Source: Pseudofulvimonas gallinarii (GTDB taxonomy: Bacteria > Pseudomonadota > Gammaproteobacteria > Xanthomonadales > UBA2363). Taken from it: DNA of 46,195 nt. The notes under the pieces were generated by a model. The model ran no database searches, was not told the origin of the DNA, and was given only the letters and a program-made list of their open reading frames with translations. The first letter of the stretch is position 1. Each line of letters starts with the position of its first letter. Where the stretch lies: contig NZ_SMAF01000025.1 in the NCBI RefSeq assembly GCF_004343305.1, positions 1 to 46,195 of the forward strand, written 5' to 3'. A program made the translations under genes and the position numbers. Positions 1 through 46,195 of the stretch are shown here, one piece after another.

Positions 1-89
1 ATGGATCGGAGCGGATGGCTCGCCGGCACAAAGTCGGCGAGCTTGGCCACGGTGAACAACGACTCCTGGGTGACATCTGCACCACGCAT
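1..89 (-). CDS. Transposase, N-terminal fragment (runs off the window)
   Basis: A minus-strand reading frame starts at ATG 87-89 and is open to the window edge, giving 29 residues. It begins MRGADVTQESLF and continues with a FVPASHPLR motif. That pattern, MRG(A/S)D...SLF...(V/I)P..HPLR, is typical of the N-terminus of IS5-type DDE transposases, which cut and join the element's terminal repeats. The catalytic core is outside the window. The frame is too short for the usual length cut-off, so the call rests on the motif and on the terminal repeat at 165-176 just upstream. Confidence 0.65.
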   Translation of the reverse strand, partial: MRGADVTQESLFTVAKLADFVPASHPLRS

Positions 90-176
90 CGCACGCCCTC
101 GCTATACCTGAGTGCGGTATCGCAAATCGAAGGCGGCAAAGCAAGCGCTGGCGCGGGAGAAAAGCAACAGGCTGCT
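1..176 (-). mobile_element. Insertion sequence end (IS5-like), truncated by window edge
   Basis: The first 176 bases are one end of an insertion sequence. The terminus at 165-176 reads AGCAGCCTGTTG on the minus strand. The same 12 bases form the terminus at 46103-46114, in the inverted arrangement expected of the two ends of one element type. A transposase start codon lies at 89 on the minus strand, about 75 bases inside the terminus. The family call (IS5-like) rests on the resemblance of the transposase N-terminus to what I remember of that group. The rest of the element lies outside the window. Confidence 0.7.
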
Positions 177-224
177 AATGCCGCGCGGACATCAATGGGC
201 CTCCGGTGCTGCCGGGATGCGGCC

Positions 225-908
225 TCAGTGGACCCAGCGCCCGCCGCGCTTGCGCGGCGTCGGCTTGGCGCGCACCGGCACGGCGGTATCAAGCTGCGGC
301 GGGTTCTCGCGCCAGTAGTGGTAGAGGTCGATGACGGCGCTGGGGATCATCTGCAGGCAGCTTTCGCGCTCGCTGTCGTCGAGCGCCGGCCAGCGCGGAT
401 CGGTGTATTCCTCGAACAGGCCTTCCGAAAACGCCAGGGCCATGATCGGCGTCATGATCTCCATCAGCTTCGGATCGAAGCGCAGGCGCGGTTCCCACAG
501 GTGCGCGCGCATGTCGACGCCCATCGAGAAGCCGGCGCACCAGCCATGGGCATCGACAACGATGTCGGGCTCGCCGTTCTCGGCGTCATCGTATTCGGAC
601 AGGATCGGCTCGTAGACGAGGTGCTCCAGCCCCTGTTCGACGCTGTGGTACAGGCGCAGGCAGAGGCTGGTCAGCTGTTCGGCCTGAAGGTGGCTGTCGA
701 AGGCCTGATCGGAATCGAGCACGACCGGCAGCCAGTCATCGGAGACTACCGGCTGCGGACCCACGATCAGCGCCGTGACCAGTCCGTGCAGGCCGTCGAG
801 CAGCAGGCCATCCTCGCCGTTGCGAGCCAGCAGCATCGCGTGCAGTTCGTCCAGTTCCTCGTTGTCCAGGGACTCGCCGAGCTGCGGCAGGAGCGGACGG
901 TGGCTCAT
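225..908 (-). CDS. UPF0149 / YecA-like family protein
   Basis: This 227-residue protein is acidic through most of its length and ends in a basic tail (RAKPTPRKRGGRWVH). The central part contains LLDGLHGLVTALIVGP and a conserved W-C-AGFSMG segment, the signature of the UPF0149 (YgfB/YecA) family, whose function is poorly defined. There is no C-terminal SEC-C metal-binding motif, unlike some YecA proteins. The frame is open further upstream, but ATG 906-908 is chosen because it overlaps the stop of xthA as ATGA and the family similarity begins there. It is the second gene of a two-gene operon. An insertion sequence terminus lies 49 bases beyond its stop. Confidence 0.8.
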   Translation of the reverse strand: MSHRPLLPQLGESLDNEELDELHAMLLARNGEDGLLLDGLHGLVTALIVGPQPVVSDDWLPVVLDSDQAFDSHLQAEQLTSLCLRLYHSVEQGLEHLVYEPILSEYDDAENGEPDIVVDAHGWCAGFSMGVDMRAHLWEPRLRFDPKLMEIMTPIMALAFSEGLFEEYTDPRWPALDDSERESCLQMIPSAVIDLYHYWRENPPQLDTAVPVRAKPTPRKRGGRWVH

Positions 909-1681
909 GACGTGGTGTCGGATAGCCGGACCCAGGCGGGCGCGTGATCGGAAGGGCGTTCCCAGGTGCGCGTCACGCGGTCGATGCCAACGTCGGCGAC
1001 GCGCGCCTTCAGCGACTCGCTGACCAGCACCAGGTCGATGCGCAGGCCGAGGTCGCGACGGAACGCGGCCTGCCGGTAATCCCACCAGGAATACTGGCCG
1101 GGTTCGTCGTTGTGCAGGCGGAAACTGTCGTGCAGGCCAAGGTCGAGCATCGCGCGCAGGGCCTCGCGTTCCGGTGTCGAGCACAGGATCTGCTCGCGCC
1201 AGGCCTCCGGGTCGTGGACGTCGCGATCTTCCGGCGCGATGTTGAAATCGCCCAGCACCACCAGCTCCGGATGGCGCGCCAGTTCCTCGCGCAGCTGCGC
1301 GGTGACCGCATCCAGCCAGCGCAGCTTGTAGGCATATTTTTCGCTGCCCACCGACTGGCCGTTGACGACGTAGAGGTTGACGATGCGCAGGCCGCCCACG
1401 GTGGCGGCCAGGAAACGGCGCTGCGGGTCGTCGAGACCGGCGACATCGGTGACGACATCCGTCGGGGCTTCACGGGCGAGGATGGCGACGCCGTTGTAGG
1501 TGCGCTGGCCACTAAATACGCAGTGGTAGCCCAGCGCCTGGATGGCCGGCAGCGGGAACGCGCCGTCCTCCGACTTGGTTTCCTGCAGGGCCAGGATGTC
1601 CGGCGCGGCGTCCGCGCACCACTGCTGCAGGTGGGGCAGCCGCACCTTCAGCGAGTTGACGTTCCAGCTGGCGATCTTCAT
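905..1681 (-). CDS. xthA: Exodeoxyribonuclease III
   Basis: This 258-residue enzyme of the EEP (exonuclease/endonuclease/phosphatase) fold cleaves DNA at abasic sites and trims 3' ends during base excision repair. The N-terminus MKIASWNVNSLKVR carries the conserved Asn7. The metal-binding Glu34 is in LQETK, Asp145 and Asn147 are in LGDFNIAP, and His246 is in PSDHAP. Length and motif order match XthA/ExoA. It is the first gene of a pair with the UPF0149 gene (ATGA overlap at 905-908) and is divergent from the carbonic anhydrase-like gene at 1791, so the 109-base gap must hold both promoters. Confidence 0.95.
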   Translation of the reverse strand: MKIASWNVNSLKVRLPHLQQWCADAAPDILALQETKSEDGAFPLPAIQALGYHCVFSGQRTYNGVAILAREAPTDVVTDVAGLDDPQRRFLAATVGGLRIVNLYVVNGQSVGSEKYAYKLRWLDAVTAQLREELARHPELVVLGDFNIAPEDRDVHDPEAWREQILCSTPEREALRAMLDLGLHDSFRLHNDEPGQYSWWDYRQAAFRRDLGLRIDLVLVSESLKARVADVGIDRVTRTWERPSDHAPAWVRLSDTTS

Positions 1682-1790
1682 GGCCGGGAGTGTAGCCGAC
1701 GGGCCCGGTGCCGGCGCCGGTGCGGTGGCTGGAGACGGCTGGGTGCCGGCCCGCCGTCAGGGCCGCAGTGGCGGCCGGTACAATGGCGGC

Positions 1791-2324
1791 ATGAACATCC
1801 GTCCCTTTGCCGGCACGCTGCCCACGCTGGGTGCGCGTGTCTATGTCGATCCCGGCGCCCATGTCATCGGTGACGTGGTGCTGGGCGACGACGTTTCGAT
1901 CTGGCCCGGCACGGTGCTGCGTGGCGACGTGCACCACATCCGCGTCGGCGCGCGCAGCAACATCCAGGACGGCACCGTCGTCCATGTCACGCACGACGGA
2001 CCCTATACGCCGGGCGGCACGCCGACCCTGATCGGCGCCGACGTGACCGTCGGCCATGGCGCCCTGCTGCATGCCTGCACGGTCGAGGACGCCTGCCTGG
2101 TGGGCATGCATGCCACGCTGCTGGACGGTTGCGTCGTGCGCAAGCACGGCTTCGTCGGCGCCGGCGCGCTGGTCTCGCCGGGCAAGATCGTCGGTCCGGG
2201 CGAACTGTGGCTGGGCAATCCGGCGCGGCTGGTACGCCGCCTCAGCGACGTCGAGATCGAGGCGCTGTACTACTCGGCGAAGAACTACGTCGACCTGAAG
2301 AACCGTTACCTCGCGCACCCGTAA
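1791..2324 (+). CDS. Gamma carbonic anhydrase family protein
   Basis: This 177-residue protein is a left-handed beta-helix built of hexapeptide repeats (IGDVVLGDDVSIWPGTVLRGDVHHIRVG and following). The gamma-class zinc ligands are visible as histidines in VVHVTH, VTVGHGALLHAC and VGMHATLL. It is closest in style to YrdA/PaaY/CaiE proteins, so carbonic anhydrase activity is possible but not certain for this subgroup. The frame is open far upstream, overlapping xthA on the other strand. ATG 1791 is chosen because the family similarity (MNIRPFAGTLPTLG) starts there. Confidence 0.9.
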   Translation: MNIRPFAGTLPTLGARVYVDPGAHVIGDVVLGDDVSIWPGTVLRGDVHHIRVGARSNIQDGTVVHVTHDGPYTPGGTPTLIGADVTVGHGALLHACTVEDACLVGMHATLLDGCVVRKHGFVGAGALVSPGKIVGPGELWLGNPARLVRRLSDVEIEALYYSAKNYVDLKNRYLAHP

Positions 2325-2381
2325 GCCGTCGGGCGCGGCGCCCCCTATCGCGGACCACAAGTCCAGTCCTACCATCGGCCC

Positions 2382-3371
2382 ATGAACGACTGGGCACGGT
2401 GGCACGAAGGTACCCGCCAGCTCGACCTGCTGGCGCACTGGCGCGGCAGCGGTCACCTTGACGCCGAGGCCTGGCAGCGCGGTCACGCGCTGGTGGATGC
2501 GCCGGCCAGTGGTGCCCCCTGGCGGGGCGTCCTCGAGCGGCTCAGCCTCTGGCTGTCGGTGGCCCTGCTCGGCGCGGCGGTGATCTGTTTCGTGGCCGCC
2601 AACTGGGACGAGCTCGGTCGCTTTTCGCGGATCTTCGGCCTGCAGGCGCTGCTGGTGCTGGCGACGCTGGCTGCCTGGTGCTGCGGACTGGCGCGACCGG
2701 CTGGCCAGGCCGCCCTGTTGTTGGCCGGCCTGCTTCTGGGTGGACTGCTGGCCCTGGTCGGCCAGACCTGGCAGACGGGCGCCGATACCTGGCAACTGTT
2801 CGCATCGTGGGCGGTGCTGCTGCTGCCCTGGCTGCTGGCTGCGCAGAATCCACCGATGAGCCTGCTGTGGGCGCTGGTTTCCAACACCGGACTGTTCCTG
2901 TGGCTCGATGAGTGGACCGGGGGCGCCATGGTCTCCGGCATCGTCATCGGCCTGTTCAATCTCGGGCTGGCCAGGCTCTGGCTGTTCCTCGGCCGCCGCG
3001 TCGAAGGCCTGGCGGGGCGACTGGGACCGCGCTTGCTGTTCACGGCCGGTCTTTTTGCGCTGACACTGGCGGCGGTCGCTGACGTGTTCGGCTGGCAAGG
3101 CACCCGCGGTGGCGGCCTCGTGGTCTGGCTGGTCGCCGCGCTGGGCGTCGCCGCCGGGTCGCTGCGGCAGCGCGACCTGGCGGTCCTCGCGATGGCGATC
3201 CTGTCGGCGGTCGTGGTCGTCACCACACTGCTTGCCCGCCTGGTCTTCGATGCCCTCGACATGTCCAGCGGCGGCCTGCTGCTGCTGACGGTCGCCGTGC
3301 TCTCACAGGTCGCTGTCGCCAGTGATCGCCTGCGCCGCCTCCACGCCGGGTGGACCCATGAACGGACCTGA
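2382..3371 (+). CDS. DUF2157 membrane protein
   Basis: This 329-residue integral membrane protein has a short soluble N-terminus (about 55 residues) followed by eight or nine hydrophobic helices. The first helix carries LSVALLGAAVICFVAANWDELGR, the hallmark of DUF2157. These proteins are commonly encoded next to DUF4401 and GDYXXLXY proteins, as here. Their role is unknown, and an envelope function is a guess. The last 14 bases overlap the next gene, which points to translational coupling. Confidence 0.85.
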   Translation: MNDWARWHEGTRQLDLLAHWRGSGHLDAEAWQRGHALVDAPASGAPWRGVLERLSLWLSVALLGAAVICFVAANWDELGRFSRIFGLQALLVLATLAAWCCGLARPAGQAALLLAGLLLGGLLALVGQTWQTGADTWQLFASWAVLLLPWLLAAQNPPMSLLWALVSNTGLFLWLDEWTGGAMVSGIVIGLFNLGLARLWLFLGRRVEGLAGRLGPRLLFTAGLFALTLAAVADVFGWQGTRGGGLVVWLVAALGVAAGSLRQRDLAVLAMAILSAVVVVTTLLARLVFDALDMSSGGLLLLTVAVLSQVAVASDRLRRLHAGWTHERT

Positions 3372-4416
3372 GGCAGAGGCACTCTGGCTCCGACTGCGCG
3401 AGGCGGGCGTGGTCAGCGGCGACGCGCCCATGCTGGATCCCGACGCCACCGCGCCCTGGCCGATCCGGCTGCTCGGCGGCGTCGGCGCCTGGATCGCCGT
3501 GCCGCTGCTGCTCGGATTCGTGCTCGCAAGCATCGACTGGAACGGCGCGCACGGCATGGCGCCGATCCTGGTCGGAGCCATCCTGGCGGCCGCATCGCTG
3601 CCGTGGCTGCGCGGGGGCCGCGATGAATTCCAGCGCCAGGCCGGTACCGTCGGCAATCTCTGCGGCCTGCTCGTCATCGCGGTCGGCATCGCCAGCGAAG
3701 GCTCCAGCACCATGGTGGCGCTGGTCATGGCCGGACTGGCGGCGGTGATGTTCAAGCTGTCGCCGCAGTGGCTGCACCGCTTCCTGTGCGCCGGCGGCCT
3801 CGTGACCAGTCTGATCTGGCTGCTCGTCGCAGAGCGTTTCGCGGCCGAAAGCCTGGCGCTGGTGCAGGCGCTGCTGGTCTGGGCGACCGCCGCGGCGTGG
3901 CTGTTGCGCATCCATGTCGATCCGGTGCGTTATCCGCGCAGCGCCATCGATCCCTTCGCCTGGGCGTTGACCATCATCGCGTTGGCCGCGGCGTGGTTCG
4001 GCAACTGGCTGACGGGCTATGGCCATGACATTCACCTGCGGACGTTGCAGGTGCTCAGCGTGGCGGAAGCCGCCATGCTGCCGGTGGTCGCCGGCATCCT
4101 CGTCGTTCCCCGCCGGGAAGTACTGGGCATGGCCACGACCGTCGGCCTGATGCTGGCGACGGTCGTCCTGGCCTGGCTGTGGCGCTGGGCGCCCGGCGTC
4201 TCGCTGTCGATCAGCCTGCTGTTGCTCGCCGTGCCGATGGGCGCATCGGTCCTGCTGCTTGTCAGTGTGCTTTCGCTGGCAATTTCATTGCTGCAGTACT
4301 ACTTCCAAATGGCCGACACCTTGCTGGCCAAGTCGCTGGCGCTGGCCATCGCCGGCGGCGTCGTTCTGGCCCTGCACTTGATCCTCAGGGCGCGCGCGCG
4401 CCGGGTGGCGACATGA
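3358..4416 (+). CDS. DUF4401 membrane protein
   Basis: This 352-residue protein has about ten hydrophobic helices. The N-terminus (LWLRLREAGVV...PWPIRLLGGVGAWIAVPLLLGFV) and the late ALLVWATAAAWLLR region match the DUF4401 pattern. The ATG at 3358 lies inside the end of the DUF2157 gene, and the stop overlaps the next start as ATGA (4413-4416), so the three genes form a tightly coupled operon. Function is unknown. The fixed gene order with DUF2157 and GDYXXLXY suggests one membrane complex, which is an inference. Confidence 0.82.
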   Translation: MNGPEAEALWLRLREAGVVSGDAPMLDPDATAPWPIRLLGGVGAWIAVPLLLGFVLASIDWNGAHGMAPILVGAILAAASLPWLRGGRDEFQRQAGTVGNLCGLLVIAVGIASEGSSTMVALVMAGLAAVMFKLSPQWLHRFLCAGGLVTSLIWLLVAERFAAESLALVQALLVWATAAAWLLRIHVDPVRYPRSAIDPFAWALTIIALAAAWFGNWLTGYGHDIHLRTLQVLSVAEAAMLPVVAGILVVPRREVLGMATTVGLMLATVVLAWLWRWAPGVSLSISLLLLAVPMGASVLLLVSVLSLAISLLQYYFQMADTLLAKSLALAIAGGVVLALHLILRARARRVAT

Positions 4417-4898
4417 ACTGGCGGCGCTGGACCGTGCCGGGTGGACTGGCGCTGGTGCTGGCCGTGGTCAACGCCGGCATCATCAGCCGGGAACGGCTGG
4501 TGCGCGAAGGTGAAACCGTGCTGCTCGAACTTGCGCCGGTCGATCCGCGTTCGCTGATGCAGGGCGATTACATGGCGCTGGCATTCGCGCTCGCGCACGA
4601 GGTGCCTTCAAGTGGCGACGACCGGCACGCCGATGGCTACCTGATCCTCCAGCGTGATGCCGAAAGGCGCGCCACCTTCGTTCGCGTGCAACCCGCCGCG
4701 CAGCCGCGTGCCGGCGACGAGCTGGCCCTTCGATACCGCGTCCGCGGCGGCCGCGTGCGCCTGGTCAGTAATGCCTGGTTCTTTTCGGAAGGCCAGGCTG
4801 AGCGCTATCAGCCCGCGCGCTGGGGCGAGATGCGCGTCGGCGACGACGGCGAAGCGCTGCTGGTCGCGCTTCGGGACGAAAATCTGAAGACGCTGTAA
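4413..4898 (+). CDS. GDYXXLXY domain protein
   Basis: This 161-residue protein has one N-terminal hydrophobic segment (residues 7-22) followed by an exported domain. It contains LAPVDPRSLMQGDYMALAF, a slight variant of the GDYxxLxY motif that names the family, with Phe instead of the final Tyr. It is the third gene of the DUF2157-DUF4401 operon and starts in a 4-base overlap with the previous stop. The C-terminus has FFSEGQAERYQPARWGEMRV, also typical of the family. The biochemical role is unknown. Confidence 0.85.
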   Translation: MNWRRWTVPGGLALVLAVVNAGIISRERLVREGETVLLELAPVDPRSLMQGDYMALAFALAHEVPSSGDDRHADGYLILQRDAERRATFVRVQPAAQPRAGDELALRYRVRGGRVRLVSNAWFFSEGQAERYQPARWGEMRVGDDGEALLVALRDENLKTL

Positions 4899-5071
4899 GG
4901 GCGCATCCCGGGCGAGCGAACAACACACCGTGACGCGGCATGTCCGCGCCGCGTCCGCCGGCATGCCCATATCCCGTGGCTGTCCGACGCCGCACCCGGC
5001 ATGGCAGTCCGCTGGCGCGGAACGAAAGACTCTCGGCGCGATCCCGTGCATCGTCCAACCGCGCGTGGCGA

Positions 5072-5329
5072 TCACGCCGTTGCCGTCGCCGCCTCCAGAT
5101 CCAGCAGCCAGGCGAGCGCTTCCTCGCGATGGCTGCCGCACATCGCCGGCTCGGCACGCAGGCTGGAACAGACGGCCGGCCGTTCGGGACGACCGAACAG
5201 GGCGCAGCCGAGTTCGGCGGTCAGCTGCACGCAGGGAATGCCGGCCGGTTTGCCGCCGGGCATGCCGGGAATCGGCGAGCTGATCGACGGCGCGATGCAG
5301 CAGGCGCCGCAATGTGGCCGGCACTCCAT
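5072..5329 (-). CDS. YkgJ-type cysteine cluster protein
   Basis: This small 85-residue protein starts [17 protein letters not shown] and has further cysteines in [21 protein letters not shown] and AMCGSH. The CxxxCGACC pattern and spacing match the YkgJ family, thought to bind zinc or an Fe-S cluster. The function is not established. The ATG at 5329 is chosen because the Cys motif begins at once; the longer upstream frame lacks conservation. It lies 14 bases after aroE on the same strand and is probably the last gene of the hemB-aroE operon. Confidence 0.8.
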
Positions 5330-5343
5330 GGTCGACGCCGGGC

Positions 5344-6207
5344 TCAGGCGCCGGCGCGCAGCGTGTCGTACACGGCATCGGCATCGGGCTCGACGCCGTG
5401 CCACAGCGCGAACGACACCGCCGCCTGGTCCACGAGCATGCCCAGGCCGTCGAAGGCTTCGATGGCGCCGGCACCGCGTGCCCAGCCGAGGAAGCCGCTG
5501 GCGAATTCGCCGTAGTTGAGGTCGTAGGCGATCGCGCGCGGCGACAGCAGGCGCATCGGCAGGTCGATGGCCTGGCCGTGCTTGCCCGCGGAGGTGCCGT
5601 TCACCACCAGGTCGAACAGGCCATGTTCGGCGAGGTCGTTCCAGTACACGCTGTGCACGCGGCCGGGTTCACCCATGCGCAGCGCCAGCGCGTCAGCACG
5701 TTCGGGACGACGCGCGGCGATCACCACCTCGCCGACGCCGCCATCGAGCAGCAGCGGCAGGATGCCGGCGACGGCGCCGCCGGCACCGAGCAGCAGGGTG
5801 CGGCGGGCGCGGATGTCCTGTTCCTTGCGCCGGCACAGGTCGTTGATGAAACCCTCGCCGTCGGTGTTGTCGCCACGCCAGCCGCCCCCTTCGAGGCGCT
5901 GCAGGACGTTGACGACTCCGGAGCGTTGCGCGCGCGGCGCCAGTTCGTGGCACAGCGGCACCACGGCCGACTTCACCGGCGTGGTGATGTTGGCGCCGAG
6001 GCCGCCCTCGCGCTCGAACTGCGCGAGCGTGTCGGCGAGATCGGCGGCCTGCGCCTCGATCAGTTCGTAGTGCAGGCCGATGCCGCGCTGCTCGCCGAAC
6101 AGTGCGTGGATGCGCGGCGACCGCGAACCGGTCAGGGGATGGCCGAACAGCGCGTAGCGCCGCAGGTGCGGGGCGACACCGTCGTCGCGCAGGCTGGGTG
6201 CTTCCAT
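5344..6207 (-). CDS. aroE: Shikimate dehydrogenase
   Basis: This 287-residue enzyme reduces 3-dehydroshikimate to shikimate with NADPH in aromatic amino acid synthesis. The substrate-binding SRSP is near residue 30. NITTPVK supplies the catalytic lysine, GDNTDGEGF the catalytic Asp, [13 protein letters not shown] is the nucleotide-binding loop, and NGTSAG and [10 protein letters not shown] follow. All key positions are present. The start is taken at ATG 6207; an internal start nearer YALFGHPL would remove about 18 residues. It sits 19 bases downstream of hemB. Confidence 0.95.
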
Positions 6208-6226
6208 GGCGGCCTCCCGTATTGAC

Positions 6227-7264
<1,038 letters not shown>

Positions 7265-7292
7265 TCAGCCGCCAGTGCGTTTTCCGCCAGCC

Positions 7293-7958
7293 TCAGGCCT
7301 CGTCTGGCATCGCCGACAGCGATCGGAAGAAGCGGTCGCGGCGCGGCAGCCAGCCGTTTTCGTAGTCCAGGGAAAATACGACGGCGCCGGCGCGGCCGAC
7401 CAGTTCGCCACGCGGCACCAGTCCGTATACCCGGCTGTCGGCGCTGTTGTCGCGGTTGTCGCCCAGCACCAGGTAGTGGTCCTCGGGAATCGTGACCGGC
7501 CCGAAGGAGGACAGCCGGTTGCCGACCGGATGGCGACGCACGTAGTGGCGCAGCTGGCCCAGCAGTTCGATGGCCACGTCATCGTCGCTGGCGGTCGCCG
7601 GCACGTAGGCGACTTCCTCGCCATTGATCCGCAGCCCGTTGTCGACCATCGCGACGGTATCGCCGGGAAGGCCGACGACGCGCTTCACCAGGCGGTTGTC
7701 GGCCGCGACCGAATCGAAGACGACGATGTCGCCGCGCTGCGGCTCACCGGTGCGCCAGATGGACGTACCCAGCAGTGGCAGCCGGAGGTCGTAGGCCATC
7801 TTGTTGACGAGGATGCGGTCACCGGCGCGGATGCTCGGGTCCATCGAAGTCGTCGGAACGTCGTTCCAGTCGGCGAAGGAACTGCGGACCACCACCATCA
7901 GGGCGATGAAGACCAGGAAGTGTCGATGGCGGTGCAGGAAGGCGGCGGGGCGGGGCAT
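7293..7958 (-). CDS. lepB: Signal peptidase I
   Basis: This membrane-bound serine protease of the S26 family removes signal peptides from exported proteins. With ATG 7958 it has 221 residues: one membrane helix at about residues 13-28, the catalytic Ser38 in VPTTSMDPS, the general-base Lys92 in RLVKRVVGLPGD, and the VLGDNRDNSADSR box near residue 160. The frame extends to a GTG at 8087, but those extra 43 residues are not family-like and have no clear ribosome site. Only one membrane helix is seen, whereas E. coli LepB has two. It lies 64 bases upstream of hemB on the same strand. Confidence 0.9.
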   Translation of the reverse strand: MPRPAAFLHRHRHFLVFIALMVVVRSSFADWNDVPTTSMDPSIRAGDRILVNKMAYDLRLPLLGTSIWRTGEPQRGDIVVFDSVAADNRLVKRVVGLPGDTVAMVDNGLRINGEEVAYVPATASDDDVAIELLGQLRHYVRRHPVGNRLSSFGPVTIPEDHYLVLGDNRDNSADSRVYGLVPRGELVGRAGAVVFSLDYENGWLPRRDRFFRSLSAMPDEA

Positions 7959-8163
7959 GGGATCCGGACCAGTGTGGAGGAATCCCCGGTCGACCGGGCG
8001 ACCCGGACCGAGTTCCCCGGAACCGGTGCTTTTCCCGTTCCCGGACAGCGTCTTGCGCAGGTCATTAAGAAAGCGTAAAAAAGTCACTGCGAGTTCAGCT
8101 AAACCCGGTAAACTGTCGATTCACAGCAGTTTTTTCTCGGATAAACGCCCCGGTCGAACCTCC

Positions 8164-8646
8164 ATGTCCATCCTCGCGCCCGTTTTCACGACCCTGACCG
8201 CCCTGGCTTTCGCCCTGGTCTGGCTCGCACGGGTGCAGGTCGCCGAGGGCCAGGTGGCGGTGCTCCGGCGCTGGCAGCGCAGCAGCAAGGTGCTGGGCCC
8301 CGGTTCCTACTGGCGCCTGCCGGTCCTGGACCGCATCGAGCGTCGCGAACCCAGCATCGGCCGCAGCGTCGAACTGCACGACCACGAGGTGTCCGCCGAT
8401 GGCACCTGGCACGTCCAGGGCCGCGTCTATTTCCAGATCGTTGACGCGCCGCAGGCCGCGCCGGCGCTGGGCCGCCTCGAAGAGACGGTCACCGAGGAGC
8501 TGGACCGCCTGTTGCCGGAGTTCCTCCCGGAGCATCGCGACGAGCCGGCAGACGCCTTCAACCAGGCGCTCAAGCAGTCACTGAATGCGCGCCTGCGCCG
8601 CCGCGGCATCCTGGTCGCCCGCACGCAGATCCGCGCCGCCGCCTGA
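8164..8646 (+). CDS. SPFH/band-7 domain membrane-anchored protein
   Basis: This 160-residue protein starts with one membrane helix (about residues 3-20) followed by a short SPFH/band-7-like domain: VAEGQVAVLRRWQRSSKVLGPGSYWRLP, then a beta-rich stretch and a helix with charged residues. The EGQ...VLGPG(S/L)YW pattern is the start of prohibitin/HflK-like domains. It is much shorter than HflK, HflC or stomatin and lacks the long coiled-coil tail. Role unknown. It is divergent from lepB and 54 bases upstream of rsmG. Confidence 0.65.
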   Translation: MSILAPVFTTLTALAFALVWLARVQVAEGQVAVLRRWQRSSKVLGPGSYWRLPVLDRIERREPSIGRSVELHDHEVSADGTWHVQGRVYFQIVDAPQAAPALGRLEETVTEELDRLLPEFLPEHRDEPADAFNQALKQSLNARLRRRGILVARTQIRAAA

Positions 8647-8700
8647 TCCGGCGCCGGCCGGCAGGCCACCACCCGCCCAGTCGGGCGATACTTCCCGCGC

Positions 8701-9357
8701 ATGAGCGATCTTTCCCACCTGGCGCCCGACCTCGAGCGCGGACTCGCGGCCATGGGCCTCGAACTACCCGCGCGGGCGCGCGACGACCTGTTGGCCTACC
8801 TGGCCCTGCTCGCGCGCTGGAACCGCAGCTACAACCTCACCGCCGTGCGCGAGCCGGCGCAGATGCTTGTCCGTCACCTGTTCGACAGCCTCGCGGTGCT
8901 GCCGCATGTGCCCGGTCACCGGATCGCCGATGTCGGCGCCGGGCCCGGTCTGCCCGGACTCGTGCTGGCGCTGGCGCGTCCGGACCTGGCCGTTCTGTCC
9001 ATCGACAGCAACGGCAAGATGGCTCGCTTCCAGCGCGAAGCCATCCGGGTCCTCGGCCTGGGCGAGCGCTGCCGGGTCGAACAGGCCCGCGTCGAAGCCG
9101 TGGATGGCGGCGGCGGATTCGACACCGTCACCTCCCGGGCCTTTGCCAGCCTGCCGGATTTCGTCGCCGCCAGCAGGCACCTGCTGGCGCCGGGCGGGCG
9201 CTGGCTGGCGCTCAAGGGCCGTCGTCCCGACGACGAAATCGCCGCCCTTCCGGACGGCGTCTGGGTCGAAGCGGTGCTGCCGCTGCACGTTCCGGACTTG
9301 GCAGAGCAGCGCCATGCCATCATCATGGCCGGTCCGTCAACCGAGACAGCCGCCTGA
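8701..9357 (+). CDS. rsmG: 16S rRNA (guanine-527-N7)-methyltransferase RsmG
   Basis: This 218-residue SAM-dependent methyltransferase, also called GidB, modifies G527 of 16S rRNA. The N-terminal helices contain WNRSYNLTAVREPAQMLVRHLFDSL, typical of the family. The SAM loop is VGAGPGLPGLVLAL, followed by SIDSNGKMARFQ and VTSRAFASL. The start ATG 8701 gives the usual length. It lies directly before parA and parB, the conserved order rsmG-parA-parB seen near many proteobacterial origins. The usual upstream neighbour mnmG (gidA) is not here. Confidence 0.95.
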   Translation: MSDLSHLAPDLERGLAAMGLELPARARDDLLAYLALLARWNRSYNLTAVREPAQMLVRHLFDSLAVLPHVPGHRIADVGAGPGLPGLVLALARPDLAVLSIDSNGKMARFQREAIRVLGLGERCRVEQARVEAVDGGGGFDTVTSRAFASLPDFVAASRHLLAPGGRWLALKGRRPDDEIAALPDGVWVEAVLPLHVPDLAEQRHAIIMAGPSTETAA

Positions 9358-9367
9358 CTACCGGGCC

Positions 9368-10171
9368 ATGAGCCGCATCATCGCCATCGCCAACCAGAAA
9401 GGCGGGGTCGCCAAGACCACGACCTGTGTCAATCTCGGCGCCGCCCTGGCCGAGATGAATCGTCGTGTCCTGGTGGTGGACATGGATCCCCAGGGCCACG
9501 CCACCATGGCCGCGGGCATCGACAAAGATGCCGACGCGCCGAACGGTTGCGCCGTGCTGCTGGAAGAGTCACCGATCCAGGATGCCATCGTCCGCACGGA
9601 AACCGGCCTGGACGTGCTGCCGGGCAACAGTGACCTCACCGCCGCCGAAATCAAGCTCATGGACGGACTGGCGCGCGAGCATCGCCTCGGCAACGCGCTG
9701 AAGTCCGTGCAGGACCGCTACGACTACATCCTCATCGACTGTCCGCCTTCGCTCAGCCTGCTGACCATCAATGCGCTGACGGCGGCCGACAGCGTGCTGA
9801 TCCCGATGCAGTGCGAGTTCTTCGCGCTCGACGGCCTCACCAAGCTGATGAAGACGATCGAGGCGATCAAGGCGCACACCAATCCGCGCCTGGAGATCGA
9901 AGGCCTGCTGCGCACCATGTACGACGGCCGCAACAACCTCGGCCAGGACGTCTCGGCGCAGCTGGCCGCGCATTTCGGCGACAAGGTCTACCACACCATC
10001 ATCCCGCGCAATGTGCGCCTGGCCGAGGCGCCCAGCCACGGCCTGCCGATCACCGCTTATGATCGCGACTCGCGTGGCGCCATCGCCTACCTGGGCCTGG
10101 CCGGCGAAGTCCTGAAGCGGGAGCGGGACAGCCATGCCGAGGCGGCGCCGGCCGCCGCCGCGCACGGTTGA
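9368..10171 (+). CDS. parA: Chromosome partitioning ATPase ParA (Soj)
   Basis: This 267-residue ATPase drives segregation of chromosome origin regions with ParB. The deviant Walker A is NQKGGVAKTTT at residues 9-19 with the signature Lys11 and Lys16. The A' motif is VVDMDPQGHAT and Walker B is YILIDCPPSL. The C-terminal IPRNVRLAEAPSHGLPITAYD is the ParA/Soj box. The Ala before the second Lys (GVAKTT rather than GVGKTT) is common in this group. The open frame extends upstream across rsmG, but ATG 9368 matches the family start. It sits 10 bases after the rsmG stop. Confidence 0.96.
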   Translation: MSRIIAIANQKGGVAKTTTCVNLGAALAEMNRRVLVVDMDPQGHATMAAGIDKDADAPNGCAVLLEESPIQDAIVRTETGLDVLPGNSDLTAAEIKLMDGLAREHRLGNALKSVQDRYDYILIDCPPSLSLLTINALTAADSVLIPMQCEFFALDGLTKLMKTIEAIKAHTNPRLEIEGLLRTMYDGRNNLGQDVSAQLAAHFGDKVYHTIIPRNVRLAEAPSHGLPITAYDRDSRGAIAYLGLAGEVLKRERDSHAEAAPAAAAHG

Positions 10172-10189
10172 CGAAGAGGAAACGGAAGA

Positions 10190-11101
10190 ATGGCGGCAGC
10201 GAAGAAGCGCGGTCTCGGCCGCGGACTGGATGCCCTGCTCGGTAGTGGCGCGGTGCGCCCGAGCGCCAGCAGCGGCGTGACCGACGGCGAGGTCGCCGTT
10301 GACGAGGGCGAGCTGCGTGAACTGCCGATCGACAGCCTGCACGCCGGTCGCTACCAGCCACGACACAACTTCGAGCCGGAGGCGCTGGAGGAACTGGCGC
10401 AGTCGATCCGCGCCCAGGGCCTGATCCAGCCGATCATCGTCCGTCCGCACAATGGCGGCTACGAGATCATCGCCGGCGAGCGCCGCTGGCGCGCCGCGCG
10501 CCAGGCCGAACTGACCCAGGTGCCCTGCCTGGTGCGCGAAGTCGACGACCGCACCACAGTTGCGATGGCGCTGATCGAGAACATCCAGCGCGAAGACCTC
10601 AATCCGCTGGAAGAGGCCACCGCGCTCAAGCGCCTGATCGACGAATTCGACCTCACGCACCAGGAAACCGCCGATGCCGTCGGCCGCTCGCGTGCCGCCG
10701 TCAGCAACCTGCTGCGCCTGCTCGACCTGCCCCACGCGATCCGCGACCTGGTCGAAGCCGGGCGCCTCGACATGGGCCATGCCCGCGCGCTGCTGACATT
10801 GCCGGAACCGCTGGCGCTGCGCCTGGCCGACCAAGCGGCCAGCGAGGGCTGGTCGGTGCGCCAGCTCGAACAGGCCGCGCGCGAAAATCCGGGCGCGACG
10901 ACCCACGGCAGCCCGCGTTCCGGCGGCAAGCCCGCAGTCTCCGCCGATCCCGACATCACGCGACTGGAGCAGGAACTGGCCGAACGGCTGTGCGCGCCGG
11001 TCAGCGTGCGCCACAGCCGCGGCGGCAAGGGCCAGCTGGTCATCCGCTACCACAGCGTCGACGAGCTCGAAGGCATCCTCGAACGGCTGCGCGGACACTG
11101 A
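10190..11101 (+). CDS. parB: Chromosome partitioning protein ParB (Spo0J)
   Basis: This 303-residue protein is a DNA-binding CTPase that loads at parS sites and works with ParA. The N-terminus KKRGLGRGLDALLGS contacts ParA. The CTP-binding domain has YQPRHNFE and GERRWRAARQA, with ENIQREDLNPLEEA after it. The helix-turn-helix is LTHQETADAVGRSRAAVSNLLRLL. The C-terminal dimer region contains LEQELAERLCAPVSVRHS. It follows parA by 18 bases with a good ribosome site (GAGGAAACGG). I saw no perfect parS palindrome in the window. Confidence 0.96.
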   Translation: MAAAKKRGLGRGLDALLGSGAVRPSASSGVTDGEVAVDEGELRELPIDSLHAGRYQPRHNFEPEALEELAQSIRAQGLIQPIIVRPHNGGYEIIAGERRWRAARQAELTQVPCLVREVDDRTTVAMALIENIQREDLNPLEEATALKRLIDEFDLTHQETADAVGRSRAAVSNLLRLLDLPHAIRDLVEAGRLDMGHARALLTLPEPLALRLADQAASEGWSVRQLEQAARENPGATTHGSPRSGGKPAVSADPDITRLEQELAERLCAPVSVRHSRGGKGQLVIRYHSVDELEGILERLRGH

Positions 11102-11191
11102 TCCGGCGCACTTCGGTGGCACTTACATCCGATCGCGGTCGGGCGTAGCGTGCGCCTGCCGGCAGTCCGGCCGGCTCACCAGGAGCGCAGG

Positions 11192-11575
11192 ATGGACCTG
11201 CCTTCGTACTTGGCCCTCGCCGCCGTGATGGCGGCACCCGCCGCCTCCGCCACCGGCATTGCCGGCAGCGTTGCCATCAACGGTTTCGACTATTCACCCC
11301 CGACCCGGCAGGTCGAGCCGGGGCAGACCATCGACTTCGCCGCGACCGGCTTTCATCCGCTGAAGCTGGACGACGATGATTCGGTGACGTGTACCCAGGA
11401 TTGCCACGTCACCTTCCTCGGCTTTGGCCACTACGGGTTCTATTGCGGGAACCACGGCAGTCCCGGTGGCAATGGCATGTCCGGCGTCATCGGCGTCGTT
11501 GGCGACCCGGATTCGGCGCCGGTGTTCGTCGGCAGCTTCGAGCACGCGCTGATCGCGCCGCGGGTTCCCGGGTAG
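11192..11575 (+). CDS. Secreted plastocyanin-like cupredoxin
   Basis: This 127-residue protein has a signal peptide (about residues 1-20, ending ASATG) and a compact domain with the type-1 copper ligands of plastocyanin-like proteins: an upstream His in GFHPLKL and the cluster YCGNHGSPGGNGMSGVIGV supplying Cys, His and Met. An extra cysteine pair (CTQDC) may form a disulfide. It may carry electrons or bind copper in the periplasm, and its partner is not known. The start ATG 11192 is supported by AGGAGCGCAGG just upstream. It is 90 bases after parB and may have its own promoter. Confidence 0.78.
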   Translation: MDLPSYLALAAVMAAPAASATGIAGSVAINGFDYSPPTRQVEPGQTIDFAATGFHPLKLDDDDSVTCTQDCHVTFLGFGHYGFYCGNHGSPGGNGMSGVIGVVGDPDSAPVFVGSFEHALIAPRVPG

Positions 11576-11593
11576 CGCAGCCTCCGGCCAGGC

Positions 11594-11625
11594 AAAAAAG
11601 CGACGGACGCCGAAGCGCCCGTCGC
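11594..11625 (-). terminator. Rho-independent terminator with UUCG loop
   Basis: Read on the minus strand, an 11-bp stem (one G-U pair) closes a C(UUCG)G tetraloop and is followed by six T residues at 11599-11594. It lies 22 bases past the stop of the Spy/CpxP-like gene and 19 bases past the convergent cupredoxin gene. The T run is on the minus strand, so it should end transcription of the Spy-like gene. A very stable UUCG loop plus T tract is textbook. Confidence 0.88.
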
Positions 11626-11646
11626 TGTCCACATTTATCCGCCCGC

Positions 11647-12087
11647 TTACTCCTGGGGCGGCGCTGCGCGACGCATCCCGCCGCGATGGCCGTGTCCATG
11701 GCCCTTGCGGTGACCACCGCGCTTGCCCTGCCAGGCCTCACGGCGCTCCGCCATCAGGCTTTCCAGCTTGGCCTTCTGCTCGGTGTTGAGCACATCGCTC
11801 AGCTTCACCTGGCCTTCGCTGTGCAGCGCCATGCTCTCTTCGCGGTGCCGCTGGTGCAGCGCGCGGCGGGCCGCGCCCTGTTCCGCGAAGATCGTGCGGA
11901 CCTGCAGCGCCTGTGCCTGGGTGAGGTTGAGTTCGGCCGTCATGCGCTCGACGCGGCGGTCCAGCATCTTTTCGAAGCGTTCGGCTCGATCGGTGCGCTC
12001 GGCGCGTTCGCCGGTCGAAGGCTGGGCCACGGCGAAGCCGGTAGCCAGTCCCAGTGCCAGCGTGGTGGCGATCATCAGCTTGTTCAT
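11647..12087 (-). CDS. Spy/CpxP-like periplasmic protein with His-rich tail
   Basis: This 146-residue protein has a signal peptide (residues 1-21, cleaved after AVA) and then a charged helical domain with LNLTQAQALQVRTIFAEQ and LSDVLNTEQKAKLESLMAERREAW, the LTxxQ-type repeats of Spy/CpxP/CnrR proteins. The tail RGGHRKGHGHGHRGGMRR is rich in Gly, His and Arg and may bind metal ions. The family includes periplasmic chaperones and metal-stress sensors. ATG 12087 has a good ribosome site (ACGGAGAA). The longer frame upstream lacks conservation. A strong terminator follows. Confidence 0.75.
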   Translation of the reverse strand: MNKLMIATTLALGLATGFAVAQPSTGERAERTDRAERFEKMLDRRVERMTAELNLTQAQALQVRTIFAEQGAARRALHQRHREESMALHSEGQVKLSDVLNTEQKAKLESLMAERREAWQGKRGGHRKGHGHGHRGGMRRAAPPQE

Positions 12088-12268
12088 GGTGTCTTCTCCG
12101 TGTTTCATCCGGGCCGCTTGCCCGTGGTCGCCACAATGACGGCCAAGATCGAAGCCAGCGTGGAGAAATCGCGGAGAACGCACAAGGGCCGGAAAATCCG
12201 GCCCTCGTGGTCAGGTCGCACTCAGGTTTGCGGCGCCGATGCAGCCACGACCGCTGGCGATGCCTTCG

Positions 12269-13405
12269 TCAATCGCTGCCGCGCGCAGCGGTCACCAGCG
12301 ACATCGTGTAGCTGCCCTTCGAGCCATCCAGCGATGCGGCGACGAGGCGGCCTTCGCCATCGGCATCCAGCGTGACGATCAGGCGCGCGCTGGTGCCGCC
12401 ACCGCCGTCATCGTCCTGCGCTTCCTGATGGAAGGTGTCGCCATCGAACACGCCCCACTTCAGGATCGGATCGAAATCGCTGGAGTCCATGCGAACCTCG
12501 ACGCGCTGGCCCGGGCGGCCCTCGATGCGATAGGCGTCGAACGGCATTTCCTCGTCCGGCGTGAAGGCGTCGCTGTCGTCCAGCTTGCCGCGGATCGCCT
12601 CACCGACCTTCGCGGTCTGGAACACGATCGGGCGCGGTGCCGGCGGCTCGCCCACCGTCACGGTGAAGGTGCCGTTGGCGCCACTGCCGATGGAAGCCAG
12701 GCGGATCGCCGCCTCGCCGCTGGCCGGCAGGGTGACGGTCAGGCGCGAATTCAGGCCGGGTCCGCCGTCGTCATCGCTGGCGGTCTCGAGGAACTGGCCA
12801 TTGCTCCACGTGCCGTAGCCCAGCACCGGATCGAACTCGTTGGCGTCCAGGCTGATGCGCACGGTCTGGCCGCCACGACCCTTGACCAGCCAGATGTCAT
12901 AGGGCTGACCGGAATTCTCGTCTTGTGGCGAGTCTTCGCCGAGGCGACCCTGGGTCGGCGTGTTCAAGGACACCTGGCGCAGGCTCGGGCGTGGTGCCGC
13001 CGGCGCCTCGGTCACGCTCAGCGTGTAACTGCCGGCATCATTGGCGCCGATCGAATTGGCGCGGATCTGCAGCACGCCGCTGGCAGGCACGGTGGCGGTC
13101 AGCAGCGAATTGGTGCCTCCACCGCCATCGTCGTTGTACACGCAATCGTCCGAGCAGCCCGGCGCGGCGGTGGTGCCGGCGGCCAGGTAGGCATCGAACG
13201 ATGCCGAATCCATGCGGATGCGGACCCGATCCCCGGCGCGACCGCGATAGGTGTACAGGTCATAGGGCGTACCGTCATCGGCCTTCGGGCTGGCGGCGCT
13301 CAAGGAGCCGTTGAGGCTCTGGCCGAGGCGGATCGGCGTCTGGGCCAGTGCCGAACCGGCGACCAGCGCGCCCATGATGGCGACGGCGAGGATGCGGGAT
13401 GTCAT
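12269..13405 (-). CDS. Secreted protein with three PPC-like beta-sandwich repeats
   Basis: This 378-residue protein has a signal peptide (residues 1-21, ending ALA) and three tandem repeats of about 115 residues. Each repeat has a G.L...(D)D/(SP)..(G)(P/T)YD motif, R(G/A)G(D/Q)(R/T)V.(I/V)R(M/L)D...FD, an acidic DDDGG(G/P) loop with N/TS(L/R)L, and a closing G(S/T)(Y/F)T(L/V/M)SV strand. The pattern resembles bacterial pre-peptidase C-terminal (PPC) domains, which often accompany secreted enzymes, but no catalytic domain is attached here. The acidic loops may bind calcium. It has a good ribosome site (GGAGAA). Function unknown. Confidence 0.72.
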   Translation of the reverse strand: MTSRILAVAIMGALVAGSALAQTPIRLGQSLNGSLSAASPKADDGTPYDLYTYRGRAGDRVRIRMDSASFDAYLAAGTTAAPGCSDDCVYNDDGGGGTNSLLTATVPASGVLQIRANSIGANDAGSYTLSVTEAPAAPRPSLRQVSLNTPTQGRLGEDSPQDENSGQPYDIWLVKGRGGQTVRISLDANEFDPVLGYGTWSNGQFLETASDDDGGPGLNSRLTVTLPASGEAAIRLASIGSGANGTFTVTVGEPPAPRPIVFQTAKVGEAIRGKLDDSDAFTPDEEMPFDAYRIEGRPGQRVEVRMDSSDFDPILKWGVFDGDTFHQEAQDDDGGGGTSARLIVTLDADGEGRLVAASLDGSKGSYTMSLVTAARGSD

Positions 13406-13619
13406 TGTGGTTCTCCACGTTTTGGGGGCAAATCCGCCGGCCTTCGCGCGACGGGGAAACGGGCGCCGCCGCGGCGGGCCATGCGGTGCGCGGCGGCTGA
13501 GTGGTTAGACGCAAGACGGGGCGGATATGCGCCAGTCCCCCTGCCGAACCACGACCACGTCACTGTACTTCGTTCAGGAAGCGCAGGACAGGGCGGTCAT
13601 CTTCGTCCAGTCCGGGTGG

Positions 13620-14099
13620 TCAGAAGCGCAGGCCAAGCCGCCGCAGCGTCTTGCCCATCAACCAGGCGGGCCCGACCAGCAGGTAGAAGAGATCGGTGAA
13701 GAAAGACGGTCGCCGTCCTTCGAGCAGGTGTCCGACGAACTGTCCGATCCAGGCGATCACGAATACCGCGATCGCGACAAAGAGGAGGGTTCGCGGTCCC
13801 AGTTCCCGGAACAGCAGCGCCGTCAGCAGGCCCAGCCCCGCCATCGCAACCGCCATCGACAGCCCGAGCACGCGGGAGTGGCGGTAATACCAGAGCACCG
13901 CCGCCAGCATGGCCATGCCGGCCCAGAGTCCGGGCTTGAACAGCGACGATGGAACCGGGATCACCCAAAGCGCGGCGATCACGCTCCACACGATCAGCGG
14001 CACGCAGATCCAGTGGATCAGGACATTGGTGCCGTTGCGATGGTCGTCGGCGTAGTGGTCGAAATAGCGGTCGATTGCGCGCGTGGCTTCGGCATCCAT
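13620..14099 (-). CDS. Mpo1-like (DUF962) membrane protein
   Basis: This 159-residue protein has the start IDRYFDHYADDHRNGTNVLIHWICVPLIVWSV and later IAWIGQFVGHLLEGRRPSFFTDLFYLLVGPAWLM. These two His-containing blocks define the DUF962/Mpo1 family, named after a yeast dioxygenase of fatty-acid alpha oxidation. The motifs H-(X)3-N near residue 20 and GH...EGR..F could bind metal. Four to five membrane helices are expected. The enzymatic role in bacteria is not settled. ATG 14099 is chosen because the conserved region starts at once. Confidence 0.85.
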   Translation of the reverse strand: MDAEATRAIDRYFDHYADDHRNGTNVLIHWICVPLIVWSVIAALWVIPVPSSLFKPGLWAGMAMLAAVLWYYRHSRVLGLSMAVAMAGLGLLTALLFRELGPRTLLFVAIAVFVIAWIGQFVGHLLEGRRPSFFTDLFYLLVGPAWLMGKTLRRLGLRF

Positions 14100-14174
14100 G
14101 GCTGGCGGTCGTATCGGCAGTGAAGCCGCAAGCATACGACCGCCAGCGAAGACGAGGTAGCTGCAGCGCACCCC

Positions 14175-15413
14175 TCAGGGCGTGACGGCCGCGCACACAT
14201 CCACGGCGCTGGGCGGCACCGGGCCCAGCCGGTGGATGTCATAACCGCCCGAGGGCCAGTTGGCATCCTCCGCCGTCCAGGTGATGGACCCGGTGGTACA
14301 GGACGTGAACGTCAGGGTCACCTGGCCCCACGGCGTGCGCTCGACCAGCGCCGGGTTGTCGCGGGATGCGAACACGCCTCCCTCACTGACATGAAGCGGA
14401 ACGCTGACTTCGTTGGCGTAGGCGTGGGCCATCCCCGACAACCACACCGGCTCGCCGCTGCCATCCGGCGCGTAGGTGTACCAGTAGACGAGGATCCGCG
14501 GCGCGTGACCGGGCTGTCCGGGCGGCAGCAGTTCGATGTTGAAGCCCTCGCCCGCGCGCTCAGGGTCGTACCAGGAGCCGGCGACATGCCAGCGTGGCGC
14601 CTGTGTTTCCCGGATAACCAGCCGGCCGAGGCGATAGCCGGGCACGGTGAAATCCGCCGCCTCGGGGTCGTAGTGGAGCTGGGTGCCGCCCACGTCGGCC
14701 GTCGCGCCGAGGATGCGTTGCGGCACGCCGTCAGGATTGCGCAGCGATCCGTTCAGTCCCGGATGAGGCTGGGCCGTTCCTTCTCCACCGTCACAGGGTT
14801 CGACCAAGGTGCCGTCGAGCAGGCGGACGTCTGCTTCGTCGTTCTCGCACAGCCCGGCATCGAAGACCTGGCTGCCGAACAGCTCGATCGAGACAGGTCC
14901 CTTGAAGCGACCCTGCTCATCGAACAACTGGACCTGCCGCGGCTCCTCGTTGCCGACGAAGGCATCGTCGCTCGGCCTGACCGCTGCCAGATACGAGAAA
15001 TAGCGATGTTCGTCGGGCCGGACCTCAAGCGTCGCGATGCGATCGCGCGGTTGCCCCGGTCGTGGCAGGAAACCAACGACCCCATAGGGCACGTGGTACA
15101 TCGACCCGAACACCGCATTCCCCTCGAGGCCGGAAATCGGAGGATGCAACACATTCAAGGCGCCCATTGCGCCGAGCTGCTGGAAAACCGGCTCGAGTGC
15201 CTCGGGAACGGGACGGGCGTGATCGTAGAAATCGAACTCGCCATCGTGGGCGGCGACCAGGAATGCCGGCACATGGATGCCGTGCTCGGGTGTTTCCGGA
15301 AACCATTCAACGGTGAGATGAGCCCGCGCCCCCTGTTGCGCAAACACGGACGAGGGCGCGATGGCCGCCGTGGCAGCAAGAGCGAAGGCGAACAGGGTTG
15401 AGTCATGACGCAT
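14175..15413 (-). CDS. Secreted protein: spondin-like domain plus GxWYxP/WYTY domain
   Basis: This 412-residue protein has a signal peptide (residues 1-25, ending VFA). The next 110 residues (HLTVEWFPETPEHGIHVPAFLVAAHDGEFDFYD, then PEALEPVFQQLGAMGAL) resemble bacterial spondin_N domains. The C-terminal 130 residues contain GSWYDPERAGEGF and LVYWYTYAPDG...PVWLSGM, a beta-rich domain that recurs in secreted proteins of Lysobacterales. Four cysteines in the middle and tail could form disulfides. Adhesion or binding at the cell surface is a guess from the spondin similarity. A candidate promoter and an inverted repeat lie upstream at 15511-15560. Confidence 0.6.
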   Translation of the reverse strand: MRHDSTLFAFALAATAAIAPSSVFAQQGARAHLTVEWFPETPEHGIHVPAFLVAAHDGEFDFYDHARPVPEALEPVFQQLGAMGALNVLHPPISGLEGNAVFGSMYHVPYGVVGFLPRPGQPRDRIATLEVRPDEHRYFSYLAAVRPSDDAFVGNEEPRQVQLFDEQGRFKGPVSIELFGSQVFDAGLCENDEADVRLLDGTLVEPCDGGEGTAQPHPGLNGSLRNPDGVPQRILGATADVGGTQLHYDPEAADFTVPGYRLGRLVIRETQAPRWHVAGSWYDPERAGEGFNIELLPPGQPGHAPRILVYWYTYAPDGSGEPVWLSGMAHAYANEVSVPLHVSEGGVFASRDNPALVERTPWGQVTLTFTSCTTGSITWTAEDANWPSGGYDIHRLGPVPPSAVDVCAAVTP

Positions 15414-15510
15414 GGAGTTCTCCTGTATCGGGATAGCCTTGACGGCGACCAGACGGGGCCACCTGCCGTGACCTGGCAGGTGACAGAGCTGCGTCCTGCA
15501 TGCGCTGCGG

Positions 15511-15538
15511 AGAATAGTCCGCGCACGCGCAATCCAAA
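15511..15538 (-). promoter_or_regulatory. Candidate promoter of the spondin-like gene
   Basis: On the minus strand, TTTGGA (15538-15533) is followed after 16 bases by TATTCT (15516-15511). Both are moderate matches to sigma-70 boxes. Transcription would start about 90 bases before the gene at 15413. An inverted repeat lies just upstream at 15543-15560. The call rests on base matches only. Confidence 0.35.
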
Positions 15539-15542
15539 GAAA

Positions 15543-15560
15543 TATCCACTAGCGTGGATA
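15543..15560. promoter_or_regulatory. Inverted repeat, possible operator
   Basis: TATCCAC-TAGC-GTGGATA is a perfect 7-bp inverted repeat with a 4-base spacer. It sits a few bases upstream of the candidate -35 box for the minus-strand gene ending at 14175. The position suits an activator site. It is AT-richer than its surroundings. The binding protein is unknown. Confidence 0.35.
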
Positions 15561-15848
15561 GGCCGAGTATGCACGAGTCGCATTGCCGGTGCGACCCGCG
15601 GTCTGGAATGCGTCGGGCAACCTGCAACATGCGCCGCGCCAGCCATGCGCGGCGATTGGGCGGGACGCCCCGGTTTTCGAACCTGCCAGCTGCCGAGCCG
15701 GGGCTGGACCGGTACCAGCACAGGACAGGCATCGGCCGGCGCAGATCAACAAAGGGCTGCCCGCGACCCAGGATCGCGAAGCGGCCAGCGCGCTCCTGCG
15801 CCGGCGGCATGCAGGAGGAAAGCGCAACGCCCGAGCGTCAGGAGGCTG

Positions 15849-15868
15849 ATTCCCGCCTTCGCGGGAAT
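15849..15868. repeat. REP-like palindrome 1
   Basis: ATTCCCGC-CTTC-GCGGGAAT, an 8-bp perfect stem with a 4-base loop. This motif is widely scattered in Lysobacterales intergenic DNA. It belongs to the partial first unit of the tandem array. Confidence 0.8.
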
Positions 15869-16100
15869 GAGGCGGCTGAACCGGATTGACGATCAACGAC
15901 GGAATGTTCCGTTGTGCTGCCGCCGTTTCGCCATGCGGCCGCATCCAGCAACGAAGCGCATCCCTGTGTAGATCGCGTAGAAGTGTTCCCGGGTCGATCC
16001 CGACAGGGTGTTCCAGGGTCAAGCGCGTCTGCGTGTTCTAGGGTCAAGCGCGTCGGCGGGTCGCAGTCTCGCGCGGCAGTCGAGAGGCTTGTCATCCGTC

Positions 16101-16120
16101 ATCCCCGCGAAGGCGGGGAT
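16101..16120. repeat. REP-like palindrome 2
   Basis: ATCCCCGC-GAAG-GCGGGGAT, an 8-bp stem. It is the mirror-type partner of the CTTC-loop palindromes and faces palindrome 3 about 29 bases away, forming a pair. Confidence 0.8.
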
Positions 16121-16149
16121 CCAGTGCTTTCAGCGCCCACGAGGCTGGA

Positions 16150-16167
16150 TTCCCGCCTTCGCGGGAA
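16150..16167. repeat. REP-like palindrome 3
   Basis: TTCCCGC-CTTC-GCGGGAA, a 7-bp stem; the outer A-T pair is lost by a T-to-C change relative to palindromes 1 and 5. It is the second member of the first palindrome pair. Confidence 0.8.
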
Positions 16168-16383
16168 CGAAGATCAACGGGACGGTATGTTCCGTTGTGC
16201 TGCCGCCGTTTCGCCATGCGGCCGCATCCAGCAACGAAGCGCATCCCTGTGTAGATCGCGTAGAAGTGTTCCCGGGTCGATCCCGACAGGGTGTTCCAAG
16301 GTCAAGCGCGTCTGCGTGTCCCAGGGTCAAGCGCGTCGGCGGGTCGCAGTCTCGCGCGGCAGTCGAGAGGCTTGTCATCCGTC

Positions 16384-16403
16384 ATCCCCGCGAAGGCGGG
16401 GAT
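16384..16403. repeat. REP-like palindrome 4
   Basis: This is identical to palindrome 2 (ATCCCCGC-GAAG-GCGGGGAT) and lies exactly 283 bases downstream of it. The identity supports recent duplication of the whole unit. Confidence 0.8.
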
Positions 16404-16432
16404 CCAGTGCTTTCGGCACGTCAGGAGGCTGG

Positions 16433-16452
16433 ATTCCCGCCTTCGCGGGAAT
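16433..16452. repeat. REP-like palindrome 5
   Basis: ATTCCCGC-CTTC-GCGGGAAT, identical to palindrome 1. It closes the array about 50 bases before the purC stop codon. Confidence 0.8.
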
Positions 16453-16503
16453 GATGGACAACGGCGGCAGGTGCGGTCCTCACCCGGGGCGGCGCCGCGC
16501 GAA

Positions 16504-17397
16504 TCAGCCCTGCGGCGCGGTGAGGCGTTCCAGAGCTTCACGGTAGCGGGCGACGGTGCCGGCGATGACGACGGCAGGCAGCCGTGGGCCGGGCGCTGAC
16601 TTGTTCCAGTCCAGCGTTTCCAGGTAGTCACGCACGAACTGCTTGTCGAAACTCGGCGGATTGCGACCGGGCTGGTAGGCATCGGCCGGCCAGAAGCGCG
16701 AGGAATCCGGCGTCAGCATTTCGTCGGCCACATACAGCGTGCCGCCTTCATCGACGCCGAACTCCAGCTTGGTGTCGGCGATGAGGATGCCACGGCTGGC
16801 CGCGTAGTCGGCAGCGAAACGGTAGATCGACAGCGTCGCGTCGCGAACGCGCTCGGCGAGATCGGCGCCCACCAGTGCCACGACCTCGTCGAAGCCGATG
16901 TTGGCGTCGTGGTCGCCGATGGCAGCCTTCGTGGAGGGCGTGAAGATCGGCTCCGGCAGCGCATCGGCGATCTGCAGGCCGGCCGGCAGCCGGATGCCGC
17001 AGACAGAACCGGTAGCCTGGTAATCCTTCCAGCCGCTGCCAATCAGGTAGCCGCGAGCGATCGCCTCGACGGGCAGGATGCGCAGGCGCTTGCCAACGAC
17101 GCTGCGCTGCCGGTAGCTGGCCACGTCGATGCCTGCCGGGAGCACCGATTCCACGGCATCACCGGTCAGATGGTTCGCCATCAGGTGCGCGGTGCGCGCG
17201 AACCAGAAATTCGAAAGCGTGGTCAGGATCTCGCCCTTGCCGGGAATCGGATCGGGCAGGATCACGTCGAAGGCACTGAGGCGGTCGCTGGCGACGATGA
17301 GCAGTCGCTGCGCGTCCAGGGCATAGACGTCGCGGACCTTGCCGCGATGGACCAGGTCCAGTCCGGGCAGATCAGACTGGTAAAGCACGGAAGGCAT
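16504..17397 (-). CDS. purC: Phosphoribosylaminoimidazole-succinocarboxamide synthase
   Basis: This 297-residue SAICAR synthase joins aspartate to CAIR in purine synthesis with ATP. The conserved blocks are [72 protein letters not shown] and [15 protein letters not shown]. Its length of nearly 300 is that of the longer PurC type found in many Gammaproteobacteria and yeast-like forms, not the short 240-residue form. ATG 17397 ([10 protein letters not shown]) fits the family start; the upstream open frame has no similarity. It is divergent from the cytochrome c gene at 17459. Confidence 0.96.
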
Positions 17398-17458
17398 GGC
17401 GTTCGCTGAACTGGCGGGCGGGGTGCACAGTGTAGTGCGGTTAGAATCCGCGGCCATC

Positions 17459-17869
17459 ATGCCTGCTTCACGAGACGCCCCCGAACACGTCGTCCGGCCG
17501 TATCCGTGCTGGCGGCTGCTGCCTTGGCTGCTGCTGGCCGGATGCGGGCAGACGCCGCCGGAAGCCCCGGCGGAAATCCCGGAGGCGGCCGTTTCCGCCA
17601 CGCCAGCGCCTGCCGGGACGCGCGCACCGCACCAGCTTGGCCTCTGCGCCGCCTGCCACGGTCGCGACGGCATCGCGGTCGCCGCCAATACGCCCAACCT
17701 CGCCGGCCGCGATCGCGACGAACTGCTGGCGGCGATGGCGGAATACCTGGACGGCCGCCGCGACTACGCACCCATGCGCGCAATGCTCGGGCCGATCCGG
17801 CCGGCCGACCGCGAAGCCCTCGCGGACTGGTTCGCCGCCCAGCCACCGGCGCCGGCCGTCACGCCGTGA
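17459..17869 (+). CDS. Cytochrome c class I lipoprotein
   Basis: This 136-residue protein has a signal segment ending in a lipobox-like LLLAGC, so it is probably a lipoprotein anchored in the envelope. A heme c motif CAACH lies near residue 63, in [26 protein letters not shown]. Downstream methionines in YAPMRAMLG are candidates for the sixth ligand. The fold is the small c4/c553-like mono-heme type. It could pass electrons to the cytochrome oxidase encoded later in the window, which is an inference. Its stop overlaps the GTG start of the next gene (GTGA). Confidence 0.85.
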
Positions 17870-18612
17870 ACGCCCTGGCAGCGCTGGTCGGAGCCGTCGT
17901 CGGCCTGCTGCTGCTGAGGCACTGGATCGGTGCCGCGACCGGCGCGAGCCTGGGCTGGCTGATCGCCAGCGGCGTGCTGCCGCGCCTGTTCGGTGGATTC
18001 CAGACCGGCCACGGCGATGCCCTGATGCCGGCCGTCTTCACGCTGCTTGGGCGCCTCGCCAAGGCCGACGGCCAGGTCAGCCGGGCTGAAATCGACGTGT
18101 GCGAAGCCCTGATGGACCGGCTGCAGCTGCAGCCGCGCGCGCGCCATGCGGCCGTGGGCGCGTTCAATGCCGGCCGTCGCGACGACCACGATTTCAGCGA
18201 GGCCTTCGCCACGCTGCGCGACGCGCGCCGCCATGGCAGCCTGTTCCTCAACCTGTTCGTCGACATGGCACTGGCCGACGGCGAGCTGCACGCCGAAGAG
18301 CGCCGGCTGCTGGGCAAGTACGCCTGGATGCTGGGCCTGCGTGAATCCGCGCTGGAAACATTGCTGCTGCAGCGCGCACGAGGCGGTACGCGTGGCGGTG
18401 GTCATGCCGACCCCTATGCCGAGCTCGGACTGTCGCCCGCCGCCAGCGAACAGGACATCCGCCGTGCCTTCCGGCGCCTTGTCAGCGAGCACCATCCGGA
18501 CAAGATGGCCGCGCGCGGCGCGCCACCCGAAGCCGTCCACCTGGCGCAGCAGCGCACGCAGGCCATCCTCGCCGCCTATGAGCGCATAAAATCGGCGCGC
18601 GGCATGAAATGA
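17866..18612 (+). CDS. djlA: DjlA-like co-chaperone: membrane helix, TerB-like domain, J domain
   Basis: This 248-residue protein has an N-terminal membrane segment (about residues 1-30), a TerB-like helical domain (about 55-165) with [17 protein letters not shown] and [17 protein letters not shown], and a C-terminal J domain (from about residue 180, [26 protein letters not shown]) with the HPD tripeptide in SEHHPDKM. J domains stimulate DnaK. The order matches E. coli DjlA. The start is GTG 17866, giving a 4-base overlap with the cytochrome c stop. An earlier in-frame ATG would be buried inside that gene. Confidence 0.88.
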
Positions 18613-18649
18613 ACATCCTCATCCACCGTACTTGCAACGGGAAAGCACC

Positions 18650-19363
18650 ATGAAGCAGTCCGCGGTGATCGCACCGTCCATCCTTTCCGCCGATTTCGCA
18701 CGGCTCGGCGAAGACACGGCACGCGTGCTCGCCGCCGGCGCCGACTGGGTGCATTTCGACGTGATGGACAACCATTACGTCCCCAACCTCACCATCGGCC
18801 CGATGGTTTGTGGCGCGCTGCGGAAGTTCGGCGTCACCGCACCCATCGACGTGCACCTGATGGTCAAGCCGGTGGACCGCATCGTGCCCGACTTCGCCAA
18901 GGCCGGTGCCTCGCTGATCTCCTTCCATCCGGAGGCCAGCGAGCATGTCGACCGCACGCTGGGCCTGATCCGCGACAGTGGCTGCCAGGCCGGACTGGTG
19001 TTCAATCCGGCGACGCCGCTGAGCTGGCTGGACCACGTGATGGATCGCATCGACCTGGTGCTGATCATGTCGGTGAATCCGGGTTTCGGCGGCCAGAAGT
19101 TCATCCCCGGCGCGCTCGACAAGCTGCGCGAGGCGCGCCGGCGCATCGACGACAGCGGCCGGGCGATCCGCCTTGAAATCGACGGCGGCGTCAACGTCGA
19201 CAACATCGGCGCGATCGCTGCCGCCGGTGCCGACACCTTCGTCGCCGGTAGCGCGATCTTCAACAGCGGCGACTACGCGGAGACGATCGGCGCAATGCGC
19301 CGTGCCGTTGACGGCAGCGTACCGCCGGAGGTGGCGATGTTTCCCGGTACGGTGCCGCACTGA
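18650..19363 (+). CDS. rpe: Ribulose-phosphate 3-epimerase
   Basis: This 237-residue TIM-barrel enzyme interconverts ribulose 5-phosphate and xylulose 5-phosphate. The motifs are [34 protein letters not shown] (metal-binding His and Asp), [27 protein letters not shown] and [11 protein letters not shown], all intact. The start ATG 18650 has GGGAAAG upstream. It lies 37 bases after the DjlA-like gene. A hairpin at 19379-19400 follows. Confidence 0.96.
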
Positions 19364-19378
19364 GGACCGCCGTGATCC

Positions 19379-19400
19379 GTACGCGGCCTTTTCCGCGTAC
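19379..19400 (+). terminator. Hairpin after rpe
   Basis: GTACGCGG-CCTTTT-CCGCGTAC is a perfect 8-bp stem with a 6-base loop, 16 bases past the rpe stop. There is no following T run, so intrinsic termination would be weak. It could instead be a processing site or a leader element of the next gene, whose start is 41 bases on. Confidence 0.4.
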
Positions 19401-19440
19401 TGTCGGGTGGATTCCTGCCCCTAACCTGGAGATGGACACG

Positions 19441-20466
19441 ATGCGAACAGCCTGTGCCGTGTTGGTCGTTGCGCTGGGTTCTCCTTGTGCCGTGGCGCAA
19501 CAGATCGTGGTGGGCGGAACCGGCATCGACTACCAGGCCAGCGTTGCCGTGCCCTGGAAGGCGCCGGACCGGCGCGTACTGGCGTTTGAGCGCCTCGACG
19601 GCAGCGCCACCGGCGACATCTGGCTGACCCGCTCCGAAGACGGTGGCGACACCTGGGACACGCCTGTCAGCATCGTCGCCAGCTTCGTCAACGAGCGTCA
19701 TCCGGCCCTGGTGCAGACCGGCGAATCGGCCTGGTCACTGTTCCACTTGAGCAATGCCAGCGGCGGCTTCCGCATCCACCGCGCCACCTCCAGCGATGCC
19801 GCGAATTTCTCCGCCTCCGCGCCGGTCGACCTGGGATGGCCCACCGGCGGCGAGATCAATCCGCATGTCATCCGTCGCGATGACGGCACCCTGGTCCTCG
19901 CCTACCAGCGCCTCGGCGGTGCCGCCTACATCGCCATTTCGGAGGATGACGGCGCCACCTGGAACACGCCTCCCATCCAGGTCACGACGGGCAGCGCCGC
20001 ATTGCCGCGCATTGCCTGCCGCGAGGACGACGACACCTGCCTGCTGGTCTACCAGACGGGCAGCCAGGACCTGACGCTCTGGGTGAAGACGAGCGCCGAC
20101 TTGCACGACTGGTCGGCACCGGCCCGACCGCTGACCAGCGACGGCAACAACCACGACCCGCTGCCGCTGGTTCTGGCCGACGGCAGCTTCGTGGTGCTGT
20201 GGTCGCGCATGGCGAGTGGTGGATTCCAGGTGTTCTCGACCCGTTCGCATGACGGCGTGACCTGGCAGCCGCCCATGCAGCACACCGAGCGTCCGGGCCT
20301 GCACAACGTGCAGCCGCATGCCGTGCCCGCGTCTTTGCCCGGCACCGTCGAGCTCTACTGGGGCGCCGCGCAGCTGCCAAACTACGGCGACGTCGATATC
20401 GCGCGCGAGGCGATGGTGCTGGTCGCCGACTGGCTGTTCCGGCACGACTTCGAAACAGTGGAGTAG
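19441..20466 (+). CDS. Secreted sialidase-fold (BNR repeat) protein
   Basis: This 341-residue protein has a signal peptide (about residues 1-19, ending VAQQ) and repeated Asp-box-like motifs: SEDGGDTWDTP, SEDDGATWNTPP and SHDGVTWQPP. These mark six-bladed sialidase-type propellers. The sialidase Arg triad and FRIP motif are not evident, so glycosidase activity is unproven. The tail WLFRHDFETVE resembles the FADGFE tails seen on secreted proteins of this group. ATG 19441 is preferred over ATG 19432 because GGAG at 19428-19431 abuts the first and is nine bases from the second. Confidence 0.72.
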   Translation: MRTACAVLVVALGSPCAVAQQIVVGGTGIDYQASVAVPWKAPDRRVLAFERLDGSATGDIWLTRSEDGGDTWDTPVSIVASFVNERHPALVQTGESAWSLFHLSNASGGFRIHRATSSDAANFSASAPVDLGWPTGGEINPHVIRRDDGTLVLAYQRLGGAAYIAISEDDGATWNTPPIQVTTGSAALPRIACREDDDTCLLVYQTGSQDLTLWVKTSADLHDWSAPARPLTSDGNNHDPLPLVLADGSFVVLWSRMASGGFQVFSTRSHDGVTWQPPMQHTERPGLHNVQPHAVPASLPGTVELYWGAAQLPNYGDVDIAREAMVLVADWLFRHDFETVE

Positions 20467-21213
20467 GCGCGCGGGGCGCCCACGGCGCCGATCACGGTTC
20501 CGGCCCAGCAGGCGGGCGCTGCTTCTGAAACAGGTCGTTCGCGCGGCCGAACGCGCCTTTGACTTCAAGGAAAGCGGCGTCGGCGCTGGTAACGCCCCAT
20601 GGATAGGGGTCCCCCGGCTATTCGGCCTGATGTGACGCCTGACGGGCGGTGTCGGGAGCAGCCGTCTTTGCCGACCTGGGTCGTTGCGTACCCTGTTTTC
20701 GGCAGCGTCGGATCATCCTTTTCCACCGTGCCTGGACCTTCAACTCCGCATTCCTGCTCCATCACTCCGCCCTGGCATCGGCTTGAAGGCATCGGCGCAG
20801 GCCCTCTACGGCACCACGACAGGGAAGGGCGTTGATGGGGTTTCCAGACCACGGCCGAGCCGGAACAGGCCCCGTTGGCCCCGATGGGAACCGAAGAGAC
20901 CGTCAAAGAGGTCTGGGCAAACGCGCAGCCGTATTGCCGCCCTGGACGTGTTTTCACCTTCATGCGGGCGTTCCATGTCAGGCGGATGTCTCCATCGCCG
21001 ACTCGAGGGGATCGCCAGAGCGCTTGCATCCAGCTTCAACCGGGTCGGCCATGCCGACAAGCGCGGATTCGTCGTCCCGCACAAGAACGTCTGGCCCGCG
21101 TCTTCTTTCAGTGTTCACAGACTTGCCGCTGGCGGTCAGATGCGCGGATGTGAAGTCCTGGCCGACCGGAAGGTCCTGCGTCTGCCGTCAAGCGGCCGCA
21201 ACGGGGTTTATGC
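20467..21213. other. Non-coding interval, no gene recognised
   Basis: These 750 bases separate the convergent sialidase-fold and rhomboid genes. Open frames exist on both strands, but they lack the codon pattern of the neighbours, have no ribosome sites, and contain no motifs I recognise. It may hold a decayed gene. I saw no strong hairpin with a T run. Confidence 0.55.
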
Positions 21214-21909
21214 CTACAAGCCCCGCAGCCGCCGCATGCGCCGGTAGACCGCGGGGCGGCAGGCCATGGCGAACAGGACGCCGACCATGAAGCCGGCGAC
21301 GTGCGCGATCCAGGCGACGGCGCCGAGCGTGGGATTGACGTAGGCCATCAGCACCTGCAGCAGGATCCAGAAGCCGATCAGCCAGAGTGCGGGAATCCGC
21401 ACGAATTCGAGGAAGGCGCCGAGCGGAATCACCAGGCCCAGTTGCGAGCGCGGGAACAGGGTCAGGTAGGCGCCGACTATGGCGGACACGGCGCCGCTGG
21501 CGCCGATGATGGCGCCAACGCGATCCGGCATCGAAAGTGCGGTCGCGAGGTTGGCGAGGCCGCCACCGATCAGGAACAGCGCCAGGAACAGACCGCTGCC
21601 GAGCCGTCGCTCCGCCGCCAGGCCGAAAATGAGCAGGAAAAGCAGGTTGCTGACGACATGCAGCAGGTCGGCGTGGATCAGCATGGCGCTGAACAGGACC
21701 ACAGGACGCAGGTCGCCAAGGTAGTCGAGCCATCCCTCACCGAGGTCGAACAGGCGCGCGGGCACAAGGCCCCAGGTGGTGACGATGCTGAAGAAGCGCG
21801 CCTCGCCGATGTTCGCCAGCCAGAGGTAGGCGAACACGATCAAGGCCAGGAGCAGGGGCGTGGCCCAGCGCGGCCGGCCGCGGGATCGCTCGTCGACGTG
21901 GACGAACAC
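21214..21909 (-). CDS. Rhomboid family intramembrane serine protease
   Basis: This 231-residue protein has about six membrane helices. The catalytic Ser lies in GASGAVSAIVGAY and the catalytic His in AWIAHVAGFMVGVLFA. The HADLLHVVSNLLFLLIFG segment (family HxxxxHxxxN) completes the signature. Substrates are unknown. It is the last gene of an exeA-gspB-rhomboid group on this strand, with 19 bases to gspB. Whether it acts on secreted proteins is speculation. Confidence 0.9.
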   Translation of the reverse strand: MFVHVDERSRGRPRWATPLLLALIVFAYLWLANIGEARFFSIVTTWGLVPARLFDLGEGWLDYLGDLRPVVLFSAMLIHADLLHVVSNLLFLLIFGLAAERRLGSGLFLALFLIGGGLANLATALSMPDRVGAIIGASGAVSAIVGAYLTLFPRSQLGLVIPLGAFLEFVRIPALWLIGFWILLQVLMAYVNPTLGAVAWIAHVAGFMVGVLFAMACRPAVYRRMRRLRGL

Positions 21910-21928
21910 GGCGGCCGTGCCCGCGCGC

Positions 21929-22783
21929 TCAGCCCCGAGAGGGGTACAGGAAGTCGGTGTCCTTGAAGCGGATCAGGACGCCGTCGGGACGGATTTCCAC
22001 CACTTCCAGGCCACCTTCAAGGGGCTGGCCGTCGCGCGCGCGCACGCCGTTGATGATCGCGAAGCGGCGTTCGGGGTCGGCGCTGTACATGTGCATGGTC
22101 AGCGCGATCTGCGGGATCTCGCGGCGGACGGCATACGGCAACTGGTTGAAGGTGGGCACGGCATTACCGGGTTGCGCGGCGGCGGGTGCCGGCGGCGGCG
22201 TCGGCGCCACCGGTGCGCTGGCGGGCGCTGCGGGCTGCGCGGCAGCAGGCGGGGCTTCGGCAACCGGGGCCGGCGCGGCCGCAGCGGCGGCGGCTTCCGC
22301 GTCGGTGGGGATGTCGGCTGCGTCGGGCACGGCCGGCTGTCCGTCGGCTGCAGGGGCGGCCGCGGGATCCTGCGCCGGGGCCGTCGGGAGATGGCGCGGG
22401 CGGAAGGGACCGAAACTGACCTGCGCAGGTTCCGTTGCAGGCGGGGTCGAGGGTTCGGCTTCGGGGCGATCGACCTGCGCCGGCGCGGTGACGGGTACCG
22501 GTGCAGGGGGCACGGCAGCTGCGGCGTCATCGGATAAGGCCGGGCTGGCGGACACCGGCCGGGATTCCGCCACCGGATCATCGGCCTCGGTACCCGCTCC
22601 ACTGAACAGGCCGCCGGCCCAGGCCGCGACGAGCGCGACGCCGGCAATGGCGGGCAGCAGCCAGGCCGGCCGCTGCTTCCGGGCGGGTTGCCCCTGGCGC
22701 ATGATCGGCGTGCTCAGGGTCGGCGGGACACCGCGCTGGCGCTCGGCTTCGGACTTCTTCAGGGCGTCGAGGATCGAGGACAT
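21929..22783 (-). CDS. gspB: General secretion pathway protein B (GspB/ExeB)
   Basis: This 284-residue protein starts MSSILDALKKSEAERQRG, the conserved GspB cytoplasmic motif. It has one membrane helix (about residues 38-58) and a long Pro/Ala-rich periplasmic linker. It ends in a small domain with LPYAVRREIPQIALTMHMYSADPERRFAIINGVRARDG, typical of GspB. With ExeA it forms an inner-membrane complex that helps the type II secretion outer-membrane secretin assemble in peptidoglycan. It lies 4 bases after exeA. No other gsp genes are in the window. Confidence 0.9.
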   Translation of the reverse strand: MSSILDALKKSEAERQRGVPPTLSTPIMRQGQPARKQRPAWLLPAIAGVALVAAWAGGLFSGAGTEADDPVAESRPVSASPALSDDAAAAVPPAPVPVTAPAQVDRPEAEPSTPPATEPAQVSFGPFRPRHLPTAPAQDPAAAPAADGQPAVPDAADIPTDAEAAAAAAAPAPVAEAPPAAAQPAAPASAPVAPTPPPAPAAAQPGNAVPTFNQLPYAVRREIPQIALTMHMYSADPERRFAIINGVRARDGQPLEGGLEVVEIRPDGVLIRFKDTDFLYPSRG

Positions 22784-22787
22784 GGGC

Positions 22788-24356
22788 TCATTCTATAGGC
22801 TGGCCGGATTGCGGCCGGTCGGGCGGTCCCAGCCTCGGACCGCCTTCGAGCAGGGCGGACAACAGCCACCAGGTTTCCGGACCGACCACGGCGTCGGCAC
22901 GCACGCCGAACTGGCGCTGCAGCCGCCGGATGCGTTCATCCTGGTCTGACAGCGGCGAAAGCGATCGGTTCGATTCATAGCGGTCGAGGGCCGGTCGCGC
23001 CCAGGCGGGCAGTGGCCCGCTGTGGATGGCGCTGACCGCCGCCGGCAGGCTCAGCAGCGACACGTATTCGCCGGGCCACAGGGACTCGAGCTGTCCGCGC
23101 GAGACCACCTGCGACTGTGCACCAGCCACGGTCGCCTGGTCGGCATCCAGCCCGGTGAGTACCAGTCCGAGGTCGCCCTGGTCCTGCGGCAGGATGAGCA
23201 GTACCGGGCGATCGAGCAGGGCCAGCTGGGTCAGGTTGCCGCGGCTGCGCGCGCAGTAGAGGTTCTGTTGCAGCCGGAACGGGCATTCGATCACCCGCTC
23301 GACCAGTGCCGGCGAGGACTCGATGCCATGGACCCGCAGCAGCGCCTGCGCCGCGACATCCGGCGGCGCGCCCTGCAGCGCAGGCTCCGGCGCCAGCGTT
23401 TCCGCGTCCACAATGTCGTCCACCAGCGGTTCGGGATGGCGCTTCGTCCAACCGTTCCAGGCCAGGAACACGATCGCGGCCAGTGCCAGCAACGCGATCG
23501 CGGCCAGCGGCCAGGCACGACGGCCGATCATGTCCGCGACAGGGCGATCCAGCAGTTCGGCGGCAGCGCGATCGACGACGCGCGCATCGAGCTGCGTGCG
23601 GTCTTCGGCGTATCCGGCCACCAGCGCGCGCTCGGCGATCACATTGATCAGCCGGGGCACGCCGCCGGAATGGCGGTGGATGGCTTCCTCGGCCGCTGGC
23701 GTGAATGGCGAACGGCGCAGGCCGGCCACCGCCAGGCGATGACGCAGGTAGGTGGCGGTTTCCTCGCTGTCCAGCGGCGTCAGGTGGTAGCGGGCGGTAA
23801 TGCGCTGCGCCAGCTGCCGCAGGTCCGGGCGCGCCAGCAGCTCGCGCAGCTCCGGCTGGCCGAGAAGGACGATCTGCAGCAACTTCTGCGTCGCCGTTTC
23901 AAGGTTGGTGAGCAGGCGCACCTGTTCCAGCGACTCCACCGACAGCTGCTGTGCCTCGTCGAGGATCAGAACAACGCGCAGGTCGCGCGCATGTGCGTCC
24001 AGCAGGTATCGGTTGAGGGCATCGACCAGCGCCTTGCTGCTGCCGCGCGCTTCGCCGACGTCGATGTGCAGTTCCTCGCAGATCGCTTCCAGCAACTCGA
24101 CCGGATTAAGGCGCGGGTTGAGCACCAGCGCCACCCGCGTGTTCTCTGGCAGTTGCTCCAGCAGCAGGCGACTGAGCGTGGTCTTTCCGGTGCCGACTTC
24201 GCCGGTCAACTGCACGAAGCCGCCACTGCCGCCCTGGGCAATGCCATAGACCAGGTGCGCCAGCGCATCGCGGTGGCGGTCGGAAAGGAAGACGAAGCGC
24301 GGGTCGGGCGTGATGGAGAACGGCGCCTCGGCCAGGCCGTAGTGCTCGAAGTACAT
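22788..24356 (-). CDS. gspA: ExeA-type AAA ATPase of type II secretion
   Basis: This 522-residue protein begins MYFEHYGLAEAPFSITPDPRFVFLSDRHRDAL, the ExeA/GspA opening. Walker A is TGEVGTGKTTLSR near residue 52, and Walker B is VVLILDEAQQL. One membrane helix (PLAAIALLALAAIVFLAW) lies near residue 285. The C-terminal periplasmic part ends in a peptidoglycan-binding-like fold (LQRQFGVRADAVVGPETWWLLSALL). ExeA and GspB together locate the secretin PulD/ExeD. The gene is adjacent to gspB in the same operon, and it is divergent from the deacetylase gene. Confidence 0.92.
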   Translation of the reverse strand: MYFEHYGLAEAPFSITPDPRFVFLSDRHRDALAHLVYGIAQGGSGGFVQLTGEVGTGKTTLSRLLLEQLPENTRVALVLNPRLNPVELLEAICEELHIDVGEARGSSKALVDALNRYLLDAHARDLRVVLILDEAQQLSVESLEQVRLLTNLETATQKLLQIVLLGQPELRELLARPDLRQLAQRITARYHLTPLDSEETATYLRHRLAVAGLRRSPFTPAAEEAIHRHSGGVPRLINVIAERALVAGYAEDRTQLDARVVDRAAAELLDRPVADMIGRRAWPLAAIALLALAAIVFLAWNGWTKRHPEPLVDDIVDAETLAPEPALQGAPPDVAAQALLRVHGIESSPALVERVIECPFRLQQNLYCARSRGNLTQLALLDRPVLLILPQDQGDLGLVLTGLDADQATVAGAQSQVVSRGQLESLWPGEYVSLLSLPAAVSAIHSGPLPAWARPALDRYESNRSLSPLSDQDERIRRLQRQFGVRADAVVGPETWWLLSALLEGGPRLGPPDRPQSGQPIE

Positions 24357-24666
24357 GGGGATAGCTTAGCGCGCTGCCCGGCGGCCATTCCCCGGATGTG
24401 CACGACTTCGCGCCGGCGCGATTAGCCTGTACCGTTCCGGATGCATCCGGCCACACCGTGGCGCCACCAAGACGGAGAAGCTCCTTGCACCCACGCGCCA
24501 GGCCAGTGCGGCATCCACGACAACGCGCACGCGGTCTGCTCCCGGTGCCATGGGGAGGCGGGAGGATCGAGCGCATGGGGGCGGATGGCGCCCATCGCGT
24601 GGGCAGTGGTGATCCCTGTCGTTCTCAGCGCGCCACGGCCGCCGCCCGCGATCGGGACGTTCATCG
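24357..24666. other. Divergent intergenic region
   Basis: These 310 bases separate the gspA and deacetylase genes, which read away from each other. It should hold the promoters for both. No clear -10/-35 pair, riboswitch or repeat stood out. Open frames here are not gene-like. Confidence 0.5.
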
Positions 24667-25569
24667 ATGAGCGCCACCCGCGAAGCCGCCCGTGGCTCCG
24701 GAAACCTGCGGCGCACGATGCTCTGCCTGGCGATCGTCGGCCACGTCGCTGCCGCCGCCTGCGCATGGATGGGCGAATGGGCCTGGGCCTTGTGCGTACT
24801 CCTGCCGGCGGCGTTCGTGGTCGTGCATGGTTCGCTGTGGCCGCACTCGCCGTTGTTCGGCCCCGTGCTGCGCAGCCTGCCCGCCAAGGAGCGTCTGGTC
24901 TGGCTGACCTTCGACGACGGTCCCGACGACGACACCGATGCGCTGCTCGATGTCCTCGACCGTTACCGCGCGCGGGCGACGTTCTTCCTGGTCGGCGAGC
25001 GGGCGGCAGCGCAGCCGCAACGCGTACGCGCCCTCATTGAACGCGGACACCGCATCGGCAACCATTCGATGACGCATCCGGCCGGCCGCTTCTGGATGCT
25101 GACGCCGGCGGCATTCGAGCGCGAACTGCGTTCAACGCAGGACACGATCGCCGGCATCACCGGAATCCGGCCGCGCTGGTTCCGCGCTGTCGCCGGCCTC
25201 ACCAATCCCTGGCTGGATCCCGTCATCCGCCGCAACGGCCTGCGTCGGGTGTCCTGGAGTGGCCGTGGCTTCGATACCGTGGATGGCGACGACGCCCGCG
25301 TGCTGCGCCGGCTCGTCCGCGCCATCCGGCCGGGTGCGATCCTGATGCTGCATCAGGGCCTGTCGCCGGGACGCTCGCCACAGCTTGCAACGGCCCTGCT
25401 GGACGAGCTTGCCGCGCGCGGTTACCGGACCGTCGTGCCGGAGCCGGAGGACTGCCTGGACGCGACGACCAGCCAGTTGTTGAAGGGCGTGCGTCCCCAG
25501 AGTGGTGTGAAGGTCGCGGTCAGCCCGTGCGAGGACAACTCCGCCGCGAGGGCGTCGCGGCCGGGATAG
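24667..25569 (+). CDS. Polysaccharide deacetylase family protein (NodB domain)
   Basis: This 300-residue protein has two N-terminal membrane helices (about residues 17-55) and then a NodB domain: LTFDDGPDDDTDALLDVL, with the metal Asp, and GNHSMTHP, the HxxxH metal motif. Later motifs include RPRWFRAVAGLTN and ILMLHQG. It probably removes acetyl groups from a cell-envelope glycan. The NodB fold should end near GYRTVVPEPEDCL, so the last 45 residues, where the frame overlaps the convergent methyltransferase by 148 bases, are probably a dispensable extension. Confidence 0.83.
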   Translation: MSATREAARGSGNLRRTMLCLAIVGHVAAAACAWMGEWAWALCVLLPAAFVVVHGSLWPHSPLFGPVLRSLPAKERLVWLTFDDGPDDDTDALLDVLDRYRARATFFLVGERAAAQPQRVRALIERGHRIGNHSMTHPAGRFWMLTPAAFERELRSTQDTIAGITGIRPRWFRAVAGLTNPWLDPVIRRNGLRRVSWSGRGFDTVDGDDARVLRRLVRAIRPGAILMLHQGLSPGRSPQLATALLDELAARGYRTVVPEPEDCLDATTSQLLKGVRPQSGVKVAVSPCEDNSAARASRPG

Positions 25570-26126
25570 CGCGTCGGACCGGCGTTCATCCAGCGCAGCC
25601 AGCGCGACAGCACATCGACGCCACGGGTCACATGGCTGCGCCAGTTGCCATCGGCCAGCCCGGTGCGGATCACCAGGCGACCTTCCTGCGACACCCGCGC
25701 CGCGACATCGGCCAGCAAGGGTGACTGTGCTTCCGGCGGCAGGAACTGCAGGACATCGAGCAGCGTGACGCTGCCGCGATGGTGGGGAAGCCCGGCGGTC
25801 GCGTCCACGGCCATCAGCCGGGCATGCGGCAACTGCGTTCGCGCGATGGCGAGTCGGCCCTGTTCGACCTTGCCTCCGTCGTTGTCGACGCCGGTGTACT
25901 CCAGGTCCACGCCACAGGCTCGCAGCGCATGCACGAGCAGGCCGATGCCGCAGCCGATGTCGAGCAGAGGCGCCCGGGTATCACGCAATGCTTCGGCGAC
26001 GCCGCCGTAAAGCGGATCGCTGCCCAGCTTGCTGCGCGCGTACCAGTACAGCCAGCGGTCGGGCAGGAAGCTGTCGGCGATGCGACGCCGTATCCCAGGA
26101 TCCAGCGGCTGCGGTCCGGTGCTCAT
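25422..26126 (-). CDS. Class I SAM-dependent methyltransferase
   Basis: This 234-residue protein has a Rossmann methyltransferase core: LLDIGCGIGLLVHAL (motif I), YTGVDNDGGKVEQGR, LMAVDATAGLPHHRGSVTLLDVLQFLPP (motif IV region) and LVIRTGLADGNWR. An N-terminal segment (PDRWLYWYARSKLGSDPLYGG) is typical of a group encoded next to lipid or glycan genes. The substrate is unknown. ATG 26126 is chosen because the upstream extension of the open frame has no similarity. Its 3' end overlaps the deacetylase gene by 148 bases in convergent orientation. Confidence 0.82.
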   Translation of the reverse strand: MSTGPQPLDPGIRRRIADSFLPDRWLYWYARSKLGSDPLYGGVAEALRDTRAPLLDIGCGIGLLVHALRACGVDLEYTGVDNDGGKVEQGRLAIARTQLPHARLMAVDATAGLPHHRGSVTLLDVLQFLPPEAQSPLLADVAARVSQEGRLVIRTGLADGNWRSHVTRGVDVLSRWLRWMNAGPTRYPGRDALAAELSSHGLTATFTPLWGRTPFNNWLVVASRQSSGSGTTVR

Positions 26127-27250
26127 GCCCACGCCGTCCTGCGTTTCGCGGCCGATGGAAGTGCGCAGTCGATGACGCGGGTACCTTGCATGCCGCCTTC
26201 TCCCGGCGCGGTCGGCGCCCGTGTCTGCGTGGAAGCGACGCATGGTAGCAACGCCTCGCCGGACGCGTGGGTCTGGTCCGCTGCCGGGACAAGGGTGGCC
26301 GCAACCGTTGCCGCCGACAGGCAGGCCGTTTGCCGGAGAGGTGGTCATCGCAGGGACCGGCGACGCCCGCTCCGCCGCCGCACGGACGGTCGGGCGTGAT
26401 GGCATGGGCCTGCCTGGTCCGGATGCAGGCATCTCCCTTGCGGTTGCGGCGACGGAGGCACAGCGGCCATGAAGGACCGGCGACCGCTTTCGAACTGGGA
26501 CCCTGGGCGCCCGCGCCTCTCCGCCGACGTTCTGGCTGCCACCCGTGTTCCTGCCAACAATGGCCTTGGCAACGGCATCTTTGGCTGGGCCAGCCCGGAC
26601 CGTCTCGCGGGATACCGGGTGTCGCTGGAGGCGACGGCGATCCCGCTTCCGGTCCAGCCCGGTTGCACCCGCAGACGGTGCACGGCGGCCGGCTGGCCAT
26701 CCCGGAACAGTGCCTGCGGCTCGGGCAGCGGACGCGCATGTGAGCGATGACCTCCTGCTGGCGCCGCCGGGTGTACCCGAAGGCACCTGCGCGACGATCG
26801 CGGTACGGGCCCATCCTGCCGAGCACTGTCCCACGATCAACCGGAAGCGGCCCGTGCATCCCGCCGTCTGGTCGACGGGACGCCAATGGCAGCGCGTCGA
26901 GCCGTTGGCCATGGCGCCGGAGGGCGCCCGTTTCCGCCAGCCCGTCCTGGCGGACGGCCAGGACAGTCGCCTTACCGCTACAGCAGAGGCCCTTTTCGTC
27001 CCCATCTTCCTGGCTGCGAAGACAGGAACGGCATCCGCGTCGACGGCTTCGAGCCGCGGTCCTGGCCGGTCATGGGCACTCGGCGATGGCGGGGGCCGTA
27101 CGGCCCGGGGAGGGGTGTCGCGGCGTTCGCGCGGAACGACCGGGCACCGCTTCGGCCCGCCGGCGAAATCGCCTGTGCGCCGCCGTGGCGAACAGGATGA
27201 CGTTTTTGCGCTTCCTTCCCGCAGACATGTCCATCCCTGGGGAACAATCC
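26127..27250. other. Long intergenic region, no gene recognised
   Basis: These 1.1 kb separate the methyltransferase start and the split secreted-protein gene. Several long open frames exist on both strands, as expected at this GC content, but none has family motifs, a ribosome site or a plausible composition. The promoter of the gene at 27251 should lie near its right end. Low-complexity proline/arginine translations dominate. Confidence 0.5.
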
Positions 27251-27793
27251 ATGCACGCAGCCATCACCGGGCTCTTCCTGGCGGCACTGACCACCACCGT
27301 CTGCGCTGACGGCACGCCCACGGGCACCAATCTCATCGTCAATGGCGGCTTCGACGGTGGGCTGTCCGGCTGGCAGGTCCTCTATGAGCGTCCCGCGACC
27401 TGGTGGCCGATGGATGCCAACGGCGATCCGGCGTCCGGATCGGCCTTCCTGCGCAACGCCTACGTCGGCAACGGCGCCACGAGCGCCATCCTGATGCTGT
27501 GCATCCCGGTCAAGGGTGGCGAGACCGTGTATGCCAGCGGCGACGTGCTGTTGCCGGAACACATGGATCCCGAAGGCCATCGGGCATCGATTCTCGTCTG
27601 GTCGCATTTCGGCGAGAACTGCTTCGCGGACGGCGAACCGGTCACGTATCCCACGCTGTACGAGCAGGGACCGGACTGGCAGTTCATCGAAGGAACCGGC
27701 GTCGTGCCGCCGGGCGCCGACTTCATTTCGGTGATGCTGGGCGTGGGCAAAAGCCACGACGTCACGGAAATCGGCGACGCCTACTTCGACAAC

Positions 27794-27801
27794 ATTTTCG
27801 T
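27794..27801. repeat. 8-bp target-site duplication, left copy
   Basis: ATTTTCGT directly abuts the left inverted repeat of the insertion sequence. The identical octamer at 29185-29192 abuts the right end. An 8-bp duplication is characteristic of ISL3-family transposition. Confidence 0.92.
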
Positions 27802-29184
27802 GGGTCTTCGTGATTCCGAGTGGGTGATTCGCGGGTCATGATCACGATGCGCCCCGCGCTGGCGTTGAATTTGCGGTCCATCGGCGGCGCCCGGATTTCT
27901 GGCACGCTTTGGTCATGGCCAGATCCCATGCAAGGCAGCGTCGCCTGCTCGACGCATATCGGTTCCGAGGCTTCCGACCGCAAGCGCAGGTCAAGGGCGT
28001 GTTCGGCGATCCCGAGGCGCGCGTCGTCACCCTTGTTCGGCGGGGAAAAAAACGATCTGCGGTGCGTGCGGCTCGAATCAGCTCGGCTGGTACGACCGCA
28101 AGACGCGGCGGGTACGCGATCTGTCCTGCGGCGACACGCGCGTCTGGCTGGACCTGGAAGTCCGTCGCGTCGACTGCAGGCGCTGCGGCAAGGTGAAGAC
28201 CGAGCGGCTCGACTTTCTGGCCGACAATCCGTTCTACACCAAGCGTTTCGCCTGGCACATCGGACGGCGTTGTCGGCAGGCCACCATCAGCGATGTGGCG
28301 AAGGAGTTCAAGCTCGACTGGCAAACGGTCAAGGCGCTGGACAAGCAGTACATGGCCGAGCAGGTCCGCCGTGCCGGGCTGCCCGGTCCGAAAGTGATCG
28401 GAATCGACGAGATCTCGATCCGCAAGGGCCACACCTACCGCATCGTGGTCAGCGACCTGATCCGCAAGCGGCCGATCTGGTTCGGCGGCGCCGACCGCTC
28501 CGAAGCCAGCATGGGCCAGTTCTATACCGCGCTGGGAACAAGGAAATCTGCGGGTATCCGCCTTGCCGTGATGGACATGTGGCGCCCGTTCCGCACCGCC
28601 ACTCAAGCGCACGCGCCCAAGGCAGCCATCCTGTTCGACAAGTTCCACGTCATGCGCCACCTGGGCGAGGCACTGGATGCCGTGCGCAAGAGCGAGTACG
28701 CCCGCCTGGCCGGCCGCGACCGGGCCTACATCAAGGGGCAGAAGTACACGCTGCTGTCGAGTCGAGAGAACCTCAGTCTCGACGGCCGGGCCGCACTCAA
28801 GCGCTTGCTGACGGCGAACAAGCGGCTCAACACGGCCTACCTGCTCAAGGAACGGTTCGGTCAGCTGTGGGACTACCGCAGCGAAGCGTGGGCGCGAAAG
28901 TACTTCGACCAGTGGCGCGCCTCGCTGCGATGGCAACGCCTGCCGAGCTTCGAGAAGTTCGCCGCCATGATCGAGCGACACTGGGACGGCATCGCCGCCT
29001 ACTGCAGACCCGAGAACAAGGTGTCGCTCGGCTTCGTCGAAGGACTCAACAACAAGATCCGCGTCATCCAGCGACGCGCCTACGGCCTGCGCGACGAGGA
29101 GTACCTGCGACTGAAGATCCTCACCTGCATGCTGCCGGAGCTGTGAGAATCCGTGACAGTACCCACACGATTTCACGAAGACCC
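27802..29184 (+). mobile_element. ISL3-family insertion sequence, complete, 1383 bp
   Basis: The ends are imperfect inverted repeats that share GGGTCTTCGTGA and match at 20 of 24 positions (27802-27825 and 29161-29184). The flanking octamer ATTTTCGT is duplicated exactly. The cargo is a single transposase gene in two frames. The intact ends and exact duplication point to a recent insertion, and the split gene on both sides can be joined without loss. Confidence 0.92.
27915..29146 (+). CDS. ISL3-family transposase, split by frame change at an A7 run
   Basis: The first part starts at ATG 27915 (MARSHARQRRLLDAYRF) and runs in one frame to the A7 run at 28046-28052. The sequence then continues one base back, as KKTICGACGSNQLGWYDRKTRR, a zinc-finger region with CGACG and CRRCG, and on through the DDE-type core: IGIDEISIRKGHTY, FDKFHVMRHLGEA, and EGLNNKIRVIQRRAYGLRDEEY. 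With a -1 shift the product is about 410 residues, the usual ISL3 size; without it translation stops at 28196 after 93 residues. The shift could be programmed (heptamer A AAA AAA), a mutation, or a sequencing error. Confidence 0.88.
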
Positions 29185-29192
29185 ATTTTCGT
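29185..29192. repeat. 8-bp target-site duplication, right copy
   Basis: This is the second copy of ATTTTCGT, adjoining the right inverted repeat at 29184. It restores the reading frame of the interrupted gene when one copy and the element are removed. Confidence 0.92.
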
Positions 29193-29241
29193 AAGCATTG
29201 AAAACACGAATGCGATCTTTGCCGACGGCTTCGAACCCTGA

Positions 29242-29711
29242 GCAGCCCGGCGCGCCGTCGCACGGCACTTGAGGCAACCGGACACCCCGCCCACCAGAAC
29301 GGACCGGGCCGCTATCCCGCTTCAGCCCGTACCGGCGGCGCTGAACGGCGCCATCCGCGATGTACGGTGTGCCGCTGCCCGGCGATGAACCGGTTCCGGT
29401 GAGAGCGCCGGAACCCGCGGTCGGCGCGGCGCCAGTGTCGTAAGTGCCCGTAGCGGCCCGCTGCGCAAGCCTTGCGCGGTGCCGCGGCCCGCGCCTGGCC
29501 GGGATCCCTCCCCGCGGGATCACTGCGTCAGGCGTTCCCGGCTTCGACACGATAGTCCGGGCGTTCCGCGATGGCGCCCGTCCACAAAGGCCGGTTTGCC
29601 CGCGCCCGGGCGCTGGCACACATGTCCGCTCACCCGCTCACCCCGCATGCGCGCCTGTGTCCGCCTGCAGGGACGCTGTGGCGCCAGCGCAGGCGTTGCG
29701 AACCGGGATGG
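29242..29711. other. Intergenic region, no gene recognised
   Basis: These 470 bases lie between the convergent tail of the split gene and putA. The open frames here are not gene-like. I saw no clear terminator with a T run. Confidence 0.5.
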
Positions 29712-32700
29712 TCAGGCGTCCAGCGTCAGCAGGCTGGCATTGCCGCCCGCCGCAGTGGTGTTGATGGTGACGGTGCGTTCGCTGGCGAAGCGTGCGAGGT
29801 AATGCGGGCCGCCCGCCTTCGGGCCGGTACCGGACAGGCCTTCGCCACCGAAGGGCTGTACGCCGACGACCGCGCCGACCTGGTTGCGATTGACGTAGCA
29901 GTTGCCGGCGCGGACGCGCGAGACGATGTGTTCGACGGTGTCGTCGATGCGGCTGTGTACGCCCAGCGTCAGGCCGTAGCCGGTGGCGTTGACCTGGTCG
30001 ATCACCGCGTCGAGGTCGCGCGACCGGTAGCGCAGCACATGCAGGACGGGGCCAAACACTTCGCGTTCGAGCACCGACAGCGCGGGAATCTCGAAGGCAT
30101 GCGGTGCAACGAAGCAGCCATGGCTGACCGACTCCGGCAGCGTGACGGCGTGGATCAGACGCGCTTCCCTGTGCATGCGTTCGATATGCGCCTGCAGCGT
30201 GCGCCGCGCATCCTCGTCGATCACCGGGCCGACGTCGGTGGACAGGTTGGCCGGATCGCCGACGACCAGCTCCGCCATGGCGCCGGCCAGCATGGTCATG
30301 ACCTTGTCGGCGATGTCGTCCTGCACCAGCAGCACGCGCGCCGCGGAACAGCGCTGGCCGGCCGAATCGAAAGCCGACACCAGCGCATCCTTGACCACCT
30401 GTTCGGGCAGCGAGGACGAGTCGGCGATCATCGCGTTCTGCCCGCCGGTCTCGGCGACCAGCGCGGCAATGGGCGCATTGCGCGCCGCCAGTGCGCGGTT
30501 GATCGCCCAGGCGGTCTCGGTGGAACCGGTAAACGCGACGCCGGCGACGCGTGCGTCGCTGGTCAGGGCGGCGCCGACCGTGCCGCCGTCACCGGGCAGG
30601 AACTGCAGGACCTCGGCGGGCACCCCGGCGTGGTGAAGCAGCGTCGTTGCCAGGTGCGCGACCAGCGTCGTCTGTTCAGCCGGCTTGGCGATGACGGCGT
30701 TGCCGGCGACCAGGGCAGCGGCGACCTGGCCCACGTAGATGGCGAGCGGGAAGTTCCAAGGCGAAATGCAGACAAAAACGCCGCGGCCGTGCAGGTGCAG
30801 CTGGTTGCTCTCGCCGGTCGGACCCGGCAGCGTCAGCGGCGTACCGAACTGCCCGCGCGCCTGCTGCGCGTAGTAGCGCAGGAAATCGACGGCCTCACGC
30901 ACTTCGGCGATCGCCGCTGCCAGGGACTTGCCGGCTTCGCGCACGCACAGCGCGATCAGTTCCGGCCGGCGTTCCTCGAGCAGGTCGGCGGCCTTGAGCA
31001 GTGCCTGCGCGCGTGGCTCGACGCCGCCCCGGTCCCATGCCGGCTGCGCCTTCACCGCGGTGTCCAGCGCGCGCTGCACCAGCGCCGCATCCGCCGCCTG
31101 CCAGGCGCCGACGCGCTGGCGGCGGTCGGCCGGATTGGTGACGCCACGATCGGGCGAGCCAGCCGTGAAACCCGGCACCAGCGGCGTCGCCGTCCAGGTG
31201 CGGTCGGCGGCACTGATCTGCGCGGCAAGCGCGTGGAGGTCGGCGTCGTTGGCCATGTTGAATCCTCGGGAATTACGGCGGCTGGCACCGTACAGATCGG
31301 CCGGCAGGGGAATGTGCGGATGCGCCTTCGGCTCGTTCGCGGCGACCGTGCCGACCGGATCGGCGACCAGGTCCGACACCGCCAGGGACTCGTCGACGAT
31401 GCGGTTGACGAAGCTGGTGTTGGCGCCGTTCTCCAGCAGGCGGCGCACGAGGTAGGGCAGCAGGTCCTCATGGCTGCCGACCGGTGCATAGACGCGGCAG
31501 GCCAGGCCGCGGTCACCCTCGCCGATCACCGCCTCGTACAGGTCTTCGCCCATGCCGTGCAGGCGCTGGAACTCGAACTGGCGGTCGCCGGCCAGATGCT
31601 CGATCGAGGCAATCGTATGTGCGTTGTGCGTGGCGAACTGCGGGAAGAAGGCGGCCGGATCGGCCAGCAGCTTGCGCGCGCAGGCCAGGTAGGACACGTC
31701 GGTATTCGCCTTGCGCGTGTACACCGGATAGCCGTCGTGGCCATTCTCCTGCGCGCGCTTGATCTCGGCATCCCAGTACGCGCCCTTGACCAGGCGCACG
31801 CACCAGCGGCGGCCGTGGCGATGCGCGCGTTCGGCCAGCCAGTCGATCACCGCCGGTGCACGCTTCATGTAGGCCTGCACTGCCAGGCCGAAACCGTTCC
31901 AGCCGGCCAGGTCCGGATCGGCGAACACCGGCTCCATCACTTCCAGCGACAGCTCCAGCCGATCGGCTTCCTCGGCGTCGACGGTCAGGGCGATGCCCTG
32001 GTCGCGCGCCAGGCGGGCGAGGTCGAGCAGCTTCGGTACCAGCTCGGCGAGGACGCGCGCGCGCTTGGCGACTTCGTAGCGGGGATGCAGCGCCGACAGC
32101 TTCACCGAGATGCTGGGCGCGACATAGATGTCGGCATACGGACCGGCGGCACCGATGGCACGGATCGCGTCCTGGTAGGACGTGAAATAGCGTTCGGCAT
32201 CGCGCGTTGTCAGCGCCGCCTCGCCGAGCATGTCGAAGGAATGGCGGTAGGCGCGGTTGTCCTTGTCGCGCGAACGCTTCAGCGCTTCCTTGATGGTGCG
32301 GCCCATGACGAACTGGTGACCCATGATCTTCATCGCCTGGCGCACCGCCAGCCGGATGACCGGTTCGCCACTGCGACCGATCAGGCGCCGCAGCGCGCCG
32401 CTGAAACTGCGCCGCGTGTCTTCCGACAGCGCGACCAGGCGCCCGGTGAGCATCAGGCCCCAGGTCGAGGCATTGACCAGCACCGAATTGCTCTTGCCCA
32501 GGTGCTTGTCCCAGTCCGCCTCGCTCAGCTTGTCGGCGATCAGCTTGTCGGCGGTGTCGGCGTCGGGGATGCGCAGCAGTGCTTCGGCCACGCACATCAG
32601 CAGCACGCCTTCCTCGCTGGACAGGTCGTACTGGCGCATGAAGGACTCGACCGCCGAGGCCTGGCTGGCGCGCGCGCGTACCGCCTCGACCAGCGCCGCG

Positions 32701-32858
32701 GCGCGCGCCAGCACGCGATCGCGCTCGTCGGCCGGCAATGTCGCCTGCGCCAGCAGCGGTGCGAGGCAGGCCGCTTCATCGGCGTGCCACAGTGCCGTCA
32801 TCGCGGCGCGGGTGGCGTCCGGCGCCGGCGGCAGCTCGTTCAACAGGATCGGATTCAC
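29712..32858 (-). CDS. putA: Bifunctional proline dehydrogenase / glutamate-semialdehyde dehydrogenase PutA
   Basis: This 1048-residue enzyme oxidises proline to glutamate in two steps. The FAD-dependent proline dehydrogenase half has SVKLSALHPRYE, and YAPVGSHEDLLPYLVRRLLENGANTSFVNRI near residues 455-485. The NAD-dependent aldehyde dehydrogenase half has ISPWNFPLAIYVGQ, FTGSTETAWAIN, ETGGQNAMI and the catalytic Cys in SAGQRCSAARV. The N-terminus lacks the ribbon-helix-helix DNA-binding domain of E. coli PutA, so this form should not act as its own repressor. ATG 32858 (MNPILLNELPPAPD) matches the type lacking that domain. Confidence 0.96.
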   Translation of the reverse strand: MNPILLNELPPAPDATRAAMTALWHADEAACLAPLLAQATLPADERDRVLARAAALVEAVRARASQASAVESFMRQYDLSSEEGVLLMCVAEALLRIPDADTADKLIADKLSEADWDKHLGKSNSVLVNASTWGLMLTGRLVALSEDTRRSFSGALRRLIGRSGEPVIRLAVRQAMKIMGHQFVMGRTIKEALKRSRDKDNRAYRHSFDMLGEAALTTRDAERYFTSYQDAIRAIGAAGPYADIYVAPSISVKLSALHPRYEVAKRARVLAELVPKLLDLARLARDQGIALTVDAEEADRLELSLEVMEPVFADPDLAGWNGFGLAVQAYMKRAPAVIDWLAERAHRHGRRWCVRLVKGAYWDAEIKRAQENGHDGYPVYTRKANTDVSYLACARKLLADPAAFFPQFATHNAHTIASIEHLAGDRQFEFQRLHGMGEDLYEAVIGEGDRGLACRVYAPVGSHEDLLPYLVRRLLENGANTSFVNRIVDESLAVSDLVADPVGTVAANEPKAHPHIPLPADLYGASRRNSRGFNMANDADLHALAAQISAADRTWTATPLVPGFTAGSPDRGVTNPADRRQRVGAWQAADAALVQRALDTAVKAQPAWDRGGVEPRAQALLKAADLLEERRPELIALCVREAGKSLAAAIAEVREAVDFLRYYAQQARGQFGTPLTLPGPTGESNQLHLHGRGVFVCISPWNFPLAIYVGQVAAALVAGNAVIAKPAEQTTLVAHLATTLLHHAGVPAEVLQFLPGDGGTVGAALTSDARVAGVAFTGSTETAWAINRALAARNAPIAALVAETGGQNAMIADSSSLPEQVVKDALVSAFDSAGQRCSAARVLLVQDDIADKVMTMLAGAMAELVVGDPANLSTDVGPVIDEDARRTLQAHIERMHREARLIHAVTLPESVSHGCFVAPHAFEIPALSVLEREVFGPVLHVLRYRSRDLDAVIDQVNATGYGLTLGVHSRIDDTVEHIVSRVRAGNCYVNRNQVGAVVGVQPFGGEGLSGTGPKAGGPHYLARFASERTVTINTTAAGGNASLLTLDA

Positions 32859-33188
32859 GGCGGCGGGTCGTGCGGCTGGATTCGGGATGCGAAGTGTAGC
32901 CGTCCGTCGCAGCTGCGGGCGGGCGGATCATCGGCAGCGCAGCCGCACGCCACCGTATGGCGAATCGCCATGCCCGGGTCTTGCTGATGCCGGGGACAGG
33001 CGCGGCTTGCCGGCCGGCAGGAAGGCGAGTCCGGACAGGGCGATTGCCCGGCAATGGTCCCGATCCCGAGGCCTGGCTGCCCACGCTCGCCACCGCCAGG
33101 CGTCGCGGGTGACAATGCGCCGCATGCAGTCAGGATCATTGCCGCGGCTTCGCGCCGCGATCGCGGCCACCGCGCCGGGTGGCTGGCG
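32859..33188. other. Divergent intergenic region between putA and panE
   Basis: These 330 bases hold the upstream regions of putA and the panE-like gene, which face away from each other. I saw no convincing promoter boxes, riboswitch or repeat. The frames crossing it are shadows of putA. Confidence 0.45.
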
Positions 33189-34244
33189 ATGAGCGCGACA
33201 CCCGGCGACCTTGACGGCCGCGAGGGGGCCGGCGCACGCATCGCCGTGTTCGGGACAGGCAGCATCGGCGGCTGGCTGGGTGGTCGCCTGGCCGGCCATG
33301 CGCGCGTGGCACTGGTCGCGCGCCCGCAGGTCGCCGACGACATCAGCACGAACGGCCTCACGCTGACGGCGTTCGATGGCTGGCAGCGGCGCGTTTCGCC
33401 GGGAGAAGTCGAAGTGGTCACTTCGGCGGAAGCGGTTTCCAACGCACGGCTCGTGCTGGTGACGGTGAAGTCGGCGGGGACCGCGCAGGCCGGCCGCGAA
33501 CTGGCCCGGCACCTGCGGCCGGGCACACTGGTGATCAGCTTCCAGAATGGACTGCGCAACGCACGGATGCTTGCCGCGGAGCTGCCCGACTGCACGGTCC
33601 TCGCCGGCATGGTGCCCTACAACGTCGTCCGGCTCGGGCCGGGCCGCTGGCACCAGGGCACGTCGGGCCGGCTGATGGTGGCCGCGCATGCGCAGCTGGC
33701 GGCTTTTCTGCCGCTGTTCGAAGCGGCTGGCCTGCCTTTGCAGCCGCGTGGGGACATCGCCGCCGTCCAGGCCGGGAAACTGCTGCTCAACCTCAACAAT
33801 GCCATCAATGCACTGGCGGACATCCCGCTGCGCGAACAGCTGGCGCAGCGTGGTTGGCGGTGCTGCCTCGCGCTGGCGCAGGCCGAAGCGCTGCGGGTTT
33901 TCGCTGCCGCCGGCATCGCGCCGGCGCGGGTGACGCCGTTGCCGCCGACGTGGCTGCCGGCATTGCTGCGCCTGCCCGATGCGCTGTTCACGCGTCTGGC
34001 GGCGCGGATGCTGCGCATCGATCCGCTGGCGCGCTCGTCGATGTGGGAAGACCTGGCCGCCGGGCGGCCCACGGAAGTCGACTGGATCCAGGGCGAGATC
34101 GTGGCACTGGGTGGCCATCATGGCCTGGCGACGCCGGTCAACGCGCGGCTGGTCCAGCTCGTCCACGAGGCCGGCCGTCAGCGACGGGCATGGACTGCCG
34201 CGGCCTTGCTGGCCGACCTTGAAGCCGCGGCGATGACGGCATGA
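33189..34244 (+). CDS. panE: 2-dehydropantoate 2-reductase family protein
   Basis: This 351-residue NADPH-dependent reductase makes pantoate from ketopantoate for coenzyme A synthesis. The dinucleotide fold is IAVFGTGSIGGWLGGRLAG at about residues 18-36. LVTVKSAGT carries the family Lys, SFQNGLRN the Asn, and KLLLNLNNAINALADIPL the catalytic Lys-Asn helix. The C-terminal SSMWEDLAAGRPTEVDWIQGEIV is also conserved. PanE paralogues with other substrates exist, so the symbol is probable rather than certain. The start ATG 33189 follows a frame open upstream without similarity. It overlaps the next gene by ATGA. Confidence 0.88.
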   Translation: MSATPGDLDGREGAGARIAVFGTGSIGGWLGGRLAGHARVALVARPQVADDISTNGLTLTAFDGWQRRVSPGEVEVVTSAEAVSNARLVLVTVKSAGTAQAGRELARHLRPGTLVISFQNGLRNARMLAAELPDCTVLAGMVPYNVVRLGPGRWHQGTSGRLMVAAHAQLAAFLPLFEAAGLPLQPRGDIAAVQAGKLLLNLNNAINALADIPLREQLAQRGWRCCLALAQAEALRVFAAAGIAPARVTPLPPTWLPALLRLPDALFTRLAARMLRIDPLARSSMWEDLAAGRPTEVDWIQGEIVALGGHHGLATPVNARLVQLVHEAGRQRRAWTAAALLADLEAAAMTA

Positions 34245-35464
34245 GCCGCCCGGAAACCGCCGCCCGCGCCGCTGGAGCCGGGCACGACGATTGGGATGTC
34301 ATCGTCATCGGTGCCGGCGCCGCCGGCCTGATGTGTGCGATCACCGCCGGCGCGCGCGGCCGCCGTGCGCTGGTGATCGACCACGCCAACAAGGTCGGCA
34401 AGAAGATCCTGATGTCCGGTGGTGGGCGCTGCAATTTCACCAACACCGGCACCACGCCGGCGCAGTACCTGTCCGCCAATCCGCACTTCTGCAAGTCGGC
34501 GCTGGCCCGCTACACGCCGGCGGATTTCATCGCGCTGGTTGACAGCCACGGCATCGCCTGGCACGAAAAGGAGCTGGGCCAGTTGTTCTGCGACGGTTCC
34601 TCGAAGCAGATCGTGCGCATGCTGCTGGACGAGGCGGAGGCGGTAGAGGTCCAGGTGCGCACGCACTGCAGCGTCGGCGACATCCGGCGACTTGAACAGG
34701 GCGGATTCGTGCTGGCGACGACATCCGGACGGCTGGCCTGCGAATCGCTGGTGATTGCCACCGGTGGCCTGTCCATCCCGAGCATGGGCGCCAGCGGCTT
34801 CGGCTATGAGCTGGCGCGCCGCTTCGGCCACGAGGTGCTGCCCACGCGCGCCGGACTGGTGCCGCTGACGCTGTCCGGCAAGCACCTGGAGCGCATCAAC
34901 GACCTGTCCGGGGTGGCGCTGGACATCTCGGCGCACTGCAAGGGCGTGGCCTTCCGCAACCGCATGCTGATCACCCACCGCGGCCTCAGCGGGCCGGCGA
35001 TCCTGCAGATCTCGTCCTACTGGCGGCCCGGCGACGAGCTGCGGCTGGACCTGCTGCCCGGCGAGGATGCGCTGGCCTGGCTGCAGCGCCAGCAGCACGA
35101 GCGCGGGGCCGCCGAGCTGAAGACGGTGCTGTCCGAACACCTGCCCCGACGCCTGGCGCAACGCCTGTGCGAGGTGTGGCTGGAGAGCCGGCCGATGCGC
35201 CAGTACACGCCGGCGCAGCTGCATGACATCGCGACGGTACTGTCGGCGTGGCCGGTGGTCGCCAGCGGCACCGAGGGCTGGCGCACAGCGGAAGTCACGC
35301 TGGGCGGCGTCGATACGCGCGGCATCTCCTCGAAAACCATGATGTCGAACACCGTGCCCGGCCTGTTCTTCATCGGCGAAGTCGTGGATGTGACCGGTTG
35401 GCTCGGCGGTTACAACTTCCAGTGGGCCTGGGCATCGGGACACGCCGCCGGCTCGGTCGCCTGA
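34241..35464 (+). CDS. BaiN/HI0933-like NAD(P)/FAD-dependent oxidoreductase
   Basis: This 407-residue flavoprotein starts with a dinucleotide fold VIVIGAGAAGLMCAITAGARG and carries the family signature KILMSGGGRCNFTNTG near residue 50. Later motifs are LVIATGGLSIPSMGASGFGYELARRFGH and GLFFIGEVVDVTGWLGGYNFQWAWASGHAAG. Members of the HI0933 family are widespread and mostly of unknown substrate. Some, such as BaiN, act on bile acids in gut bacteria, which is not implied here. It is coupled to the panE-like gene by a 4-base overlap. Confidence 0.92.
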   Translation: MSRPETAARAAGAGHDDWDVIVIGAGAAGLMCAITAGARGRRALVIDHANKVGKKILMSGGGRCNFTNTGTTPAQYLSANPHFCKSALARYTPADFIALVDSHGIAWHEKELGQLFCDGSSKQIVRMLLDEAEAVEVQVRTHCSVGDIRRLEQGGFVLATTSGRLACESLVIATGGLSIPSMGASGFGYELARRFGHEVLPTRAGLVPLTLSGKHLERINDLSGVALDISAHCKGVAFRNRMLITHRGLSGPAILQISSYWRPGDELRLDLLPGEDALAWLQRQQHERGAAELKTVLSEHLPRRLAQRLCEVWLESRPMRQYTPAQLHDIATVLSAWPVVASGTEGWRTAEVTLGGVDTRGISSKTMMSNTVPGLFFIGEVVDVTGWLGGYNFQWAWASGHAAGSVA

Positions 35465-35843
35465 GCGACATCACGCTGTCGGATGACTGCGGGGCGACAT
35501 GCCCGCCCAGCCCCGGAAGACGCGTGCGCAGCGGAGAGCCCGGCGCGATCCGCGACGAAGGGTGCGCCGGCCCGCCGCACAGCGCGGGCGCACAGCGTCC
35601 AACATGGACGGACTGCCCGCACACCCCGCCGATCCGTGACCGCCATCACGCTTGATGGGTTGACCTGGCGCGCTCGGAAGCCTGTCAGAACACGATTGTC
35701 ATCGCTGTCATCAGTTTGTCATCACCTCGACACCGGACAGGAATGACCGCCCGGGCCGGGCGATTCCAACGTCGGTGGCGTCGGCCCTACCCGCACCTGC
35801 GGCGGGCACGACGTGTTCACTACGCCAACGAGAGGGGAATGCA
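35465..35843. other. Intergenic region with candidate Pho box and promoter
   Basis: These 379 bases lie between the flavoprotein and the secreted murein peptidase-like gene. The left 200 bases show nothing I recognise. The right half contains the direct repeats at 35682-35722, described separately. Confidence 0.55.
35682..35744 (+). promoter_or_regulatory. Pho-box-like direct repeats and promoter
   Basis: Copies of (C/T)TGTCA(T/G) occur at 35682, 35696, 35705 and 35716. The last two are CTGTCAT and TTGTCAT with start-to-start spacing of 11 bases, as in PhoB sites (7-bp repeat plus 4-bp spacer). TTGTCA at 35716-35721 also serves as a -35 box, 17 bases before AGGAAT at 35739-35744, a weak -10. 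That would start transcription about 95 bases upstream of the gene at 35844. The arrangement suggests control by a PhoB-type response regulator. Confidence 0.5.
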
Positions 35844-37034
35844 ATGATGAAGCTTCGAACATTGGCCGTTACGGTCGCGCTGACGATGTCCGTATCGCTG
35901 TATGCCTGCGAGAACCATGCGGACGCATCGCATGGCCATTGGGACGGCAGCGACCCGTCCGCGCAGGCATTCGATCCGTCAGTGGACGCCAGCCACGACT
36001 GGCTCGCCGCGGCTGCCGCAGGCCCGTCGACGGCCGATCTGGTCGCGGCACGGGAGGCGCTGGCAGCCCGTCTGACTGCCGACGAGGACGTCATCGAGAT
36101 CGGGTACGACGCCGACGAGACGCCGTGGGCGCTGGTGCTGGGCGGCTATTGCGAAGCCGACGACAACTGCGTGCAGTACACCCGGCGGCTCAGCCTCGCT
36201 CAGCCCGTGGAAGGCAGCGACGAGGCCGGACCCGGCGAGGATCTGGCCAAACAGCGCCAGGTCACCCAGGACGATGGCCTGTCGATCTATCCGAAGGCGC
36301 TGCCCAACCTGCACATGGCCTATGTGGTGATCCAGGCCCAGGTCGAGCCGTTCCGCGGCAACCAGCCGGGCCTCAACGGCGACCCGTCCGTCAAGCTGGT
36401 GCAGCAGGCACTGAACGCCAAGAACATCAGCACCACGGTCGATGGCTGGTACGGCAACGGCACCACGGCGGCCTATGCGACCTGGCAGCGCCGACTCGGC
36501 TTCACCGGTCTGGATGCCACCGGCATTCCCGGCCCGACCTCGCTGACCTCGCTGGGCCAGAACCGGTTCGTCGTCACCAACCGGATCACGGTGGGTTCGC
36601 GCACGACGTTCTCCGGCAAGGCCGTCAACCAGCGCACGCGTTCGATGCTGCTGGAGGCGCAGCGCCTGTTCGGCAGGAGCATCACGGTGACCCAGGGCTC
36701 CTACAACGCCGGCGGCGTCTCGGCATCGGCCGGCACGCATGGCGGCGGCGGCGTCGTCGACATCAGTGTATCGGGCCTGTCCGAGACGCAGCGCTGGCAG
36801 CTGGTCCGCTCCCTGCGCCGTGTCGGCTTCGCCGCCTGGTACCGCACGCCCTCGCAGGGGCCGTGGAATGCGCACATCCACGCCGTTGCGATTGGCGATA
36901 CCGACATGTCGCTGTCGGCACGCAACCAGGTCGCGGACTACTACGTCGGCAAGAACGGCCTGGCCAACCATGCCGCCGACAACACACCTTCCGCCTACCG
37001 CGTCGCCTTCACCTGGTGGGAGAAGTACAACTGA
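35844..37034 (+). CDS. Secreted peptidoglycan-binding protein with M15-like peptidase domain
   Basis: This 396-residue protein has a signal peptide (about residues 1-21, cut near YAC). Its first 140 residues are acidic and unfamiliar. A peptidoglycan-binding domain (about residues 175-235, DPSVKLVQQALNAKNIS...DGWYGNGTTAAYATWQRRLG) is followed by an M15-like domain with GTHGGGGVVDI and PWNAHIHAVAIG, which supply the zinc ligands His, Asp and His. It probably cleaves or binds murein outside the inner membrane. The ATG at 35844 is preceded by GAGAGGGGA. The Cys after YA could be a lipid anchor site, but the lipobox is poor. Confidence 0.75.
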   Translation: MMKLRTLAVTVALTMSVSLYACENHADASHGHWDGSDPSAQAFDPSVDASHDWLAAAAAGPSTADLVAAREALAARLTADEDVIEIGYDADETPWALVLGGYCEADDNCVQYTRRLSLAQPVEGSDEAGPGEDLAKQRQVTQDDGLSIYPKALPNLHMAYVVIQAQVEPFRGNQPGLNGDPSVKLVQQALNAKNISTTVDGWYGNGTTAAYATWQRRLGFTGLDATGIPGPTSLTSLGQNRFVVTNRITVGSRTTFSGKAVNQRTRSMLLEAQRLFGRSITVTQGSYNAGGVSASAGTHGGGGVVDISVSGLSETQRWQLVRSLRRVGFAAWYRTPSQGPWNAHIHAVAIGDTDMSLSARNQVADYYVGKNGLANHAADNTPSAYRVAFTWWEKYN

Positions 37035-37401
37035 CCTGGCCGGTCGTTCGATCCGGATCCGACGCGACATGCGGTCGTCGGTCCGGATCGTCCGATAGCG
37101 TTGGCCGATCAACGCCGGGAGGCCGCGGTGCCCTTCCGGCGTTCTCCGTCCGCCTTTCCTTTTCCGTTCCCGCTTCGACAAACGCCGCCGGTCCGATGCA
37201 CGGAGAGGTCGTCAGTCGGGCGCTCCAAAAAACTGTGGGCCGGTGGCGCATGCCGGCATCGCATCCAGCAGGTCAGCGTCCGTGCCGCAGTATCCGGGCG
37301 AACCGGCGCCAACCCGGTGAAGCCGCATTCAGGCCCCGCCGTTCCCTCCCGATATCATGGCCGGCGCCGTGGACTTTCCCTGCGGCAGCGCGAAGGTAGA
37401 C
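37035..37401. other. Intergenic region upstream of the BolA gene
   Basis: No gene is seen in these 367 bases. TATCAT at 37352-37357 is a good -10 box 45 bases before the BolA start; the -35 box is weak. The left half contains short GC-rich inverted repeats without a T run. Confidence 0.4.
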
Positions 37402-37722
37402 ATGGACCGCATTGACCAACAGATCCAGCAGGCGTTGGCGGCGCTGACGCCGACGCACCTGGAAATCACCGACGAGAGCCACCTGCACAGCCGTGGCCTG
37501 CAGACCCATTACAAGGCGGTCGTCGTCAGCGACGCGTTTGCCGGTCTGCGGCCGGTTCAGCGCCACCAGCGCGTTTACGCCGCCCTGGGCGAACTGATGC
37601 CGCGCTTCCATGCCATGGCCCTGCACACCTACACGCCCCAGGAGTGGAGCGAACAGGCCGCCGCGCCGGATTCGCCGCGCTGCCTGGGCGGCAGCCGCTT
37701 CGACAAGGCCGCTCCGGGCTGA
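37402..37722 (+). CDS. BolA family protein
   Basis: This 106-residue protein has the BolA core: IQQALAALTPTHLEITDESHLH, HYKAVVVSDAFAGLRPVQRHQRVYAALGELM and FHAMALHTYTPQEW. The conserved His (in SHLHS and ALHTYTP) can bind an Fe-S cluster together with monothiol glutaredoxin. BolA proteins affect cell shape, stress response and Fe-S traffic. ATG 37402 is chosen because the conserved domain starts there. No glutaredoxin gene is next to it. Confidence 0.9.
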   Translation: MDRIDQQIQQALAALTPTHLEITDESHLHSRGLQTHYKAVVVSDAFAGLRPVQRHQRVYAALGELMPRFHAMALHTYTPQEWSEQAAAPDSPRCLGGSRFDKAAPG

Positions 37723-37772
37723 CGACCCGCGAGCGGACGCGCATACTTCGACCTCCCATCACCGGAGGTCCC

Positions 37773-38051
37773 ATGATCCTGAAGAACCTGCGTCGCGCCG
37801 GCCTGCTCGCCATTGCCGCCCTCGCGCTCTCCGCCTGCGGCAGCGAAGCCGACCGCGCCTATTCCGCCTGCATGGACCAGGTCGAAAAGGGCGTGGCCGA
37901 ACTCACCCGCGACGGCGGTACCGCGGCCGCGGCGATGGTGGACATGACCCGGAACATGGGCAAGGCCGCCTGCGAAGGCCTGCGCGAAGCCTGCCGGAAT
38001 GATCCCAACGGCGGCCTGTGCCAGGGCGCCATCGCCGAGATGAGCAAGTAA
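37773..38051 (+). CDS. Small lipoprotein, unknown function
   Basis: This 92-residue protein has a lipoprotein signal peptide with lipobox ALSAC at residues 18-22. The mature part is helical, with four cysteines (AYSACMDQV, KAACEGLREACRND, GLCQGA) that may form two disulfides. GGAGG lies 5 bases upstream of ATG 37773. I do not recognise a family. It follows the BolA gene by 50 bases. Confidence 0.7.
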   Translation: MILKNLRRAGLLAIAALALSACGSEADRAYSACMDQVEKGVAELTRDGGTAAAAMVDMTRNMGKAACEGLREACRNDPNGGLCQGAIAEMSK

Positions 38052-38382
38052 CCGCTGTTTGCCGCGGCGCCGCTGCGGGCGCCCGCCCGGCAGTTGCGCC
38101 GTGCCGGAATCCGGCGTCCGGGACCGTGAAGTGCCGGACAGCCGGCCCGCGGTGTCGGCGGGTACGGACGAATGCGACATGGGCAGTCCGTCGGCACGCC
38201 CGGGGGCACGGTCCCCGCGCGCCGGGCGACCGCGGCTTCGCGGCTGTCCGGATGAGTTCCGCCCGATCGCAGGCCTTGTCGGCCGGCGCGACGGCGTCCC
38301 GGGGGCGCCCGGACGGCGCCTGCGACTTCACCGCGGCAACTGGACGTTCCGGCCCATCGGGCGGCTGAACGCGCCGCGCGGT

Positions 38383-38411
38383 TTGCTACCTGCAGGGCTA
38401 AAGCCTAGAAT
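38383..38411 (+). promoter_or_regulatory. Sigma-70-like promoter of cox operon
   Basis: TTGCTA (38383-38388) and TAGAAT (38406-38411) are separated by 17 bases, the optimal spacing. They are four and five matches of six to consensus. Transcription would start near 38418 and leave a leader of about 265 bases before coxB. No better pair was seen closer to the gene. Confidence 0.55.
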
Positions 38412-38684
38412 TGCGCCGTTTAAGGCGGAGCGAGGCCTTTGGGCGTGAGGACGGAAGCGGCCTGCACGAGCCCAAGGTCCGTTTTACCTTGAATCAGAAG
38501 GACTTGCGGGTGCGGGAGCGTCCGCGGCGATAGTCAAGGCAGGGACGGGTCAGGAGCATGCTCCTTTCACGCCAGGCCGGCGTCGCTGCAACGTACGGCC
38601 AGGATCGACGCGTTAGCGCGACGGAACACCGGACCGGGCGGCCGCCGGACCAATGCGGACATGATGCGAATCTAAGGTGAAGCG
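38412..38684 (+). ncRNA. Long leader of cox operon, possible structured RNA
   Basis: CCTTTGGGC (about 38436-38444) can pair with GCCCAAGG (about 38470-38477) with one bulged base, and other short GC stems exist. The stretch is less GC-rich than flanking DNA and contains no frame of note. It may be an ordinary leader. A regulatory RNA function is speculative and no known riboswitch was recognised. Confidence 0.25.
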
Positions 38685-39560
38685 ATGACCCCACGACGCG
38701 TGCTGGCAGCCCTGGCCATTCTGGCCTTGACGGCGGTGCAGGCCCAGGCCAATCCCGAGCCCTGGCAGCTCAACATGAGCCCGGGTGTCACCGAGACCAG
38801 TCGCATGGTCTATGACATCCACATGCTGATCCTCTGGATCTGCGTGGTCATCGGCGTGCTCGTTTTCGGCGCCATGGGCTATGCGATCCTCAAGTTCCGC
38901 AAGTCCAAGGGTGCGGTGCCGGCGAAGTGGAGCCACAACACCACGGCTGAAATCATCTGGACCGTGATCCCGGTGCTGATCCTGGTCGGCATGGCCTGGC
39001 CGGCGACCAACACGCTGATCCACATGGCCGACACCGACGACGCCGAGCTGACCGTCAAGATCACCGGCTACCAGTGGCTGTGGCGGTACGAGTACGTCGG
39101 CACCGACGTCAACTTCGTCTCCAAGCTGGACCGCGATTCCGACCGCACGCGCATGCTCGGGTCCGGCCTGAACCCGGCCGACGTCCGCACCGGCGACCAG
39201 AACACCTACCTGCTCAATGTCGACAACCCGCTGGTACTGCCGACCGGCACCAAGGTGCGCTTCGTGATCACCGCCAACGACGTCATCCACGCCTGGTGGG
39301 TGCCGGTGCTGGGCTGGAAGCAGGACGCCATCCCGGGCTTCATCAACGAGGCCTGGACGCGCATCGACACGCCCGGCACCTACCGCGGCCAGTGCGCGGA
39401 GCTGTGCGGCAAGGACCACGGCTTCATGCCGATCGTCGTCGAAGCCGTCCCGCGCGAGCAGTTCGACGCCTGGCTGGCGCAGAAGGATGCCGAGGCGAAG
39501 GCCGCGGCCACCGCCGCCAACGTTCCGGCCACCGGCGACGCGCTCGCCGTGGTGCAGTAA
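38685..39560 (+). CDS. coxB: Cytochrome c oxidase subunit II
   Basis: This 291-residue subunit has a signal peptide (ending AQA, near residue 22), two membrane helices (about 45-70 and 92-112) and a periplasmic cupredoxin domain. The binuclear CuA ligands are visible as NDVIHAWWVP and RGQCAELCGKDHGFMPIVV, with GYQWLWRYEY as the electron-entry Trp region. No C-terminal cytochrome c domain is fused. It receives electrons from cytochrome c, possibly from a carrier such as the one at 17459. It is the first gene of the cox operon, 23 bases before coxA. Confidence 0.96.
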   Translation: MTPRRVLAALAILALTAVQAQANPEPWQLNMSPGVTETSRMVYDIHMLILWICVVIGVLVFGAMGYAILKFRKSKGAVPAKWSHNTTAEIIWTVIPVLILVGMAWPATNTLIHMADTDDAELTVKITGYQWLWRYEYVGTDVNFVSKLDRDSDRTRMLGSGLNPADVRTGDQNTYLLNVDNPLVLPTGTKVRFVITANDVIHAWWVPVLGWKQDAIPGFINEAWTRIDTPGTYRGQCAELCGKDHGFMPIVVEAVPREQFDAWLAQKDAEAKAAATAANVPATGDALAVVQ

Positions 39561-39583
39561 CCCATACGAATCGAAGGTAAGCC

Positions 39584-41194
39584 ATGGCCACGCACGCCGC
39601 CCACCACGACGATCACGACCACAAGCCCGGCTTTGTCGATCGCTGGTTCTTCGGAACCAACCACAAGGACATCGGCACGCTGTACCTGCTGTTCTCGCTG
39701 CTGATGTTCTTCATCGGCGGCTCGATGGCGCTGATCATCCGTGCCGAGCTGTTCATTCCCGGCATGCAGATCGTCAATCCGGAATTCTTCAACCAGATGA
39801 CCACGGTGCATGCCCTGGTCATGATCTTCGGCGCCGTCATGCCGGCCTTCGTCGGCCTCGGCAACTGGATGATCCCGCTGATGATCGGCGCGCCGGACAT
39901 GGCGCTGCCGCGCATGAACAACTGGTCGTTCTGGATCCTGCCGTTCGCCTTCCTGATGCTGCTGTCGACCCTGTTCATGGACGGTGGTGGCCCGGCCGGT
40001 GGCTGGACGCTGTATCCCCCGCTGAGCCTGCAGGGCGGCAACAGCATGCCGTTCGTGATCTTCGCCATCCACATGATGGGCATCAGCTCGATCATGGGCG
40101 CGATCAACATCATCGCGACGATCCTCAACCTGCGCGCGCCGGGCATGGACCTGCTGAAGATGCCGGTGTTCGTGTGGACCTGGCTGATCACGGCGTTCCT
40201 GCTGATCGCGGTGATGCCGGTGCTGGCCGGTGCCGTCACTATGCTGCTGACGGACAAGTTCTTCCTGACCAGCTTCTTCAACGCCGCCGGCGGTGGCGAC
40301 CCGGTGATGTACCAGCACATCTTCTGGTTCTTCGGTCACCCCGAGGTCTACATCATGATCCTGCCGGCGTTCGGCGTGGTCTCCGAGATCATCCCGACCT
40401 TCGCCCGCAAGCCGCTGTTCGGCTACCAGGCCATGGTGTACGCAACCGCCTCGATCGCCTTCCTGTCGTTCATCGTCTGGGCGCACCACATGTTCACCGT
40501 CGGCATGCCGCTGGGTGGTGAGCTGTTCTTCATGTACGCCACGATGCTGATCGCCATTCCGACCGGCGTGAAGGTATTCAACTGGGTGTCGACGATGTGG
40601 AAGGGCTCGATGACCTTCGAGACCCCGATGCTGTTCGCGCTCGGCTTCGTCGTCATGTTCACCATCGGCGGCTTCTCGGGCCTGATGCTGGCCATCGTCC
40701 CGGCCGACTTCCAGTACCACGACACCTACTTTGTCGTCGCCCACTTCCACTACGTGCTGGTGACCGGCGCCGTGTTCTCGATCATGGCGGCCGCCTACTA
40801 CTGGCTGCCGAAGTGGACCGGCGTCATGTACAGCGAGACGCTCGGCAAGTGGCATTTCTGGCTCAGCACGTTCTTCGTGAACCTGCTGTTCTTCCCGCAG
40901 CACTTCCTGGGCCTGGCCGGCATGCCGCGCCGTATTCCGGACTACAACATCGCCTTCTCCGACTTCAACATGTGGTCGTCGATCGGCGGTTTCGGTTTCG
41001 GCCTGAGCCAGCTGCTGTTCGCGTGGATCGTCATCAAGTCCGCCCGCGGCCATGGTCCGCGCGCCACCGCCCAGGTCTGGGAAGGCGCCAAGGGCCTGGA
41101 GTGGACGGTGCCGTCGCCGGCCCCGCACCACACCTTCACCACGCCGCCGGTGATCGACGACCGCGTGCTCGCGCACGGCGACGTCACGCACTGA
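39584..41194 (+). CDS. coxA: Cytochrome c oxidase subunit I
   Basis: This 536-residue catalytic subunit has 12 membrane helices. Heme ligands lie in [15 protein letters not shown] (heme a) and [14 protein letters not shown] (hemes a and a3). The CuB site is [20 protein letters not shown], where the cross-linked His-Tyr pair sits, and [14 protein letters not shown]. It reduces O2 to water and pumps protons. The motifs are those of A-type heme-copper oxidases. A long antisense open frame across it is a shadow. Confidence 0.97.
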
Positions 41195-41199
41195 AGGAC

Positions 41200-41325
41200 A
41201 TGAGCAGCAGGACGATGACCGGCAAGGACTCCCGCCGCGGCGTGCGCATCACCGTCACGGTGCTGGTGCTGATCGCCCTGGCCGTCTATGCCGGCTTCAT
41301 CCTGCGCGGGGTGCTCAACGCATGA
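41200..41325 (+). CDS. Small membrane protein in cox operon
   Basis: This 41-residue protein has one membrane helix (ITVTVLVLIALAVYAGFIL, about residues 17-35) after a basic N-terminus. It sits between coxA and ctaG with AAGGA before ATG 41200 and ATGA overlap to ctaG (41322-41325). Small single-span proteins occupy this place in other Lysobacterales cox operons and are sometimes named cytochrome oxidase small assembly proteins. The role is inferred only from position. Confidence 0.72.
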   Translation: MSSRTMTGKDSRRGVRITVTVLVLIALAVYAGFILRGVLNA

Positions 41326-41936
41326 GCACCCCGCAGTCCAGCAACAGCGGACACGAAAACCGCCGGCTGCTCGGCAAGGTGGCGCTGGTCACCGCCGGCG
41401 CTTTTGCGTTCTGTTTCACGCTGGTGCCGCTGTACCGGATCGCCTGCGAGCAGGTCTTCGGCATCCGCATGAACGACAACGGCGCCGTCGGCGTCGAGGG
41501 CATCGGCGCGCTCGAGGTGGACCTGTCGCGCACCGTGAAGGTGCAGTTCGATGCCAGCATCCACAACGAGAGGGAATGGCGTTTCGTTCCCGACCAGGTC
41601 GAGATGGACGTCCATCCGGGCCAGGTGCTGGAGGCGTGGTACACCGCCACCAACCTGACCGGCGACACCCTGGTCGCGCAGGCGGTGCCGGACGTGGCGC
41701 CCAAGCGCGGCCTGCCGTACTTCAACAAGACCGAATGCTTCTGCTTCACCGAGCAGCTGTTCGAACCCGGCGAAATCCGGCGCATGCCGGTGCGTTTCTT
41801 CATTTCGCCGGATCTTCCGGACGAGGTCAGGACACTGACCCTGTCCTACGCTTTCTACAACAATGAGCACGCCACCCGTCGCGAGCAGGCCCGCATGGCC
41901 GACGCGACCGGGTCCATCGACGCAACCCGAGGTTGA
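41322..41936 (+). CDS. ctaG: Cytochrome c oxidase assembly protein CtaG/Cox11
   Basis: This 204-residue copper chaperone delivers copper to the CuB site of subunit I. It has one N-terminal membrane helix (about residues 17-36, with FTLVPLYRIACEQVFG) and a periplasmic Ig-like domain. The copper-binding motif is NKTECFCFTEQ near residue 137, the classic CFCF. EPGEIRRMPVRFFI and TLSYAFYNN follow. The start overlaps the small gene's stop. Confidence 0.95.
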   Translation: MSTPQSSNSGHENRRLLGKVALVTAGAFAFCFTLVPLYRIACEQVFGIRMNDNGAVGVEGIGALEVDLSRTVKVQFDASIHNEREWRFVPDQVEMDVHPGQVLEAWYTATNLTGDTLVAQAVPDVAPKRGLPYFNKTECFCFTEQLFEPGEIRRMPVRFFISPDLPDEVRTLTLSYAFYNNEHATRREQARMADATGSIDATRG

Positions 41937-41940
41937 TCCC

Positions 41941-42819
41941 ATGGCGAACCACGCGCCCGATCAGAACATCTACTACGTCCCGCACGGCAGCAAGTGGCCG
42001 CTGGTCGGCTCGATCGGCCTGTTCCTGCTGGTCGGCGGATTCGCCAACCTGATGAACGGCAATCGCACGCTGGGCCTGCCGATGACCCTGGCCGGCGTCG
42101 CGATCATGCTGGTCATGCTGTACGGCTGGTTCGGCAACGTGATCACCGAGAGCGTGCGCGGCTTCTACAACCGTCAGGTCGGCACCTCGTTCCGCATGGG
42201 CATGATCTGGTTCATCTTCTCCGAGGTCATGTTCTTCGCTGCCTTCTTCGGCGCGCTGTTCTATGCCCGCATGCTGTCGGTGCCCTGGCTGGGTGGCGAA
42301 GGCGACGGCGTGGCGACGAATGCATTCCTGTGGCAGGGTTTCGAGCCGGCCTGGCCGAGCAACGGCCCGCAGTCCATCGGCGGCGAGTTCGGCCTGATCC
42401 CGGCCTGGAGCGTGCCGCTGCTGAACACGCTGATCCTGCTGACCTCCGGCGTCACGCTGACCATCGCGCACCACGCGCTGAAGGCCGGCAACCGTGCCCA
42501 GCTGCTGATATGGCTGGGCGTCACCGTCCTGCTCGGTTGCGTGTTCCTGTTCTACCAGGCCGAGGAGTACATCCACGCCTACCGCGACCTGAACCTGACC
42601 CTGGGCTCAGGCGTCTACGGCTCGACGTTCTTCATGCTGACCGGCTTCCACGGACTGCACGTCACGCTCGGCACGATCATGCTGGCGGTGATCTGGTTCC
42701 GCTGCCTGAAGGGCCATTTCACCAAGGACGACCACTTCGGTTTCGAAGCGGTGGCCTGGTACTGGCACTTCGTCGACGTCGTCTGGCTGGCGCTGTTCCT
42801 GTTCGTCTACGTGCTCTGA
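41941..42819 (+). CDS. coxC: Cytochrome c oxidase subunit III
   Basis: This 292-residue integral membrane subunit has seven helices and stabilises proton uptake in subunit I. Signature parts are FIFSEVMFFAAFFGALFYARM, a loop with LIPAWSVPLLNTLILLTSGVTLTIAHHAL, FYQAEEYIHAYRDLNLTLGSGVYGSTFFMLTGFHGLHVTLG and AVAWYWHFVDVVWLALFLFVYVL. It follows ctaG by 4 bases, completing the core oxidase genes. A group of hairpins follows at 42826-42915. Confidence 0.96.
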   Translation: MANHAPDQNIYYVPHGSKWPLVGSIGLFLLVGGFANLMNGNRTLGLPMTLAGVAIMLVMLYGWFGNVITESVRGFYNRQVGTSFRMGMIWFIFSEVMFFAAFFGALFYARMLSVPWLGGEGDGVATNAFLWQGFEPAWPSNGPQSIGGEFGLIPAWSVPLLNTLILLTSGVTLTIAHHALKAGNRAQLLIWLGVTVLLGCVFLFYQAEEYIHAYRDLNLTLGSGVYGSTFFMLTGFHGLHVTLGTIMLAVIWFRCLKGHFTKDDHFGFEAVAWYWHFVDVVWLALFLFVYVL

Positions 42820-42825
42820 CCGCAC

Positions 42826-42849
42826 GTGCGCGGCGGTGGCGCCGCGCAC
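42826..42849. terminator. Strong hairpin after coxC
   Basis: GTGCGCGGCG-GTGG-CGCCGCGCAC is a perfect 10-bp stem 6 bases past the coxC stop, in the convergent gap before the small gene on the minus strand. There is no T run, so it may act with Rho or simply stabilise the mRNA end. Two more hairpins follow (42860-42884, and a GCCCCGG/CCGGGGT pair near 42886-42912). Confidence 0.55.
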
Positions 42850-42859
42850 AGGATGGAAT

Positions 42860-42884
42860 GGCCGCGGAGACGATGTCCGCGGCC
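42860..42884. terminator. Second hairpin after coxC
   Basis: GGCCGCGGA and TCCGCGGCC pair perfectly (9 bp) around a 7-base loop. It lies between convergent genes, so it could serve either strand. It lacks a T run on both sides. Confidence 0.45.
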
Positions 42885-42922
42885 GGCCCCGGCAGCCTGA
42901 ACGGGCCGGGGTCGTTCCGGGC

Positions 42923-43141
42923 TCAACCGTAAATGCCGTGCGGCTTGATGATGCCGGTCCACATGCCCAGTGCGACCAGGCCGATCAGCAGCACCGACAG
43001 GGCGACACGGCGCGTCAGCGCCCAGGCCATGCGCTTGCCTTCGCCCTTGTCCTTCATCATGTAGTACAGCGCGGTACCGAGGTTGTAGACGATCGCGATG
43101 AAGAAGGCGATGACGATCAATCGGGTTGCGATGGGGCTCAT
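42923..43141 (-). CDS. Twin transmembrane protein (DUF2909)
   Basis: This 72-residue protein has two membrane helices (about 7-27 and 47-65) joined by a basic loop YYMMKDKGEGKRMAWALTRRVALS. The spacing and the terminal GIIKPHG motif match the DUF2909 family, which is found beside cytochrome oxidase genes. Function unknown. It is the only gene in this operon region on the opposite strand, between coxC and the SURF1 gene. ATG 43141 removes an unconserved 51-residue extension. Confidence 0.82.
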   Translation of the reverse strand: MSPIATRLIVIAFFIAIVYNLGTALYYMMKDKGEGKRMAWALTRRVALSVLLIGLVALGMWTGIIKPHGIYG

Positions 43142-43199
43142 GGTGTCGTGCCGTGTCAGTTCGCGCGAAGTATAGCCACGCCTGTCTGGCTGCCCGCTG

Positions 43200-43925
43200 A
43201 TGGCCCTGTTCCGACGCCCCTCGCTGCTGGCCTGCGCCCTGCTCGCCGCCGGCCTGGTCGTTTTCATCAGCGCCGGGCGCTGGCAGTACGGCAAGGCGGT
43301 GCAGAAGGAAGCCGAGCGCGATGCCTGGCAGGTGTCGCTGGCACTGGCGGCGCGGCCGGCCCAGGCCGGAGACTGGAACCGTTTGTCCGGTTATGACCGG
43401 GTGGTCGTGCGCGGCGAATGGCTGCCGCAGCGCTATCTGCTCGACAACCAGATCCGGGAGTCCCGGTCCGGCGTCGAGGTGTACGCGCCGCTCCGCGTTG
43501 AAGGCGGTCCCGCGCTGGTGGTATCGCTGGGCTGGCTGCCTTACAGCGGCGCCCGACGCGAGCCGCCGGCACTGGCGGAGCTGCCGACGGCCAAGGTCGA
43601 ACTGACCGGCATGCTCACGCCGCCGACGGCGCATGGACTGCGCCTGGGACGCGCCTGGTCGGACGCCGACGGCTATCCCAAGCTGATGCCGTACTTCGCG
43701 CTCGACGAGATCGCCGCTGACGCCGGCGTGGCGCTGGACACGCGTGTGTTGCGCGCGCAGCCGGCGGAAGGTTCTCCGCTGCAGCAGACGTGGCACCCGG
43801 TGATGTCGATGCCGCCAGAGCGGCACCGCGCCTATGCCTGGCAATGGTGGTCGCTGGCGATCGCCATCGTCGTCGTCTTCCTGATCGTGCATCGACGTGC
43901 ACGTCCGAGTCCGAGAACGCCATGA
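43200..43925 (+). CDS. SURF1 family cytochrome oxidase biogenesis protein
   Basis: This 241-residue protein has two membrane helices at the ends (about residues 8-24 and 214-232) and a periplasmic domain between them. It contains GRWQYGKAVQKEAERDAW, YDRVVVRGEWLPQRYLLDNQ and VSLGWLP, then HRAYAWQWWSLAIAIVVVFLIVH at the C-terminus. SURF1 proteins help insert heme a into the oxidase. ATG 43200 directly follows a TGA-like context and lies 58 bases after the start of the divergent DUF2909 gene. It overlaps the next gene by ATGA. Confidence 0.9.
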   Translation: MALFRRPSLLACALLAAGLVVFISAGRWQYGKAVQKEAERDAWQVSLALAARPAQAGDWNRLSGYDRVVVRGEWLPQRYLLDNQIRESRSGVEVYAPLRVEGGPALVVSLGWLPYSGARREPPALAELPTAKVELTGMLTPPTAHGLRLGRAWSDADGYPKLMPYFALDEIAADAGVALDTRVLRAQPAEGSPLQQTWHPVMSMPPERHRAYAWQWWSLAIAIVVVFLIVHRRARPSPRTP

Positions 43926-44470
43926 ATCGCAAACGAATCAGTCGCGGCACCATGATCGGCGTGGCGGTGCTGTTCCTGACGCCGTTCATCGTCGCCCTGG
44001 TGCTCAACCGCCTCGGCTGGCATCCCACCGCTACCCGCAATAACGGCGTGCTGGTCCAGCCGCCGGAAGCGCTGGGTGAGCTGGAACTGCGCACGCGCAG
44101 CGGCACCGGCATCGCGGTGGTGAATCCCGATCATCGCTTCACGCTGGTCGTCCGCCTGCCGGCGGTCTGCGACGACGCCTGCATGCAGCGGCTGGATGAA
44201 CTCTACCGCGTCCGCTACAGCCTGCACCGGCATGCGCCTCGGCTGGCCATCGCGCTGGTCGCGCCGGCGGTAATGCCCGACCTGCCCGAAGCCCTGAACG
44301 TGCTCGACGAAGGCAGCGTCGACCGCCTGCATGAAGCGTCGCCGCGCTTCGCCACGCAGGCGGACTGGAGCGGCCTGCTGGTCGACGACAAGGGTTTCCT
44401 GATGCTCGAATTCCCGCCGGACCTGGAAGCGCGGCTGATGCGCCGCGACCTCGGCCGGCTGATCAAGTAA
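43922..44470 (+). CDS. Membrane-anchored protein of cox operon (assembly-associated)
   Basis: This 182-residue protein has one N-terminal helix (about residues 10-30) and a soluble domain with FTLVVRLPAVCDDACMQRLDELYRVRY and SGLLVDDKGFLMLEFPPDL. The CDDAC pair and the overall order recall a degenerate Sco/thioredoxin-like fold. Homologues sit between SURF1 and ctaA in related operons. A copper or redox role in oxidase assembly is plausible but unproven. It overlaps SURF1 by 4 bases. Confidence 0.75.
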   Translation: MNRKRISRGTMIGVAVLFLTPFIVALVLNRLGWHPTATRNNGVLVQPPEALGELELRTRSGTGIAVVNPDHRFTLVVRLPAVCDDACMQRLDELYRVRYSLHRHAPRLAIALVAPAVMPDLPEALNVLDEGSVDRLHEASPRFATQADWSGLLVDDKGFLMLEFPPDLEARLMRRDLGRLIK

Positions 44471-44489
44471 CGCGGCCGGAGCCGATGCC

Positions 44490-45632
44490 ATGACCGATTC
44501 CCTGTTCCGCAATGTCGCACGCGTCGCCGTCGCCCTGGTTTTCGTGGTCATCGTGCTGGGCGCCTTCGTGCGTTTGTCCGATGCCGGCCTGGGTTGCCCC
44601 GACTGGCCGACCTGCTACGGCAAGGCGACCTGGCCGCGCCACGAGCACGATGTCGCGCGCGCCAACGAAGCGTTCCCGGAGCGCCCGGTCGAAACCCACA
44701 AGGCCTGGCGCGAACAGGTGCACCGCCACTTCGCCGCCACGCTGGGCGCGCTGGTGCTCATGCTCGCACTGCGCGCCAACTGGCGCGTACCGGTGCGCCG
44801 CTACGGCATCATCGCCGCGGCGGCGGCCGCCGCGGCCGGGACCTTCCTCTACATCGCCGGCCAGCATGCGGTTTCAGTCGTCGCCTCGGTGGTCGCCCTG
44901 GGCGTGCCGCTCGCGCTGGCCGTGTACAGCAGTGGGCGCCAGGGTGCGCCTGCCTGGTCGCGCTTCACCGCGGTACTGCTGGCGCTGATCCTGTTCCAGG
45001 CCATGCTCGGCATGTGGACCGTGACCTGGAAACTCAAGCCGATCGTCGTCATGGGCCATCTGCTCGGCGGCCTTTCGGTGCTGGCGATGCTGGTCTGGGC
45101 AAGCGAGCGCAGCCGCCTGGCGCCGAAGGTGTATCCCGGCGCGAGCTGGTTGCGGCCGTGGGTCTGGCTGGGCCTGGCCGTGCTGACGATCCAGATCGCG
45201 CTGGGCGGCTGGACCAGCGCCAACTACGCGGCGCTGTCCTGTGGGCTGGATTTCCCGCAATGCCTGGGTCAGTGGTGGCCGGCCACCGACTTCCGCGAGG
45301 CCTTCGTGCTCTGGCGCGGCATCGGTGTCGACTACGAGGGCGGCATCCTGGATGCGCCGGCGCGCACGGCGATCCAGCTCAGCCACCGCATCGGCGCGAT
45401 GGTCACGGTGGCGGCGGTGCTGATTGTGGTGGCGGCACTGTTCCGCGTGCGCGGCATGCGTGGGCCGGCGCTGGTGCTGGCCGCGCTGCTGGTGGTGCAG
45501 GTCGCGCTGGGCATCGGCAACGTCTGGCTCGGTCTGCCCCTGCCGGTGGCGACCGCGCACAACGGCGTGGCGGCGCTGCTGGTCGCCCAGTTCGTGCTGA
45601 TCCTGTCGCGCCTGACCCCGCGCCGGGATTGA
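44490..45632 (+). CDS. ctaA: Heme A synthase CtaA/Cox15
   Basis: This 380-residue enzyme oxidises heme O to heme A for the oxidase. It has eight membrane helices in two similar halves. The opening VVIVLGAFVRLSDAGLGCPDWPTCYGK is diagnostic. His ligands lie in HKAWREQVHRHFAATLGA, VVMGHLLGGLSVLAML, SHRIGAMVTVAAVLIV and AHNGVAALLVAQFV. The ctaB (heme O synthase) gene that usually follows is not in the remaining 560 bases. Confidence 0.95.
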   Translation: MTDSLFRNVARVAVALVFVVIVLGAFVRLSDAGLGCPDWPTCYGKATWPRHEHDVARANEAFPERPVETHKAWREQVHRHFAATLGALVLMLALRANWRVPVRRYGIIAAAAAAAAGTFLYIAGQHAVSVVASVVALGVPLALAVYSSGRQGAPAWSRFTAVLLALILFQAMLGMWTVTWKLKPIVVMGHLLGGLSVLAMLVWASERSRLAPKVYPGASWLRPWVWLGLAVLTIQIALGGWTSANYAALSCGLDFPQCLGQWWPATDFREAFVLWRGIGVDYEGGILDAPARTAIQLSHRIGAMVTVAAVLIVVAALFRVRGMRGPALVLAALLVVQVALGIGNVWLGLPLPVATAHNGVAALLVAQFVLILSRLTPRRD

Positions 45633-46050
45633 TTGTCGGGCAGGATCGGTCACGTCCACGATCTCGTGGTAGTACGCGATCCATTCGTGCCGCCTTCACG
45701 GCTGGCACGAGCCTACGAGGTAGCAGACCCTGTCCTCGGGCGTCTCAAAGTTGGACCTGGTGTGGCCATTTTCGACAGTCCGAACGATACGGGCATCATG
45801 CGGGAAAGCTCGATGACCACCCTTGTAGACGACACAAGACGCCCACTTTCCGTGCAGTCAGTTTTCCATCAGCCTGGTCCCAAGTCGAACGGCTGGTGGC
45901 GCAGCATCGCGGGCGATGGTTGAGCATTGAGAGACCGATTTCAATGGTTCCGGCGAATCGATACGGACCATAGGACCTGGTGCGTCGCCAAGTGGACATC
46001 CGATACCTTCGCGGGTACGGCGGCACGACCCAAGCAATCGGAAATCGATC
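45633..46050. other. Interval after ctaA with no firm gene
   Basis: This stretch has lower GC than its neighbours. A 96-codon frame from TTG 45633 to 45923 (VHDLVVVRDPFVPPSRLARAYE...) is possible but has no ribosome site or recognised family. An imperfect hairpin (GTGCCGCC with GGCTGGCAC, near 45689-45710) could end the cox transcript. Decay next to the insertion sequence is plausible. Confidence 0.45.
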
Positions 46051-46104
46051 ATGACATGGTTGCGCGTTGCCTTGATGGCCCTGCTGCTGAGCGCCGCGCT
46101 CTAG
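46051..46104 (+). pseudogene. Signal-peptide fragment of a gene cut by an insertion sequence
   Basis: ATG 46051 begins MTWLRVALMALLLSAAL, a signal-peptide-like segment with GGAAATCGATC upstream. It then meets a TAG whose last two bases are the first bases of the insertion sequence terminus at 46103. The likely reading is an exported protein whose gene was interrupted inside its signal-peptide region. The rest would lie beyond the element, outside the window. Confidence 0.45.
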
Positions 46105-46195
46105 CAGCCTGTTGAAATTCGGTCAGACGAAGCCCGCGAGTTCTGCGGTTCTGGTGTTTTCGTGGCAATCAGCCGCCGATCAATCGCTTTTCCAG
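46103..46195 (-). mobile_element. Insertion sequence end, truncated by window edge
   Basis: The terminus reads AGCAGCCTGTTG on the plus strand, identical to the left-edge terminus read on the minus strand. The following bases (AAATTCGGTC) differ from those behind the left terminus, as expected for the opposite end of the same element. With the transposase on the minus strand this is the 3' side of the element. I could not tell which, if any, of the short frames here belongs to the transposase. Confidence 0.62.

Follow-up and report, generated by a model that had tools for sequence, protein, structure and literature searches.

A short tag at the ends of unrelated exported proteins co-occurs with a PDZ-type type II secretion system across an order inferred to be Lysobacterales

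Results

Two related tails in one stretch of DNA

The stretch of DNA analysed here (46,195 nt, referred to as the window) carries two genes for signal-peptide proteins whose products end alike. The first (19441..20466, forward strand) encodes a 341-aa sialidase-fold (BNR_2) beta-propeller (PF13088, 47.6 bits) with a signal-peptide-like start as judged by eye; a 344-aa form, starting at an in-frame ATG 9 bp upstream (19432), was used in the analyses. An AlphaFold model of the protein has a mean pLDDT of 86.9 with a confident propeller, and its best Foldseek matches are sialidases (E 1.8e-11). The C-terminus of this frame reads ...DWLFRHDFETVE before the stop codon, so that the protein ends WLFRHDFETVE, with the first F codon of the tail at 20437.

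The second gene is split. Its 5' part (27251..27800, forward strand; MHAAITGLFLAALTTTVCADG..NGGFDGGLSGW..) has a signal peptide by eye, and the position of its start Met, 27251, was derived by hand from the translation. At 27801..29185, also on the forward strand, lies an element that we take from its sequence to be an ISL3-like insertion sequence, with a presumed transposase frame (27869-29146), inverted ends of 25 nt (27801-27825/29161-29185, 84% complementary) and a 7-bp direct repeat, TTTTCGT, on both flanks. It parts the signal-peptide gene, with its NGGFDGGLSGW-type beta domain, from the gene's own FADGFEP tail. The 3' remnant is a forward-strand frame ending NAIFADGFEP, in which FADGFE plus P occupies 29218..29238 (F codon at 29218) and the stop codon 29239-29241.

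All six frames of the window were scanned for F..[GD]FE, F...FE and F..GF[ED], with five matches. From the start of the match to the stop there are 9 residues for the sialidase tail, 7 for the NAIFADGFEP tail and 16 for a match at 11525, and the other two are far from any stop. Both of the tails to which the initial annotation drew attention are thus present in the sequence; the motif that it proposed, (I/L)F..(D/G)FE, is real but looser than the main form, the core of which is [ILV]-F-x-D-G-F-E.

On the reverse strand of the window, near the tagged sialidase gene, a gene for a GspB-like type II secretion system (T2SS) assembly factor (21929..22783; NF037978, 43.1 bits, below the 100-bit cut-off) adjoins one for a GspA/ExeA-like ATPase (22788..24356; TIGR03015, 262.5 bits, cut-off 324.5), tentatively named GspA for its position beside gspB. 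Repeated stretches at 15800-16500, with frames resembling RHPREGGDPV..DSRLRGNE / IPAKAGIQ..WIPAFAGT, seem to belong to a repeat dispersed between genes.

The sialidase tail FRHDFE (20437..20454, forward strand), followed by TVE and the stop, departs from the core. In the AlphaFold model it is predicted to be disordered, with pLDDT below 50 at residues 336-344, which are exactly FRHDFETVE. Orthologs of the sialidase (E up to 1e-15) were found in 12 of 299 genomes of the order, including the source genome, and in register with FRHDFE the 11 other tails read FADGFD, FHDGFE, FADGFG, FSDRFA, FGHGFE, FADGFE, FADGFD, FAGTFE, FADGVE, FGDQFE and FADGFE. The first F is kept in 12/12 and the second in 11/12, and the linker drifts. 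Judging from this ortholog register, FRHDFE is a drifted copy of an F-x-D-G-F-E tag.

The tag in the source genome

The pattern TTYNNNGAYGGNTTYGAR occurs at 37 places in the 3.45 Mb source genome, of which the window is contig 25, and, read backwards, at none; about 0.1 F-x-D-G-F-E places are expected from the base composition, and chance is thereby ruled out as the origin of the tag. At 32 of the 37 places, 0-8 residues separate the tag from the stop. The other five comprise one without a gene-like frame (L007), one internal tag 164 residues ahead of the stop (L023), one directly after a signal peptide (L031:10192, frame 10120-10509), and a tandem pair shortly after a signal peptide (L034, 959-1681). 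A Sec signal peptide is present in 28 of the 32 C-terminally tagged proteins (25 by a simple rule and 3 by eye); of the remaining four, one runs off its contig, and L038, L052 and L031:7594 show no signal peptide.

According to domain searches, the tagged proteins of this genome have unrelated folds, including peptidases (M14, M64 and S8), alpha/beta hydrolase, FG-GAP propeller, right-handed beta-helix, multihaem cytochrome and VesB-like Ig-like domains, the last (PF22544) lying ahead of the tag in two proteins. The initial proposal that exported proteins with different folds share a tail is therefore borne out, and in the broad sense of a C-terminal sorting signal, defined by a C-terminal place on exported proteins of unrelated folds, the tag qualifies as one. 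The tagged genes are dispersed over the genome, and for that reason the nearness of gspAB to the sialidase gene is no evidence of a functional link. As a separate observation, the tagged multihaem cytochrome (L049:7775-9457) has partial MtrC/ExtKL-like matches and is possibly an extracellular electron transfer protein exported in this way.

Anatomy of the tag

For a wider view, 132 tails were pooled from the source genome (32), an order-wide sample (25), genome G090 (26) and named records (49), with duplicate contexts dropped and only tails ending within 20 residues retained; the pattern that retrieved the 49 from named records required A at x and a stop codon directly after E. The consensus of the pool is D-x-[ILV]-F-A-D-G-F-E, the residue before F being I, L or V in 125/132 tails and position -3 being D in 66/132. 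Among the 83 tails outside the stop-anchored set, x is A in 38 and 31 end exactly at E; residues follow E in 52 of the 132, all 52 belonging to these 83. Every synonymous codon is used at the five fixed positions. The tag is therefore conserved at the protein level, and a DNA-level repeat is ruled out as its source. Since 128 of the 132 tails (79 of the 83) end within 8 residues of the motif, these have no room for a helix after it.

In G090, 30 of 65 tag places were read, and 25 of the 29 in long frames lie within 8 residues of the stop; one (L093) is right after a signal peptide. Internal copies occur at L023, L061, L101 and other loci. No description of the tag was found in the open-licence PubMed Central literature or among NCBIfam and Pfam models, and as far as these searches show it is undescribed.

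Distribution over the order and an arginine form in one genus

Among 299 genomes of one order, inferred to be Lysobacterales, F-x-D-G-F-E counts range from 0 to 77 per genome; these counts are DNA pattern matches, and outside the source genome only some loci were read individually. Counts are high in families f1, f3-f6, f8 and f11 and in most genera of f9, low in most of f7, and the tag is restricted to two genera in f2 and four in f12. The mention in the initial annotation of IFADGFE-like ends on many secreted proteins of Lysobacterales agrees with a tag that is widespread over most of the order. As a side observation, some C-termini of f7, namely YQNGFE, FKNGFE, FKDGMEDQ and FYNGLE (L317 of G062, L332 of G091, L303/L316 of G096), resemble looser forms of the tag; some f7 ends carry N-G-F-E or D-G-M-E, and f7 is mostly without the class A T2SS described below.

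Outside the order there is no enrichment, with a maximum of 3 FADGFE per genome in 364 other genomes of the class (A fixed). At 28 of the 30 loci read there (L395-L424) the match lies within a protein that we take to be ProA, in a single motif 40-41 residues ahead of the stop; of the other two, one is internal in another protein and one is in a short frame. About one match per genome therefore represents cytosolic background. Enrichment at C-termini, the absence of which had been set as a condition that would overturn the idea, is strong where the tag abounds, and the recurring matches outside the order are internal. In named genomes, FADGFE followed by a stop was found at at least 80 loci. 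Among the matches listed, the long frames are mostly from Lysobacterales, Lysobacteraceae, Marinicella, Dokdonella, Tahibacter and unclassified Gammaproteobacteria/Pseudomonadota, with a few other carriers (e.g. Sedimenticola and an Alcanivoracaceae MAG), and the matches listed from other phyla are mostly frames of fewer than 50 residues. Tahibacter soli and Marinicella pacifica are among the species with the tag.

Genus g9 of f9 has just 0-4 F-x-D-G-F-E per genome. It was nevertheless dropped as a case of tag loss when F-x-D-R-F-E was found in its choice-of-anchor proteins and then counted: 24 of 30 g9 genomes have at least 10 and up to 81 (counted, not read singly), and other genera have 0-5, save g61 (40) and g65 (10). 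In the g65 genome, G162, 35 tags of the G form stand beside 10 of the R form. Of 24 choice-of-anchor Q loci in g9, 16 end in F-x-D-R, one in F-x-D-G-F-E and three in a hydrophobic helix, and four are unreadable. The change from G to R has run in parallel in many unrelated proteins, which is hard to explain other than by a common reader acting in trans; the g9 form of the tag suggests such a reader.

Co-occurrence with a class of type II secretion system

GspD, GspB and rhombosortase were searched for in 80 genomes, 44 tag-rich and 36 tag-poor, although three of the four g9 genomes among these 36 are actually tag-rich in the R form (the fourth, G088, has one). GspD matched in 80/80 genomes (78 above the cut-off), which rules out the mere presence of a T2SS as an explanation; only the class A type discriminates. 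In a tree of 60 GspD sequences, 39 loci form class A (support 97/96), 20 form class B (100/100), and one is an A-like outlier on a long branch. The tree calls for some caution, as the branch of L288, grouped with class B, is also long and composition varies among the sequences. The class A GspD tree groups largely by family, as expected of an old inherited locus. In L251 the class A gene order is rho-trx-rhlB-gspC-gspD-gspE-gspF-ftsE-ftsX, and clustering placed rhlB near 17, rho near 12 and ftsX near 19 of the 39 class A gspD genes and near none of the other 21, these being counts from fetched stretches and simple gene calling that miss some neighbours. Separately, an extra GspD akin to class A, on a long branch and without the tag, was observed in L288 (G039) and in some other tag-poor f2 genomes (g13, g38, g2 and others).

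All 299 genomes, complete and incomplete, were then tabulated with the two tag forms F-x-D-G-F-E and F-x-D-R-F-E added together; class A was assigned above about 540 bits (113 genomes) or to a contig-end fragment (5), and 20 genomes with A-like matches of 367-505 bits, or with split matches, were counted as lacking it. Among the 113 genomes with at least 8 tags, class A GspD is present in 96, a fragment in 3 and neither in 14. Class A or a fragment is found in 12 of the 148 genomes with 0-3 tags and in 7 of the 38 with 4-7. Of the 14 tag-rich genomes without it, eight are at most 90% complete or in more than 500 contigs (G047, G058, G122, G167, G177, G181, G187 and G208), and assembly gaps may account for the missing locus. 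The other six are G062, G096, G170 and G076 (f7), G019 (f8) and G188 (f12); G170, G076, G019 and G188 have just 8-9 tag matches each.

By genus, the tag and class A occur together in 32, the tag alone in 3, class A alone in 5 and neither in 45 (P 8e-15), so that 3 of the 48 genera without class A carry the tag; this P value overstates the evidence, because the co-losses in f2 and f12 may each be one or two events. In f2, class A is present in 2/2 tagged genera vs 0/19 untagged, and in f12 in 4/4 vs 1/18. Family f7 does not follow this pattern: no class A GspD is present in G062 (15 F-x-D-G-F-E), G096 (9) or G170 (7), so that two tagged genera and the tag-rich G062 are without it, and three class A genera have few tags. 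Other discordant genera are g16 (8 tags, no class A) and g39 and g71 (class A, few tags), and in the f12 genome G256 class A is present and the tag absent. Tag-poor genomes are also poorer in the kinds of protein that are usually tagged, choice-of-anchor Q being found in 20 of 60.

GspB was matched, always below its curated cut-off, in 43/44 tag-rich genomes and, among tag-poor ones, in 1/10 of f12 and 4/15 of f2, a distribution that parallels that of class A for f12 and, for the most part, for f2. It was matched in all nine f7 genomes scanned (6/6 tag-poor plus G062, G096 and G151). The co-occurrence of class A with the tag answers the call of the initial annotation for a transporter that tracks with it, and the hint at type II secretion given there stands insofar as the PDZ-type T2SS and GspB follow the tag; the nearness of gspAB that had inspired it does not count as evidence in itself. 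Two features expected of T2SS substrates, a Sec signal peptide and the presence of a T2SS, are found for the tagged proteins of the source genome and the order.

The GspC PDZ domain as a candidate reader

Class A systems are distinguished by their GspC. A PDZ domain follows the T2SSC domain in 35/35 class A GspC proteins scanned, and a model of the GspC of the source genome matches the PDZ domains of PulC and EpsC. No PDZ match was found in ten proteins beside gspD genes outside class A; of these, nine are beside class B genes, are taken as GspC-type by position and are also without a T2SSC match, and the tenth is GspL, next to the A-like outlier.

C-termini are common ligands of PDZ domains. 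The classical grip on a free carboxylate would be insufficient here, as residues follow E in many of the pooled tails and copies also occur near the N-terminus or internally. In a 2025 study, only some T2SS substrates of Vibrio cholerae are reported to need the PDZ domain of GspC (EpsC), VesB alone needing it fully; PDZ beads capture a chimera with the grafted VesB Ig-fold, and a disordered PelI loop is cited as a ligand of the OutC PDZ domain (PMC12369372).

In g9 the PDZ domain of GspC has a net charge of -1.4 vs +0.9 and +2.1. Alignment columns that are more acidic in g9 number 7/76 in the PDZ domain vs 4/198 elsewhere (Fisher P 0.012), and columns more basic in g9 number 3 and 2, respectively. 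G162, which is mostly G-tagged, shares several of the acidic PDZ residues of g9. The acidic PDZ domain might answer the arginine of the g9 tag, a lead drawn from one clade.

Discussion

A proposed recruitment tag for class A type II secretion

In the mechanism proposed here, tagged proteins would leave the cytoplasm via Sec, with the tag D-x-[ILV]-F-A-D-G-F-E at an exposed end, usually the C-terminus and sometimes just after the signal peptide. The tag would then recruit the folded periplasmic protein to the class A T2SS, where the PDZ domain at the end of the inner-membrane subunit GspC is the most likely reader and GspA/GspB would be parts of the same machine. From comparative data, it seems an even call whether the tag is a linear recruitment tag for the PDZ-type (class A) T2SS. 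An export role is proposed with more assurance than the identity of class A as the machine, and the latter with more than that of the PDZ domain as the reader. A more far-reaching version is offered tentatively and with greater doubt, namely that D-x-[ILV]-F-x-D-[G/R]-F-E would be the first linear, portable T2SS tag, 6-9 residues long and sufficient by itself, serving dozens of unrelated folded periplasmic proteins and a dedicated PDZ-type T2SS, with tag and reader having changed together in one genus.

How a T2SS chooses its cargo is an open question in the field. In the 2025 study, T2SS substrates are described as having no linear universal signal, the information being structural (PMC12369372), and T2SS signals are likewise described as structural in another source (PMC7949064). 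A recruitment tag of this kind, carried by tens of proteins per genome and missing from most relatives without a PDZ-type T2SS, would, if true, go against the prevailing opinion that no linear signal is common to T2SS substrates. The natural G and R forms make the question directly testable. The tag would also give annotators a one-line predictor for part of the extracellular proteome of a large order, and possibly a small secretion tag for biotechnology.

Alternative explanations

The main rival, which is unlikely but has evidence of its own, is that the tag is a surface-anchor or processing signal, read by a transpeptidase or a glycosyl- or lipid-transferase outside the inner membrane, with the class A T2SS merely a carrier; it would then replace PEP-, IPTL- or MYXO-CTERM. 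The slot that the tag occupies is the ground for this reading. Of 20 tagged proteins searched against NCBIfam, five have a choice-of-anchor Q, D or NxxGxxAF domain that passes the curated cut-off, and there are one choice-of-anchor J and two more Q matches below theirs; the window sialidase, one of the 20, has no choice-of-anchor domain. Along residues 18-416, L051 matches MXAN_5453, a family with a MYXO-CTERM anchor, at 236 bits and so under the cut-off of 500. L036 resembles M36 models that depend on myxosortase, rhombosortase or the T9SS, each match scoring under its cut-off. The position after choice-of-anchor Q may be taken, where genomes are tag-poor or mixed, by hydrophobic-helix tails. 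Seven of these tails, from G103, G028, G052, G018, G069 (two) and G088, were tested, and IPTL-CTERM was above the cut-off in 4. Because choice-of-anchor domains precede the tag and IPTL-CTERM tails stand in the same slot, the tag occupies the sorting-signal slot of other lineages; the choice-of-anchor Q ends of g9 and the IPTL-CTERM tails show it in the place of other anchors in homologs.

Against an anchor stand the form and the position of the tag. Among the tails scanned, tag ends matched no CTERM model of NCBIfam, and with neither a transmembrane helix nor a basic end they do not show the tripartite signature of the PEP-CTERM type. A C-terminal cut-and-anchor signal also fits poorly, because the copies in L031, L034 and L093 lie directly or shortly after a signal peptide. 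The initial comparison with PEP-CTERM is consequently not upheld as a close one. Rhombosortase (TIGR03902) was rejected as a reader: it is above the cut-off in 6 of 80 genomes, of which five are tag-poor (G048, G013, G041, G055 and G052) and one tag-rich (G096), and weaker rhomboid matches are found in 80/80 genomes and also in 14/14 control genomes. The check for a dedicated protease thus had a negative outcome for rhombosortase over these 80 genomes.

It is improbable that the tag is a passive element, read by no machine and passed on by descent and recombination, which might cap an edge strand, lend an end solubility or stability, or be the eroded beginning of a lost domain. In its favour, internal copies occur in L023, L061 and L101, and secreted beta-domains may start D-x-F-E-S-G-x-x-x-W, which the tag resembles. 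However, the tag is disordered in the one model made and stands on many unrelated folds, g9 has the F-x-D-R-F-E form, and sialidase orthologs keep both F residues despite the drift of the linker.

Least probable is a T2SS or surface signal with a reader other than the GspC PDZ domain (the pseudopilus tip, the secretin, GspB or an outer-membrane protein): GspB does fit f7 better than the PDZ domain, being present in all f7 genomes scanned where class A is mostly absent and some tags remain, but some tag-poor genomes of f2 have it too, and none of its matches reaches the curated cut-off.

Comparison with known systems

The recruitment-tag reading, preferred here, can be set against several known systems. 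Class B as defined here includes the principal T2SS of f2 genomes that are tag-poor, which is probably the Xps T2SS of Xanthomonas. In that system XpsC is reported to have a single helix instead of a PDZ domain, and X. euvesicatoria to lack GspA and GspB (PMC11981180).

PEP-CTERM/exosortase, IPTL-CTERM, MYXO-CTERM and GlyGly-CTERM/rhombosortase are like the tag in having a short C-terminal signature on unrelated exported folds, a patchy presence among genera and a slot after choice-of-anchor domains. Unlike those systems, the tag has no helix or basic end, may follow a signal peptide and is not tracked by rhombosortase. GlyGly-CTERM proteins of V. cholerae are described as T2SS cargo that needs a further secretion signal (PMC13393428). 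The C-terminal domain proteins of the T9SS likewise have a C-terminal targeting element on many extracellular proteins, and one tagged protein is weakly like a T9SS-dependent M36 family (18.8 bits, cut-off 885). T9SS signals are folded domains of about 80 residues, whereas the tag is just 6-9 residues long.

Closest to the proposed mechanism are the PDZ-read signals of the VesB Ig-fold with EpsC and of the PelI Fn3 loop with OutC, which share with it a PDZ-bearing GspC, a subset of substrates and, in PelI, a disordered element (PMC12369372, PMC7949064). The signals of VesB and PelI are folded or composite and specific to their substrates, whereas the tag is one short sequence on many unrelated proteins.
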